In this document: in pieces, positions 1 through 64,000 of the stretch | Layout of the letters: each line of letters starts with the position of its first letter | How positions within the stretch are numbered: position 1 is the first letter of the stretch | Assembly: GCA_015501605.1 (NCBI GenBank) | Contig: JADNRZ010000004.1 | Coordinates: 2,232,001 to 2,296,000, forward strand | Length of the DNA: 64,000 bases | Origin: Panaeolus papilionaceus | Taxonomy: Eukaryota > Basidiomycota > Agaricomycetes > Agaricales | Direction of reading: 5' to 3' | The notes under the pieces: generated by a model | Database searches by the model: none | Seen by the model: the letters and a program-made list of their open reading frames with translations, nothing else | What the model was told of the DNA's origin: nothing | Made by a program: the position numbers and the translations under genes

Positions 1-85
1 GTTTTAGTGAGCCTACAACCCGTCAAGAAATACAAAAACCCTCAAATCCGCTCGCTGATTGCTTGCTAAATCACCAACGCCTGCG

Positions 86-608
86 ATGACGAAAACCTCG
101 ACAGAGCATCCTGAGAACAATTATTCAACAATATTCAGGGTACGATTCTACTCTTTGTATCATATTCAATCTGTTGACATTCGATCCTTAACCCAAGGGC
201 GGCTCCCTTGAGCTTGAAACCCCAAGTTCATTCACAAAACTACCACCACCCCTACTGCCGCTATCTCTCGAAACTATCTCGACTCCCGATTATCAAACAA
301 CCCTAGTCTTTGAATCCACATCCCCAATCACATTCTCATTTTGGTTCACTCTCTACCATCGCAAATACACATTCGCTGGATCATTCAACTATGCTGTCCC
401 TCACTTCGCTTGTTCTGCCTCACTTCACTACTGCAGTCTCAGTCAACTCACGGGATGCAGACCCTTCACCGGCACGCTTGGACGATTCGTGATTGAGTTG
501 AAGCTAAGTAACGGGGTTGTAATTAAAGGGAGACTCATTCCGCCGATTATGAGAGCGTTGTTTGTATCGGGTTGTGGGAAGTGGGAGGTGAAGGAGTTGC
601 AATCATGA
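86..608 (+). CDS. unrecognised small protein gene, two exons (possibly the 3' part of a longer gene)
   Basis: I do not recognise this protein. A frame with no ATG of its own stays open from about 198 to the TGA at 606-608 (137 codons). It joins in phase to an upstream ATG at 86 if the 58-nt interval 140-197 (GTACGA...CCAAG) is removed as an intron, giving about 154 aa. The predicted product has a hydrophobic/aromatic middle stretch and scattered cysteines. There is no clear signal peptide or known motif. The bases GTTTTAG at the very start of the window could be a 3' splice site, so a longer gene may begin outside. The alternative is a chance open frame, although 137 open codons is long for chance. 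Confidence 0.35.
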
Positions 609-1609
609 TGAGCGAAATTTCGAATGTCTTGTGCTCGGTGTTGTTGTATTAGATGTGATATAGATAGATAGGCTCCAAAAAAAAAAAAGATTCATCAACA
701 TGGCCCCCGTCTCTTTGCTCTGATTCTATATTTCGTATGACGACAGAACGACGCAGACAATCCATGCCGAAAATAGACTCAGCGGCTAAATCCGCGAGCG
801 AACGTGTCCAGACGTGTTCATGGCGTGTTCATGCATACCCAAGTCCATTATTTTTGAGCGAGCGAGATGATGAACATGTGACGTCTTTCTTGAAGTCATC
901 TGTGAGCAGAAAACTTGTATGGATTGATACCCGTCCAGGCCACGAGTCGAGATTAGCCGACATTGCCTCTTGTCAACGTGTCACGAAACACGTCAATGAT
1001 GCCGTCCAGTGCCCGATTCATTATTAGCAGCACCCTCAAAGTCAAACGGATCTAAAATATATCGAGAATTGATAATGTTCTTGTGTTGTTTAAATGTACA
1101 TTGCATACAACGTGATTTTGACTATGGATTGGACAAACAATGAAAGAAAAAAAGATGAAAGATAGAGTAGGGGCATCAAATAATCGTAAAAGTACAGGTT
1201 AAAAGAGAAAGTGGAAGGGAAGCGTGTACGTTCGAGAATAACATGATGAAACTAGAGAAGGAGACAAAATACCAAGAATGTACGGTAGAGTGCAATAGGG
1301 GAATGATACATAAACAACATGACGAGGTTGGATTTTGTGTTGATGAAATAGTGTGTTTTGGGTTTTAAAGCGAGTTATTAATCCACTATATATTGTGAGG
1401 TGGAAGAAAGCGGTGAACATAAGAACGACGGCGGCGATGAACAAAAAAAAAGCCTAGTGACGAAGACCAAGAATGAACGGAATGAAGAAAAAAAATCGTG
1501 AATGATCATGGGCTGAATAGTGCAAAGCAGAGGAACAAGTAACAAAAAAACAAAATGCGAAGGCGGTCAAAGAACAAGAAAGAAAGAAAGAAAGAAAGAC
1601 ACACAATGC
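609..1609. other. gene-poor interval, including the 3' flank of the HSF gene
   Basis: I see no supportable gene here. A short A-run lies near 677-688. A 96-codon open frame at 737-1027 has no recognisable motif and is probably chance. The right part (from about 1200) is presumably the 3' untranslated region of the minus-strand transcription-factor gene, with a GAAA-rich tract near 1580-1600. Confidence 0.5.
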
Positions 1610-4373
1610 TCAACCTTTCCTCTTCTTCGCCTTTCCTCCCGCACCACCGCCCGCCCCGTTCGTATTCACATTCAAGTTGACCTTGATCCCACCTCCCGGT
1701 GGTCCAGGCTGCCCAACCTGCAACGCAGCCATTGCATCTTCCGCGCCCACATCATTCACCACCTCGCTCTTCCTCTTCCTCGACCGCGTCCCCATCCCAA
1801 GCGTCTGCTGCATTCCCCCCATACCTCCCACCTGCCCTGTCATCGTCGCTGACGGCGACCCCCCAGACCCCACATTCACCCTCGGCCCCGTCGAGTTCAC
1901 AGGCGATCCAGGTGCTTTGCTCGTCGCCGGTGAATCAGGAACTTCATCAAGGAAAGCTGTATCCTCCATATCGTCGTTGGTCATATCCACATTACCTCTC
2001 ATCCCGCCGCTTCCTGCCAGATTACTATCCAATCCCAAGTCCATGCCGCTCATATCCCCCATCCCACCTAGACTCGATGATGATCCGAGCGTATTGAAGA
2101 ACGAGTCAAAGTCGAAATCGGACGGAGGGTTTGTGGAGTTCGAAAGTGACGAGCCCGACGTCGACGTGGTCGCATTCGCATGGGATCCCGGTGCATCTTT
2201 GGGCAGCCCAGTCCCTTGATCCGCCGTCGTCGTCCCCGTTCCCGATGAGGTCCTCGAACCAGGTTGGTGAGACGCATTGATCAACACATTAGGGTCCAAC
2301 CCAAGCGTCGTAATGAGCGAATCAATGCTCGCGTTAAGCGCATTTACATCCTTATCAATATCATCAGCAACCTTCCAGCCAGACTCGACCCGCGCTTCAT
2401 GCTCATGCTGGTGGGGATCAATGAGAGCGCCAATTTCAGCAGCTCCAGTGTCAAATGGATTCGCGCTGCCTCCCAAGGGTGTCAACGCTCCCAGAGCGTT
2501 CATGTTCCCCACCAACGCGCCGCTTCCAGAAGAAAAGGGACCAGAATTGACATCGTAATTCCCAGAATCAAACGAGATGAGTCCATCAGACGGGATCAAG
2601 TTCAGAGGCAAAGAAGGGGTATGATTCGGGTATGTAGACGCTGATTGAAGGCCCACCTGGTTTGTTGCTGTCGACCCTGCTCCTGTTGGTCCTGTCGTTG
2701 ATGATGCGCCAGAGTTATGCGAGGAAGAGGTGAAATCGTAGGAGCTAGGTTGGAAAAATGGGGTTAATGGTCCTGAAAGGAGGTTCGGGGGATATGCGAA
2801 CATGTTCTGGGGGTTAGACGTCGATGAAGAGTTGTTGACGTTGACGGAATTGGAGTTGCTCATGTTATGGGGATCCATAGTTTGAGAATGCGCCTGGTCT
2901 GGGAATGTTTGAGCGGCCAGTTGAGTGAGAATACCTTGCAGTTGAGCGGGTGTTAATGAGTTGAGGAAGTTCTGAACACCGATATTATTGAAATCGAGCA
3001 TTGGGGCTTGTCGGGATGGGGTAACAGGTCGGAAGAGTTGTGTATCGTTATTGGTGGGTGTTGTCGTAGTTGTGGTGGATGAATTAGGAGCCGATACTGA
3101 TGCCGTTGTGGATTTGAATGAGGGAGTGGGAGTAGGTGTTCTCCCCTTCGGTGTAGAAGCACCGGTGGTCTGGGCATCGTTGCTGGTCGTCTCTGCGATA
3201 CTGATATTATCGGAATGAGCAACGGATGGAGTAGGGGAAGGGGTTGAAACTGGTGTATCAACAGTAGGGTAATCTGTGTGATTGTAAGCGTTTAGGACGA
3301 TATGGGCCGGATGGAACGTACTTTGCTCATAAGAAGCCGGGTCGGTGTCTATTGGCATCTCAGTGAGCTCCTCAACCATGCTCTTTCTAGGGCCATCCCT
3401 TTGTGAATCCTCAATCATCAACCTCGCCTTTCTCCTCGGCAGACCCAGACTGCCCGCCATGTCATCTCCACCACTCTGACTACCAGGAGTCGGCGAATTG
3501 CCCACAGACCCATTCCCACCACCCGCCTGACTTCCAAAAACCCCAGCAAGGAACTTGACAATTCTGTTGATCGTATCTTGCTGTTTCTGGTGCTTGGCTC
3601 TAGCAGTCAAAGCGTCTTGCCACAACAGCTCGTTGGATCGTTTCAGCTCGTTAAGCTCTGCCGAAATCGTCGTCTGGTGTCGTTTGATCGCCTGTATGCC
3701 AGCCAAGACAGATCCAATATCCAGCACCTGACCAGAAGGCAGAGTATTTCCGCCGCTGACCACAGATCCCCCGCTCGTCGAGTTCGTGGAGGTGCTCCCT
3801 TGGAGTTCTACAACATTGTCGTCACCGCCTTGCATAGGCTTTTTACGTTGGATGAGACATAAGAGGTCAGGTTGCCCGCGATGAAAGTTGACGTGTGCGA
3901 AATTCCAAAACTCTGTGTCAGTGTCGGATTTGAGAACGCCTTGTTGGAGATGTGGGATCTTGTGGAAGCCGTACATGTTCAATTGGCGAACGAAGGATGC
4001 GAAATTGCGGTGTTTAAACCACCGTCCCAGGACTTCATGAGCAAAACGTTCATGGTCAAGCACTATATGCAGTGGAGAGAACATGAACACGTTCATTAAT
4101 ACTATTAACCTCTTACATTAAAGATTAAAATTACGCACCAAAAAATGAATCTCCAGCATCTGACCACCTAATGAGTTCTGCATTGTTAGGGTCATTGACC
4201 ATCCTGAAAAACTTGTCAATAAAATGCATAGATCAAAGGAAAGGATTGCTTTATGCTCACTCATAAAGTTTTTGAAGAAAAGCTGGCACGACCTGTCGAG
4301 CAGCTTTGGATATATGAGAAGAGGATTGAGGAATCCTTGTACGTGTAAGCGCTACTTGTTGGTCGGAGGCCAT
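1610..4373 (-). CDS. heat-shock factor (HSF-type) transcription factor
   Basis: Sequence-specific activator that binds heat-shock elements (nGAAn repeats) as a trimer in the nucleus. Three exons chain in frame: 4261-4373, 4139-4203 and 1610-4062, giving 876 aa. The start MASDQQ was chosen because it is followed at once by the HSF-domain opening VPAFLQKLYEMVNDPNN. The winged-helix DNA-binding domain covers about residues 29-134, including FASFVRQLNMYGFHKI in the recognition region. A heptad-rich oligomerisation segment (HR-A/B-like) lies at about 173-233. The long C-terminal half is rich in Ser/Thr/Asn/Gly and probably disordered, as expected for an activation region. Basic clusters RSRKRK and KAKKRKG near the C-terminus look like nuclear localisation signals. 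Both introns interrupt the DNA-binding domain. Skn7 is less likely because no response-regulator receiver domain follows. Confidence 0.93.
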
Positions 4374-4400
4374 AATGGGTAGACGGCGTTGAATGACCCC

Positions 4401-4426
4401 TCGTCGTCGTCGTCGTCGTCGTCGAT
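4401..4426 (+). repeat. TCG trinucleotide tract in the HSF 5' leader
   Basis: About eight perfect TCG units lie 28 bp upstream of the HSF start codon. They are the reverse complement of the CGA tract at 4584-4610, so the pair forms an inverted repeat of roughly 26 bp arms about 160 bp apart. Confidence 0.85.
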
Positions 4427-4583
4427 GTCCAAAGCTAACCTGTGAATCCCACTGAACACTGCAATCACGAATGGCTCCAACAAATAAGCACAAGCAACGT
4501 CACGTAAGCCAATTAGCCTTTTCTGCCGACGGTCCGCCCGCACCGCCGCATCAACGGTGATAATGTTGTGAGCGGCAAGGCTT

Positions 4584-4610
4584 GACGACGACGACGACGA
4601 CGACGACGAT
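4584..4610 (+). repeat. GAC/CGA trinucleotide tract, partner of the 4401-4426 tract
   Basis: About nine GAC units lie between the HSF gene and the divergent F-box remnant. They are complementary to the TCG tract nearer the HSF start. If the HSF transcript begins upstream of here, the two tracts could pair in its leader. Confidence 0.85.
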
Positions 4611-4618
4611 GCTCCCTT

Positions 4619-5365
4619 GTGGGACGCTTCTTTATTTCAGTCTATCACCCACCTCAACTTTTCTTGAATGGCTCCTCGAACTCGTTCCCATGTCATGAAA
4701 GAGGATTTGTAACCTTGCGCGGCAACAATACCACAGGTTTCGCTGCACTTCCCAACAAAATATATCTCCAAATCCTATTCTTCATACCAAGCGTTCCAGT
4801 CTCATGTAGTTCAACAGCGTCGTTTATTGTACGATGCAGGTCTCGATTCGACATCGAATAACCAACCCCTATCGCCTTTGGGTAGACACGCGACCATCCA
4901 TGCTCTGTCCCAAACCTGTTGCGCGTCGCGCGCTGTATTCATATGGTACTTGTGGCAAACAATGGAGGTATTCCATGGTATGAAGCTTGTTGATGGAGGT
5001 CGATTGCCCGCAGAGATAATAGAATTAAGAAGACGGGGAGCCCTAGAAAATGGGATGAATGCACAACTCAAACATCGCAAATACGCCTCTGAGCTCTTGC
5101 GTTAGCTCGAGGTGGTCACCATTCGTGAGTCATCGTATGCAAAATGTGTAAATTAAGTTGCCCTATTACTCCATACGTTTATAATTTGATGAAATTTTTA
5201 AGCTACCTCAACATTATCCTCCTACCCACATCCATCAAGTCTGTCTACACGGAACTTCTACACTGCATCACCCAAATGCCCAATCTTCATACCGTTGGGA
5301 TAATCTGCCACGAGACATCTCTGGGCTTATTCGACACTCCTGAGTCAAGCCTACGAAAGAAGTAA
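4619..5365 (+). pseudogene. F-box protein gene, inactivated by nonsense mutations
   Basis: F-box proteins recruit substrates to SCF ubiquitin ligases. The first segment has an F-box core (LPNKIYLQILFFIPSVPV). Removing a 46-nt GT-AG interval (4840-4885) joins it in phase to RHATIHALSQTCCASRAVF, the usual continuation in mushroom F-box proteins. The frame then reaches TAG at 5103-5105 where a Gln codon is expected (ELLR-stop-LEVVTIRE), and soon a TAA. A downstream piece (about 5230-5350, SVYTELLHCITQMPNLHTVG) matches the leucine-rich segment of the same family, so homology continues past the stops. Decay in place is more likely than a short functional protein. It shares a divergent intergenic region with the HSF gene. 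Confidence 0.7.
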
Positions 5366-5373
5366 CTCCTAAC

Positions 5374-7421
5374 TCAGTCCACTATTTTCGCCACTCTAAG
5401 CTTCTTCATCGTCTGTCGCGCTGCTCTCTCGTGATTGTTCAATCCCCCATTAAATGCCCATTCAACTTCACCTTCCTTGAGTGTCCCAACAGCGTATCGT
5501 CTCAATAAAGCTACACCACCGGGCTGTAACAATAAAATCATCAGTACGATAATACCCATCACTTTAAATAAATGAAAATCGCCTACATGTTCTCCAAGGT
5601 ATGATGTCGCATCAACAGCGTACCCATCAATCAACGACACATCTTCCTGCCTTTTCAATGGTCCATAATCGGACCTTTTGCATACTCCAAGCTTCGCCTT
5701 CCCAAGAGTCGTCTTCTGGATCGAGCTTTCCTGCCTCTTTCCTTTTCATATACTCCAAAGCATCGACCATATCTTCAGGACGCGCTCTCCGAAGACCCGT
5801 AACGAGCCCAAGCTCATGAAGGACGAGAATAACCCATTTAGTAGGGTCATAGTCAGTTAAGGATATTCCAGAGCGATAATCGTGTGGGAATGCATGCTAT
5901 GCCGAACTCGTCAGATGCCTTAAGCTTTAAAGTAATCATGACAGATGACGAACATGTTGGAATGCACTGATTGTTAGAATTTGTCAAGGCGATTTGTAGG
6001 CTGCACGTACGAAATTATGATTCCCTTCCCCTGTTGTCAACAATGCCACAAACTAAGGCAAACTCAGGTTAATTCGTGTGAGGCGGATCCTCTCAAACGC
6101 ACCAAGTTTCTCCTAGACGAATTTTCATCCGGATACGGCTGTAGACCTTGCCAATGCGCTAACCTGCATTTGACATCCGAAATGAATAAGAGTCCACTTA
6201 CGTCGTGCGGTGTAAATTGGGCACTTACGAGTTGACGAGGAATGTTCCATGTAAGACTAAAAAATATTAAAATAATCACATCCGGAATCGAGAAAGAGAT
6301 GGATAAGGAACGTACCGCAAACCTTCGCGAACAAACCGCCCCAAATGAAGGCGCATATCGCATCACCCCAAAGCGAGCCGACGAGTGTCGGAAATACCAA
6401 ACCAAACGAGATTGCAACATGTACTGGAAATCAATATGCATGAGGTCAAAGACCAAATGGGTACCACGATAAAGTCAGGCTTACCATAATACTTGTCTTG
6501 CCATTTTACAACTGAGCCCAGTGAACGGTATACATCCGATAGGAGTGAACAATAATATGAGTTGAGAGGTGACAAGAGAAGAATGTACGGACCTGGATCC
6601 CTTTCCAAATCTTCTTTCTCGATCAATTCCATGCGTTCGAAAACCGGGTCGATGAATAGCCAGCCTATATGGGCATGAAACATGCCTCGTGTTGCGGCAT
6701 AACTTTAAATTTGAAGAGACGTCAGTGCAGTTGAAATGACTGGGAAGGGAGTGATAAACGTACGGGTCGTGGACGGGATCGTCTGTGTACCTCTAAAGAA
6801 GGGGTAGTCATTTAGCCGTTGAGCCTGGCGTGTTGCAAAACTGAAACAGGAGGCTTACATGATGTAAACGATGTCGTAGGGCCCTGTTTGCAGTGAATCA
6901 GATTCTGTACTTGTTACAGTAAATTAACACGAGTCACCACCACTAGAGATGAAGCAGGGGAGATTGATATTTTTATTTTATTTTTGTAAGTAAAATATCA
7001 CGCACCAGTATTGACCTTTGGAACGTCGCGGCCCCCAACACGGCCAACACGACTCGAACGCCCAAGGAAGCGCGAAATGACCTGTGGGCGAATAGGCGAT
7101 GGTACCCTATCGTCACTCTATTATCCATAGTCCAATTCAACGAGTCTCAGCACGGGCCACCACGTAAACATAAAAGAATGAACGAATATCCATACCCGAG
7201 ACCACAGACCTGCCACTGAAACAGCCAGAGGGCGATAGTCGCCTTTTTGATTGACCATGGGGGAAAGAAGTATAACCCAACGAAGGCACCAATGTGAATT
7301 AGTATGAGCGTAATGAGGTTGTACCAGGCTATTGGGGGGTGTCCTTCGGCTCGTGCTTCTCTAGGCCTCTAGTACTCTTCTGGTCTTCTTCAATAGTTGA
7401 GGTGGTTATCAAGGAAGACAT
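5374..7421 (-). pseudogene. delta-9 acyl-CoA desaturase, decayed tandem copy
   Basis: Paralogue of the intact desaturase at 8115-10145, with the same exon order. Preserved pieces include histidine box 1 (YHRLFAHRS), box 2 (HRLHHRYTDD), SLAHWQG, GEGNHNF and the C-terminal cytochrome b5-like segment (DGYAVDATSYLGEH). Three lesions are visible. First, the exon 1 C-run (G-run at 7334-7339 on plus) is one base short of the number needed to keep the transmembrane segment in frame. Second, the 3' splice site before the 3-nt His exon is AA instead of AG (5957-5958). Third, a 2-nt deletion near 5633-5636 puts the b5 segment out of frame. A 5-nt microexon TGGTG is still present at 6938-6942. Sequencing error could explain one lesion but hardly all three. 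Confidence 0.85.
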
Positions 7422-7917
7422 GGTCAAATGAACCTTGAGTATAGGTCAGGTGACTGGATGGGTATAGACACGAAGGAACTTAGGAAGGCTAGGGGACTGA
7501 AGGGAGAGAAGTGACCAACGAAGACGAGACCAGGCGGGATTTAATAGGGCCCGGAAATCGGGTGTTGCTCAACTTAGTGTTGGCTCAGCATTGCCATTAG
7601 TTTCTTTGATGCTTTCCGATTTACTATCTAGACTGTTCGGTCACCGGTTACTCCTTGGAGTTTCGGACACACGTATTTTAGTGATTATGAGTCCTGTAAA
7701 ATGGCTTTCGTGAGGCAGCTAGAATTGTATCTATGTTTAACATCAGTGAAAGTTGGAAAACTCTTGGATCTCTCTGTCAAACATTAGAGAGGAACGAATG
7801 AGCACGGCGTGCCCTGTGAGTAAGGGCCGTAGATGAAAACGTCACATATGAGAGCGCTCAGCGTCCACTCAGCGTAAATGAGCCGACTGCATTGATCGGC
7901 GATCATCTGAAGCAATC
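7422..7917. other. intergenic: upstream region of the decayed desaturase and the tRNA
   Basis: No coding signal. It would hold the promoter of the decayed desaturase copy. I see no clear regulatory element. Confidence 0.5.
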
Positions 7918-7991
7918 GGGTCGATGGCGTAGTTGGTTATCGCATCTGTCTAACACACAGAAGGTCCTCAGTTCGAGCCTGGGTCAACTCA
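7918..7991 (+). tRNA. tRNA-Val (anticodon AAC)
   Basis: A 74-nt cloverleaf can be drawn. The anticodon arm has stem TCTGT/ACAGA and a 7-nt loop CTAACAC with anticodon AAC, decoding valine GUU and, through inosine, GUC/GUA. The T arm has TTCGAGC in its loop. The D arm contains AGTTGGTTA. The acceptor stem pairs 7918-7924 with 7984-7990 with one C-A mismatch and one G-U pair. A run of T (about 7994-7999) follows at once and fits a Pol III terminator. No intron is visible. It lies between two tandem desaturase copies on the opposite strand. Confidence 0.88.
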
Positions 7992-8114
7992 TCTTTTTTC
8001 CAAGAACGCATTGGCATTTTATCATGTAAATAAAAACTGTAACACGGTATTAGACAGTAGCCTGTAGGTACAACAAGATACAATATCATGGTAGATCGTT
8101 ACACAACACAGAAA

Positions 8115-10145
8115 TTACTCCACTATTTTTGCCACCCGGAGCTTCTTCATCATGTTTCTTGCAGATCTCTCGTGGTTATTAAACCCTCCATTAAACGCCC
8201 ACTCCGCTTCCTCTTCCATCTTTGTCCCGACAGAATAGCGCTTCAACAAAGCTGCACCACCGGGCTGCAAGTATAATCATCAGTCATTAGCTATATTCTC
8301 AATTGCCTCAAATCAATGAAACCACGCACATGTTTTCCAAGATAAGAGGTCACATCGACAGCGTAGCCATCGATCAACAAAACACACCTCTCCGCTTTTT
8401 CGGTGGCCCAAATTCGGACCTTGTCCATATTCCAGAGCTCTCCGTCCCAAGACTCGTCTTCTGGCTCGAGCTTCCCCGCTCGTTTCCTTCTCATATACTC
8501 AAGAGCGTCGATTGCATCTTCTGGGCGCGCTCTCCGAAGACCTGTTACCAGCCCGAGTTTGTGCAGTACGAGGATAATCCATTTGCTTGGGTCAAAGGCT
8601 GTCAGTGATGTGCCCGCGCGATAATCGTGAGGGAATGCATGCTGTCCGAGTTTTTATCAGTTTCCTCTCTAACATTTAATGCGAACGACGAACATGCTAT
8701 AATGTAGACCTCGTTAGAATCTGTTAAATCTACGTTTTAAACGTTACACATACAAAGTTATGGTTCCCTTCTCCCAAAGTCATCAAAGCCACAAACTGCA
8801 CCGCAAATTCAATCAAAAGTTATCAGTCAGATAGAATCAAACGAACCAAGTTTCCTCGAGAAGTATTCTCGTCAGAGTATGGCTGCAAACCGTGCCAGTG
8901 CGACAAACTGCATCCGATATCCTGAAATAAGACGGTGCTGGAACGTCAATGTGGGTGGACCACTTACGAGTTTACGAGGGATGTAGCGTGCCAAACTAAT
9001 ATATTCGATCAGGGTTCGCATCGAAAATTCCTGGAATCGCAAAAAATTTACCACTAATTTTCGAAAGCAAACCGCCATAAACGAAAGCACCCATCATGTC
9101 TCCCCAAAGCGAACCAATGAGTGTGGGTACTATGAACCCAACAACTACTGCTACGGGTACTGGTGATCATAGTTGGTTCAAGATGCAGCGAGTTGTAGGA
9201 GATGGAATCGAGCTCACCATAGTATTTGTCCTGAAATCTTACAACTATATCCAGAGAACGACGCATGACAAGGGATATTACGATCATGGCACCTTTTCTG
9301 AAAGCTGAACAGGGAAATGCATACCTGGATCGCTTTCCAAATCATCCTTCTCGATGACATACATACGCTCATACTCAGATTTTTTAAACAGCCAACCAAT
9401 ATGGGCATGATACATGCCCCGCGTTGCCGCATAACTTGGAAATGCACATTAGAGCGTGAAGGGCGCAGACGAACCATACGTACGGGTCGTTGACGGGGTC
9501 GTCTGTGAATCTCTAAATCATGGCGGTAAGGTGAGCGATGGTTCAACAAGGAGTCCAGTTTTACGCCCTACATGATGTAAACGATGTCGTAGGACCCTGT
9601 AAAGAGCAGAAGGTTGTATCTGTGATCTTATCTTCGCCTCTGGTAGATAGATTTTCTTACCACCACTACACGAAAAACTGGCGTTAGTATTTACTGGAGC
9701 ATAAATGCTAGGATTAAAGCTGAAATACCACGCACCATTATCGAATACTGGAAACTACCTGCTCCTAGAATGGCCAACATGATTCGGACACCAAACGATG
9801 CCCGGAAAGCTCTGTGCGAGAATAACCGATGGTATCCTATTGTGATCCTGATACGCGAAGGGAATTGGAGAGTCTCAGAACACACACCGCCAAATCAAGG
9901 AGTGAGCATAATTACCCTAGACCACAAATCTGCCAATGGCCAAGCCATAGGGCGAGGTTCGCCATTCTGGTAGTCCATGGGGGGTAGTAGTAAACGCCAA
10001 CACAGGCAGCTATGTGGACGACTGAAAGCATAAGGACGGTGAACCAACAGATTGGATCGGTGTCTTTCTTGTGGTCTGACAACCCTACAGAGCTGGGAGT
10101 CTTGGAGTCTGGACGAACAGCTTGTGATGAGACTGAGGGGGCCAT
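8115..10145 (-). CDS. delta-9 acyl-CoA (stearoyl-CoA) desaturase with C-terminal cytochrome b5-like domain
   Basis: Inserts a cis double bond at C9 of saturated acyl-CoA in the ER membrane, using a di-iron centre fed by cytochrome b5. Fourteen exons chain in frame to 413 aa: 9916-10145, 9736-9847, 9661-9665, 9572-9596, 9484-9512, 9325-9434, 9218-9244, 9052-9159, 8968-8995, 8847-8907, 8754-8795, 8694-8696, 8330-8641 and 8115-8264. Iron-ligand motifs are GYHRLFSHR, HRLHHRFTDD and GEGNHNF-H-HAFPHDYR, plus NSLSHWHG. The C-terminus (about residues 340-413) carries DGYAVDVTSYLGKHPGG, the b5 fold typical of fungal Ole1 enzymes. Two microexons are needed: a 5-nt TGGTG completing WW before box 2, and a 3-nt CAT giving one His of box 3. 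It is shorter than yeast Ole1 (about 510 aa). The start MAPSVSS precedes the first membrane span. Confidence 0.9.
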
Positions 10146-10804
10146 CGTCGGATGAGGTCTTGGAATAAGATGCTAGGCTGTGTACAATGCTGTTCCAGCG
10201 AACTTGAGAATTCAGGGAGCTTTAGAAAAAATGTCATAAGTCCACTCGGCCTCAGACTAGTAAGTATGACCAAGTGACAGTTGAAGTTAGACAGTTCGGT
10301 TACTTATCAGAATCCGCAATAAAATTTACACGCTACTTGTGACATATGTACAGAAGTGTTTTCATTTTATTACTAGTGCCCTGTTGAACCGAAGTAGGTA
10401 TCAGATCCGGCAAGTATCCGAAGTCGAGTAAGTCGAGTAATTGCCCCTGTATCCCAGACAATAAGCTCACACGAGACGCTGGAAGACAATATGAGAACCC
10501 AGCGTCTACGCTTTAGGCATTTGTTTATCTTCAAGTCCACTGTCACCAATATCGCTCCTATACGACAGAGTAGTCCATATAATTTTATAATACATAGTCA
10601 AAGTCCAGACAAGGCGATATCTAAGGTATGTCCATCATTCTCGTAATATACTAAGTTTCAGATTAACGAGCAGTACTCGAAATGTATGGTCATGAAATAT
10701 AGACATGTGATAGGACGTCTCTCGAATGCTCGAGAGGCTGTCAGTACGCAATGAGGATATAGATTAGCCGTGGTTCGATAGTGTTGATGTGGTAGAGATT
10801 TTTG
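10146..10804. other. intergenic: promoter side of the desaturase and 3' flank of the RBR gene
   Basis: No supportable gene. A short direct repeat (AAGTCGAGT, twice) occurs near 10420-10438. Confidence 0.5.
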
Positions 10805-13598
10805 TCACCGCACTACGCTCAATCCACTTTCCAAATTTCGTCTCTTGTCCCTAGGATGAATAGGGATGATTTCAACTGTCCACCCTGAAGACCGAGAAAT
10901 CGCACAATTACGCACAGGTTTCATCTTCCCCTTGTGGGTAGAGTGCGGCTGATACGCAAGCCCAAATCTCAGAGTTTCAACAAAATCGGATGATGACGGG
11001 CCCCGGACAACACCCTCGTCCACCTCGTCCTCAAAGATGAGCCCGTCCCCCATGATCTCAAATCCTCCTTCCGCACCTTTAGAAATTCTGTTCACATTGT
11101 GAACCCACTGATCAAGTCTCTCGTGTTTTGTTACAGCTTCATCATCCTCGTCGGAATCTTCGTCAAACCATGTCGAAGACAAGCAAGATGTAAGCACCTC
11201 CGTAGCAGGCTGTGGAGCTCTCGATGCGTAAATCTGGGCGTATGCGTTTGCTTCAGCTCGATTGACCTATTAGGTGATAGTGGTGTGAGTGAAGAGTATT
11301 CGACAGGTTACCCTAACTCACTTCTTCCTGATGACGAACGTTGACATCTCCATCTTCATCATACAGAAGGCATCGATCAGTGGATGTTACAGAATCTCCC
11401 TGTGGATTGATAGTCAGAGGCTAACATATTTAGAATTCACTGAGTGAACAGACTCCTTGTTGGAAGTGGTCGTATTTGACAATCGTAATGTCTTGTCTGC
11501 AGATGTAGCAGACAAGGGTACTACACCGTGGGCACTTCATTTTATTACACTGGCGTGAGAGTTAGACAGATTCAAAGTGCGCATCAACGCAGTGAACTAT
11601 ATTTGGAACCCTGCGACGTACCCCTGCTTCCTTGACAAACGCTTAAGGGACCCTCAAACGGTTAGCAATTGGAATGGCGCAAATTTACTGCAAGGCTGTA
11701 CTTACATGTAGTACACTTAGGGCAGTTTCTCTTCAGGGCGTTACCTGCGCACACAGAGTGGTGATGCCCAATCCCTGTGATGGCCGAGTTCAAGTCCCAC
11801 GGTGTCACAACCGCCTAGGGGCTTCATATCTTGAATCAGGTGGCTCCTGCTTTACACAACACGATTCTGAAACTTTTGTGGGGTGAATTCCCTTCTAATA
11901 TTCAATATGCACGACTCTATAAGATTTTTTTATTTAAAATGTGCAAGGGAAAAAAGAAAATCATAGATATATGCAAAATCCCTGCCAAATTTGACATCAA
12001 AACCCACGTCATGAGGAACTTGTTGGAAACACCTTTCTGAGCTTCGTGTTGCAGAGCAAAGTTGTTTGGATAAGTAGTTTGAAGGTCACTATAAGAGCAA
12101 AATATTTAAATTTGCTTGTATAAGGTTAGATTGCACCCCAAGAAGGGCTGTTTAAGGTACTTCGAGGGGCATTATAAATATTCTGCTCTTATAGCATTGT
12201 TCAGAATTTAAAAAAACATACGGCTATGGTATTCATCTGGCAACAGAAGTTGCATCCGTCTCCATCCTCTTCTAGTTAACACTGATATGAAGTGCAGTCT
12301 GGTCCTTTAAATAATTATATAGAAATATAAAATTCGGCTGTTTGACCAAGGAAATAGCTTTTCTAGAATACATTCTACCTGTCTCAAAACATTTTGTGGC
12401 AATATGTTGCGGGGCTGTTGAGAATTTCAAGAAACAGTTAGGTGTCTGTGGACAGATTATGATTGATCATAGCATCTGTGGCTGTGCGCACAGCGGATCA
12501 GACTCCCAAGATGCGCTGATTTGATGGAGAAAGACAGTGATCAGGGGATTTTAGTGTCACTACATTATATTTCCGTTGAAAAAATATGTACGCGAGTGTA
12601 TTATCCATATGCGAGTGTATTTCACCAAAAATTACAGGGGATTATATATGTTTCGAGGGCCCATTGACCTGATTCGAAAAATGGGTGTAAATGTCACAGC
12701 GAGTCACAGAGTTGTGACAGGCCTTGGTCCGCGGCCATCATAGGGATTGGGCATCACCACACAGAGTGTTACAACGAGCAGTTGACGTACTGATGTCCGA
12801 GGAAGTTGGACTTACTCATCGCTTCCTCGACAGCATGCTGAGTGCGGTCATCAACGTCTATAATCGGAACTATTAGATAGTGCAGTTTGGTTGAATGGTT
12901 GTTGGAATGATCATACCAGAGCAGTAGAGTGGCCAATGATTCTTCTTTTTGCAATGTCGACAGCTGACAATTCCGCATTGGTCCGTGTTCATACAACGAA
13001 ACCTAGCATCAGTGTAGCTTTCGTCGAGAACCATCTTGAATTCGCAGAAGGGACATGATTCAAGACCTGTCAGACCTGCGTTCTCTATTTGCTTTATTTG
13101 GGTAACCTTCTCGTACAGCGCATAGAGCTTCGGGGACAGGGAGGCTTTTACCATGGATTCGGGAAGAGGGATACGGCATGGAGAAGCAGTGTCAGAACTT
13201 GCTGCAATGCATTGAAGCTGGCATGAGAATTGGGATAGCTCGACGGATGCGTACTCGTTGAGACAGGATACGCAGAATGGGTGATTGGAAGGACAGTACA
13301 CAATGTCAACCTGGTTAATAAAACTGCATTATTGATCTGTATGTACGCGCAGACAAAAATATCTCACAATGTCCTGTTCGATATAGCAACATTGGCAGGT
13401 CTGTACAATGGACGCATCTTCATCGCTCTCCATACTGTCGCTTGTGCTGTTCATCCAGGTGTGCATGGCTAGACCGGTACTCTGGGTTCTGCGACACCGA
13501 GTCCGGGTTCGGTGACGGAATCCAACGTCAATTGGAATAATGGAGTAAATAGCGTTTGCTATGTCCTTCCGAGAGCGAGAGAAGAAACTAAGTAGCAT
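10805..13598 (-). CDS. RBR (RING-IBR-RING) E3 ubiquitin ligase, RNF216/Triad3-like
   Basis: RBR ligases take ubiquitin from an E2 onto a RING2 cysteine and then onto the substrate. Eight exons chain in frame to 457 aa: 13368-13598, 12917-13310, 12816-12869, 11706-11744, 11622-11641, 11454-11549, 11322-11399 and 10805-11266. RING1 starts QTCQCCYIEQD and continues CPSNHPFCVSCLNEY. The linker FPES-like/LSPKLYALYEKV and GLESCPFCEFKMVL then FRCMNTDQCG...SCRHCKK form the IBR region. RHAVEEAM-like QHAVEEAM and NCPKC...CNKMKCPRCSTLVCYICRQ form RING2, with the catalytic Cys candidate in CNKMKC. This order matches the RNF216 branch. The N-terminus before RING1 is short for the family, so upstream exons may have been missed. 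Intron 3 (11745-12815, counted after exon 12816-12869) is 1,071 nt because of a transposon insertion. Confidence 0.85.
11760..12758. mobile_element. 999-bp non-autonomous DNA transposon with 9-bp target duplication (MULE-like)
   Basis: Both ends carry an inverted repeat starting GGTGATGCCCAATCCC. It is one mismatch from perfect over about 27 bp, and looser similarity (TGTCACAAC) continues to about 55 bp. The element is flanked by the direct repeat ACACAGAGT at 11751-11759 and 12759-12767. A 9-bp duplication is the usual signature of Mutator-like elements. I see no transposase inside, so it must depend on an enzyme encoded elsewhere. It sits in an intron of the RBR ligase gene, between the likely branch point and the 3' splice site. 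Without it that intron would be 63 nt. The right part is AT-rich. Confidence 0.9.
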
Positions 13599-14491
13599 AA
13601 GTGACGGAATGAGTCTGGAGATATTATCGGTGGTTGTTATTGTCGCAAAAACATGAAGGGACCGGTTAAATATGCCTGGTTTCTGGCGTTATCAAGCTGT
13701 GTGTACCCTCACTTCTTGTCTGTGATGGAATCTAGCACGAGGAACTGACCAACTATTATTGCTCAGTTTAGACTAAACCGAGGATAATGTTATGTTGGTA
13801 TACTGCCTCTGGGCTGTGCCACAGCTAAATGAGTGCTTACTTTTTAATTTTAGAAGTAGCAATGTTGTGAAACGAGGATCCTTTTCTTATGAAATGTTGC
13901 TCAAAAACTATGGCATCACTTTTTTTTTAAGTCCTTTTAATATACCGATAACATATTTAGCAACAGTTCATACTAAATCTCAGTTTTTCAGTCCCTATTG
14001 TGAGGATTCACTTGGTTGGGCATGAGTGGAATGAGGAAACCCAAATGGTTTATAGTTAAATTCACCACATGTGGGATCTATATCACACACCCGGCAGTTC
14101 CAGTATATTGAAACGTAGTGGATTTCGAAACTTTGAAACGCGAGCATCAAGCAATGCGGAATTTCGGAACTGATTCAACGGCAGGTGTCGTGGCTGCGCT
14201 CCATTCTGAATCACGTGGGAAGGTTGAGCGGAAACGGAAGGTGCCACTCCAAATATGGGAAAAGACGGATCAAGGGAGGCCTCCTGGGCCAGGCAGCAAA
14301 CAGAACCGTCATGGTGGCTACATGGTGGAACTAAATGATGCACAACGAGTCAGGAAGGGCTGGGGATCAACCCAATGAGTGTTTTAAACTACTGAAGGAT
14401 CAGGACTGGAAGGTATGATTGCATGTCTTATCTGGTTTGCAAATCTCACTTTCTGTCTTGATGCAGGACTCCTGTGACCCAAGGATCTTAA
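13599..14491. other. intergenic, no clear gene
   Basis: A few short open frames occur (13792-14025; 14118-14378), but none has a recognisable motif or splice context. The left part would be the promoter of the RBR gene. Confidence 0.45.
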
Positions 14492-14990
14492 ATGGAAAAA
14501 TTCGACGACACGTTTGACGCCGAACTGAAATTTCTCAGGCGCTGGGGTAATCGTTACAAATCACTAGGCCAGGGTTCGCTTTCGGAAAGAATATATCGCT
14601 TAGTAATGAAACAGATGGGTTGTAGAGCTTTTCACGCTCCTGTAGTGTGATATGGCAATCTACTCGTGACACCCGAAGTTGTGGAGTTTAACGCAGAGGA
14701 GTTGGCGGGAAAAAACACTGCGTGACTTGACGAAATTCTTATGAAACAAAAGACAGAGATCACGGAGGATATCAGGGTTGGAGCCAATGAGTTATCGAAT
14801 CACTCTGCGGAATTCGCGCCCTTCAAAGATAGATAGCGTTCAGAACGCATTGAATTTCACCGATTAGTGCATTTGGCGACGACAACGAACACCACCTCCA
14901 CTACTGCACATAGCCGAAGCAACTCGAAAACGAAGCTGGATACGTTGAAGACGATGCTTGGACTCGCAGAGTCTATGAGCTTTTGAAAGT
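14492..14990 (+). pseudogene. C-terminal fragment of an AIG1/IRG-like GTPase (decayed copy)
   Basis: Read on plus, it gives MEKFDDTFDAELKFLRR, matching the first helices of the coiled-coil tail in the intact copy (IETFDNTFDSALKNLRA). It then gives MKQKTEITEDI...ELSNHSAEFAPFKDR, matching LKQKTEITQDL...SPEYKKLRDR. A late TSTTAHSRS stretch and KTKLDTLKTMLG match the end. Several stops and frame changes separate the pieces (for example TAG just after FKDR), and no GTPase domain remains. It lies opposite in strand to the neighbouring copy at 15465-16795, so the two form an inverted pair. Confidence 0.75.
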
Positions 14991-15464
14991 CCATAGTGAG
15001 ATCCTGCTGTCTATTATCAGCGGTCACGTAGACTCCCAACGATGTGTTTGTTCAGGTAGGTGGTCAAATTGTAAAGTCGTCTTACTAGTCTCATTTGAAT
15101 TAGAAAAATGAATATTGAACCGTCACCCAAAACCAGTAAAACTGAATAGGTGTTATTGCAATTAAAGTGAACAGTCGGGCTTGATCTTGATTGATGATGC
15201 ACAGATTTTTGTCCAATATTGAAATATCTTGGGATTACACGTCTAGATAATGTAGGTTTCGGCTGACTCAGCAAAGCAAACCTGGGATGGGCTACAATAT
15301 ATTGTAATTTTTTTTGGGTTTTGACGCCCATCTCAGAAGCATCACAAAATACAACAAAAAAGTAATGTTAAACACGATGAATGAAAACTCCGACGAAGGA
15401 GAAGTGTGCACGAAAAGTATACGATAAAGATTCAAGTGTGATCCTGAATACTATTAGGCACAAG

Positions 15465-16795
15465 CTAGATGCTGTTGATAAATTCGTAGATTTGGGGTAA
15501 ATTTACCGGTGGGTTATACACTATCCCCGATGCCGGTTGTGTCTGGGATAGGTCAGAGAAGTGAGTATTCCTCGCTGAAATGTGCGGCGAGAGGCATACC
15601 TTTCCCCTAGTGCTGGTGATTTCCTTCAAATTTGCCAGCCATCTCTCTAGATGTGCTTTGGAGCTGCTTAGCTCGTGTGAGGGGTTCGTGGTATCGATGG
15701 TCGTTGTCGATTCGGACGATCCAGGACGATCCAACTCTGCATGAACCGCATCTCTGAGTGCCTTGTACTCTGGACTGTAGGCCTGTAGCTCATCGGCCAC
15801 GTTTTTCAAATCATCCGTGATCTCGGTCTTTTCCTTCAGAAGCAACCTATCATACTCCGCATTCCGCATTTCAGCCGCCTGCTCCATTGCTTCTTCAACG
15901 TCCTTGAGACGCCCATCAAGGTTCTCGTATCGGTTTTGGAGAAGCTCAAAGGCCTTCCGGCCCATATCTGTATCCCGGATTACCATGCCCCCTTTCAAAG
16001 GGAGCTCCGACCCAATGACTGGCAATAGCGGTTCGAAGGCCCTCAAAATTTTCAATGCTGCCTCGAACGTCTTATCAAACATTTCGATTCGAGATCCTTG
16101 GTTGAGGAAGTTCTGATGCAAGTGGGCTTATTAGTTTGTTGAGGACGAATGAGTAAAAGTCCTACCTTCCAGTAGAGGTTCTTCAGACTTTCTAAACGAT
16201 GAGCTGCATGGGACTTCAACCTGTCGTTCCACATCTGGTCCCACATCGTGGTGACTAAGATTGTCCTGACCGCCGCCTTCGTCCCACACATCGCCTTAAA
16301 AATCTCCATGCCTTCTTGTTTACTGTGTGCCATACGTGGGAGGCTGATAGGGTGCATTGTAAATTATTCGATCCACTCTCCTGACCCTACTAAGATTGAC
16401 GAACAGAGCGACATTTGTATGATAGTTCGTCCGTGAAAAATTTCCCGTAAACACTCACCTCTTCCGCATCCACTCCCTGATTTGAAATAGGATGCGCATT
16501 TCTGATATACTTTTGTCGCAAAATCCAGGGACGTCGACAAGTATAATGGGTTTCTGTGTGAAAGTGTTAAGGTTTCGGTGTTCTATTCGATACGCCGCGA
16601 GTTCCAGGGTTCCAGCAGTCGACCCGGCCTTTGAGATGCCCACTATCTTTGGCCATTTGGTCGTTCTTTCTCCCAGGGTCTCTATAAACTTTGAAAGAAA
16701 ATGGAAAGGCTTTATCTTCAAGTATCATATACGGATGCCAAGGAGATAAAGCGACTTACGCTGCTCTTCCCAGCTCCAGTGGCCCCCATGAGGCT
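15465..16795 (-). pseudogene. AIG1/IRG-like P-loop GTPase, frameshifted copy
   Basis: Family: TRAFAC-class G proteins with a coiled-coil tail, common in mushrooms and of unknown role. Visible motifs are G1 MGATGAGKSS in the exon at 16761-16792, G3 DVPG in the next exon, TTMWDQMW in the G4 position, and then a long heptad-rich tail (15600-16112) ending at the exon 15465-15542. Compared with the intact copy at 29264-30959, there is one extra base near 16358 between VDRIIY and MHPIS, which breaks the frame. No exon equivalent to the family's N-terminal DDVSVI exon is recognisable upstream, where Plavaka sequence soon begins. The 3' flanks of both copies are similar, including a T-run followed by GGGTTT near 15310 and 29132, which points to a segmental duplication. 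Confidence 0.8.
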
Positions 16796-18269
16796 AAGGC
16801 GATGCGTTAGCATGTTAATGTCATGACCTCGACTGGAGACGTAGTCATCAGGAAAAAGCCGTTTTGCACATTCACCATATTTCAGCACATTTGATGTCGG
16901 TCACGAGGAATATACGTAATTGACTAAATTATTATTGATTATTCGGGTGGAAGTAACAGTGGATCAATATCGGGTTCTCATTATGTGGAATATGTTCAAT
17001 TATGTTAAATTATTGAAGATTGTGTGAACATTTGAAGTTGTTCGTAGAACTACTCTACACAGATGTAAGTCGATAGAAATGCTTATCTGTAAAGTCATTA
17101 ATATAAAAATTCCGACATTTATCAAGGACATTATTTGTGGTCCAAGCAGCTGGAGCCACTGGGCCAAATTTAGGGAATAGATGCACGCTACGACAAATGC
17201 GAGAGAGTGGAATGATGCTTCCAACATGGGTCCCTTCTGGAGTGGAAAGGGGAGACACCTCATATAAGAGGGTATTGTTGTGAGGGGAGTTACGAAGAGG
17301 AGAAAACCATTGAATATAAGCCAAATACTCGGGAATTTTATCCGATGAAACATCCATCCCAAAGAGTTCTGCACGGCATTTCTCAGGAATTGAGAAGATA
17401 ACTCGCACTCGACCAACAGAATGATTATCAACTCCAACGAGAGATACCTCATCAGTGTCGCTAATCCATGCTGTGTCAAATCTGGCAGGAACAGTTTGTT
17501 GACGGGTGTCCAACTGCTGTGGGCGAACGTGAATTATATCTGCAGTTGAGACTACTGATGTAATAGGATCCCTGCGCCGAAACTTCAGACGGTGCCATAC
17601 TGGGAGACGTCGGAATGGGATGCGCACTCCCCATATTAATTTTTCGACCTCTGTGGATGTGATTGACCCAGATGTCCTTGTGATGATAGCAAATCGAGCC
17701 AGTGCATTTCGGAAATGTGTTGCTCCGTAGCCGGTGTCACTGATTATGTCGTCCAAAGCCACAGCACGAAGTGTCGGGTTTTTGGTCAGGGTCATGACAC
17801 GGTCCATTTCAAGACCAGGTGGTTTCCAGTCCTCCACAAGAGGCATTACAGAGCCATCTAAGCGCCATTGGATGAAGCTAGAATGCTGGAGCACCTTCTC
17901 TTTTCGTTCCAGCCAAACAGTCATTTGTGAGTACTCGTCTTTATGGTTTGTCGAGCGATAAGCATCCTTGGCAAGATCAATGTGTAATCGCTCGGTGTAT
18001 TCAGTGTTGACATTGTCGGTGGTCCCAAAAAGCTTGATAAGCTCGACATAATGGTTTGCAAAGTGAAGCTTAGGTAACCGAAAACCTTCTCGTATTCCTA
18101 AGTCGGCGAAGATTTCTTTGTCATTGTGAAAACGCTTGAGAGATTCCTCCAAAAGTAAGAGTGAATCGTTGGAATGTATTGGTAGCTATGCCAGATATAC
18201 AAAGTCCAACATTGCCCGGACAGTACGAACAATACGGTGGTTGGATCCACCACCAGGAAGAGGGATATC

Positions 18270-21200
18270 TAGGCATGGGCACGGCTAACCCATGGGTGTC
18301 CAGAAGCTGACCCGTACCCGTACCCCAGAGGCACCCACACCCATAAACCCAAGGGTCAATGATCCTCGGGTTTGATGGGTCAGCCTGAACCCGCGGGTTG
18401 TTATACCCATCATCTTATTAGTATAATATCTCCACGAGTATTGCACCTGGGCTCTATTTTTTTGGTCCACACATAGCCAAAGGTCTAATCTAACTATTGG
18501 TTATAATGTCAGCGCCTAGAGTGAGGTGCCTCAATGTAGGGACAACCACAAATTTTGAGCTATCATAGAGCAATGATAATTACACATCACACCAGTCACG
18601 GTCACACTATCACAATTTTCAGTACGCCATACTGAATCTCAATGTTAAGGGAAGAGAACAACAAAAAATTATGAGGCAAAAATGCGACAATAAAATAATT
18701 CTATAACCTAGATAGCATCCCATCCCACTTTCAATTCCTCCATTTCCTCAATCTCCTCACAGTCATATTTAACTGGAGGCATCTGACCTACAGCAAGCAA
18801 GTCGTCGTTATTGATATAGTTGTGAGAGCTCCAGTTGCCTACACATAGAAGGGCACGAGTGGTGGCAGATGTCAAGCGGCTACGAACATGGGACAATAAA
18901 AGGCGACCCCGACTGAATGTCCTCTCGACTTCGACAGATGTAGCTGAGAAGAGTAATGAATAAATACTACAACTGTTGATAAAAGAGAGAACATACGTGG
19001 AATACTGAGATAGTCGAGTGCCATACGCGATAATTGAGGGTAGATGTGCCAACGTTCCACCCACCAGAGAAGAACATCATCAACCTGTTCTGTTTCAACC
19101 TCAAGATAGCGGTCAAGCTCACTCTTAGTGGAGGATGGAGCAGCGACAGAGGAAGAGAGAATGGTGTCGAAAATATTGGCTGTTTTTGATGGTACCTTTG
19201 AGACTAAAGTAAGTGACAACATCAAAATACTCTTGAGTTCAGCCAGAAACGCACCTGAGACTTGTTTCCCTCATCCTCTTCTCCTGATTCGTCCCCATTC
19301 TCTGGCCAAGAGCGATAATTAAGATCAAATTCTGCATGGACTAGCTCCTTAGCAGTAGCGATCCACTGAGGTTCCCATTTAGCATTGTCGAAGTACGTTG
19401 TCTTGAATTTGGGATGAAGAACTGCAAGTAAAAACATTAGAAAAATTAGAGAATAGAGAACAATTCAAATAAGCGTACTCATTGCAATGCGGTAGGTTTC
19501 AGCATCATCAGTACGTGAGTAGTACTGGTTAAGAGTCTTCTTTGCTAGACCTGAGGCTGTTCGGATTGCAGGTGAGAGTGCCTTGTCATTTGCTGATGTT
19601 GTGAGATGGTCGTTGATGTGGTCCATAATAGGAATCACATCGGCGATGCTGGCATTTGCACGAGAAAAGAAAAGAGTGGCATCTTTGAAGACCTAGAGGT
19701 GGTGACGTCGAGAGAAGGAGACAGATAGAAGAATAGAATAGGGAGTGAGTGACGATATTAAATAAGCAGACCATGGAATGTCACTCACCTTGAGAATGTC
19801 ACACATCTGTTTCACAACGACCCAATCACCACTACCTAACTCAAACTTCTCTCTCAAACCATTGCCCTCCACAGCGGTAAAACGCTCATACGCCTTCTGG
19901 TACTTGAAAACAAAAAGCAGCATATCGTATGTTGAGTTCCACCTTGTCCGAACATCCCGAGGAATAACCTTGACTGCCAGGTTGAGTTCTTCAAGACACT
20001 CCTTCCATGCAGGGAGCAACAATGTCGTCGAGTTGATGGTTTTGAATGATACCTTGCGAATCTGAAAATATATATATGGTAAGCTCCAGTTTATTTGAGT
20101 GAAGATAACATACCTTAGCTAAGATTCTTCGAACAGGAAGGAGACTCTCTTCAGCGGCTTCTCGCTCAGCCCATGTAAGTGCATCCAATTCTTGCTCCCA
20201 TCCATCGCTGGCGTCATCAGGAAGGGAATTGACCATCTTCCTTAGGTATGCCTCCTCTGCAGCCTGTTCTTCAGCATCGGGATCCTCAAAGATATCAGCA
20301 TCATGTTCGTTTGCGGCATCACCCTCATCATCATCACCATTACCTCTCCTTGTCGACTTTGGAGCATCAAACTGTCGGATAAAGGTCTGCACTACCAAGT
20401 TGACAACATGAAGAAAACACCGAGTGTGGTTTAGGCGGCTGAACGCTGGAAGCCGGGCTTCTAGCTTTTGAACCATGACATCGTTGTTTGTTGCATTATC
20501 GCAGGTATTGGTAGCGACGACCATTTTCAGTACCAGTTGTTGGAGTTGGGTGATAGAATGCATAAATGGGCGAGTTCCACTTCTTCATCATGCGCGCTAT
20601 TGTAAATGTCAGCTCATAATTGCATCGTAATAGATCCTGTCACTCACTCAACTCCTCTTCTGGTGTCTCCTCATCGGGGGCTTCAATAATAATCGGTTCG
20701 TCATCTTCTTCGCTATCGTCCAACATTGAATCCGCATCTTCGTCAGGTATTTCAACCATGGTCACCCTCTTGGATTTTGCAGATGCAGCCTAGAACACAT
20801 GTAAGTACAATTTACTCATCACAAAATCCATTTACTCACTTGTGTCTTTTTGCCAGGTGGAGCAGCACCTGATGGCGCAACGACCTGTGTGGAGCTTGTG
20901 GTAGCAGTCACCTTCGTCTTCTTCTTTGGGCTGAGCGCTGACTTCACCTTCGCCTTAACTGCTGCGACCTTGTCTTTGACCGATGCCAGTGTCGTCCTGG
21001 ATGATACCTAATGGGTAGATAGTAAGTAATTATCATCAGAGCATAAAGAATATAGTACTAACGGTACCCTTTTCACTCTCATTGTCTGATTCAGCCCTGG
21101 CATCTTTTTTCCGCTTTTTTGGTATCAAAGATTCCATTGCTTCTCTCACATTCTCCTTCAGGGTTCGTTTTCTCATGGGTCGACCATTGGGTCCCATGCC

Positions 21201-22472
21201 AGTGCTGGGGTCCATGTTGGCTTCTGACTGATATTACGACGCTTCAAATTGATTGAATGTATAGATAATAAGATGCTGTTTTTTATTTTTTTTATTTGCA
21301 CATATACATATCTGCTACGCATTCAGAGATTCATGGTGGCTGATTCAACTAGCCAGTTTTAACCTTATGTAATATTTTTGGTGTTGTGGGTCTATGGTGC
21401 CGCCAGCCTCGTCACCACCACTTTTGTACAAAAGAAATAACGTGATCAAATTTAGCCCGTTTTTAAATTCTTTTGGTAAAAGTGATGCTTTCGATGATAG
21501 GAACAAAATGTCCAGAGCGATTTTGATTTGGAGCAAAACTGACCGAGTTTGAATTTTCGGTGCACCCCAAATTGGCGTGCTTACAAATGTGCTCATGTAA
21601 TCGGTCAAAATTACCATATATAGTAGTATTTATCTTATCTATTATCAAAGCGAGCACCAACAGTTACCATGAGATGAGATGCAAACCTGGTCGAGCTGTA
21701 GAGCTGGACTTGGGCCCGAGCATATGAAACATTGAGACCATCACGATATGCATTCACCCAGCGCATCTTGTGGTTTTGCCATTTCCGTATGAGAATGACA
21801 TCCACAAAAGCCAACGCTTTTGGCATGTTTTCTTGAAGTGTCTGAAAAGTATAATCACAGTGATTTCGGAGCCTATCTGTATCCCTATCATGGTCTAACC
21901 CCCCCCCCATCCCATCCTGTGTGTCCAGTTGTTGTGGTGCGTCATCCGTTCTCGCACCAGACTCAGGCCCTAAGTCAGCAGTGAGTTCAATCTCTTCCGA
22001 GTGCTTGTTATGTTGACGAAATGACCGCGCATGGGCTGCAGATAATTTTCGCCAGAGTTTAGAACGACCCATCAAGATTTAGAAGTGGTGGATAAGGATG
22101 ATATTTGAGTTGAAGTGTGGTTAGTCTCGAAAAAATTGTAATTTCATTATTATTACTAGGAATGTATATCTACATATACCCACTTGCCCCGAAATTATAT
22201 TTTATTTCAAAAAAACACATGTAACATTTGATCTCGCAGATGCATGTTACGAGTCGAGAAACCGCAAGTGCGCGCATCGGCTACTTGGCAGCCGGTAGCC
22301 GGCAACCTCAAGTCAATTCCTCAGCCAAATTGGCGTCTACACAAAAGTAGTGGTGACTAGGCTGGCGGCACCATACATGGGTCTTGGGTCGCCTAAGTTC
22401 GATCCGTACCCGTACCCGAATGAACCCATACCCGCAACCCACACGGGTTAGCCTGACCCGTGCACATGCCTA
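18270..22472. mobile_element. hAT-superfamily transposon, 4,203 bp, 8-bp target duplication
   Basis: The left end starts TAGGCATGGGCACGG and the right end reads TAGGCATGTGCACGG on the opposite strand, forming short inverted termini. Subterminal GTACCCGTACCC-type repeats occur at both ends (about 18305-18325 and 22400-22415). The flanks carry an exact GGGATATC duplication at 18262-18269 and 22473-22480. An 8-bp duplication is the hAT signature. It is inserted in the coding frame of a Plavaka transposase. Its own transposase is on minus and is internally deleted. Confidence 0.93.
18708..21215 (-). pseudogene. hAT transposase with internal deletion
   Basis: The gene starts MDPSTGMGPNGRPMRKR at 21215 and ends at the stop at 18708. 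The C-terminal half is well kept: CDNATNND (first catalytic Asp block), DVRTRWNSTYDML, and the dimerisation block SATSVEVERTFSRGRLLLS with the catalytic Glu region, ending near LLCVGNW. The BED-like zinc finger near 20490-20590 is cut. KKWNSPIYAFYHPTP...GRRYQY runs in one frame and hits a stop, while the CDNATNND frame begins immediately after it in another. The several hundred residues that normally separate the finger from the catalytic core are absent. This looks like an internal deletion with a frame change, so the copy should not be autonomous. Confidence 0.8.
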
Positions 22473-24673
22473 GGGATATCGATGACAAGGCCAAGGAGAA
22501 TCCTACACATTTGATCATGCTCCTTTCCTGATACACGGGAGAGGCTAGTGATACCCTTGAAGAAGTGCCAAACGTTGTGGTTTGGTGGCATACGTCGGCA
22601 TCGCGCATCGATTTCCGCAGCACCACATGCGTCTGTAACCCATTTTATGACATGTTTGACAATGCCCTGGTAGAGTTGATGTAAGACATCAGGAGTGATT
22701 GAACGGTAGGGATGAGAATAAGGTAGATTCAGCCAAAACGGCTGAGAAACAGGTTTGATACCAGTTGTCTGGCATGTCTGGAGAAATTGCCCAGGGTCGT
22801 CATCAAAAGAATCAAGGGCGGCAAGGACTTTGTCAAGATCTCGCATTTCTGTTGTTCCTGAAGGTATGAAATCGCCAAATGATGCATTAGGTGTGTCGCA
22901 TTCTGGACACTGACCAGTGTAAGTGCAGGTAACAAGGACCTGCTCAGGGTAATCACCGACAAAGCAGGCAAAAATTGGATGACCTCGATGTGTTGCTCCA
23001 TCACCACTCGTTAGCATGACACCATCCCGACCAGGCTTCTCCAAAGGCTGTAATATTTTTCCCATGCAGGCATGATAAAGATTAGCAAGAAGGCGTCGTC
23101 GAGCTGCTTTGTTGGTTTCACTCTCAAGGCGGGTGGTTGGAAGATAGCCTAAAAGGACATATGCGCGTTTTGATGGCTTGCGACGGATTTCCTTTGGTAT
23201 GTTGCCAATTGTAAGATATACGGGGTATGCACTTTTATTGCCAAATAATGTAAGCTGTGTCTTGTCAGTGGATATGATAACAGGAATAATGGTTCCTCCT
23301 TCGTTGTCCTTGTCAAGTTGTTTCTATATTAGGCGTGTGAATAGATGGCGCGTTGAACAGTCTTGGAACATAGTCTCTCACCTGAGTCGACCACCACCAC
23401 TTTCCTGTATGCATATCATGGTAAATGCGTGTTGACATGGTTGTATCTGTGTAGTGCATCTCAGGCTTGAAGACCAGATATGGTGCGAACTCTGGATTGG
23501 AATACAGTGCTTTGACACACTCCATTGCATCACGAAAGTATACCTCGCACACCTCACTTCCGACAAGGACTTCGTGACGCTCAAATCGTGGTCGCCTGGC
23601 AGGAAGATCATCAATGATTTTGTTGAGTTCTGTTGTATTCGAGAATGAAAGGCCCAAGGACTCTTTGATCTGACAGTATCACAGATCAGGTATGATTAAA
23701 GTATAACAACGTGAATGTGGACTCACTCCTCTGATTTTCATTAGCTTGTCGAAAGCTGTTGATCCCAGGCCTCGTAATTTGGCCCATTTAGCAAGCTCCC
23801 ATTCCTGTTGTGTCGAAAATGGTGCATAGGGATTTTTGCATGTGTCAGACCCCATCGCTTTTCTGTACTTGTGATGTTCATTGACTGACACTTGGGTGTA
23901 GATGCGACCTGCTGATCGAGATGGGTAATCCACAATATGAGGCTTTCGTTGAAGGCCTTGTTCTACTTCAGGATGATTGTGCATTGCCTCAGAGGTTGGA
24001 GTGCTCTCCTGTGGCTCGGGAGCATGATCGTCACAGTGATTGTGCTCTGCTGTGCTGTTCGGCCTCTCTACCTCCAGGTGCTGCTCCATGTCTATCTCGA
24101 GAGCTGTCTCCAGCTCATCTTCTTCATCCTGCTCGTCCATAGGACTGCTTTCGCCAGAATTATCAAGATCCCCAGTGTTGTATCCTTCGTAATCGCCAAA
24201 GTAATCGCCAGTTGGGTCTATTGACATCCTGAAATCTGTGTCTCCATCTACCTGTGGTGGTGGTGTTTCGCTAGACATGTTTGTGTCGTTGGTAACCTGA
24301 GGTGATGCCTTTCTATGTTTTCGCCTTTTGGCCCGGGGGGTTGATGCCACTTCAGTATCAGGCTGATGACATTTACGGTTTAAGCTCTGACGCTTATGGC
24401 TACGCAGACCTCTGCGCTTAAAGATTTTACCACAACCACATTGAGTGTATGAAGAACTATGTTTCAAAATGGGGCGAGTCTCCTCGGAGTCCATCTGTGC
24501 TGTCCTGGTCAGGTGTGCGGAGTATGTATGCTTCAACTAAACTCACGTCAGTGTCTGACTTGTGAGTATTTATGTATATTTTTCCTGCTTAATTTATTCC
24601 TCTCACACTGTTTTTACTTGCTAAACCTGCAACGTCACTCCCCTTTTTACCGTTCATCTCTCTCCTGTCTGAC

Positions 24674-27082
24674 ATGCCCAAAGACCCAACAAAGAAACCC
24701 TCGCGGCCTCGAAAGGATCAGGAAGTTCAACAACCCATGAGCAAGAAAGCGAAGAAAAAGGATGCCAAGGATGCACACAAGGGCAAAGATACAACCCAAC
24801 AGTTAGAGGACAGGTCAGACATAGAACAACCCGAGGACCAGGTGGATGACAATGTCCAGGGACGTCGTCGTAGTAAGTTTTACCTGTGGTTAAGCATGCT
24901 CTTTGTTCCACTTATACTAATGTATTTGTCGTTCTTTTTGTAGGTGGCAGAAAAAAGAACACATCCAGCAGCAACAACTCGGCGGCAGGACCTCTGAGTC
25001 AGGATAAACCTGTTGATAAAGGAGCACACAAGCGAGCTGGGACAACATCTTTGGACTCCACCGAGGCGCCTCAGCCTAAAAAGCCATGTATGAAGCGTAT
25101 GTAATACAACTTTTTTTTTGAAACTGTCACAGACTCACGCATTTTCATTTTCTTTAGCTAAACGTTGCCCTCCTGCACTTATTCTGGATACTGATGACGA
25201 AGAATTATCAGACACCAATGGCACCGGCAACGACTCTCAAGGTGGCGAAAATGAGGACCGCCCTTGTGCTGATGATGTCGATGATCTCGTTTCCCTGGAC
25301 TCAAGTAGGTTAAAAAAGATGCTTGCATCTGAGGTGCGTTGTTTAACACATGGATTGATATTTCAATAGGAGATTAATAAATTCTACACAACAGAGACCT
25401 GCTTGGTCGTCATCCACTGGGTTTGCAAACTCAGACGCTAAGGGCAAGGGGAAACCAAGGATCCCCAAGCCTAACGTTGCTGACACTACAAATACGACGC
25501 CTGTATCTAATAAGTCTGAGAGCGACAACCAAGGCCCTTCCTTCCATGTTGATGCGTCAGGAGCACCCTCCACTGGTGACTATTATGTATCATCAGAGAC
25601 TGGCGAGCAGCTGGTCTCTTCATCTGAATCAGACACCTCCAGCTCTGAATTAGAGCCTGGGTCAGAGGACTTGGATTCTGAGGTCAGCATCAAACTTGAA
25701 GATAAAGCAGCATTGTCAAAGAAGGTGTGTTGTATTTTCTCATATGGTTCTATGTCTATTTTACTGACATGTCGTTGTTGATAGCATAGCAAGCATGCGA
25801 AGGCTCGCCTTCAGGAGGTGGGTGTCTCTTCCAAGTCAACAAATTGATTATATTTCGCTCATAAATGGAACATCTCTCCACTAGGTCCCGAAATTCCAAG
25901 AATCCCAACAGCCCACAAAGCGGAACAAGTCGGGTGGCATGTTGGACCATGGAGACCCCAACCATGGATGGCCGCAAGCCGCCCATTACACGCCACATGA
26001 GCACTATGGTCATGTTATTTCACTTACAAAGCAGCCACCCCCTTTGAAGCGTGTCATCCAGAGCGCTATCGATAGAGTTGTTGCTGATGTGTTATTTGAA
26101 ACAGCTTATCCCTCCATCAAATCCCAAAATGAAGACCTCAGGTCTATCCTTCTGGAATGCGCAAAAGCGGAAAAGGAACAGGAAATCGCTCGTCGCATCA
26201 AACGTGACCCGGTGTTGGTTTCCGAAATTAATCGCGTGGTACGTCCATTATCCAAATATTGTCCATCGAGCAGTCATGATGACATGTTACAATGTATGTA
26301 GCTCACACAGCGAATTGCGAATGTCCGATCGACTGCTAAGAAGTCAATTGGTCCTAGTGTCGCTAACTTGTACGGCTTATTGGGTAGAACAGCGGCTGAT
26401 ATCAGAAGCCGTGTAGCTACTCATGTGTCGAAGGTTGACTACATCTATCCACGGGTAACATATTTCGCAGCTTGAGTTCCTTGCAACGTGTCTGACCTGT
26501 ACGTAGGATACTGCTAACAGGACCATTCGTAACAAGCCATTTAATCACCCTGCTATACTCGCAGGGCTTCGTGATCCATGCTTTAGTGGAAAGCACCAAA
26601 CAGTATTCGAAAAATATGCCGATCACTTTCCGACAGGCCCTTGCGGTCTCGAAATTCCGATTCCAATGTTATCACTAGTTGCTACAGTGGTGCGCAGATT
26701 TTTCTCGTGTGTGGGTAGGATGAGTCGGTTAATCAAATTCAAATTTCCAGGTTCATTCATCCCTAGATGAATGGTCGACTGGGTCCTTTGTTCGATCCAA
26801 ATTTGACGCGGAAAAGTACGATAGTACTTACAAGGGCCACGTTGAATTCCTGGAGAACCAAGAGAAGAACAGCCCTGCTCGGTTTCATGCGCTTATGGCG
26901 AGCATTTACCAGGAAGTAATGTACGTGCAGCTCGCTCCTAGGCGCTCATATTGAACTCATTACTCATCTCACATCCATTGGCCTCTAGTCCTAGGCAGGT
27001 TCAGGCTTCGAGTGCCATTGCGGCAAAAGCAACAGAGCTATTAGATTGGGACTACATCCCTCCAGCCGAATCGGGGTCTTAG
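24674..27082 (+). CDS. Plavaka-associated companion protein, DUF6532-like
   Basis: A multi-exon gene transcribed divergently from the Plavaka transposase. It starts MPKDPTKKPSRPRKDQ and has a long lysine-rich, then acidic, probably disordered N-terminal half (SSESDTSSSELEPGSEDLDS). A folded C-terminal domain follows: HPAILAGLRDPCFSGKHQ, IPIPMLSLVATVVHSSLDEW and YKGHVEFLEN, ending in AESGS. These blocks resemble, from memory, the DUF6532 family abundant in Agaricomycetes. Exons can be joined without a stop (donors and acceptors at about 24871, 24944, 26237, 26303, 26455, 26508, 26922 and 26990), so unlike its partner this gene may be intact. Function is unknown. A DNA-binding or accessory role in transposition is inference. 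Confidence 0.7.
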
Positions 27083-27499
27083 ATCAGGTTTTGCAAACGT
27101 ACCTAGCCTTAACATGCTGGCCACACATATCGCAGACTCAAATATCGATATTGATTTATATGTAGATGGATAATGTCGATCATGTTTTAGACTCAGGCTA
27201 TACTTACACTACATTTGACCTCTTAGTTATCACCCCACCTCATTAGTTACTATACTCCTAGATAAATATAATCCTTTTGTGAATAACTACTAAACTGAGC
27301 GAAGTCAAACACGATATTAATCAACATAATTTGAATATATAAGCTCAAAAATGAACAATAATATGCACTATTCACCGAATGTTTGGCGAGATGGCTGTCA
27401 AAATTCCTACACATTCACCTACAATCCGCTATAATTTGGCAACATCACTCTCCATGATTCGACACTTTTTTTTTACACAATTAATTGGTTGAGAATAGC

Positions 27500-27843
27500 G
27501 GCAAGTGCAATAATCGGCTTAATTCTCGTCGTTTTTCCACCTTTCCCCATAATCAGAGACATTAAGCCGAATTAGCGTCGAATGATGCGAATAGCATTTT
27601 CCTGATGTACAGAATGACAGAGACATCGTCCCCCACCATCTCGCCCTTTTCAACGGTGCGGATCATCCGCATCATATGCTCATCATTTAAATATAGCACA
27701 GTGTCAACCGTTGTATTTGGAAATATCATTAAACCCTGCTTACAGCAGTTCTCAAAAATAATCAGATTCGTGAATAACGGTGAATTCAATTTCGCCTGCG
27801 TCCCAAAAAGGTAATCGATTTGCGTCTTCCCAGAGACCCACAT
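27500..27843 (-). pseudogene. 5' fragment of an AIG1/IRG-like GTPase gene
   Basis: On minus it reads VEKGEMVGDDVSVIL followed by a donor, matching the N-terminal exon of the intact copy (LKEGEKVGDDVSVIV). After a short interval comes LIMGKGGKTT, a shortened P-loop where the family has GPTGTGKS. The 3' splice site before it reads AA rather than AG (CTTAAT). No downstream GTPase exons follow, because the sequence runs into the Plavaka region. It shares orientation with the 15465-16795 copy, so it may be a truncated tandem neighbour or the 5' part cut off by the insertion. Confidence 0.6.
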
Positions 27844-29263
27844 CTTGCTCTTTTACCATTGTCACCATCCTTCGTGTGCTGTCAGTGCTGATATTGGGAG
27901 TTAATTGAAGAATTAGTATAAATCTCAAGGGTTGTGCATTGCAGCTGTCAAACTCTGCTGGGAGTCTCTGTATCTCATTTCGCTCATGAGTCGCGCTAGT
28001 CTAGTTATACTGATAGTGCCACCTATTTGGCGAGATTGTCCCTGATGCGAAATTGAGAAGTAATTAGCTGTGGATAAGGCTACTGGAGACGGGAGGATGA
28101 AGGTAACAGAGCAAGCTCTGGGACGACGTCATGGAATTATCAGATGCGCGAGCACCAATTATCTTTTTGGGACGCCCGTCGCCAGCTGAATCAAACTCAC
28201 CAATCTCATTATTTTCGAGAACTGCTGTAACTAACCAACTGACAATTGCTGTCGGAATCTGTGGATAAGATCGCTCCACGTCACTCGGGTCTTAACACCG
28301 TCTCACTAACCAGTCGGGTCAATGCGGTTTGCAGGCTGTTTTGGACCTATTGCTAGGTGAAATTTTTTCAAGACACATAAATTATGAAAGAAATCCCGAT
28401 TCCTCTGTCTGCAGAAGATTTCAAATACCGTGTTATAAGGTCCCGAAATTCATGAAAACCGATTTATCATAGCCAAACGAGTGGTGTGCAATGATAGCAG
28501 CCAGTGGTCGTCCGAAGTCAAAATTTTTAGACAGGAAGGACATGTTTCGAGCCAAAGAGTTAGTATTAAATGGGCTGTGCGGTAGATACAGATATTATCG
28601 TTCAATTTTTTAACTGCAAAAGATGTGACATATCTAGTGTCATCCCGACCGGCATATTATTTCCTACCTCAAATTTGTTAAGGAAGGACTTACTTGAAGC
28701 ATATAGCACAAGAAATGCCAGTGCCTTTTCGATGTCAGCGATCGACACCACCACCAGCACTAGACATAAGAAGAGCGCCCTATAAAGGTAGACCCCTGGA
28801 GAACTTGTAGTCAACATTTTAATGCAACAACAGGGTAGGTGCTGCTGAGGGGTATGGGAAGTGATCCTAGACGGCTACCGTGCGGGAAACCTAACTGTCA
28901 AGAAGCGCTCATGCGACGGGTAGATAGATACCTATGAATTTTTTGAAGAGCTCTCTCTCAATAATCTGTCATATATTATGGTCATGATAAATGGATGGGG
29001 CTGGATGGACCTCTAGACTCTTAATTATCGAGGTTATGAGTGCTCGCAAAAATAACTTTTTGCGGGTCTGTTAAGGTGTGGTTCGTCGAGTAGAGCATAA
29101 ATTGAATGGGCGGTAATACAATGCGATTTTTTTTGGGTTTAGAAAGCCCGTCTAAGCAAGATAAAGTACAACAACGAAGTAATATGAAACAATGAAAGAA
29201 AAGTGATAAATACAGCGTCACCCCGATAAAGGAGTAGTAGAGATGAAAAGTACACGATGAGAT
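27844..29263. other. intergenic, no clear gene; 3' flank of a GTPase at its right end
   Basis: Only short motif-free open frames are present. The segment from about 29130 resembles the 3' flank of the GTPase copy at 15465 (T-run, GGGTTT, then similar A-rich sequence), so it is probably duplicated 3' untranslated sequence. Confidence 0.5.
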
Positions 29264-30959
29264 TCAATCGTAAGAGTGTACAGGGGCGTTTTGACTAGTA
29301 CTAGGGCCACCATTCGCTGCATTGGCTGCATTGGCTGCATTCGCTACCTCGGTCATAAATTGATGAATATTGGGCAGAACCACCGGTGGGTCATATGCCA
29401 TTGGTACCTCCGGTATCGGCGTCAGCTTTGCAGGCTGGTCAGAGAAGTGAGTATTCTTCGCTGAAACATGCGAGGAGGAAGCATACCTTTCCACCGGTAA
29501 TCTCCTTCAGCTTTGCCAACCATCCCTCGAGCTTTGCCCTAAATCCACCTGCCTTTGGTTGGGAATCCGGGGTGGTATGGATCGTCGACGTCGACTCGGG
29601 CGATCCAGGTCGGTCTAATTCCTGGTGAACCCTATCTCTAAGTTTCTTGTATTCTGGAGAGTAGTCCTCCAGCTCTGAGGTCACCTCTTTAAGATCTTGC
29701 GTGATCTCAGTTTTTTGCTTCAAAAGTAAGCGATTAAGCTCCGCGTTCTGCATCCCTGCTGACTGCTTGATATCCTGCTCAACGACCTGGAGACTGACGT
29801 CCAGATTCTCATATCGCTCTGTCAGAACTTGGAAAGCTCTCTGACCCATATCCGTTTCTTTCATCCCTACGTCCTTTTCAAAAGCGAAAGCTGGGCCAGT
29901 GACCTGCGACGGTGGTCCAAGCGCCCTCAGGTTCTTCAATGCAGAGTCGAATGTGTTGTCGAATGTCTCAATTTTTGATCCTTGGGCGATGAAGTCCTAA
30001 GTTAAAACGTAAGATTAGACCTGTCGTCAATGACTGAGCGCTAACCATACATTCCAGTGTTTCTCTTTCAGAAGGTTGAAACGATGATTCGCGTGAGCCT
30101 TCAACCTAGGGTTCCACATCAGGTCCCACATCGTAGTAACCACCACCGTCCTGTTCGCAGCGTCAGTCCCGCATAACGCTTTGAAAATCTCCAAACTCTT
30201 CGTTTTACTGCGCGGCATGCGATTGTCACTGATGCGGTCCATGTAGAAGAGTCGATCTACGCTTTTGACACCGCTAATGATGAACAAAAAAGGGCGATGT
30301 CGCGGGTTAGTTCGGCGATGAGAAAATGCTGCGTCGGCCGGTAGAATGAACACTCACGTCTTCTTCATCCACTTTTTGATTTGCCCCAGGACCTGCATTT
30401 CTGATTTTCTCCGATCGGAAAGGCCAGGTGTGTCGACGAGGATGATGGGTTTTGTCGTATAGATGTTAAGGTGCTGGTGTTCCATTCGATACCCATCGAC
30501 TTCCTGCGTTCCCGAGTCCAGTCTGGCCTTCGCGAGGTCCTTTACCTTGGGCCCGTTGGTCGTTATTGAACCCAACATCTCTATGAACTTTGAAAAGAAG
30601 TGAAAGGACTTTACATTCAATCATCATGTACTGATGGTCGTGCGATAAGGCGACGTACGTTGCTCTTTCCTGTGCCGGTGGGTCCGATTAGACTGAGGGA
30701 GTGCGTTAGTAGGTTGTGAATCACGACTTCTATGTGGGGCGTACACAATCACAGAGACATCATCCCCCACTTTCTCGCCTTCTTTCAGGGCGCGAAGTTG
30801 CACTGATGGTGGATCTTTTAATGGGACATTCGGCTTTGGTGTCGAAGTTCGGGTTTCTGAAATTGGCGGTGTCGGACTTGAAGGTGCTCTTATGTGGGTT
30901 GACTGGTTGGGAGAGAACTCGGCGTCCATGGTGTCGGATTGCTTGTGGCAGCAAGGCAT
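29264..30959 (-). CDS. AIG1/IRG-like P-loop GTPase with coiled-coil tail (intact copy)
   Basis: Six exons chain in frame to about 460 aa: 30745-30959, 30659-30692, 30358-30587, 30051-30273, 29487-29996 and 29264-29434. G1 is IGPTGTGKSN, G3 is DTPG, and TTMWDLMW lies where AIG1/GIMAP-type proteins have their G4 region. A canonical NKxD is not visible. Residues about 235-400 are strongly helical and charged (RYENLDVSLQVVEQDIKQ), as in dynamin- or GIMAP-like tails. The C-terminus has an ANAANAANAANGG repeat. The start at 30959 (MPCCHKQSD) is one option. A second ATG 30 nt downstream (MDAEFS) is equally plausible. It probably binds GTP and oligomerises. The biological role in fungi is not established. 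Confidence 0.82.
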
Positions 30960-31979
30960 AAAAGGGCACATAAGTCGTCGCTCGTTCAAGGCAGATTTAG
31001 AATTGAGCTCTCACAGAAAATTTCGGTATACGAGGACGACAACGTCGTGACGATGTTGTGGACGATGATGAAGGGATACTACTTTGCTGTCTGGGTCCTT
31101 CCATGCGCCTGCCTGCAAGTTCAACACATGCCCTTGTTTGTTATCATGCACTGCATGAAGGACGTACGTCTTACGATCGTGTGGGAGTGTTTACCTATTT
31201 ATTGCACAATCCGATTGCAAACAACACTCTTCAGAAGGTTCAGATTATCAATCGCTGATACAAGACGGATGTCAGCTGCCTCGTTGTCGATTCGTTTATT
31301 GGGGTACTAACCCGGGATCAGAGTTGAATTGGACGCCTCGTTGTGTTTGTTTGTTGAACCTTTGATGCGTTGTGTGAAGACTCAGAAGAGATACACCAAG
31401 TTACGAGCACACTGTTCCACTGCGCTTGCGTACGTGCACATACGCGCAGTGCCAATGGACAGCCGATGTGTGGTCGTGGTGGTACAGTGAAAAGCTTGGG
31501 TAAGTCACATCGCTCCAACATGACTAGATTGGTCAAGCGGCCGATCCGAGTCCGGAGTCCGGACTGCACCCATTGACATTCGACATATAAGGCCGAAAAA
31601 ATCTCATGAAACAAATATGGAAACAAACACAGCATTCAGCATGGTCCAACATTTCTTTGAATTTATAGAACCAACTCTTTATCCATGAAAACAAACGCGC
31701 AATCGTCATGAACTTTCGGACAGGCGCCCTTGATTTTTTCTCTGCCTCGACTGGTCGGCGTGTTATCCATCATCGATCCTGCCGTGAGGATAGCCTTGCG
31801 GCTGGCCTGGTCCCTGACATGTGGCATCTGTATCATCAGGATCGTGGTGAATATGTCCTCAAGAAGCACTGCCACCTATTTTTAGGACGACCAGAAAAAC
31901 CCACACGCGATGCTGCCTTGACTCACTTGCCTTTCTACCACCGCCTCATTTCGTCCTGACCATCAGCGTCTCTTGAACA
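30960..31979. other. intergenic between divergent GTPase genes
   Basis: No supportable gene. This 1-kb region separates the minus-strand GTPase (start about 30959) from the plus-strand GTPase (start 31980), so it probably holds both promoters. Short open frames here lack motifs. Confidence 0.5.
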
Positions 31980-33244
31980 ATGTCTGATAACGTAGGCGAC
32001 GTTTCCTAAATCCTATACTCATTGCTCAAGTGTCTTTCCATGCAGGCTGACCGACCCGTCTCTGCGCATGCTTCTGACGATGATCTTCCATACACCACGA
32101 GGTACGTGTTTAGTCTACGCTGATTATCACCCCTCCTGTGCATAAGCGCTGTCGTCTGAATCGGTCGCTAATATCGCGAAATATAGAAAGCCAGTTGATG
32201 AACCAAGCAATATTGACATCTCATTCACCGAAAAGGACGAGATCTATAGGCAATTGGTGAAGGATACATCGAGCGCCAAGGTGATTGAGGATAAGGACAT
32301 CAGCCCTAATGACATTATTATCATGTGAGGCGCTCATTCTGGATGATGAAATTCGATCACTTACATCTTTATGAAGGGTACTGGGGCCAACGGGAACGGG
32401 AAAAACATCGGTGAGCTACGTTGTTATGAGATTGCGAGTTAAGCGCTGACAACATTCCAGTTCATCAGAGGAGCTGTCGGGAATGGAACGACAGAAGAAG
32501 AGGACCAGAAGCTTGGGCTACACGTTGGGCACCGTCTGGACTCCAAAACGAATAAGGTTACCTGTATTAAGATCCCCATCCCCACCACCCAGCAGAATTT
32601 CGTCCTCGTTGATACCCCAGGATTTGATGATGGTGCGAAATCAGATGCTAAGGTTCTTGAAGGTATCGCAGAATGGTTGAAGTATACGTGAGTATTTTGT
32701 CCTATCTGTTAAATCGCACAGTCTATTCATTCATTTTCTTAGATACAAGCGCAAGGTCTGTCTCAGTGGAATCATCTATCTCCATCGCATCAACGATATC
32801 CGTCTTGATACCGGTGTCCAAAACACTCTCACCCTCTTCCAACGCATCTGTGGAGGCTTCGTCTTCAACCGCATCAACCTCGTCACCACCATGTGGAACG
32901 AAGTTCCCCTGGAACGAGGCGTGACTAAGGAGAATCAACTTATCGAATCTAAGTACTGGCAACCCATGACTCGTCGTGACGAAGGACGACGAGGCGCGTT
33001 CGTCACCAGATTCGACATGACGACCGTGGAGAAGGCTAGGGAGACCGCCCTGGAGGCTATGTGGAAGTTGGCTAAACGCGCTGATAGGAAGATGGTGCTC
33101 CTTCTCCAGCAGGAGCTCGTCGACGACAAGAAGACTCTCCCCAAGACGCAAGCCGGTCAAATGACCTACTCCGTGTGGTCTGGAGCATTGTTCAGGGCGA
33201 AGGAATTCTTCAGTGGCAAGGATAAGGACGAGCCCAAGGAGTAG
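31980..33244 (+). CDS. AIG1-like P-loop GTPase, short form
   Basis: Six exons chain in frame to 322 aa: 31980-31991, 32046-32101, 32187-32324, 32377-32410, 32461-32687 and 32743-33244. G1 is LGPTGTGKTS, G3 is DTPGFDDG, and INLVTTMWNEV is the strand before the G4 position. It shares the fold and the exon break just after the P-loop with the copy at 29264-30959. It lacks the long coiled coil and instead ends in a basic helix followed by an acidic KDKDEPKE tail. The first exon codes only four residues (MSDN). It is the most diverged of the five copies here, so it probably represents an older subfamily next to a recently expanding one. Confidence 0.85.
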
Positions 33245-33468
33245 AGGATACTCTGCGATGAACACACTTTTTTTCTCTTCAAATTGTATCTTTCTCTTCA
33301 TTGTGCTTTTAAATACCCGCCCCTCGTGTTTTGTAGTACCATTAATGTCCTGTAGACGACGTCTTGTACCATTTGAATCGTGACGATAAGATTATGAACA
33401 TTGTGTTACCCGCTTGATCAAAGTGTGACAGCACTGATACAGCAACAACTTAAACGACGACGACCATC

Positions 33469-36400
33469 ATGGCGTCAGACTTTTCGGATTTATGGTCGTC
33501 CTCAGCACCAAAAAACAAGCCTCCGACACTGGGATCGGCCGCCTCGACGAGTAGCACACAATCTACGCGCCCTAATGGCCAAAATTCTGCTATGGGTTAC
33601 GGGAAACCCGATGTGTTTGCACTTCTCGCGTCATCATCTCCAGCAGCGACCAACCGTAATGCGGCGTCATCAGCGTCTTTATCGTCTCAAGGAGGATCCA
33701 TTAACACCTCTAGGATGGGTACACCATCGTTACCATCTCAGGGATCTAGGACATCAACACCTTCACTACGCACACCAGGGAGTACTGCACCGGGGGGCGG
33801 TGGTGATGCCTTTAGTGACCTATTTTCGGCCTCTACGACATCCAAGAACACCAATATGACTCTTGCAGATCGGCTTGCTCAGGAACAGAAAGGTCGTACT
33901 TCAGGAATGGGAACGATGGGCAGGACAGGGCTCAACAGTTCCCTTTCAAATTCGTCTGCATCACAGGCATCGTCCTCTGATGCCTGGGCAGGCTTGGATT
34001 CACTTGCAGGTGGTTCTTCGGGTCTGGGTGTAGGAATCCAACCTAAACCTGCTGCCAGCTCAACACCGACTTTGAGGACCGGGCACACGACCGCTAAATC
34101 GACAATTGTGGACGACGATGACTGGGGGCTGGGAGATTTCGGCTCATCATCAACCGCTAAACCAACGAAGTCTACGGCTACTCCTGTGGTTGCGCCGACT
34201 AAGCCAGCTACATCTTCCGCTTCACTTTCCTCCAAGCCGAAGTCGTTGTGGGATTTGGACGATTTTGCGGCACCTTCACCTGTCTCAGCTTCCACGTCGT
34301 CGCACATCAAACCCACTCAGACTGCGCAACCTGTATCCAGGACTGGTTCTTCTCAGTCTTACAACAAACCTAAACCCCAGGCGGACGATTTTGGAATCTT
34401 CAATTCGCCAGACGACGATTTTGATTTTGGAAATCGCGAGGATGGGTATCGGCAACCTGGGAAGGGAAAGGCTGGAAGAGGAGGAGGGTTGCTTGACTTT
34501 GACGAAGATGACGACGATGGTGGGGGTGACATATTTTTGTCAGATGCAAGGGCACCTGAACGCGGTGGAGATGCCGATGACATCCTTGGAATGCTTGCTA
34601 AACCAGTGGAGGAGGTGAAAACGACGGTACATTCATCATATTTGTCGTACACAATCCTTTTTGCTAACTAGTTTATTTTAGGCTCGCGCACCACCTCCAC
34701 CTGCTGCTCGTCGTTCTCCTCCTACACATTCTTCCACACCAAGAGCTCAATCCGGACGTGCACCCTCCCCACCTCCTCACCTGATCGGTCAACTGGTTGA
34801 AATGGGATTCCCTATTGTTGACGCGAGAACTGCGCTGCTCATCACCATGAAAAGTGACGGAAGTGGATTTGACGTGGAAGCAGCTGCGGAGAATTTGCTT
34901 GGAGGGCAGAGTAGCGACGATCGTGGGGCTAGCACTGTTAGGAGGGAAGAAAGACCTCCACAACGGGTTGTGGAAGAAGCGCCACGTGGTCCTCCCAAAG
35001 GACGTCGTGAACGCGAGAGGGAGAGGGAGGAGAGGGAAAGAAGGAAGCAGAGGGAGCAAGATGGAGATGACGTGGTGACCGACATTCAACTTCAGGCAGA
35101 CAAGCTTCTTGCGCAAGCCTCAGAAATTGGTCTCAACGTCTTTAGCAAGGCTAGTGCTTTCTGGAAGGAGGGCAAAGAAAAAGTTGTAAAAGCATACGAA
35201 GAGCGTTCTGCGAGTGCTGAAGGATCACAGCGACCTCAACGTGGTCCTGGAAGGGTTGATGGTCGTCCCAAGTGGATGGTCAAGGACGATGACGAGCACG
35301 ACAGGGAAGAGGTCTTTGATAGCAGCTTCAAGGACGACATATCACCTCCCAACTCTGCGAAAGCGATGTTTGGAGAAAGGGGTCCGCCTCGTCGGGCGGA
35401 TAAGGCCAGAAGACCATCACCACCACGCCAACAGCATGCGCAGCGACATACACCAGAGCCAGAGATCGATCTTTTCGGCGCTGCAGAGCCTGCCCCCAGT
35501 TCCTCTCGCGCACCACCACCTAATCGGCGACCACAAGCACCCAGTCGTACTTCTTCTTTGACGACACCTGAAGCTCCCCCACCACCTCCTCTCCGATCTC
35601 TTGTCTCTGCTCCAACTTCGTCTATTTCCAGTGCCCTTAGACATCGTACTTCAGGGACAGAAGCCTTCAAGCTTGGACAGTTTGGAACGGCTGTTGAGGC
35701 TTATACACTAGCTATCCAGTCTCTGCCAGCGGGTCACCTCCTTCTCATTCCCTTGTACAATAATCGCGCTCTGGCGAGGTTGAAGACAGGAGAACATAAG
35801 GCAGCAGGTGAAGATGCGGGTCGTGTTATCAGTCTCGTCATCGGTGAAGCTGTGGCAGAAGAGAGCTTTGATCCTACTGCGGGTGACGCTGCAGCCAGTA
35901 GTGCGAAAGCTGGCTCGTGGACTCCTGCGTCGGAACACCCATCTATTTTACAGGCTGCTCAGGCAAAGGCGAACGGAGGAGGCTGGGAGCACCCTCAAGG
36001 TCTTGGTGTGGATCTTGTAGACGGATTTTTGAAGGCAGTGAAGCGACGTGCTGAGGCTTGGGAGGGCAGGGAGAAGTGGAAGGAAGCTGGGAGGGACTGG
36101 GAGGTTTTGGCTGGTGCGATGTGGGTGGGCGAGGCGGTGAAGAAGGAAGCTGTTCGGGGTGCGGGAAGGTGCAGAAATATGGCATCTGGTGGAGGTTCTG
36201 CAGGTCCCAGTTCCAATGGCGGCCTTGGAGGGTCGGGTGGTTCTGCATCTGCACGTCCCGCCGTCAAGCCCAAACCCAAACCCAAACCAGTTCCTGTGCA
36301 AACCTCCAATGAACCGTCAGCTGCGTTGCTTGCTCACCAGGAGACAACACGTCAGGCTGAAGAGGAGGATACACAAAAGCATGTTCTGAAGGATGCTGTT

Positions 36401-36764
36401 GATGCGAAGATTGCTGCTTGGAGGACGGGCAAGGAGACTAATATCCGCGCTTTATTGGCAAGTTTGGACCTCGTCCTTTGGGAAGAGCTTTTGAGGGGCG
36501 TCAAGATTGGTGGACTAAGCGAATTGGTTATGCCTGCTCAGGTGAAGAAGGGTTATGTGAAGGCTATTGCCAGGGTTCATCCTGACAAGGTGAGGGATTA
36601 TTTTATTTATTTTTTAATTCATTTTTGTTGTCTCCAAACGCTAACGTCCCTTTGTTTTATAGCTCAACACCTCTAATTCTACCCTTGAGCAGCGTATGCT
36701 AGCCAACAGCGTTTTTGGAACCCTCAATGAGGCGTGGATCGCCTTCCAAGCGACCCAAAAATAA
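33469..36764 (+). CDS. auxilin-like J-domain protein (Swa2/auxilin family)
   Basis: Auxilins recruit Hsc70 to clathrin-coated vesicles and trigger uncoating. Three exons chain in frame to 1,055 aa: 33469-34626, 34682-36589 and 36663-36764. Residues 1-420 are low in complexity with repeated short acidic-aromatic motifs (DFSDLW, DDWGLGDFG, LWDLDDF, DDFGIF), likely clathrin/adaptor-binding boxes. A UBA-like domain follows at about 415-470 (LVEMGFPIVDARTALL). A TPR-like segment lies at about 710-790 (AFKLGQFGTAVEAYTLAI, YNNRALARLKTGEH). The C-terminal J domain contains the HPDK motif (residues 1019-1022), directly before the last intron, and ends LNEAWIAFQATQK. The UBA-TPR-J order is that of yeast Swa2. 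Confidence 0.92.
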
Positions 36765-37090
36765 TTCTTCGGCACGGCCAACGGACATCGGTGGGCACCT
36801 CAAGTCCTGTTCCAACTTCGGGTCCGGAGTTACGTCCCAGGGTTTAGGGTTTTATTTTCATTCCTCTGGCGGGTATTCAACATCATCACAATTGATTAAA
36901 CTGTCTGGTACTTTTTTAGTGTTTTAACAAAGGAAGATTTCATTATCTGGGTTGGATTGTGGATTTAGATTGTATCTTATTGTGGAATTTTGCTTAATTT
37001 TTCGAAATATTTAGGACAAAACCATTTTTCCCATGTCCATGAAATAGCGATTTCTGCAAGATTCGTCAAGTTGCCATGTCAAATCTGATC
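36765..37090. other. intergenic, 3' flank of the auxilin gene
   Basis: AT-rich, with no coding signal seen. Confidence 0.5.
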
Positions 37091-38720
37091 TTATCCGGGA
37101 TAAGTTTGGCTATGGTCGAGTTCTAATTCTTCTGAGCCCAGCCACATAACTCGATCATCATCAAGTTGTCGAATTTTTGAGGATGACCTGAAGAGGAAAC
37201 GATCTAGAGGCGGGCGTTGAATTTCTGGTTGACCTGCCGTGATGTGGGCACGTCTTAATTTGATACGCCTGACTGCTGGTCTTCTGCAAATTTATGCCGC
37301 TATTAGACGCGACAGAATATCGTATTGAACGTCCTCTTACCTGACTCGAAGTCGTTGTTCTCCGTGACTGCTCCAGGTGGTGCATCCTTTGACTTATTTT
37401 GCTTGTTTCGCTTTTTTTGATTTGGGACCGGTCGTTGAAGCATCGTTGCCTGCTGGTAATTTCTTTTTTCAGGAATGAAACGCGGAAAAATTAGCTCACT
37501 CACCTGAAACCACCGTATTCACTAGGTCACTCAGCTGGCTGAGAAAAGTGAGATATTTCACATGTAGTGAGGGCTTTTTGATTTGGTTTAGGAGACATAT
37601 TTGGCGCATGAGAGACGTCACTAGGTCGTAGTTGCGGAAAATCAGAGACCCGGTTTCCTCGACGGATTCCAAGATGACAGTGTTAATTGCGTATGTCTGC
37701 TCTTTTCAAGTGAAAGTCTGACGATGGTGTAGGTGGCGATGTCATTAGGAAGTGGGCCGTTTGCCCTTCTCCCTTCAATCTGTTCGGGGGTGGGGGATAA
37801 TAGCCCGGCCTATCAATGGCACGATTGATGGGCGCAGGTTTGAGGGGAATTGAGAGAAAGGTACTTGAGGCTTTGGCGTCAAAGCCTTTGGAATTATTGG
37901 CTTCTGGTCTGTACTAGCAGAACCGCATAACAAAAGCGAGACGCGGGCTGATGACATAGACCGGTCACCCTATGTAGGTCAATGAAACCTGTTACTCTTG
38001 GATCATTGGGATCGTTTATCGTCCCTTCGCGCACATCAAAGCTATTGTTTCACATCAGAAATTCATGTCCTGGAGCTGCTTCCACGATTCCAAGAAAATG
38101 AAGTCCTGAAAACTGCATGTACGGTAGTGCTTCACATATGTTGTAGTTGTAGGTGCCGAGGAGGTTATCGTAGGGGAGATGATCGAGATCCTTCATCCAT
38201 GGCTCAGTTAGCCTGGCTGCATCGGCTCCAACCTTTGGGTGGCCACTGTCGAAGACGAGGTTCACGAGGTAAAGCCAGTAGTCGTGAGACGAGCTGAGTT
38301 GCAGAGCTTTTTAACGCCTCAATAATCTAGCGCGTCCTGCAGGATTTAAATGCGCATCTGGGTTAAAATAAGTTCGAGCAAAACCAGGGTCGCGGTATTG
38401 AAGCAGAAAGAGATGGAGACGTAGTTCGTCGACGTTCTTCCAGAAGGTGGAGATTTCTTCACATGTCCGCTTTGAATCCCTTCGAAGCAGTGCACATTGA
38501 GGTCATTAAGAACTTTGTATCACTGGTCCTCAAGCTGAAGAAAATTCCATTCAGCTTTGGCTACGGCGGACACGTCTCCGAAACCGAGAGTCAAGGCACT
38601 CTCTTGTTCCTCTGAGTTGTAAAGTGAAGCCACAGGACGCAATCGTAGTTTTCCTGTTTCGAGGTCATATGGCCAGACATTTGACTCGGAGTACTACCCA
38701 TTGAGTACAATGGGTTCTGA
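37091..38720 (-). pseudogene. decayed unrecognised gene (several coding fragments)
   Basis: I do not recognise this family. On minus, a long coherent frame reads EEISTFWKNVDELRLHLF, YRDPGFARTYFNPDAHLN, then a TAA at 38311-38313, then LSSSHDYWLYLVNLVFDSG and LTEPWMKDLDHLPYDNLL without a change of frame, so a single nonsense codon interrupts it. Upstream, NVWPYDLETGKLRLRPVASL runs to a TGA (38520-38522) and is out of frame with the EEIST piece. A further piece at 37091-37285 (RPAVRRIKLRRAHIT...DDDRVMWLGSEELELD) ends in a natural-looking stop and could be its last exon or another gene. I cannot exclude splicing that avoids some lesions. Confidence 0.5.
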
Positions 38721-39958
38721 ATCTGAGTTAAGGACGAGCGTTAGGCAAGTACTGGTTCAAGTCAGAATTTACAGTCATTGAAACAACGTGGCTAAAATTA
38801 GACGTTGATTCATATTGGATTGTTGGCAGACCAAAATTGGGTCAAGATGGGGCTTGCTCGCGAAGTGCTTTCCCGGACCCAAACTGAGTTCATGGCTTCG
38901 GTCTGGGGGCCACCTGAATCACATACATGTTGGATAATAATATTATCAGCTATCTGGATGGTTCACTGAGAATGAGGAGTGGGCGATGCTGCGACCGGGT
39001 GTCAATGTATTGGCCTATGATAAGAGGGATAGCGTCTTTGTGATGACAGATAGGATATTCCTGAAACAGTGAGCTGTAAAATGAGACGCGATGCTCCGTT
39101 AGGACTTTGATGAATATGTGATGATAATGTGGATAAAGCGGCAACACCACAGAAACCTATGAAGACCTACTTCATTCTGATTACCGTTTCCCAGAAGGAA
39201 GCCAGCCTGGGAGATCAGATTGACAAGCTGAGAAACGGGAAAGGTCAGCTGACTCTGTGTGGCAAGGAGATCCTAATTAGGTCTTGACACACGGAAGGGG
39301 GAGAAGTTCAGACCGAGTAAATAACGTATCGATTCGAGTAGAACTTGTAGGTACATGGGCTATAGCTAGGCTCTATATATACTGTTGAGAGGTTCATCAA
39401 TATATAAGGTGAAAACTGATTATAATGGACGGGATTCAGGGAGAAGAACATATAGATAACTGAGGATATCTAATCTAAGGGGAATGGTAAACAGAGACAA
39501 ATAAACGAGAGATGGAGATGATGTCCGAATCGCCACACTTTGTCAAGAATAACTTTTTGATTATCACTACATCCCAACATGACAGGCAATATGATATAGG
39601 ATCGAACAGCCTTGTGATGATCGCTGTGCAGATAACGCTGAGTCATGAAAGCAAGGATATACCTGTGAGAGCGCTAAGCTCAGAAGTGATACTCCCGGAT
39701 CAGAGGCACGATCGACGATCACCAGATCGAGGAGGACAAGCCGAGCTGTTGCTCACTCATGAGTACGACTACTTCGGGCATTGATTTGGTCGCAGTCGAA
39801 TAGGTTCTTCAGGTCGCTTTATGAGGTTATATTAACATGTTATTACAGATCAGAAGATACATCTCAGTTTTAGCTATCTAAGCAAAGCAAATGTTGAAAT
39901 GAATACCCCAGGCCTCAGTCTGGCATTGCAGAGACCGATTAGAGACACGCAAATATAA
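38721..39958. other. gene-poor interval with weak coding remnants
   Basis: A minus-strand frame at 38950-39150 (FQEYPICHHKDAIPLIIGQY) may be another remnant of the decayed gene at 37091-38720. The rest shows nothing I can support. Confidence 0.35.
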
Positions 39959-40560
39959 TTATCGATAGAATAACTCACGTTCGGTACTAGATGTCCTGAG
40001 CCATCTAGCATCCGTGGCGCCAGCAGCCACGGCCAGAGACGCAGTAACCACGGCAGAAGTTGCGGGTGAGGCACCCAGTGATGACAACACCGTTGGAAAG
40101 GTTGAGGCGGAGACGACGGCAGGGACCAATAACACCACGGACGCAGTGGCATCCACGGAGCTGGCAGATGTTCCTGTACCAAAGACGGCAACAGGCCCTG
40201 AAGCAGGGAACACACTGGCAGAACGAGCCAGAGAAGATGTAGCGGCGGCAGCAGATGGTGAACCAGAAGCGGAAGCAGGATCCCTGGGTGTTGACATCTT
40301 TCTCTTCGAGGACCTCGAAGGTGACTTCGACGGACTCGGCACCGATGAGGGATTCGAGCTCCTTCATTTCTTCCTCGGAGGCGTTGTTCATGTCGACGTC
40401 GGTGATGCTGGCATCGGTGGTGAAGGGTGCGACCTCGTGATGCTCTTCCTTCTACGCACGATTCAGGTCAGTATTTTATCAGAGCTTCATCTGACATTGG
40501 GAGGCACACCAAAGCAGATCCGAGAAGGGCAGGGGCGTCGAAGCTGAGAGACTGCATCAT
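39959..40560 (-). CDS. unrecognised small protein, possibly Ala/Ser-rich
   Basis: From ATG pairs at 40560/40557 the frame reads SLSFDAPALLGSAL. A 57-nt GT-AG intron (about 40453-40509, ending GTGCGTAG) then joins in phase to EEHHEVAPFTTDASITDVDM, followed by ESLIGAESVEVTFEVLEEKD. After that two frames stay open: a Cys-rich one in the same frame and an Ala/Ser/Thr-rich one (to the stop at 39959) in another. I cannot decide between them without transcript data. A hydrophobic N-terminus could be a weak signal peptide. No family recognised. Confidence 0.35.
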
Positions 40561-42026
40561 GATAAGGTATTAGAACACCAACATTGATCGATGGCCAGTA
40601 AACGATGCTCACCATTGCTGTTGAAGAATATAACACGGAAGCTGTTAAGACTTTGGGTGTTAGTTTTCTTATCACTTTACCGTCCTCATTTTATACCCTT
40701 TTGCGTGCCGGGAATATATCAAAGTTCATATACGATGACATTACGACCGTCGTTCGAGTGTGGTGTGGAAGGGTCATTGGTGACATCCTGCTTTAAAACT
40801 TTATACAAGCATTTAATATCGCAAATATTCAGAACGTCGGCTCAAGGATATAGTATCTAGACTCATTCGATGTGTCCACAATATGAGCTACCATGGGATG
40901 AAGTGCACCTCGAGTGCAAGTTTCAGATAAGCCTGAATGTGATGTTGCTTTGGCAGGGCCACTTCGGGTCTCACATCACCATGTCTTGGAGCACAAATAC
41001 CATATCATTCAAACTATGAGGCATGAGGAAGGGGGTTTATTATCTCGACTCCTCTTTATATTTGACATCATGAATTTTTACGTGCTCAAGAAATTCAAGT
41101 CATATTTCAAGCTTATTATTACACACGTCATGACATCTCTCGGACTTGCACCTCGAATGAGCTGATATGATTATTCGAATATTTTATAATCTAGTGCGTT
41201 ACTCACAAAATACCAGTATGTATATAGTTATTGCGCAGATCCACATTCAGCGGTTCGACGTCTGACCTCCTCGCTGGTACAATAACTTCGCAATTCCGAT
41301 TGCCAGGAAAGTATCTCGCGCTAGGGTATTCTCATTACAGCCTGTAGTACTATCTCAAAGCACGCATCCTTTCAATGGATCCGTCATTCTTGTCATCAGG
41401 CCTGCCAGCAGCAGTTTTTCACGGCATGGGACCAATTACTGAGACACAGTTTCCGGAGCCAAACAGGGCAAGCAAGCGCAATACCCTGTCATCCAAGCCC
41501 TGGTTTCCAACATTCTCAGGCATTCTCAGGCTCGTATTCCAGAGGGACATATAAGGATCATTCCCCAGTGAGCTTATCTATGTCTATGTTACACTATTTA
41601 CTTGTCATTAAGTGCCAGCAGAGGTGTCGGATTGTGACTATTGGTTGAAAAAGCATCGAGACCACTTCAAATCTTTTTGTTCTGGCCGAAGGTTCACGAG
41701 GTGTCTACTCTTCTTTAGTCGACGTTTCCAGCAACGGGCTCATCTATGCTACTAATGGTGTTGAACGTACGCGGGCCATGTCACGGTAAGCTGCACAAAA
41801 GGAATTCTAATGCTTGGATCTGCTGTGGATATCATTAACCTGGAAACCATAAAATGCCGTGTCGTTCTCGTCTGTGGTCGAACCTTCTTGAGGTATTGAA
41901 TGATGTTGATGCCATCGAATGCTTTGATCTTAGTTTCGAGACTACCTTCTCGCATTACCGTAAAGAAATCTACTATCACGCACTGGAAATGTGGACGACA
42001 TTTCGACCAATAGTACAAAACCCAAA
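40561..42026. other. gene-poor interval
   Basis: No gene that I can support. A stretch near 41375-41480 reads LPAAVFHGMG, which faintly recalls the start of lipase/thioesterase folds. No catalytic Ser motif follows in any frame. Confidence 0.4.
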
Positions 42027-44624
42027 TTACATATCCCCAATATACCTCCTCACAACCTCCACCAGCGGCACGCTATCAATCTCACTATCGAAAATACTCG
42101 CATGGTCCAAAATCGGGTTAAACAGAACTTCCAATGTGCCCTCTCCCCCACCCCCTTCGTCTTCTCCCTCTCCCTCTCGCTCCTCCTCATTTCCCCCTTC
42201 ACCCACTCGCTCAACCCGAATGCTAACCTCCGCATCCATGCCCGCGCCCGTATCACCGAATCTATACTCCCAATCCCCCTCCGTAACTTCCCTAATCTCC
42301 CCCTCCCCATCCACCTGTCCCACCCACCTCTCCACCCACTCCTCGTTCTGCGTCAGATGATGCCTCACAGCCTCTGAAGGTACGACCTGGTCTAATCCCG
42401 CCAACACAACCGCCATCTTTCGATGCGTTCTCTTGGTTGTTCTTATTGGATTCAGCCTCCTTCGCAGAACATTCGAGGAGGATTGAACCCCCGAACTCGC
42501 ATTCAAGTTTGAGGTCGAGACCTGGGGAGGTGACATCGACCCATAGAGCCCAGCAGGCCGCGTCGCATTGGCGCCACCACCAATACTCTGTTCTCGTCCG
42601 TCCCTTACGCTTGCCTTCGCACTCCCCAAGATCACCCCAAGATCGCCCCTCCATACGCCCCCCTCCGCCCAAAAAAAACTCCGAAAGAGGGTGCGCGCAA
42701 CATCCGCATCCCGACTCGCAAAGTACCACAGCTGCCACGCCGAAGGCGCAGAGTATCCCGCGCCAGGGCATTGGGGGGAGAGAACGAGGGGGTGGGGGGT
42801 GTTGACGTATGAAGGGATGCTGGCGCTCGCGCTTTGGCTTTGCGTAGAGGTGTAGGTTGCTTGAGTGTATAGGGAAGGCGTGCGACGCGGTTGAATGGGA
42901 CTTTGGGATTGGCTCGGGTTCGTATTTTGATTCTGATTCGAATTCGACGTTCGTGTCTGGGCCGGATCGACGGACGAGCCTACGGCGTTACAGATGGTGT
43001 TATGACACCTTGGACAAACGGTATGCGGGTCACGATACAAGAAATTGTATGCGACTGAGGGGTTGGAGAGTAGGATTGGGATAGGATCAACGAGGACGAA
43101 GTGTGAAACCCGGTCTGCGAAAAAGGAGGGACGGGGGGCGTCGTGATGTAGCGGTGATGAGGGAGACAACGTGTGTTCTAGATCTAGAGTCCGTTTCTGG
43201 TGCTGGCGTGGTGGTACGGTGCTCGATGACGTTTTGGGGATATGAGTTTGTGATTCCACAACGTAGTCCACGAATTCACGAATAATCCACCCCGCTATGA
43301 ATGTTCCATACGAATGGCCAGCTAGAACGATATCATCCCATCCCGCTTTATTCTCTTTCTCGAAAGCATTGAGCAGGGGCAGGGTGGCGTTTTCGCAGCT
43401 GTTTGAATTCGGATGCGATGTAGAAGTCGAAATAGAGGAAGCATCAATCTGAATAGACTCTACTATAAGCGTAAGGGTGCGCAGGATATCGGGTCGAGGA
43501 GGGACCGTATGGCGCGTCATGTGCATACTGATGGGGAGAAGCTCAGGGATGACGACGCCTACATCTTTGTCGTCGCCTTGGGTAACAGAATTTAGGAAGG
43601 GTATATACGGGAATAATCCAATCTGTGAGATAGGAAGGTACATAAGCATTTTCGACACTTAATATGTACACGTCGACAAGAGAGGCATAAACTCACTCCA
43701 ATGCCATGAATGAATATAAGTGGATGTTTCGTTGACGTGCGGTGAGGGCGATACCAGAACGGAACCTTGATTCCACGTGGTGCCGTGCGCGAGAACAAAT
43801 AAAGAATAGGACGAGGAGGGAAACACAGGGAGTATCCTGGTTCAGAGGGCGTATAATGTCTGAATCCAAGACGAAATAGCCTGATGGACGTATACGCATC
43901 CACCACAGCTACAATCTAGTTACAAAAAAATCATGAGGATTAACGTCACTATAGATCATACGATCACGAACCATGTACCATATCAAAGGTCTATGAGCTG
44001 CAAGAACAGGGTCCAGAGAGACTCTAATCCCTCTGAGATTCTTCTTCGTTTTGTTTGCATCATGCTCATTTTCATCCGCAAACGCCACGCCTGAAGCTTC
44101 TTCCAGGAGTTTAACGTACTCGTCCAGTTCCTCTCGCACTTCGCGTGACATGGTCTGACCCTCAATGGAGAACAGGGCCCATGCAAGCCAATCCCGGACG
44201 TCAGTGCGACTCGCGCGCGAGCCGTGGTTGTGGGGAAGAAACCAGCAACTGGGGTAGGGTGAATGTGGGGTTGCAGTGTAAAACCCTGTAGCAATGCATT
44301 GTTGCACTATCCTGAATCTCTGATCCCGTGTCAGGTTTGGAGGAACATAGACGGGAGGCTACAAAACAGTGTTGACATGAGTTCTTCGCATTCAGAATTT
44401 AACCGTAATATATGACACACCTGTTGGAATTTCTTCTTTCTCGGCAGATAAATCAGGCTATAGAATAACAGTTCAGTGATGGTATACACCACTAATGACC
44501 AGTACAATAACTGGGTATTCAAAGCTGCTAGAACAAGATATAGGCAGCTCAGCGGGACAACCAGACGCAAAGCGGTGATTCCTGCTTGTATCTTGACATA
44601 GTCCCAGAAGGTATTCCCTATCAT
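42027..44624 (-). CDS. membrane-anchored alpha/beta hydrolase
   Basis: Probable serine hydrolase. Exons 44421-44624, 43950-44358 (the alternative end at 43968 also keeps frame), 43697-43908 and 42027-43622 give about 806 aa. The N-terminus (MIGNTFWDYVKIQ) leads into two hydrophobic spans (VVPLSCLYLVLAAL and YTITELLFYSLIYLP). The hydrolase core begins at HPLIFIHGIGIG (oxyanion-side strand) and continues with the nucleophile elbow LAGHSYGTFIAGW. The late DQVVPSEAVRHHL and DHASIF provide candidate Asp and His of the triad. A long low-complexity insert rich in Ser/Asn/Gln separates elbow and triad end. A TAG follows the second exon if the intron near 43909-43949 is not spliced. Substrate is unknown, and lipase and esterase are both possible. 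Confidence 0.8.
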
Positions 44625-45268
44625 AACCAGAGGGACGTATCAGACCTGCGAGACCTATTAGATATACGGGAATTGTGGATAGGGGATGGCGTGTCGGTGG
44701 AGGTTGGAAGGTGGAGCATGGTGAAGGCTAGTTCGTCGTCGTGCTATGACAAAGCCTACACAGCCGCCGATGATGGAATCGGTGTTTATGGGTTATCGGC
44801 AATGGCCGGATAGGGGTTCTCTCACTTTGACTCTGACTATGAGAAGAAAGTCCCACCAACTGGCGATGAGTTCAGTCTTCATAAATTCTGAAAGCCATGG
44901 TAGCTGGGTGGGAATCCCATAATTTACTAAAAATTGATTGTAAAAACAGGCCTGTACGTTGTTGTAATTCTACTTGCCAAAGACTCACTCATTTACAAAC
45001 CTCGCAAATAAATATTGCAGCATACACAAGACTCTCTTCCGCCCTTATGTTTTCCACAATTTTTAAAAAAAAAGCAGGGTCGGACACTATGCGCTTGACA
45101 TCTTGCCTCGCAAAACTCACAAACGTGAAGGCATGTACATTGGACAATGGATCGTCCCGCACCGGGGCGGCTGGCAGAGGTGTAATGACCGTGCGAAAAA
45201 GCGGGCTGAAAAAATATTGCCGAGCTCAAGGTGGACATCATGATTCCCCTCGCCATTCACCATCACCT
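44625..45268. promoter_or_regulatory. shared upstream region of the hydrolase and AC40 genes
   Basis: This 644-bp region lies between divergent start codons (44624 minus, 45269 plus). Open frames on plus within it, including one at 44897 that reaches the AC40 start, look like leader sequence rather than protein. I see no clear TATA or other defined element. Confidence 0.45.
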
Positions 45269-46716
45269 ATGCCGCCGTCTACTACCTTCAACCCACGCCG
45301 TCTGGTCGGCATTCACGCAGAGAGGGTCACAGATGTGTCAAGCACTGATTTTCCAGGCCATTACCCTGGAGAAGATCACTCTTGGGATTTGGAGAAATTT
45401 CAAAAGGTGATTGCGTGGTTTCATCTGGTTGACGTTGGATTTGGGTGTGAAGGGCGGGAGAGATGGAGGGAGTTGTGAAGAACGTTTCTGACGATGTCGT
45501 TTATGTTTGGAAGGTAGAACTTGACAGTGAAAGTCCAAAGACTATCGCAGCGTTCAATAGATTTTGATATTGCTGGTGTGGATGCCGCAATCGCCAATGC
45601 ATTCCGACGGATTATGATCGCAGAGGTGAGTATTATTATTATTATTATGAATTTATTGATATAGATTCGTCGTACAGGTACCCACAATCTGTGTTGAAAA
45701 CGTCTATGTATGGGACAACACGTCCGTTATCGTCGACGAAGTCCTCGCACACAGAATAGGTCTCGTTCCTCTGAACGTAGACCCCTCTCTCATCGCCATG
45801 AAATCAGGTACGCAAGCAGAATGTCTTTCACCTCCTCATCCTTACCTTTCTTGAATTTTTATCAGGCCCACACGACACCCCCACCGACCGCAACACCATT
45901 ATCTTCAAAATTGACATAACATGCTCGCGCAACCCCTCTGCCCCAAAAGGCTCCACTGAGCCCCGCGAATTGTACATCAACTCAGAGCTTCTCTCTTCTC
46001 ACCTCGAATGGGCACCCGCAGGAGAACAAGACGAGGTCTTTGCGGGCAACCCCCCCGCTCCAACGAATCCCAACATCGTCCTGGCTAAGCTGAGGCCGGG
46101 CCAGGCGATCAATATGGAACTTCACGCTGTAAAAGGCGTAGGCAAGGACCATGCAAAGTTTAGTCCTGTTGGTGAGTTTCTTTCTCTTCTTTTACCTCCC
46201 TTTCCCTTTGTTTTTAGTTTGAGCTTTGATTTTGACTCGGTTTTTTACGTCTTTTCTCAGCTACCGCCTCATACCGCATCCTCCCCCACATCAAAATCAA
46301 GCAACCCATTCCCCCAGAACACGCCGAAAAATTCCAAAAATGCTTCTCACCAGGCGTCATCCGCATCGACCCTCACACGAAAGAGGTTTCTGTGGACCCG
46401 GTCCACGTGCGCAACGATACAGTGAGCAGAGAGGTACTGCGTCATCCTGAGTTTGCGGATAAGGTCGAGTTGAGCAGAGTTAGGGATTATTTCTTGTGTA
46501 AGTGCTTTCTCTCTTGCTGTGTCAGTGTGCTTTATTTAATGAGCTGATTCGCGTTATGGTTTCTCAGTCAATGTTGAATCGGAAGGCCCGTACGCGCCTG
46601 AACGACTGCTGCCAGAGGCGATTAAGGTGATGAGGGAGAAAATTAGTGTTATCAAAAAAGCGGCCGAGGCGTTGCGTGATAGGACGACGGATGGGGATGT
46701 TGTGATGGCTGAGTAG
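45269..46716 (+). CDS. RPC40: DNA-directed RNA polymerases I and III subunit AC40 (RPAC1)
   Basis: Shared subunit of RNA polymerases I and III. It pairs with AC19 to form the alpha-like platform for assembly in the nucleus. Six exons chain in frame to 355 aa: 45269-45406, 45518-45625, 45678-45807, 45866-46171, 46261-46497 and 46568-46716. The alpha-like dimerisation signature is [20 protein letters not shown], followed by [14 protein letters not shown] and [13 protein letters not shown]. The insertion domain ([11 protein letters not shown]) is the usual RPAC1 one, and the C-terminus returns to [21 protein letters not shown]. The first intron (45407-45517, 111 nt) must end at GGTAG. An earlier AG would place a stop in the dimerisation helix. 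Length agrees with yeast (335 aa). Confidence 0.93.
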
Positions 46717-46975
46717 ATGTTGGTGTTGGTATCGCTGTGCTTTGTAAGTACATAAGTAATTGTTGTACTATGAAGCTTTCTGTTTCTACGCTTTTCTTTG
46801 GCGAACCAAGCGCCACAGACCGAAATATTGGATTTTGACAGGTTTAGACGTCAGCCTTCGATTACCAGGAGAAGAAAGATACAGGGATGATGAAGATATG
46901 TCCATGTCATTTGCACTTAATGCGTCGACGCACAGATAATGTGTATAGTACGTTACTTGCTACCTCGCGACGCGG

Positions 46976-47290
46976 GCAATCAATATGGCTCTGGAGCTCC
47001 CGTGTAGTACGCAGTGATGGGCGTAGGATGTATGACGAGAGCAGGAATATGTGCAGTATTGTTGAAAGGCATTACGGGTGGTGAGGCAGGAACTGGGGTA
47101 TCAGCGCCGCTCATCGGTATAATGAGAGGCGAAGCAGTGACAGTGACAGTGGTGTTGATGTTGATGTTTTTCAAGTGTAGGTGTTCCTAGAGGTGATGCA
47201 AGCAGCGGGTGTGTCACAGTTGCGTCTTTGCCGTCCTCCTGAATCATTCGGGGTGTAGGTCCAGAAGAAAACACGTCATCTCCTTGCACA
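46976..47290 (-). repeat. tandem duplicate of the last exon of the neighbouring membrane-protein gene
   Basis: Closely matches 47360-47640 over its length. It starts after an ATGATTCAG acceptor with EDGKDATVTHPLLAS and ends with PITAYYTGAPEPY, compared with PITTYYTGAPEPH in the neighbouring copy. One extra base in the T-run at 47167-47171 breaks its frame. It lies downstream of the true stop, so it is probably not translated. Confidence 0.85.
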
Positions 47291-47359
47291 TATAATTATA
47301 TCTGTACTCTACGCGTCTGCGCACGAACTACGTTACTTGCTATCTCGTGACTCGGGCAA

Positions 47360-48862
47360 TCAATGTGGCTCTGGAGCTCCAGTGTAGTACGTAGTAATGG
47401 GCGTAGGCTGTACGACGAGAGCAGGAATATGACCATAACTATTGAAGGGCATTACAGGTAGTGATGCAGGAGCTGGGGTGCCGGCGCTGCTCATTGGTGT
47501 AGTGGGAGGCGAAACAACGACAGGAGTACTGGTTTCTTGAACGGACGCTGGTGTTTCTGGAGACGATGCAAGGAGTGGGTGAGTGGATCCATCTTTAACG
47601 TCCTCCTGATCATATCGCAATTGGACGTGATATCATCAGCGAACAGAAAATAATTTGAGCAGCGAAGGGGAAACAAACTGACATATGCAATAATATTCGG
47701 CGAAGGAGTGTTTGAGCCCTTGAAATCGCTTATCGCGCTGGGCTTCTCCAGAACCTGAGTCGAAGGCAACAGCCCCACCTGAGCGTTTCTCCTTCTCATG
47801 CGCCGACGACGACAATAGAAAAGGGCAATCGCTATACCCAATGCTGCGATACTCGCCACGACAGCGCCAGCTACAATACCTGGATTCACGCGGGAGTCAC
47901 TGTTGCTCGAATCAAAGTTAAGGGTGGGGGTGGGAATATTCGTCCTCCCAGGAACACCTGTTCGAGTTCCAGGCGTCTGGATCGTCGAGGTGGGCAAGGC
48001 GGTTGAATCGGGCAAACCAGAACCTGGCGCATAGGTATATTAATAAATTACTTAGACTTGGTTCAGTAAATTTGGAGAGATGACTTGCTGTCGATGATTT
48101 GTGCAATGGGCGGAGAAAATTCGAGGAAAGTCTAAAGAAGCCAATATATATGTGAGTGGTTATACGTAAACAGAGAATCATCTGCCGACTTTCCCCAACA
48201 TCGACGTAGGCCCAAGAGGGAACCCTGGTGTTTCCGGGAAGGCGATAGGGGAAGCTGTGATAGTCGTGCTTGATGAGCCTACACGGCGCATACCAAGTGT
48301 TCGAATACATACTTCTGGACGTATATTGTGCTGCAGTTGGTTTTATATTCAGACCATCTGTAATGTCATATGTCCAGCTGACGTCAATTATCAAAAAGAA
48401 CAGTTGAAGGCGTGTTAAACGCACGTTCTCCAGGTGCGGCCCTGACAATACGCACAAGCACTGGATATTTCGTAGAATACAGAATTGCAAATGCAGGCGT
48501 TGTCAGAATTAACACCGAGGATGACGCCATATTCTGATCCAAGCGGTAAGGCCGGAAAATAATGGGCTGAGGGGGTGGTGGGTGTTTAGTACTAAGGTAG
48601 CCAAATTGAAAGACGTGGATTCAGGGTGAATAGGCCTCACAGGGATCACACACTTGGAAGAGACTGGTCATAATTGTGCATGGGCTAACTCCAGCGGAGT
48701 TGTATAACTAGCAGCCACAGCCGAAAGGTAAGATAATGGAGCAAAATTCATAATTAAGAGACATACCCAGTTGTAGGTCGAATTGTTCGAACACACAGGC
48801 ATTGGTGCTTGGCAGTATACCAACGTCTGGAGAATTGCCAAAATAACCAACCGATTCTTCAT
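47360..48862 (-). CDS. single-pass membrane protein with Cys-rich ectodomain
   Basis: Member of a lineage-specific fungal family of unknown role. The first exon (48767-48862, MKNRLVILAILQTLVYCQA) is a signal peptide. Next come NSAGVSPCTIMTSLFQ and an exon with a Cys pattern (DNACICNSVFYEISSACAYC, then QGRTW). An exon with RLPGNTRVPSWAYVDVG follows. Then comes one transmembrane span (IVAGAVVASIAALGIAIALF) with a basic stop-transfer CRRRRMRRR. The cytoplasmic tail is rich in Pro/Thr/Ser and ends in the exon 47360-47607 (EDVKDGSTHPLLAS to GAPEPH). Several middle exon limits are not resolved. A tandem duplicate of the last exon follows downstream. Confidence 0.7.
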
Positions 48863-50437
48863 GATTAAATTGGGAGAGGATAGCGAGTCAGTGGTAGGAG
48901 GGGTAGATTAGAAGTCCTTGTTATCCCTTATAAATAGCAATGGAGGCTTGACGCGGATATCAACGATACAGCCTGCCATCATGTCCCCGTGTTAGATACG
49001 CAATGCATTGATCAAATTGCCCGGCAGATTGTCGGATACTCCAAAAATAAGCCAAGGCACAACGACCGCCTACATCCAAAAAGACGATACCGTAGTATAT
49101 GCGTGGCACTTCCGTAGTAGGAACGTTCCTCGTACTACCATTCACTAGGATCGTGAGCAATTCATTCCATGTCAACAACAACTGTCACGATCCTTTCCGC
49201 CCTGGATATAAATAAAACCTCGAGGAACCAACTTTGATTGTATACATACTACAGCGTATATGATCGCCGACGTAATCGCTGCTTATCAGAGTGTAGGGAC
49301 AAGTTTGGCTCCGAGGCTGCCCATTACATGTGTACATACAGATTGGTCATGAACTGGTTATACGTTATTGCTACTCGTTTTCTTTAGTGAATATGATGGT
49401 GAACCAGTCTTTGAGTGTTCATGTCACCACATTCGAGGTGTAGGTCTAGGAGATATAATTATACTTGTGCCCTACACGTCAGAACACCAAGATAGTATGT
49501 TGCTTGGTACCTCGAGAGGACAATCAACGTGGCTCTGGAGCCCCTGTGTAGTAGAGCTTATACACGAGAACAGGGGATGAAGCTTAAGCTTGACACTCTG
49601 AATACATTTTACACTAGCTTCTAAGCTGGATGCCAAAACATTCGCCACACATGAAAGCTGCAATGACATCACCCATGGACTTCGTGGTATCCCCAGTCAA
49701 AAATATAAACACCCAAAGTCTCAACAGCTTCTGTGTTATATCCTTAACAGCAATGGTGAGCTTGGCCGGTGTCATTGTTTAGTACTGGTGTTCTAACAGC
49801 CTGACGCAGTCTCTCAGCAGTGGGAAACCATCCTCTGCAGGCAAAGCTACACTATTGTAGGTTGTGCATCCGGAACCTGTGTAATCCATCAATTCGTTGC
49901 ATTTCTGCGAGCTCCCTCAGTATGAGGTCTATAATTTCCATGGGTAAAATGGTGGTCTGGTGTAATTCAACCAGTATCGGACGAAAAAGGGGTTGTTGAA
50001 TGGCACAAGGATGATCATGGGCTCTGGTCAATGTTAAATCGTTCAATTGAAAAACTGATCAGATATATAATATTGTTAGAATTTAACCTATACAAGCACA
50101 AGGTATACGCATGCATACCGAGTGGACGAACACGAAAAAAACGGACGAGGCAGGAGGAAGTCTGGACACGTGCTAATATGAACGTCGGAGACCAAAATCT
50201 GGGTTTGAATCTCGCTGACAGCCGGGTAGGGTTCGCGAGTGCTGAGTGGAGACATGCACGCTGCGGCAAGCTGCGGTTCCGGACAAGTCGCATCGAAGCA
50301 TTGACCTCATCCTGTGCAGTGACTCAGGATCGCGCAGCCGAGCTTTAAAATTAGTATAAAAGTAGCTGCACGGGCAGATAACACTTGTTGCTGATTTCCT
50401 CATCAGTTTGACACGAACACGCACCAAGTACTACGTT
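48863..50437. other. intergenic with a third exon-repeat fragment and an F-box-like scrap
   Basis: The segment at about 49430-49560 on plus matches the spacer and start of the duplicated exon repeat (GGTGTAGGT... then CAATCAACGTGGCTCTGGAG), so a third, truncated copy lies here. On minus near 49880-49960 LPMEIIDLILRELAE resembles an F-box start, without a continuation. No intact gene. Confidence 0.5.
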
Positions 50438-53098
50438 ATGGAAGGTCAGAAATCGACTTCACTAACTGACTTCACGATCCAAGAAGATGACGTCGGGGTG
50501 TATCGAGTCAAGATTGCGAGGCAGAAACGACAACTAGGAGATATAAAGTCGCTATTCGCAACTTCGCATGTTAAGCAGAGGTTTGGCGATGGAAAGAAAG
50601 CTGGATCGGACATCTTTCGGTTTTTAGGTGATGTGTACAGCATCTCGCCCATCCAATTTACTGTGGTTGTTGGAGGAAACGTCTGGAACTACATAAGTAA
50701 ACCACTTGACGCCTACTTCCGGTCAATGCTACTTCAAGCAGTAAGCACCATTCGAGGTACATATATATGAAGATCCTTCGCTGAGATATCCGTAGGTCGA
50801 AACCAGCCTCAAAACCGATGAACCCGATCAGTGGGGCATAATCATGTCTCTGTCACTCTTTTTCCTATCATCAATGGCAGAGAGTTTCATGCGTTGGACA
50901 CTGTAGCTCCCCAGCCCTTTAAGTACGACCGGGAAAAAAGATACTTACTATTTCGTTCTTCAGGATGCGAAATCAGCGTGTCTTCCATAATAAGATCACC
51001 AGTCACTTTCACCTTCGATTGCTGCGAGGTTCATTTCAGTCTTCTCTCATATCTTGTCCCATTGATTCAACTTATGACAGAATCTCTTACGAACGATCTT
51101 GCATCTGCAACCGGTTCGCCCAACCAACCTTGTTATATACTCCATATCTCGTGCTCATAAAATCACTGACAGCTAAGGATGGTCACGAGACCGTTACCGC
51201 AGGACAGGCTCGGCAACAATTCGTGATTCTCTGTGTCGTTTTTTCAAATGTTATCGGTGTTTTAGGGCATTTGGCCTTGATTTTTGACATCTGCAGAAGA
51301 GTCGGTGATCCACTTCTAATTTTGTTGTCCCTGGTTCTCCCAATAGTGGCATCACTCTGGTGGGATAGTATATACTTGCACAGTAAGTAAACATCACCTT
51401 CATGAAGCAACTCGTAACAAACTTATCTGATATTATGCATATCCGCAGAGTGCATCGCCTATAACAACAGCGAGCCTGATAAACGAATGAAGGCCCTTGC
51501 CAAACTGTCTGAGCGAAAGTATAAACAGGACATTGTGCTCGGAAATATGGTTGAATGGATAATGACAGGTAGGGTTAAGATTTCAGTTTTATTTGAAGGC
51601 TACGTTTACCATATACCTGATGGATTAGAATTCAAGAAGGCGTTCAAAGCTCGTGGAGACGTAGCCTTCGTTCAACATCCCTTGACTGAGTGGAACAATT
51701 TGAATTCACACGCGAGGAGCAAATTTTTGAGGGGGGCGGTGAAGGACCTACCCCTGGTAAGTAGCACATCGTTACTCATGCCCTTGAACTTCAGCGCTGA
51801 TGCTAAGTTGACAGATTTATCTGGCTCTTTTGAGCATTCTAAACCCTTTTGCTGTATCACTCTCATCTATTACAGTTCTTGCAGAGTCTTCATTGCGACT
51901 CATGGAAGTTATCAATTCTCCCTTTCTGAGCCTTGGTCGGATACAGATAGCAGTGACGGGTATTCGTAGGCTATATTATCAGGATAAGGCTAGCAGCAGT
52001 ACGACAAATGGGGCTTTGTCGTATCCTGTCCGTAACCAATTTGGAGAGGAAGATGGTATTGCAGGTAGCACGTCCCGAAAGGGGATGAGAATTGAACTTA
52101 GGTATTTCGATGTTTATTTAGCGGCGCCAGTGTTAATATTCTTGTTTCCATCAACCGTAGGAACGTCTCCTTCACATATCCGAGCAGCCAGTCTACCCAA
52201 CCGGCCTTAGATAACGTATCGTTTGCCATCCACCCTGGACAGCTCGTCGTACTCGTCGGCAAGAATGGAAGTGGGAAATCGACCTTAATCCGCATTTTAT
52301 CGAGATTGTACGAGCAGACCTCTGGCGAAGTCCTAATTGACGACAGGCCTTCGAGCGCTTATGACCTCGGAGACATCAAGCAAGCTATGACCTTGTTGAG
52401 CCAGGATAACAAGGTATTCCCTCTCTCGCTCAAAGAGAACATCGGTGTTGGGTACCCTGAGCGCTATACGGACGGGGAGCTCATCCAAGCTGCGACAGAG
52501 GACGGTGGGGCGACTGGGCTTATCGGAAAGCTCAAGGATGGACTGGAGACGGTATTGGATCCCAAGATCGACACTTTCTCGATGAATTTGCACAACGAGC
52601 CTAACCATCCGCTCGCAATGGAGTTAGAGGAAATCACTAAAAAGATCGATATTTCTGGTGGGGAGAAACAAAGAATTGTAGCGTACGTCTAATCTCAATT
52701 CTCCTCTTTTGGAATGGTCAATAGCTGACGGCATTTTGATAGCTCCCGAACGTTCATGAGGATGAGCTCAGGAAACGTTAACTTTGTCGCCGTCGATGAG
52801 CCTACCTCGGCTCTCGATGCTGATGGCGAGCTTCATCTATTCAAGCGTCTTGCCGAAAGAAGAGAAGGGAAGACGATGGTGTTCGTGACTCACCGCTTCG
52901 GACACTTGACAAAACACGCTGATCTCATTCTGTGAGTTCCTTTCTCTGAGATCGTAGCTATCGATTTTGTTCTAACTCTGAAACAGATGCATGGACGAAG
53001 GAAACTTGGTCGAGTCCGGATCTCACGAGCAACTGATGAAGAGAAACGGGGTATACTCAACACTCTACACCGCCCAGGCGTCAGTTTACTCCCATTAA
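50438..53098 (+). CDS. ABC half-transporter (ABCB-like, one membrane domain plus one ATPase domain)
   Basis: ATP-driven exporter subunit that would work as a dimer. It starts MEGQKSTSLTDF. Early exons include two or more hydrophobic spans (IIMSLSLFFLSSMAES; FVILCVVFSNVIGVLGHLALIF; LLILLSLVLPIVASL). The ATPase domain is complete: Walker A VGKNGSGKST, Q-loop LLSQDNKVFPLSLKENI, signature ISGGEKQR, Walker B FVAVDEPTSALD and H-loop VTHRF. The end is STLYTAQASVYSH. About 50 residues (DPKIDTFSMNLHNE...) lie just before the signature, an insertion seen in a fungal subgroup. The start of the first exons and the intron that bypasses a TAG near 50907 were assigned by frame (donor GTAGCT, acceptor TTCAG before 50964). 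Not every exon limit is settled. Substrate unknown. Confidence 0.8.
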
Positions 53099-54711
53099 TC
53101 CTCATGAATTTCGTATTTGGACATATGTAATATCCACCCTATAATCATTAGTACATGTACATACAGATGCTCGGTAATTTCCGAAAGAAATATTCTACTT
53201 CTCCTACTATTGTTCCCACTGGGTTGCAAAAGTGCACTAGAGTTGCAAAATGGCTCATATCTCAACAACACTTGAATAATTCATTTATTAAAGTGAGATC
53301 TGAATAGTATTACACATTCTCTTCGCAATAAAAAAACCGATTAAAAAAATATGAATCCGAAGTGGAGAAAATTGTTTATCAGTCTTGGAAATTAAGTGCA
53401 AAACGGTCAAAATTCATGTAAATCATGGGTACAGATAGAAGGAGGGCAGCCAAGCCACAGAAAATTCTACCAGAAGTTGAATAGTGTATCTAGAGTGGTC
53501 CTGTCAAATTTGAAGCTCCAGGACAACGATTGTGTAGTGGTACGCTTTCATCTTCTGGACGTGACATTGAATGGACGAAAATGCAAAAAATGGATTTCAA
53601 GCTCCGCTTGAATCGCACACCTCAGCGAGGTGTGTCGGAATCTAAATATTCGATCTGAAAAATGTGACATTCTGTGACTCCTGGTGGGGTTTCGCAGGAA
53701 GGGGATTTTGCAACTCCCTGGTTTTGATGGTGGTGCAGCCGGCAGTCCTCTGGCACATCGAGTTCTACACCATTTTGCTTCATTTAAATATGCAGAGGAA
53801 GTATGGACTTGCGTCTGCATAACTACATAATTTTTTATAAACAAATGTGTTGTCGATCGCAAACTGTAAAAGATGCAGCAAAATTTTTGCAACTCGCTGG
53901 GAATGATAGTACGATGAGATCGAATTTCCGGCTGAACTACGTGCAGCGTCGTGTGTTCGTCTGGTAATGTGAAATACTATACTTTCTTGTCTTCCTGATT
54001 CTATTGCTTCGCTCCACTCCATTTAGTGCGTCGATATGTATATCCTCTCTTTTTGCCACTGGATAAGGGTGATCGAGAAACTCCAAAGCGCGACTCTGGA
54101 GCTTGTCAGCACATTCTGATTGCGTGCTAGAAGCCATATAAAGATAGAACTGCAAGGAGATCGGAGGGCGGACCTTCTGAACTTACAGAGCTATGGGTTT
54201 GAAAGTCCGCTAATCTCATTGTTCGGGCATGCTACCATGAGTTCTTTTTGCTCCTTGATTGTGGCACTGGCTCTGCTCTACATCTTTCCCCCTCTCTTTG
54301 TCCGCAAGTTTGTGTTTTAAATTACCAGATTGATTCCTGTCAGCAAAGAATGTCACAACGGATTACAACGTATCAAGAATATTCTTCATTTTTACTATTA
54401 TTGAAATGCGCAGCCCATTGCAAGCGCATGATAGATGATAGGTATAAATAGTGCATCCAGACATGCGGTTCCTACCTTTATCTCTCAGGTACAGCAAAAT
54501 AAACATAACGTATGTGAAAGGGGAAACGAATCAATAACCACGATATAGAAGGAATAAGCTTCTTTCAGTGTAGATCCCTGTGGCGTTTGTAGTAATTAAA
54601 GCGATATGTATTATGGCAAAACGTTAGAAAAAAACAAGAGGCTAGGTAAATCCAGAATTTATAAACAATCAATTCGAGTCGGATCTCGACCTGCGTTGTG
54701 TATAATGAGAA
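53099..54711. other. intergenic, one perfect small hairpin
   Basis: No supportable gene in 1.6 kb. A perfect inverted repeat CACACCTC-AGC-GAGGTGTG lies at 53616-53634. Repeated TTGCAACTC-like words near 53711 and 53887 suggest old repeat sequence. Confidence 0.45.
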
Positions 54712-57402
54712 TCATGCTACACCGGAGTTGCATCCAAAAGAAGTGGCGTGACCCGAGAGCTGGAAGGTAAATACGATAGTCTTTCCAGCACCCCACATTC
54801 CTGAACGTAATATTCAGTTAAACAAAACTGTTCGAGATATCAGAAACTAAAAACACACCTAAACAGGCCATGGCTAGGCCAGCCAAAGAGATGGTGAAGT
54901 TGAACAGCTTGAAAAAGACGCGACCAGAGAAGAGACCCTATAAAACGTTCGTCAGTGGTGGTTCAAGCGTGAGCTGAAACAAACACGCGTACCCTCTTCC
55001 ATCGCGACCAGTCGCTCCAGGTATCAATGCGTCCAACGGGGCCTCCGTTAGGGACGTGTGGGCGATCCTCAGACATAGCATCGGTGATGACGTCATATCC
55101 GAAACGGAGGATAGGGGGGAAGGTGTAGGTGAATTGCATGATGGCGATAGCAGCAATGAGAGCGGTGATGGTTTGCACTTGGGGAATTGCAGATCCAACG
55201 ACGAAGGCTGTATTGGGTCAGTAAGGATGATGCACTCAACATTTGACTTCAGAGCACATACCCAAACTCCAGTACACGAACACGAGGACTGAGAGAGGAG
55301 CACGTCAGCAGACGGTCTATTAGCTGGTTTGTGGGGCGACTTACTGGACCAAATTACGTTTCCACGCTTCGTCATCAACGAAGGGCCACCCATCCCTCGT
55401 TCAATGATGTTGATGTAGACGACCTCTGTGGGTGAAGTCATCATGGTTAGTCATGTCGGTTTCGGGAAATTCGCAAGGAACGCGCTCAACTAATTCCAAT
55501 ATTCCCGTACAGACCGGCCGCAATTATGCCCGTAATCAATGCAATTACATTGCCTACACGATCACGTCAGACATGAGAAAAGAGACTAAAAATAAAGGCT
55601 GCTACGTACCAACCGTCTGCCAGGCGAATTTTGTCACGCCGAGATATGCCAATGGGAGAGTAAATTGGCCTTGGAACGACTAGCGGCGTAGACCCACATT
55701 AAGATCCATTTGCAACTCAGATGAGAGGTGTGGTGGTGGAGACTTACATAGACAAAGGCACCATACAACAAATACGCGACGAAAATAACCATCTGCGCGC
55801 ATACCTGTGATGCAAAGGCGTTCAATCTCGAGAGCGAGGGAGTGAACTGAACAGGAACGCACCATTCCTTTCCAGAAGTCCATGGGTCGCCTCATCTCGG
55901 CCATCTACAAATGCAAGCTTTAGTTAAACTATTCTTCTGGGATAAGCTAGCGATACCAACCATTTCAGGGAAAATCATGGCGCCACCATAAGCGAAAACC
56001 TTTCCCGGAAATATCAAACTCTATTACTTTGTCACGTGTGACCGGAGAGACGTACCATATTCATGATACCATTGACCTATCAGGGGGGTGTTGGGTGTAT
56101 TTACCAACAGGAAGATTTGAGTTGGACATACCTTTTGGAAAAGCTCAAGTTGCACAAAGGCATGGGTTTTGACTGGTCCCATCACCGAGCCAACAGTTGA
56201 CGCGGCGGCGGCAAAGTTAGGTACGCTGTGGGAAATGAAACCCATTGACAGGAAAATGAGAAGAAGGTTAAGCCTGTCGACAAATGGTGAGAACCAAAGT
56301 AGGGCAATACCGCTGATAACGCATTATCGACTCACCAAACTGCACTATTCGCCAGCCATGAATAGTTCTACGTAAAAAAAGGGATAAGGATAGATTTCAG
56401 GAACGTGAAAGGACGACTTACTTTTAGTGTGCGAATCTGGCCAACTGCGAAACCCACGATAGTCCAGATGAGGATGCAAACAGAGAAACATAACTGCGCA
56501 GATTGCGCTCAGTTGATGTGGTTATAATTAGACGTGGAAAAGAGGACACACCTTCCCCTTGGTAATTTGTGCTAGCGACTGTCCGTTGCTCAAACAAATC
56601 GTGCCAACCTAATAAACGTTGAACGAAATGCAAACTGTGCACGAACGAAAATGTACGTACATTGATGAGGAGTTGGATACTCTGAAGAATATTGCATAGG
56701 TGACGCGCTTTAGGCCCAAAGATCCTATCAGCGAGGTCTGCATAGGACTTGAGAGGGTAGCGGGGAGAGTCCAATCGAACAAAGAGTCGCCACAGAATAA
56801 GACCGGTGTAGAGAGCCATTCCACCCACTAGCATAACGTGTTAGAAACGTGTCTGCGAGATAGAAAACGAAATGAGCACTTACTGACGACGTAAAGGATA
56901 ATTCCTGATGAAAAAATGGTCAGAAATGAATTTATTAATTACCATCGTGCGTGGAATTACCTGGCACCCAGCCGACCTGGGAAATAGCAAACGGCGCATT
57001 GAATGGTCCTAGAATGTCGGTCGTGATCAGGTAGAAGACCATGGACCACGAAGCTAGACGGAGGGCACGGGATGCATTTGCGCGTTCCTCCTCAGTAATG
57101 GTCATCCGCGTCCCAGCTGGCGCATTCTGTGCATCAACGTTGACATTGGGGCCCTTGTGCGAAGAAAGCCCGAAGAACCAGTGGTCTGCGTCGGTGGATG
57201 CCTCGACCTTGGCTGCACGATCCTCTTCAAGGCGCTGAATGGCAGCGTAGTGGAGGTAATCCTCGAATACGACGTCACTGGAGCCACTAAGGGCTGAGCC
57301 AGGTGAAATTGATCTGCCCTCGTCATGCTTTTCATCTAAGGATTTGGAATCCTTTTCTGCCTTTTCGAGTCCGTCGTTGGTTCTGGAAGGAAGGTCTGCC
57401 AT
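54712..57402 (-). CDS. AAAP-family amino-acid transporter
   Basis: Proton-coupled amino-acid carrier of the auxin/amino-acid permease family, in the plasma or vacuolar membrane. A hydrophilic, charged N-terminus from MADLPSRTNDG (about 120 residues) is followed by RLASWSMVFYLITTDILGPFNAPFAISQVGWVPG, the conserved opening of the family. About ten further hydrophobic segments lie in short exons (GGMALYTGLILWRLFV; LCFSVCILIWTIVGF; GALIMIFPEMMAEM-like MIFPEMMAEMRRP; TVGNVIALITGIIAAGLYGN; ALIAAIAIMQFTYTFPPIL). The protein ends TSFGCNSGVA at a TGA at 54712-54714. The start codon at 57400-57402 is the first in frame. The N. crassa Mtr-like branch is the closest by eye. No frame disruption found, though some of the many exon joins are approximate. 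Confidence 0.85.
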
Positions 57403-58242
57403 GACTTGTGAGGCACCGTCGACTGGGAAGGGGAAATTTTCCTTTGGGTAATCTCACCTCTCTGCACCTTTTTATGCCCCGGAGTGAACCCATAGAATGA
57501 GGTTATTATTAGTTGAATTTATTTTAGGATTAGAACATGCTTACCGATGCTTGACATGGGCATAGCTTAATCCCGTTTATCGCTAATTTCATGATTCAGG
57601 CCGACCTCCTGAGAGCCCATCATACGCTGTGTATTCCTTTGGATGGTCGCTGAGGAAGAATACCGGGATACACAGGAAATGCGTGCTACGCGACATCCCA
57701 ACACAGAACCTACTGAGCGCCGGTTTATATTCCGTGGAGTTTCCTGTTCAAATACCGATAAAAGAGATAAGCAGCCATTCATAAGCTTGTCATAGGCCAA
57801 CGGTGTGACCCATGCATACAATTGACAAACTGCGCACACCTATATGAAAACAATTCATTACGACCTCAGGACAGCTTTACTTGGTAGGGTGTCCTTTATA
57901 CACCATGATAAGGGGTAATATCAACGGAGGATATTCTAGACCAGGCAACGTTAAATAAAGAACGCCATTGAAAGGAGCACATGGACCTGGGAACAGGGGA
58001 ACAGTGACAGTCGAAGGTCATCCTGGATTCCAAACATTGAAACAATTAACCGTTTGTTGTTCTTTGTTGAGTTTTGAAGCTGAAGGCTTGTCTCTCAGTC
58101 GGCGACTGGCGTCACTGTGATTATTCAACAAATGAATATCAATCTTGTGCAAGTACTCTGTAGCATTTACTAATAAGCGACTATCATTTGACAACTTAAT
58201 CCAGTACAACGTTCGAGGTAGTCTGTTTTCGTTCGGGGGGAC
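57403..58242. other. intergenic between transporter and helicase region
   Basis: No supportable gene. The right end lies just outside the 17-bp inverted repeat. Immediately outside that repeat, TTTCGT and ACGAAA bracket a G-run (about 58227-58246) and could form a small hairpin. Confidence 0.45.
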
Positions 58243-58259
58243 GAAACCGTAGCTGAAAA
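58243..58259 (+). repeat. left copy of an exact 17-bp inverted repeat
   Basis: Reads GAAACCGTAGCTGAAAA on plus, 191 bp upstream of the helicase start codon. Its exact reverse complement is at 63898-63914. No obvious target duplication is visible beside it. Confidence 0.85.
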
Positions 58260-58449
58260 TCAACATCACGTGAAGTCCTTGGCGCAACCAAACAATCACG
58301 ACGCGAGCATTAATTGATGTCCTGTTAGGGGGGATAGCCCCTGATTCCTCGCGTATTGTCAATCACACAATTATTGCAATAAAAGCACGCAAGTAGAAAA
58401 AAAAAAGTATATTAGTGTAGGGTAAAGCACAAATAATGAGCGTCGTGCA

Positions 58450-60673
58450 ATGACTGTGTCTACCAATAGCCTGAGGTGGAATACACCAGCTGGTCATCTT
58501 CGAATCAAGCACATCCTGAAGGGTTGTGTGCCATCGATTGAGCCGCACGACTACCAGACCCATGGTATTTCTGTCTCGCTTGATGGTGATGACCTTCTGG
58601 TGACCATGGCCACTGGCTCGGGAAAAACGGGCTACTTTTGCTTTCTAATGAAAGTCATTATTGCTCTAACACTAGACCCCTCACTTGCACTTCCCGGAAC
58701 AAATCCATTTCCAGAAAACCCAGCAATGCTGGTCGTGCTCCCAACAAAGGCACTTCAAGGGGATATGGTATGTGTACCAGTTGTTTTATACAAGTATTTA
58801 ACCTGACACGCAATGTGCTGACCAGTGTAAAAGCATGATTGAGTGGGGCATTGAAGCTGTTGTAATCAACGGAGATACAGTGCAAGCTGCATCTGCCTGT
58901 TGTCGGAACCTCTGGATCGAGTGCCGTGACCGCTATTCCATCATTCTGATCTCACCTGAAGAGCTACTGAATAATGACTTCCGAGCGCTCCTCAGCAATC
59001 AAGACTTCAAAACTCGAGTATGCCGTTTTGGTGTGGATGAAGTACATCTGATCCATGTATGGGGAAAGACCTTTCGTGAATCCTTCCTGCAATTGGGTCA
59101 TATCCGTGCACGCCTCCCATCCATTAACGGTCGAAATATGCCACTTGTTGCTGCATCAGCCACACTTCGCCCTGGACCGCCTATGGACACTATTCGATCT
59201 GTTTTGGGACTTGAAGAGGGCCGATATTTCCTTCTACGTCGTTCAAATCAAAGGCCAGATATTCAGATTTTGTTTCGAGTTATGAAATCATCAACTCAAG
59301 GCTATTCCTTTCCCGAGCTCGACTGGCTTCTTGATGAAGAACAATCTAGTGTTGTGTTCTGCAAACACATTTCCCTCGGTTTTCGTGTTGCTGTCTATTT
59401 GTGGCGCCTAGCGGTTTCGAAAGGGATGTCAGCGATTGCGGAACGGATAAGACTATTTAATTCTCTGAACTCAGCTGCGTTCAACCTTTCAACTCTCAAT
59501 TTTATCGATGATGCAAGCACTGATGCATCAATTGTCTGTGCAACAGATGTATTGAGTGTTGGCTGGGACAGTCAGCGAACTCGAAACGCAGTTATCGTGG
59601 GAGAGCCAGAGGACATCGACGACTTTGTTCAGAAGGCAGGCCGTGTAGGTCGCAATCGCCTCCTTGTCCAATCACCGCGTGTATTCTTGTATCATTCGAA
59701 AAAGGCAATTGAAACAGCAGAGAAGATTGTGGCAGGTTCTCAAGATCTCGACTCGCTCGACTCAACACTCACACTGATGAAACCAAAAAAAGCCGAGGAC
59801 GACACAACACAGATGGATGTTAGCATGGCTCGCCTCTTTCTTGCACCTTGCAAGCCCAAGAACATCAACGAACAGTACAACAACCCCACAACAGATCCTA
59901 TCTGCACGTGCAAGCGCTGCACTGACAATGCTCAGGTCGTGTCCGAGACAGAGCTCAAGAATACAGGTTGTAACTGTAGTGGGGGTCCAGCTCGAGCGGA
60001 CTTAGGTTGCCAGCCTGAGATGGAAGTGTCGAAGGGTCCAGCTTCCACTGCTCAAGCTAATGGAAAGACTCGCGCAAAGCGCGGAGAGGGTATTTCCAAA
60101 AATATGCGTGCTCATGGAGAGAGTGTTTTCGAGCAGGTACGCCATGAGATCTACCGCCAATCCAATCGAAGGTCTTTTGTTTCGCCATACATATTCCTCC
60201 CTCAACAAACTATAACGACACTTATCAACACTATCTACTCAATCCACTCCATTTCCGACATCAAACAGGCAGTCGGCGGAATTCAGCTCCTTAACAATCA
60301 TCATACATACCTTCTGCAAACCTGTCAAAATTTGCGAAAGGATTTCGAGGCCATACGCGAAACAGAGAAGGCAGAGAAGGCAAAAAAAAGGGCCGAGAAG
60401 AACTCAGACAAGTTGTCCGAACCTGCAAGCAATGATGAAATTCTTATTGGACAGCCTTCCAGTTCAAACGTTGGGACCAAGTTGAGAATTAATTTTCGGT
60501 GAGTGATGGAACTGATTATCTACGATTTTATAGAGCTAAAGAATTAAAATATTATATATAGGTTAAAGACAATAACAACAGTGGATAGTGGTGGGGATAC
60601 AGAAGAGTCTGGAGATGATGATGATGATTTAGGAGATGCCGAGGACGAGTTGACCACCAACAATCTCAGTTAA
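58450..60673 (+). CDS. RecQ-like DNA helicase (TLH-like, mushroom lineage)
   Basis: SF2 3'-5' DNA helicase. Three exons chain in frame to 700 aa: 58450-58767, 58826-60498 and 60562-60673. Motif I is MATGSGKTGYF, Ia is VVLPTKALQGDM, and motif II is VDEVHLIHVWGKTFRESF, the RecQ-type box with DEVH in place of DEAH and W-G kept. Motif III is SATLRPG, and motif VI is FVQKAGRVGRNR. After the helicase core comes a Cys cluster (CTCKRC...CNCSGG, about residues 460-490) that may bind zinc. Then come a basic segment and an acidic Asp-rich tail. Similar genes are found at subtelomeres and next to mobile genes in basidiomycetes. Its last exon overlaps the end of the opposing DUF6589 gene. Confidence 0.88.
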
Positions 60674-63600
60674 GCCCAATGATTCGGCTTGTGGTACATA
60701 TTCCTTATCAAGGGGACTGAGATTGTTCTCAGAATATGAAGATGATGCGACATGAAGGAGGTTGCGAGTGGTTGTTGTATCATGTACCCACTTTTCTAGC
60801 TTTTCTTCATGAAGTTTCTTGACACCAGCATCGAAATGATCTCGCAATATGTCCCTCTCGTGACCGTAAACCCGACCTGGGCGGCGCCTATGAAGCTCGT
60901 GGTGCTGATAAAGGTCAAGTAAAATCTTGAGCTCAGGGTCCTGGTGTGGGACTGTGTGCCGACCAGAGCGTGCACCCAAGGATATCCCTGACCGCATGTC
61001 TGCCTTGATCCTAGCTAAAAAGTGAAGATTGGGTGAGACAACATTTCGAATGAAGTCGGACCCGTAATCCACCCCTTTATGCTCAACAACAGCTTCGAGT
61101 AGTCGATTGAAATATTCTTGAATAAAGTCGGCCGCCGCAAATGAACCTTCACGGCCAGTCAGATTGACGAGTGTGCTTTTGAGAATTGCTTCCTTCATTT
61201 CCGATGTCGATTCGAGCTCCAGCCGGGCAATTGTTTCGAGAAGGTATGTGGCATATTTTGAATGCGTAGAGCCTGCGAAGGTGAAGAGCATGACCTGCAA
61301 GGTGGCGAAATACATATTGTTGTAGAACATTTAATGGAAGCACCAAGAAAAACTCACCTTAAGAACCTCATAGACTCGCCCTGGATCTCCCTCAGCCACC
61401 GCATATGCAAATTCATATGATAGCAGCGAGTCTCGTAGGAAAAAAATAGCATTGGAAAGTACACGGTCGCCGTTTTGATGGCGTGGCGATGGAGGTGATT
61501 TGGGTGAATCTTCTGCTTGCTTTTCAGTGACTGAAGAGGTGAAACCCCTCCATGGACTACCAAGTGGCACCACCTTCGACCACTCCGAAGGCGACATTGT
61601 GTCTCCTAATGCGTCATAAGCCGCAGGTGTTGTCGAAAAATGCTGATGTAAGCGTCGAGCTATGGTCTCCAATTCTTGAATGTCGGGCATCTCCTTCGAA
61701 TCCAACGACTCGAAATGCTTGAAAATGTCTTTACATTTGAAGTAATTTCTATGCAATGTGTTAATTTGATAAATATATTAAGAATTAAAATGAATACCTC
61801 CAAATATCAAGCATTCGAGCATCTGTGATGAGCTTCAGCAGCTCCGAGCCAAGGTAAAAATCCACTTTCTTGTCAGTCGACAATTTGGATGCGCGCCCTA
61901 TCTTGGAAGCACTGTGCCCTAGCGATGATGGGTCTGGATTATGGACTGAATCGAGAAAAAGGTGGAATATCCGGGTCATGTCAGTCCATTCCGTATGCCA
62001 CATAGACAGCACAGGCTCGAGCAACGATAGGTTAGCCACAGGGTTGGGGTGGAATTGGAGGTATCGTTGTACCTCCTGAACTCGTTGAAATGTCAGACCA
62101 TCACCGCCTGTGAGAATGATCTTTTCATGTGAAGCAGTGTCTCCATCCTCCTTGACTCCCATTTGCTGCAAAAAATCGAGTAGCGCATCCTTTAATTCTG
62201 TGGTATTCGTTTCGCTTTTGCTACTTGATGAAAGGCAGTGTACTGGTGTTGGTTTTGCTGGTAATCGAAGTCGAGCGGCTCGCGTTGCAAATAGAGTGGA
62301 CACATGACCTTTCCAATGCGACAACTGTGGAATCGCGTTAATAAGGACGCGGAGCCAGTGAAAAGTGATGACCTCATCGAGGTGGTTGTGATTAATCAAA
62401 CTGAGAAGAGTGTCGGTCGAGAGATGCTGTCGTTTATTAAGAGATACTAGCTCCTGCCTCCGCTTAACTGAAAGTGCGCTAGCACTGACTCCTTCGAGCT
62501 CGAAATAAATGGCTGCAAGGCCGATGTTGAGTTTGTTGGCGCTCCCAATTCGAAGATCTCGAATCCGATGAAAGTTTTGAACGTTGTCGAATTGCATGTT
62601 ACCACATTTAGTAGGGTCAAGGACACGATCAACTAGGATCGATTTCGAGTGCACCCCCAGCACCTTGAGCGCTCGGAGGATGGTACTGAATGCTGGTACC
62701 ATCCCAATGCGGCAGAGATAGGCCATAAAGTCCGCAGACACTGAGTAACCGAACCCCAGGATACCAAGCGATAAAGGGAGGAGTCGGGCTTCACGATTTC
62801 GAGTGAAGAGAAGAGACGACAGAGAATGCGAAATAACCTGATAAATTACCTCACAGTAAGTAATTGTTTAAGTTAGGAAATTGTTGATATGACGCACGAG
62901 GTGTGGTGGCCGTTGAACGGCACCCTCCTCAGGTTCAACTTCACTGAGGGCTGTATTTTTGGAATGAACACCCTCGAGAGACTCCAGACCTTCGGATGAA
63001 TCACCAGCTATCGCATTTAATATTATCCAGGAAGCAGGGCACTTAGACCTAAGTATACTCTCGACCCGGGCAAGTGTATTGTCCCCTACATTGCTTGTCT
63101 CCACCCTATAGCGGCTATTCTTCATCAACGACGCATGGAGTCCATGTTGAGCCAACACGACTGTCCTCGCTTCCTTAACCACCTCATCCCTGACTACCTG
63201 TACAGCAAACGAGCGGAGCAAAACGCGGACAGATGTGTTGAGGAGCGCATAGTCTTCGAGATGGAATCGAGTGGTATCTGTGCTTGAATAACCAAGTGGG
63301 TGAGTGTACACGAGCTTGATGATCGTGCCAAATCGCACTGTTGTCTGTCCTTTGAGAAGCCTGGACACAGCCATCGAATTTCGTATACTTCTTCCTGGTG
63401 TTCTGCTGCCGTCGTGGTGGAAGATGTGATATAATAAGTCTCCTAGACTCCAATCAAGCTGCTGAAGCTGGTTGTAAATCATCTCCAATTTTTCAATGGG
63501 AGACAATTTCGTGGGTGGTGTGGGTGTCGGGTTATTACTGGGTGGTTTGGAGTCCACATTTACGTGTCTCGTAGATATGTTGAGGCGACCTCGTTTTGGG

Positions 63601-63749
63601 GAGCGGACAGGAGCGATGTTTTCCTTGATGACATGGGCCTTGCGCTTTATGGTCGATGGTGATCGTGTATTGCTTAACGAGAAATTTAAGACAGAAATGG
63701 ATGGATTAGGCGAGGGCAGTGGACTAGCAGTCTGCCATTGGGAGTACAT
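60629..63749 (-). CDS. DUF6589-family protein, convergent with the helicase
   Basis: Large protein of unknown function, widespread and multicopy in Agaricomycetes. Four exons chain in frame to 982 aa: 62898-63749, 61798-62837, 61358-61748 and 60629-61294. The ATG at 63749 (MYSQWQ) is used. An in-frame GTG lies nine bases upstream. Typical blocks from memory of the family are ILTGGDGLTFQRVQEVQRYL, VLSMWHTEWTDMTRIFHLF, SSLGHSASKIGRASKLSTDKK, FAYAVAEGDPGRVYEVLKVM, FTFAGSTHSKYATYLLE and the late FIQEYFNRLLEAVVEHKG. The N-terminal 110 residues are Ser/Pro-rich and basic (KRKAHVI, SPKRGRL). The last 15 codons overlap, antisense, the last codons of the helicase. DDE-like catalysis has been suggested by some for related families, but I cannot show it here. 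Confidence 0.85.
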
Positions 63750-64000
63750 TGAGTGCACTACATAGAATAAAAGACGCGACGCGTCTGTCGCGATAAATTG
63801 CTGGTGCCAAGAAGAGATGTGGTCATATGCTCTGGGCGAACAAACACATCCCGATTAGGACGAAAAAACGTCCTAATAGGGAAGGTGACCATGCGGTTTT
63901 TCAGCTACGGTTTCAAGGGCGTGCAAGCAATCAGACCACCCTCAATTCATTTGTCGTGGTCTGACTACGGGAGACTACGTTCGAGGGATACGTGACTAAA
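63750..64000. other. upstream region of the DUF6589 gene, with hairpin
   Basis: Contains a perfect hairpin at 63854-63877 (ATTAGGACG, A6 loop, CGTCCTAAT), a GCGAC/GTCGC mini-palindrome near 63778, and the right 17-bp inverted repeat. No gene. Confidence 0.6.
63898..63914 (-). repeat. right copy of the exact 17-bp inverted repeat
   Basis: Reverse complement of 58243-58259, 149 bp upstream of the DUF6589 start codon. Both copies point toward the start of the gene beside them, so they could be transposon ends or a shared promoter element. Confidence 0.85.

Follow-up and report, generated by a model that had tools for sequence, protein, structure and literature searches.

A probable AcademH-type DNA transposon in Panaeolus papilionaceus combines a RecQ-like helicase with DUF6589, its predicted DDE transposase

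In the 64-kb stretch of Panaeolus papilionaceus DNA analyzed here (the window), a gene for a RecQ-like helicase and a gene for a DUF6589 protein lie between two inverted copies of a 17-bp sequence, GAAACCGTAGCTGAAAA. Are these host genes with a common motif or parts of a mobile element, and if the latter, of which kind? A first-pass annotation of the window had proposed an undescribed mobile element, in which the DUF6589 protein might act as transposase, with a shared promoter motif as the alternative. Our analysis makes it near certain that the unit is mobile, and we conclude with good confidence that it is an AcademH-type DNA transposon, probably autonomous and active in recent times, with DUF6589 as its DDE transposase.

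The description of two convergent intact genes was borne out. Both reading frames are open in our exon models, and the proteins contain the Pfam domains DEAD and Helicase_C in one case and a complete DUF6589 domain in the other (E 1.8e-124). The best solved relatives of the helicase are Bloom syndrome helicase and RecQ. Over 91% of its length, the window DUF6589 protein has 98% identity with the P. papilionaceus hypothetical protein BJ165DRAFT_1339856 (P0001); the NCBI model of the gene has a start further in and slightly different splicing. In our models, the 3' ends of the two genes overlap by 45 bp (60629-60673). In an alignment of 32 helicases, the consensus shows a group of cysteines (C, CxCxxC, CxCSGC) beyond the helicase core, in the C-terminal part encoded within 58826-60498; these cysteines may form a zinc-binding domain.

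The exact inverted repeat around the gene pair is likewise present as described, its copies facing the adjacent starts at 190 bp (helicase side) and 148 bp (DUF6589 side). GAAACCGTAGCTGAAAA has just two matches in the window at ≤3 mismatches, compared with a mean of 0.13 in shuffled sequences (at least two matches in 1 of 100 shuffles). Genome-wide (50.85 Mb, 71 contigs), there are exactly four occurrences, which form two inward-facing pairs, and the reversed-pattern control gave 0. The second pair, at C8:207229 and 208499 (C-numbers denote contigs of the genome assembly, C34 being the one that carries the window element), belongs to a unit of 1,358 bp, in which element positions 1-708 continue directly into 5109-5759; the two parts overlap by one base, and one base is altered. 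Comparison of the two units set the ends of the element: both begin TAGTCTGTTTTCG and finish GGGAGACTA, and each has its own exact 9-bp target site duplication (GGTATTCCC in the C8 copy), which gives the window transposon a length of 5,759 bp (Table 1). The true termini lie 24 bp (left) and 63 bp (right) outside the repeat, which the first-pass annotation had considered as the possible ends; it had therefore overlooked the target duplication CGTTCGAGG and reported none. Common breakpoints outside the genes, which it had expected of a mobile element, are thus present in the window and C8 copies, but at these distances beyond the repeat. Together with the 9-bp duplications, they mark the window unit as a DNA transposon that moved recently and the C8 unit as a derivative with an internal deletion.

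The left end is mirrored by an inner right end. Their 41 bp are identical at 29 positions without gaps; 17 of these matches are the motif, and outside it 12 of 24 positions agree (p 0.022 by shuffling). The motif stands 24 nt from the left terminus and likewise 24 nt from the inner right end, beyond which the right side extends for another 39 bp to an outer right end; this end and the left end have the 6-bp terminal repeat TAGTCT in common. As single strands, neither end folds in a remarkable way (z -1.86 and -0.62).

Table 1. Coordinates of the transposon, its parts, related gene pairs and solo right ends. Positions without a contig are those of the window.
Feature	Location	Strand	Remarks
Left target site duplication	58210-58218	n/a	CGTTCGAGG, exact 9 bp
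Whole transposon	58219-63977	+	Breakpoints common with C8 copy; 9-bp duplications on both
Left end, 41 bp	58219-58259	+	TAGTCTG, 17 nt, then 17-bp motif
17-bp repeat, left copy	58243-58259	+	GAAACCGTAGCTGAAAA, exact; putative transposase binding site
RecQ-like helicase gene	58450-60673	+	3 exons: 58450-58767, 58826-60498, 60562-60673; 700 aa
DUF6589 gene	60629-63749	-	4 exons: 63749-62898, 62849-61798, 61748-61358, 61294-60629; 986 aa; predicted DDE transposase
17-bp repeat, right copy	63898-63914	-	Exact reverse complement of GAAACCGTAGCTGAAAA
Inner right end	63898-63938	-	TGGTCTG, 17 nt, 17-bp motif; mirrors left end
Right tip, 41 bp	63937-63977	+	39-bp outer part + CA; recurs alone between 9-bp repeats
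Right target site duplication	63978-63986	n/a	CGTTCGAGG, exact 9 bp
C19 gene pair	Helicase C19:87937-89837; DUF6589 C19:90427-91886		Convergent
C27 gene pair	Helicase C27:78155-78508; DUF6589 C27:80699-82001		Convergent
Solos, 41 bp	C9:670313, C14:112928, C20:390435, C1:3296601		Exact 9-bp repeats
Solo, 57 bp	C3:736926		Exact 9-bp repeat
Solo, 30 bp	C7:546814		Exact 9-bp repeat
Solos, 40 bp	C4:892813, C2:1768473		9-bp repeat with one mismatch
Solo, 33 bp	C3:1548303		9-bp repeat with one mismatch
Solos ending at usual point	C45:529026, C45:783340, C56:1605245, C34:1752232		Without 9-bp repeat

The gene pair recurs. Two further convergent pairs are found in the P. papilionaceus genome, on C19 and C27. 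The C27 pair lies in a distant relative of the window element that spans 77435-83631, has terminal repeats that agree at 151 of 152 positions and is flanked by an exact 9-bp duplication, CCAGTAACC, which sits in a short tandem repeat that weakens the case. The C19 element resembles the window element in beginning with TAGTCTGT; no right end could be located for it, nor could the element ends at the DUF6589 locus C3:400984. At the remaining DUF6589 loci, there was no helicase match within the stretches examined, or the helicase was in another order; at C3:398557-402334 and C3:1778991-1779818, helicase and DUF6589 pieces are adjacent but point apart, unlike the convergent pairs. Across 36 helicase homologues, 31 were strong (E < 1e-60), and 17 of these 31 share a contig with a DUF6589 protein by a proxy that asks whether the helicase's contig is as long as that of one of 120 DUF6589 hits. 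One contig paired by this proxy spans just 4,659 bp, and in Psilocybe cf. subviscida the two genes have consecutive locus tags (D9619_013640, D9619_013641).

Fragments of related ends were also seen. A diverged left end, consisting of TAGTCTG and a version of the motif, is present at C19:574712 and C9:1142947, in surroundings that are 99.97% identical over 3 kb; counted by eye, 22 nt, not 24, precede its motif, and no right end was found for this relative (near C19:574690 and C9:1142925). A solitary piece of the C27 terminal repeat, about 56 bp long and perhaps a remnant, lies at C26:77040-77280 and has no clear duplication.

The right end has a much wider distribution than the left. The genome holds 24 matches (≤3 mismatches) to the final 25 bp of the element and only two to the first 29 bp, with reversed controls of 0 for both. 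The 24 right tips comprise the window and C8 copies, a diverged longer right end at C3:1727047 (104 bp, 88%) and 21 solo tips, and this excess over the left tip is new. Nine of the solos are inserts of 30-57 bp between 9-bp direct repeats. Exact repeats arise at a rate of 0.0013, and repeats with ≤1 mismatch at 0.020, at random places in the same loci (n = 40,995), so that about 0.03 and 0.4, respectively, would be expected in 21 solos. Eight of those without repeats match over 23-28 bp only. Ten of the 21 end at one point, 2 nt inside the inner right end. Three of the eight short matches, 25-bp stretches resembling the tip at C1:3401223, C17:633580 and C17:657147, are embedded in a larger repeat (at least 3 kb) whose copies are 89-90% alike; they have no 9-bp repeat and represent at best one event, perhaps an old scar that was duplicated with the larger repeat.

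Since the usual solo starts 2 nt inside the inner end that mirrors the left end, we propose a 2-nt staggered cut by the transposase at the left end and at the inner right end, after which the outer 39 bp and CA or TA would remain. Excision would then often proceed through the inner right end, and the scar left between the duplications would measure about 41 bp (CA or TA + 39 bp). We regard this excision-scar model as evenly poised: no copy without the outer right part was found in the genome, and 12 of the 21 solos lack repeats. The broader reading, in which the two right ends have split roles, the outer serving insertion and the inner common excision that leaves scars of some 41 bp flanked by 9-bp duplications, and in which the mushroom protein family DUF6589 as a whole supplies the transposase working with a RecQ-like helicase, is offered tentatively.

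The main rival to the scar model is that solo right ends stem from aborted or one-ended insertion, in which the right end was the first to be joined to a new target, no more than its last 30-57 bp were copied or kept and the duplication was made at insertion, with no earlier full element. The constant right end combined with several inner limits (30, 33, 40, 41 and 57 bp), the presence of duplications, the strong right-left asymmetry and the absence of shortened full copies from the genome all speak for such events. They are nevertheless rather unlikely to be the explanation, as ten solos stop at one point, 2 nt inside the mirror of the left end, which is suggestive of cutting at a defined site rather than of random stops.

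As for the protein that would make such cuts, the predicted structure of DUF6589 has a DDE-transposase-like fold, with Hermes, P element and RAG1 as nearest solved structures, and contains conserved acidic residues; D265, D427 and E718 in P0001 numbering are the candidate catalytic ones. The first-pass annotation had named DDE and tyrosine-recombinase folds as the ones to compare; no tyrosine recombinase is among the structural matches listed. By sequence, neither single nor profile searches of DUF6589 against the PDB gave a match at E up to 10, and a Pfam search linked it to no known transposase. DUF6589 is very likely a DDE transposase. The proposal of a mobile element with its own helicase and DUF6589 as transposase is thus strongly supported by the 9-bp duplications (two copies and the C27 relative), the predicted fold and the repeated pairing. 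DUF6589 was not mentioned in the literature searched, where PF20231 was present only in an unrelated paper; the AcademH transposase may be described under another name.

The AcademH lineage of Academ DNA transposons was reportedly described by Kojima in 2020, in Mob DNA 11:15. According to the available part of PMC10045372, target duplications measure 9 or 10 bp in AcademH and 3 or 4 bp in AcademX, a difference related to the encoded helicase or nuclease; the available part of PMC10799480 describes AcademH as an element of low copy number in fungi, Basidiomycota among them, and those of PMC8290104 and PMC12210899 merely cite the AcademH paper. The window element resembles AcademH, as these partial sources present it, in combining helicase and transposase, in duplication length and in low copy number in Basidiomycota. 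Its helicase belongs to superfamily II (DEAD + Helicase_C, nearest Bloom/RecQ), the duplications CGTTCGAGG, GGTATTCCC and, on C27, CCAGTAACC each agree at 9 of 9 positions, terminal inverted repeats are present (TAGTCT of 6 bp, 41-bp ends alike at 29 of 41, 152 bp on C27), and the genome holds one full and one deleted copy. Judged from helicase, duplication length, terminal repeats and host, the element likely belongs to AcademH, and is probably not of an undescribed kind. The inner and outer right ends and the surplus of solo right ends are features that go unmentioned in the AcademH descriptions, as far as these are available.

Other transposons fit less well. Helitrons are also fungal transposons with a helicase, but this is of the Pif1 type and they are not known to make a target duplication; the element has 9-bp duplications, and its Pfam matches (E up to 1) include no Helitron-type domain. 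KolobokH duplicates TTAA, and the 9-bp duplications here are without TTAA. hAT (Hermes) and P element transposons provide the nearest solved structures to the DUF6589 model, but they differ in duplication length (8 bp for P element) and show no sequence match to DUF6589; to our knowledge, neither contains a helicase. The KDZ transposons (Kyakuja, Dileera, Zisupton) are, like this element, basidiomycete DNA transposons, and we know of none with a RecQ-like helicase partner. The available part of PMC12730594 gives target duplications of 5-8 bp for hAT, 7 bp for Kyakuja and 8 bp for Zisupton and Dileera, and states that Helitrons carry an HUH nuclease. KDZ, with 7 or 8 bp, and AcademX, with 3 or 4 bp (PMC10045372, in the part available), were rejected against the 9 bp found here.

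It is improbable, though in keeping with a fold nearest Hermes and P element and with Pfam and PDB sequence searches that tie DUF6589 to no known transposase, that the DNA transposon described here belongs to a DDE superfamily of its own, distinct from AcademH, and acquired its helicase independently. Against this, the set of features seen here in a basidiomycete, namely a helicase, a 9-bp duplication and a low copy number, characterizes AcademH in the available parts of PMC10045372 and PMC10799480. More doubtful still is the idea that the 41-bp pieces exist in their own right, as mini-elements or target sites, and that the insertion site of the large element is specifically their left edge. 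A piece of 40-41 bp does adjoin each of the three right ends that exceed a solo in length (C34, C8 and C3:1727047), but nothing like a second transposon end is present in the 41-bp piece, no duplication belonging to the large element is seen at that edge (TA at left and CA at right in both copies), and TAGTCT is common to the outer right end and the left end. That the 17-bp repeat is a mere promoter motif common to two host genes is hardly credible: each copy faces a nearby start at a similar distance, and a transposase site may double in transcription, but a promoter as the whole explanation accounts neither for the duplications nor for the deleted C8 copy, which the only other inward-facing pair in the genome brackets.

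For the AcademH-type transposon, we therefore envisage the following course. The DUF6589 transposase would bind the 17-bp motif near each end, cut the DNA and join the element to a staggered target, where gap filling would yield the observed 9-bp duplications. The RecQ-like helicase may unwind or remodel DNA during transposition or in subsequent repair. The C8 copy, which lost its middle, kept its ends and has its own duplication, is as expected of a non-autonomous derivative.

These results suggest a function for DUF6589, which is present in more than 100 fungal proteins labelled hypothetical in databases, and show that DUF6589 and a RecQ-like helicase travel together as one transposon. The helicase and DUF6589 genes of such elements should be masked as transposons and excluded from counts of host helicases. 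If the solo right ends are scars, they would form a record of past insertions that is invisible to copy counts. Finally, the near-identical copies point to recent activity, which makes the part of a RecQ-like helicase in DDE transposition testable.
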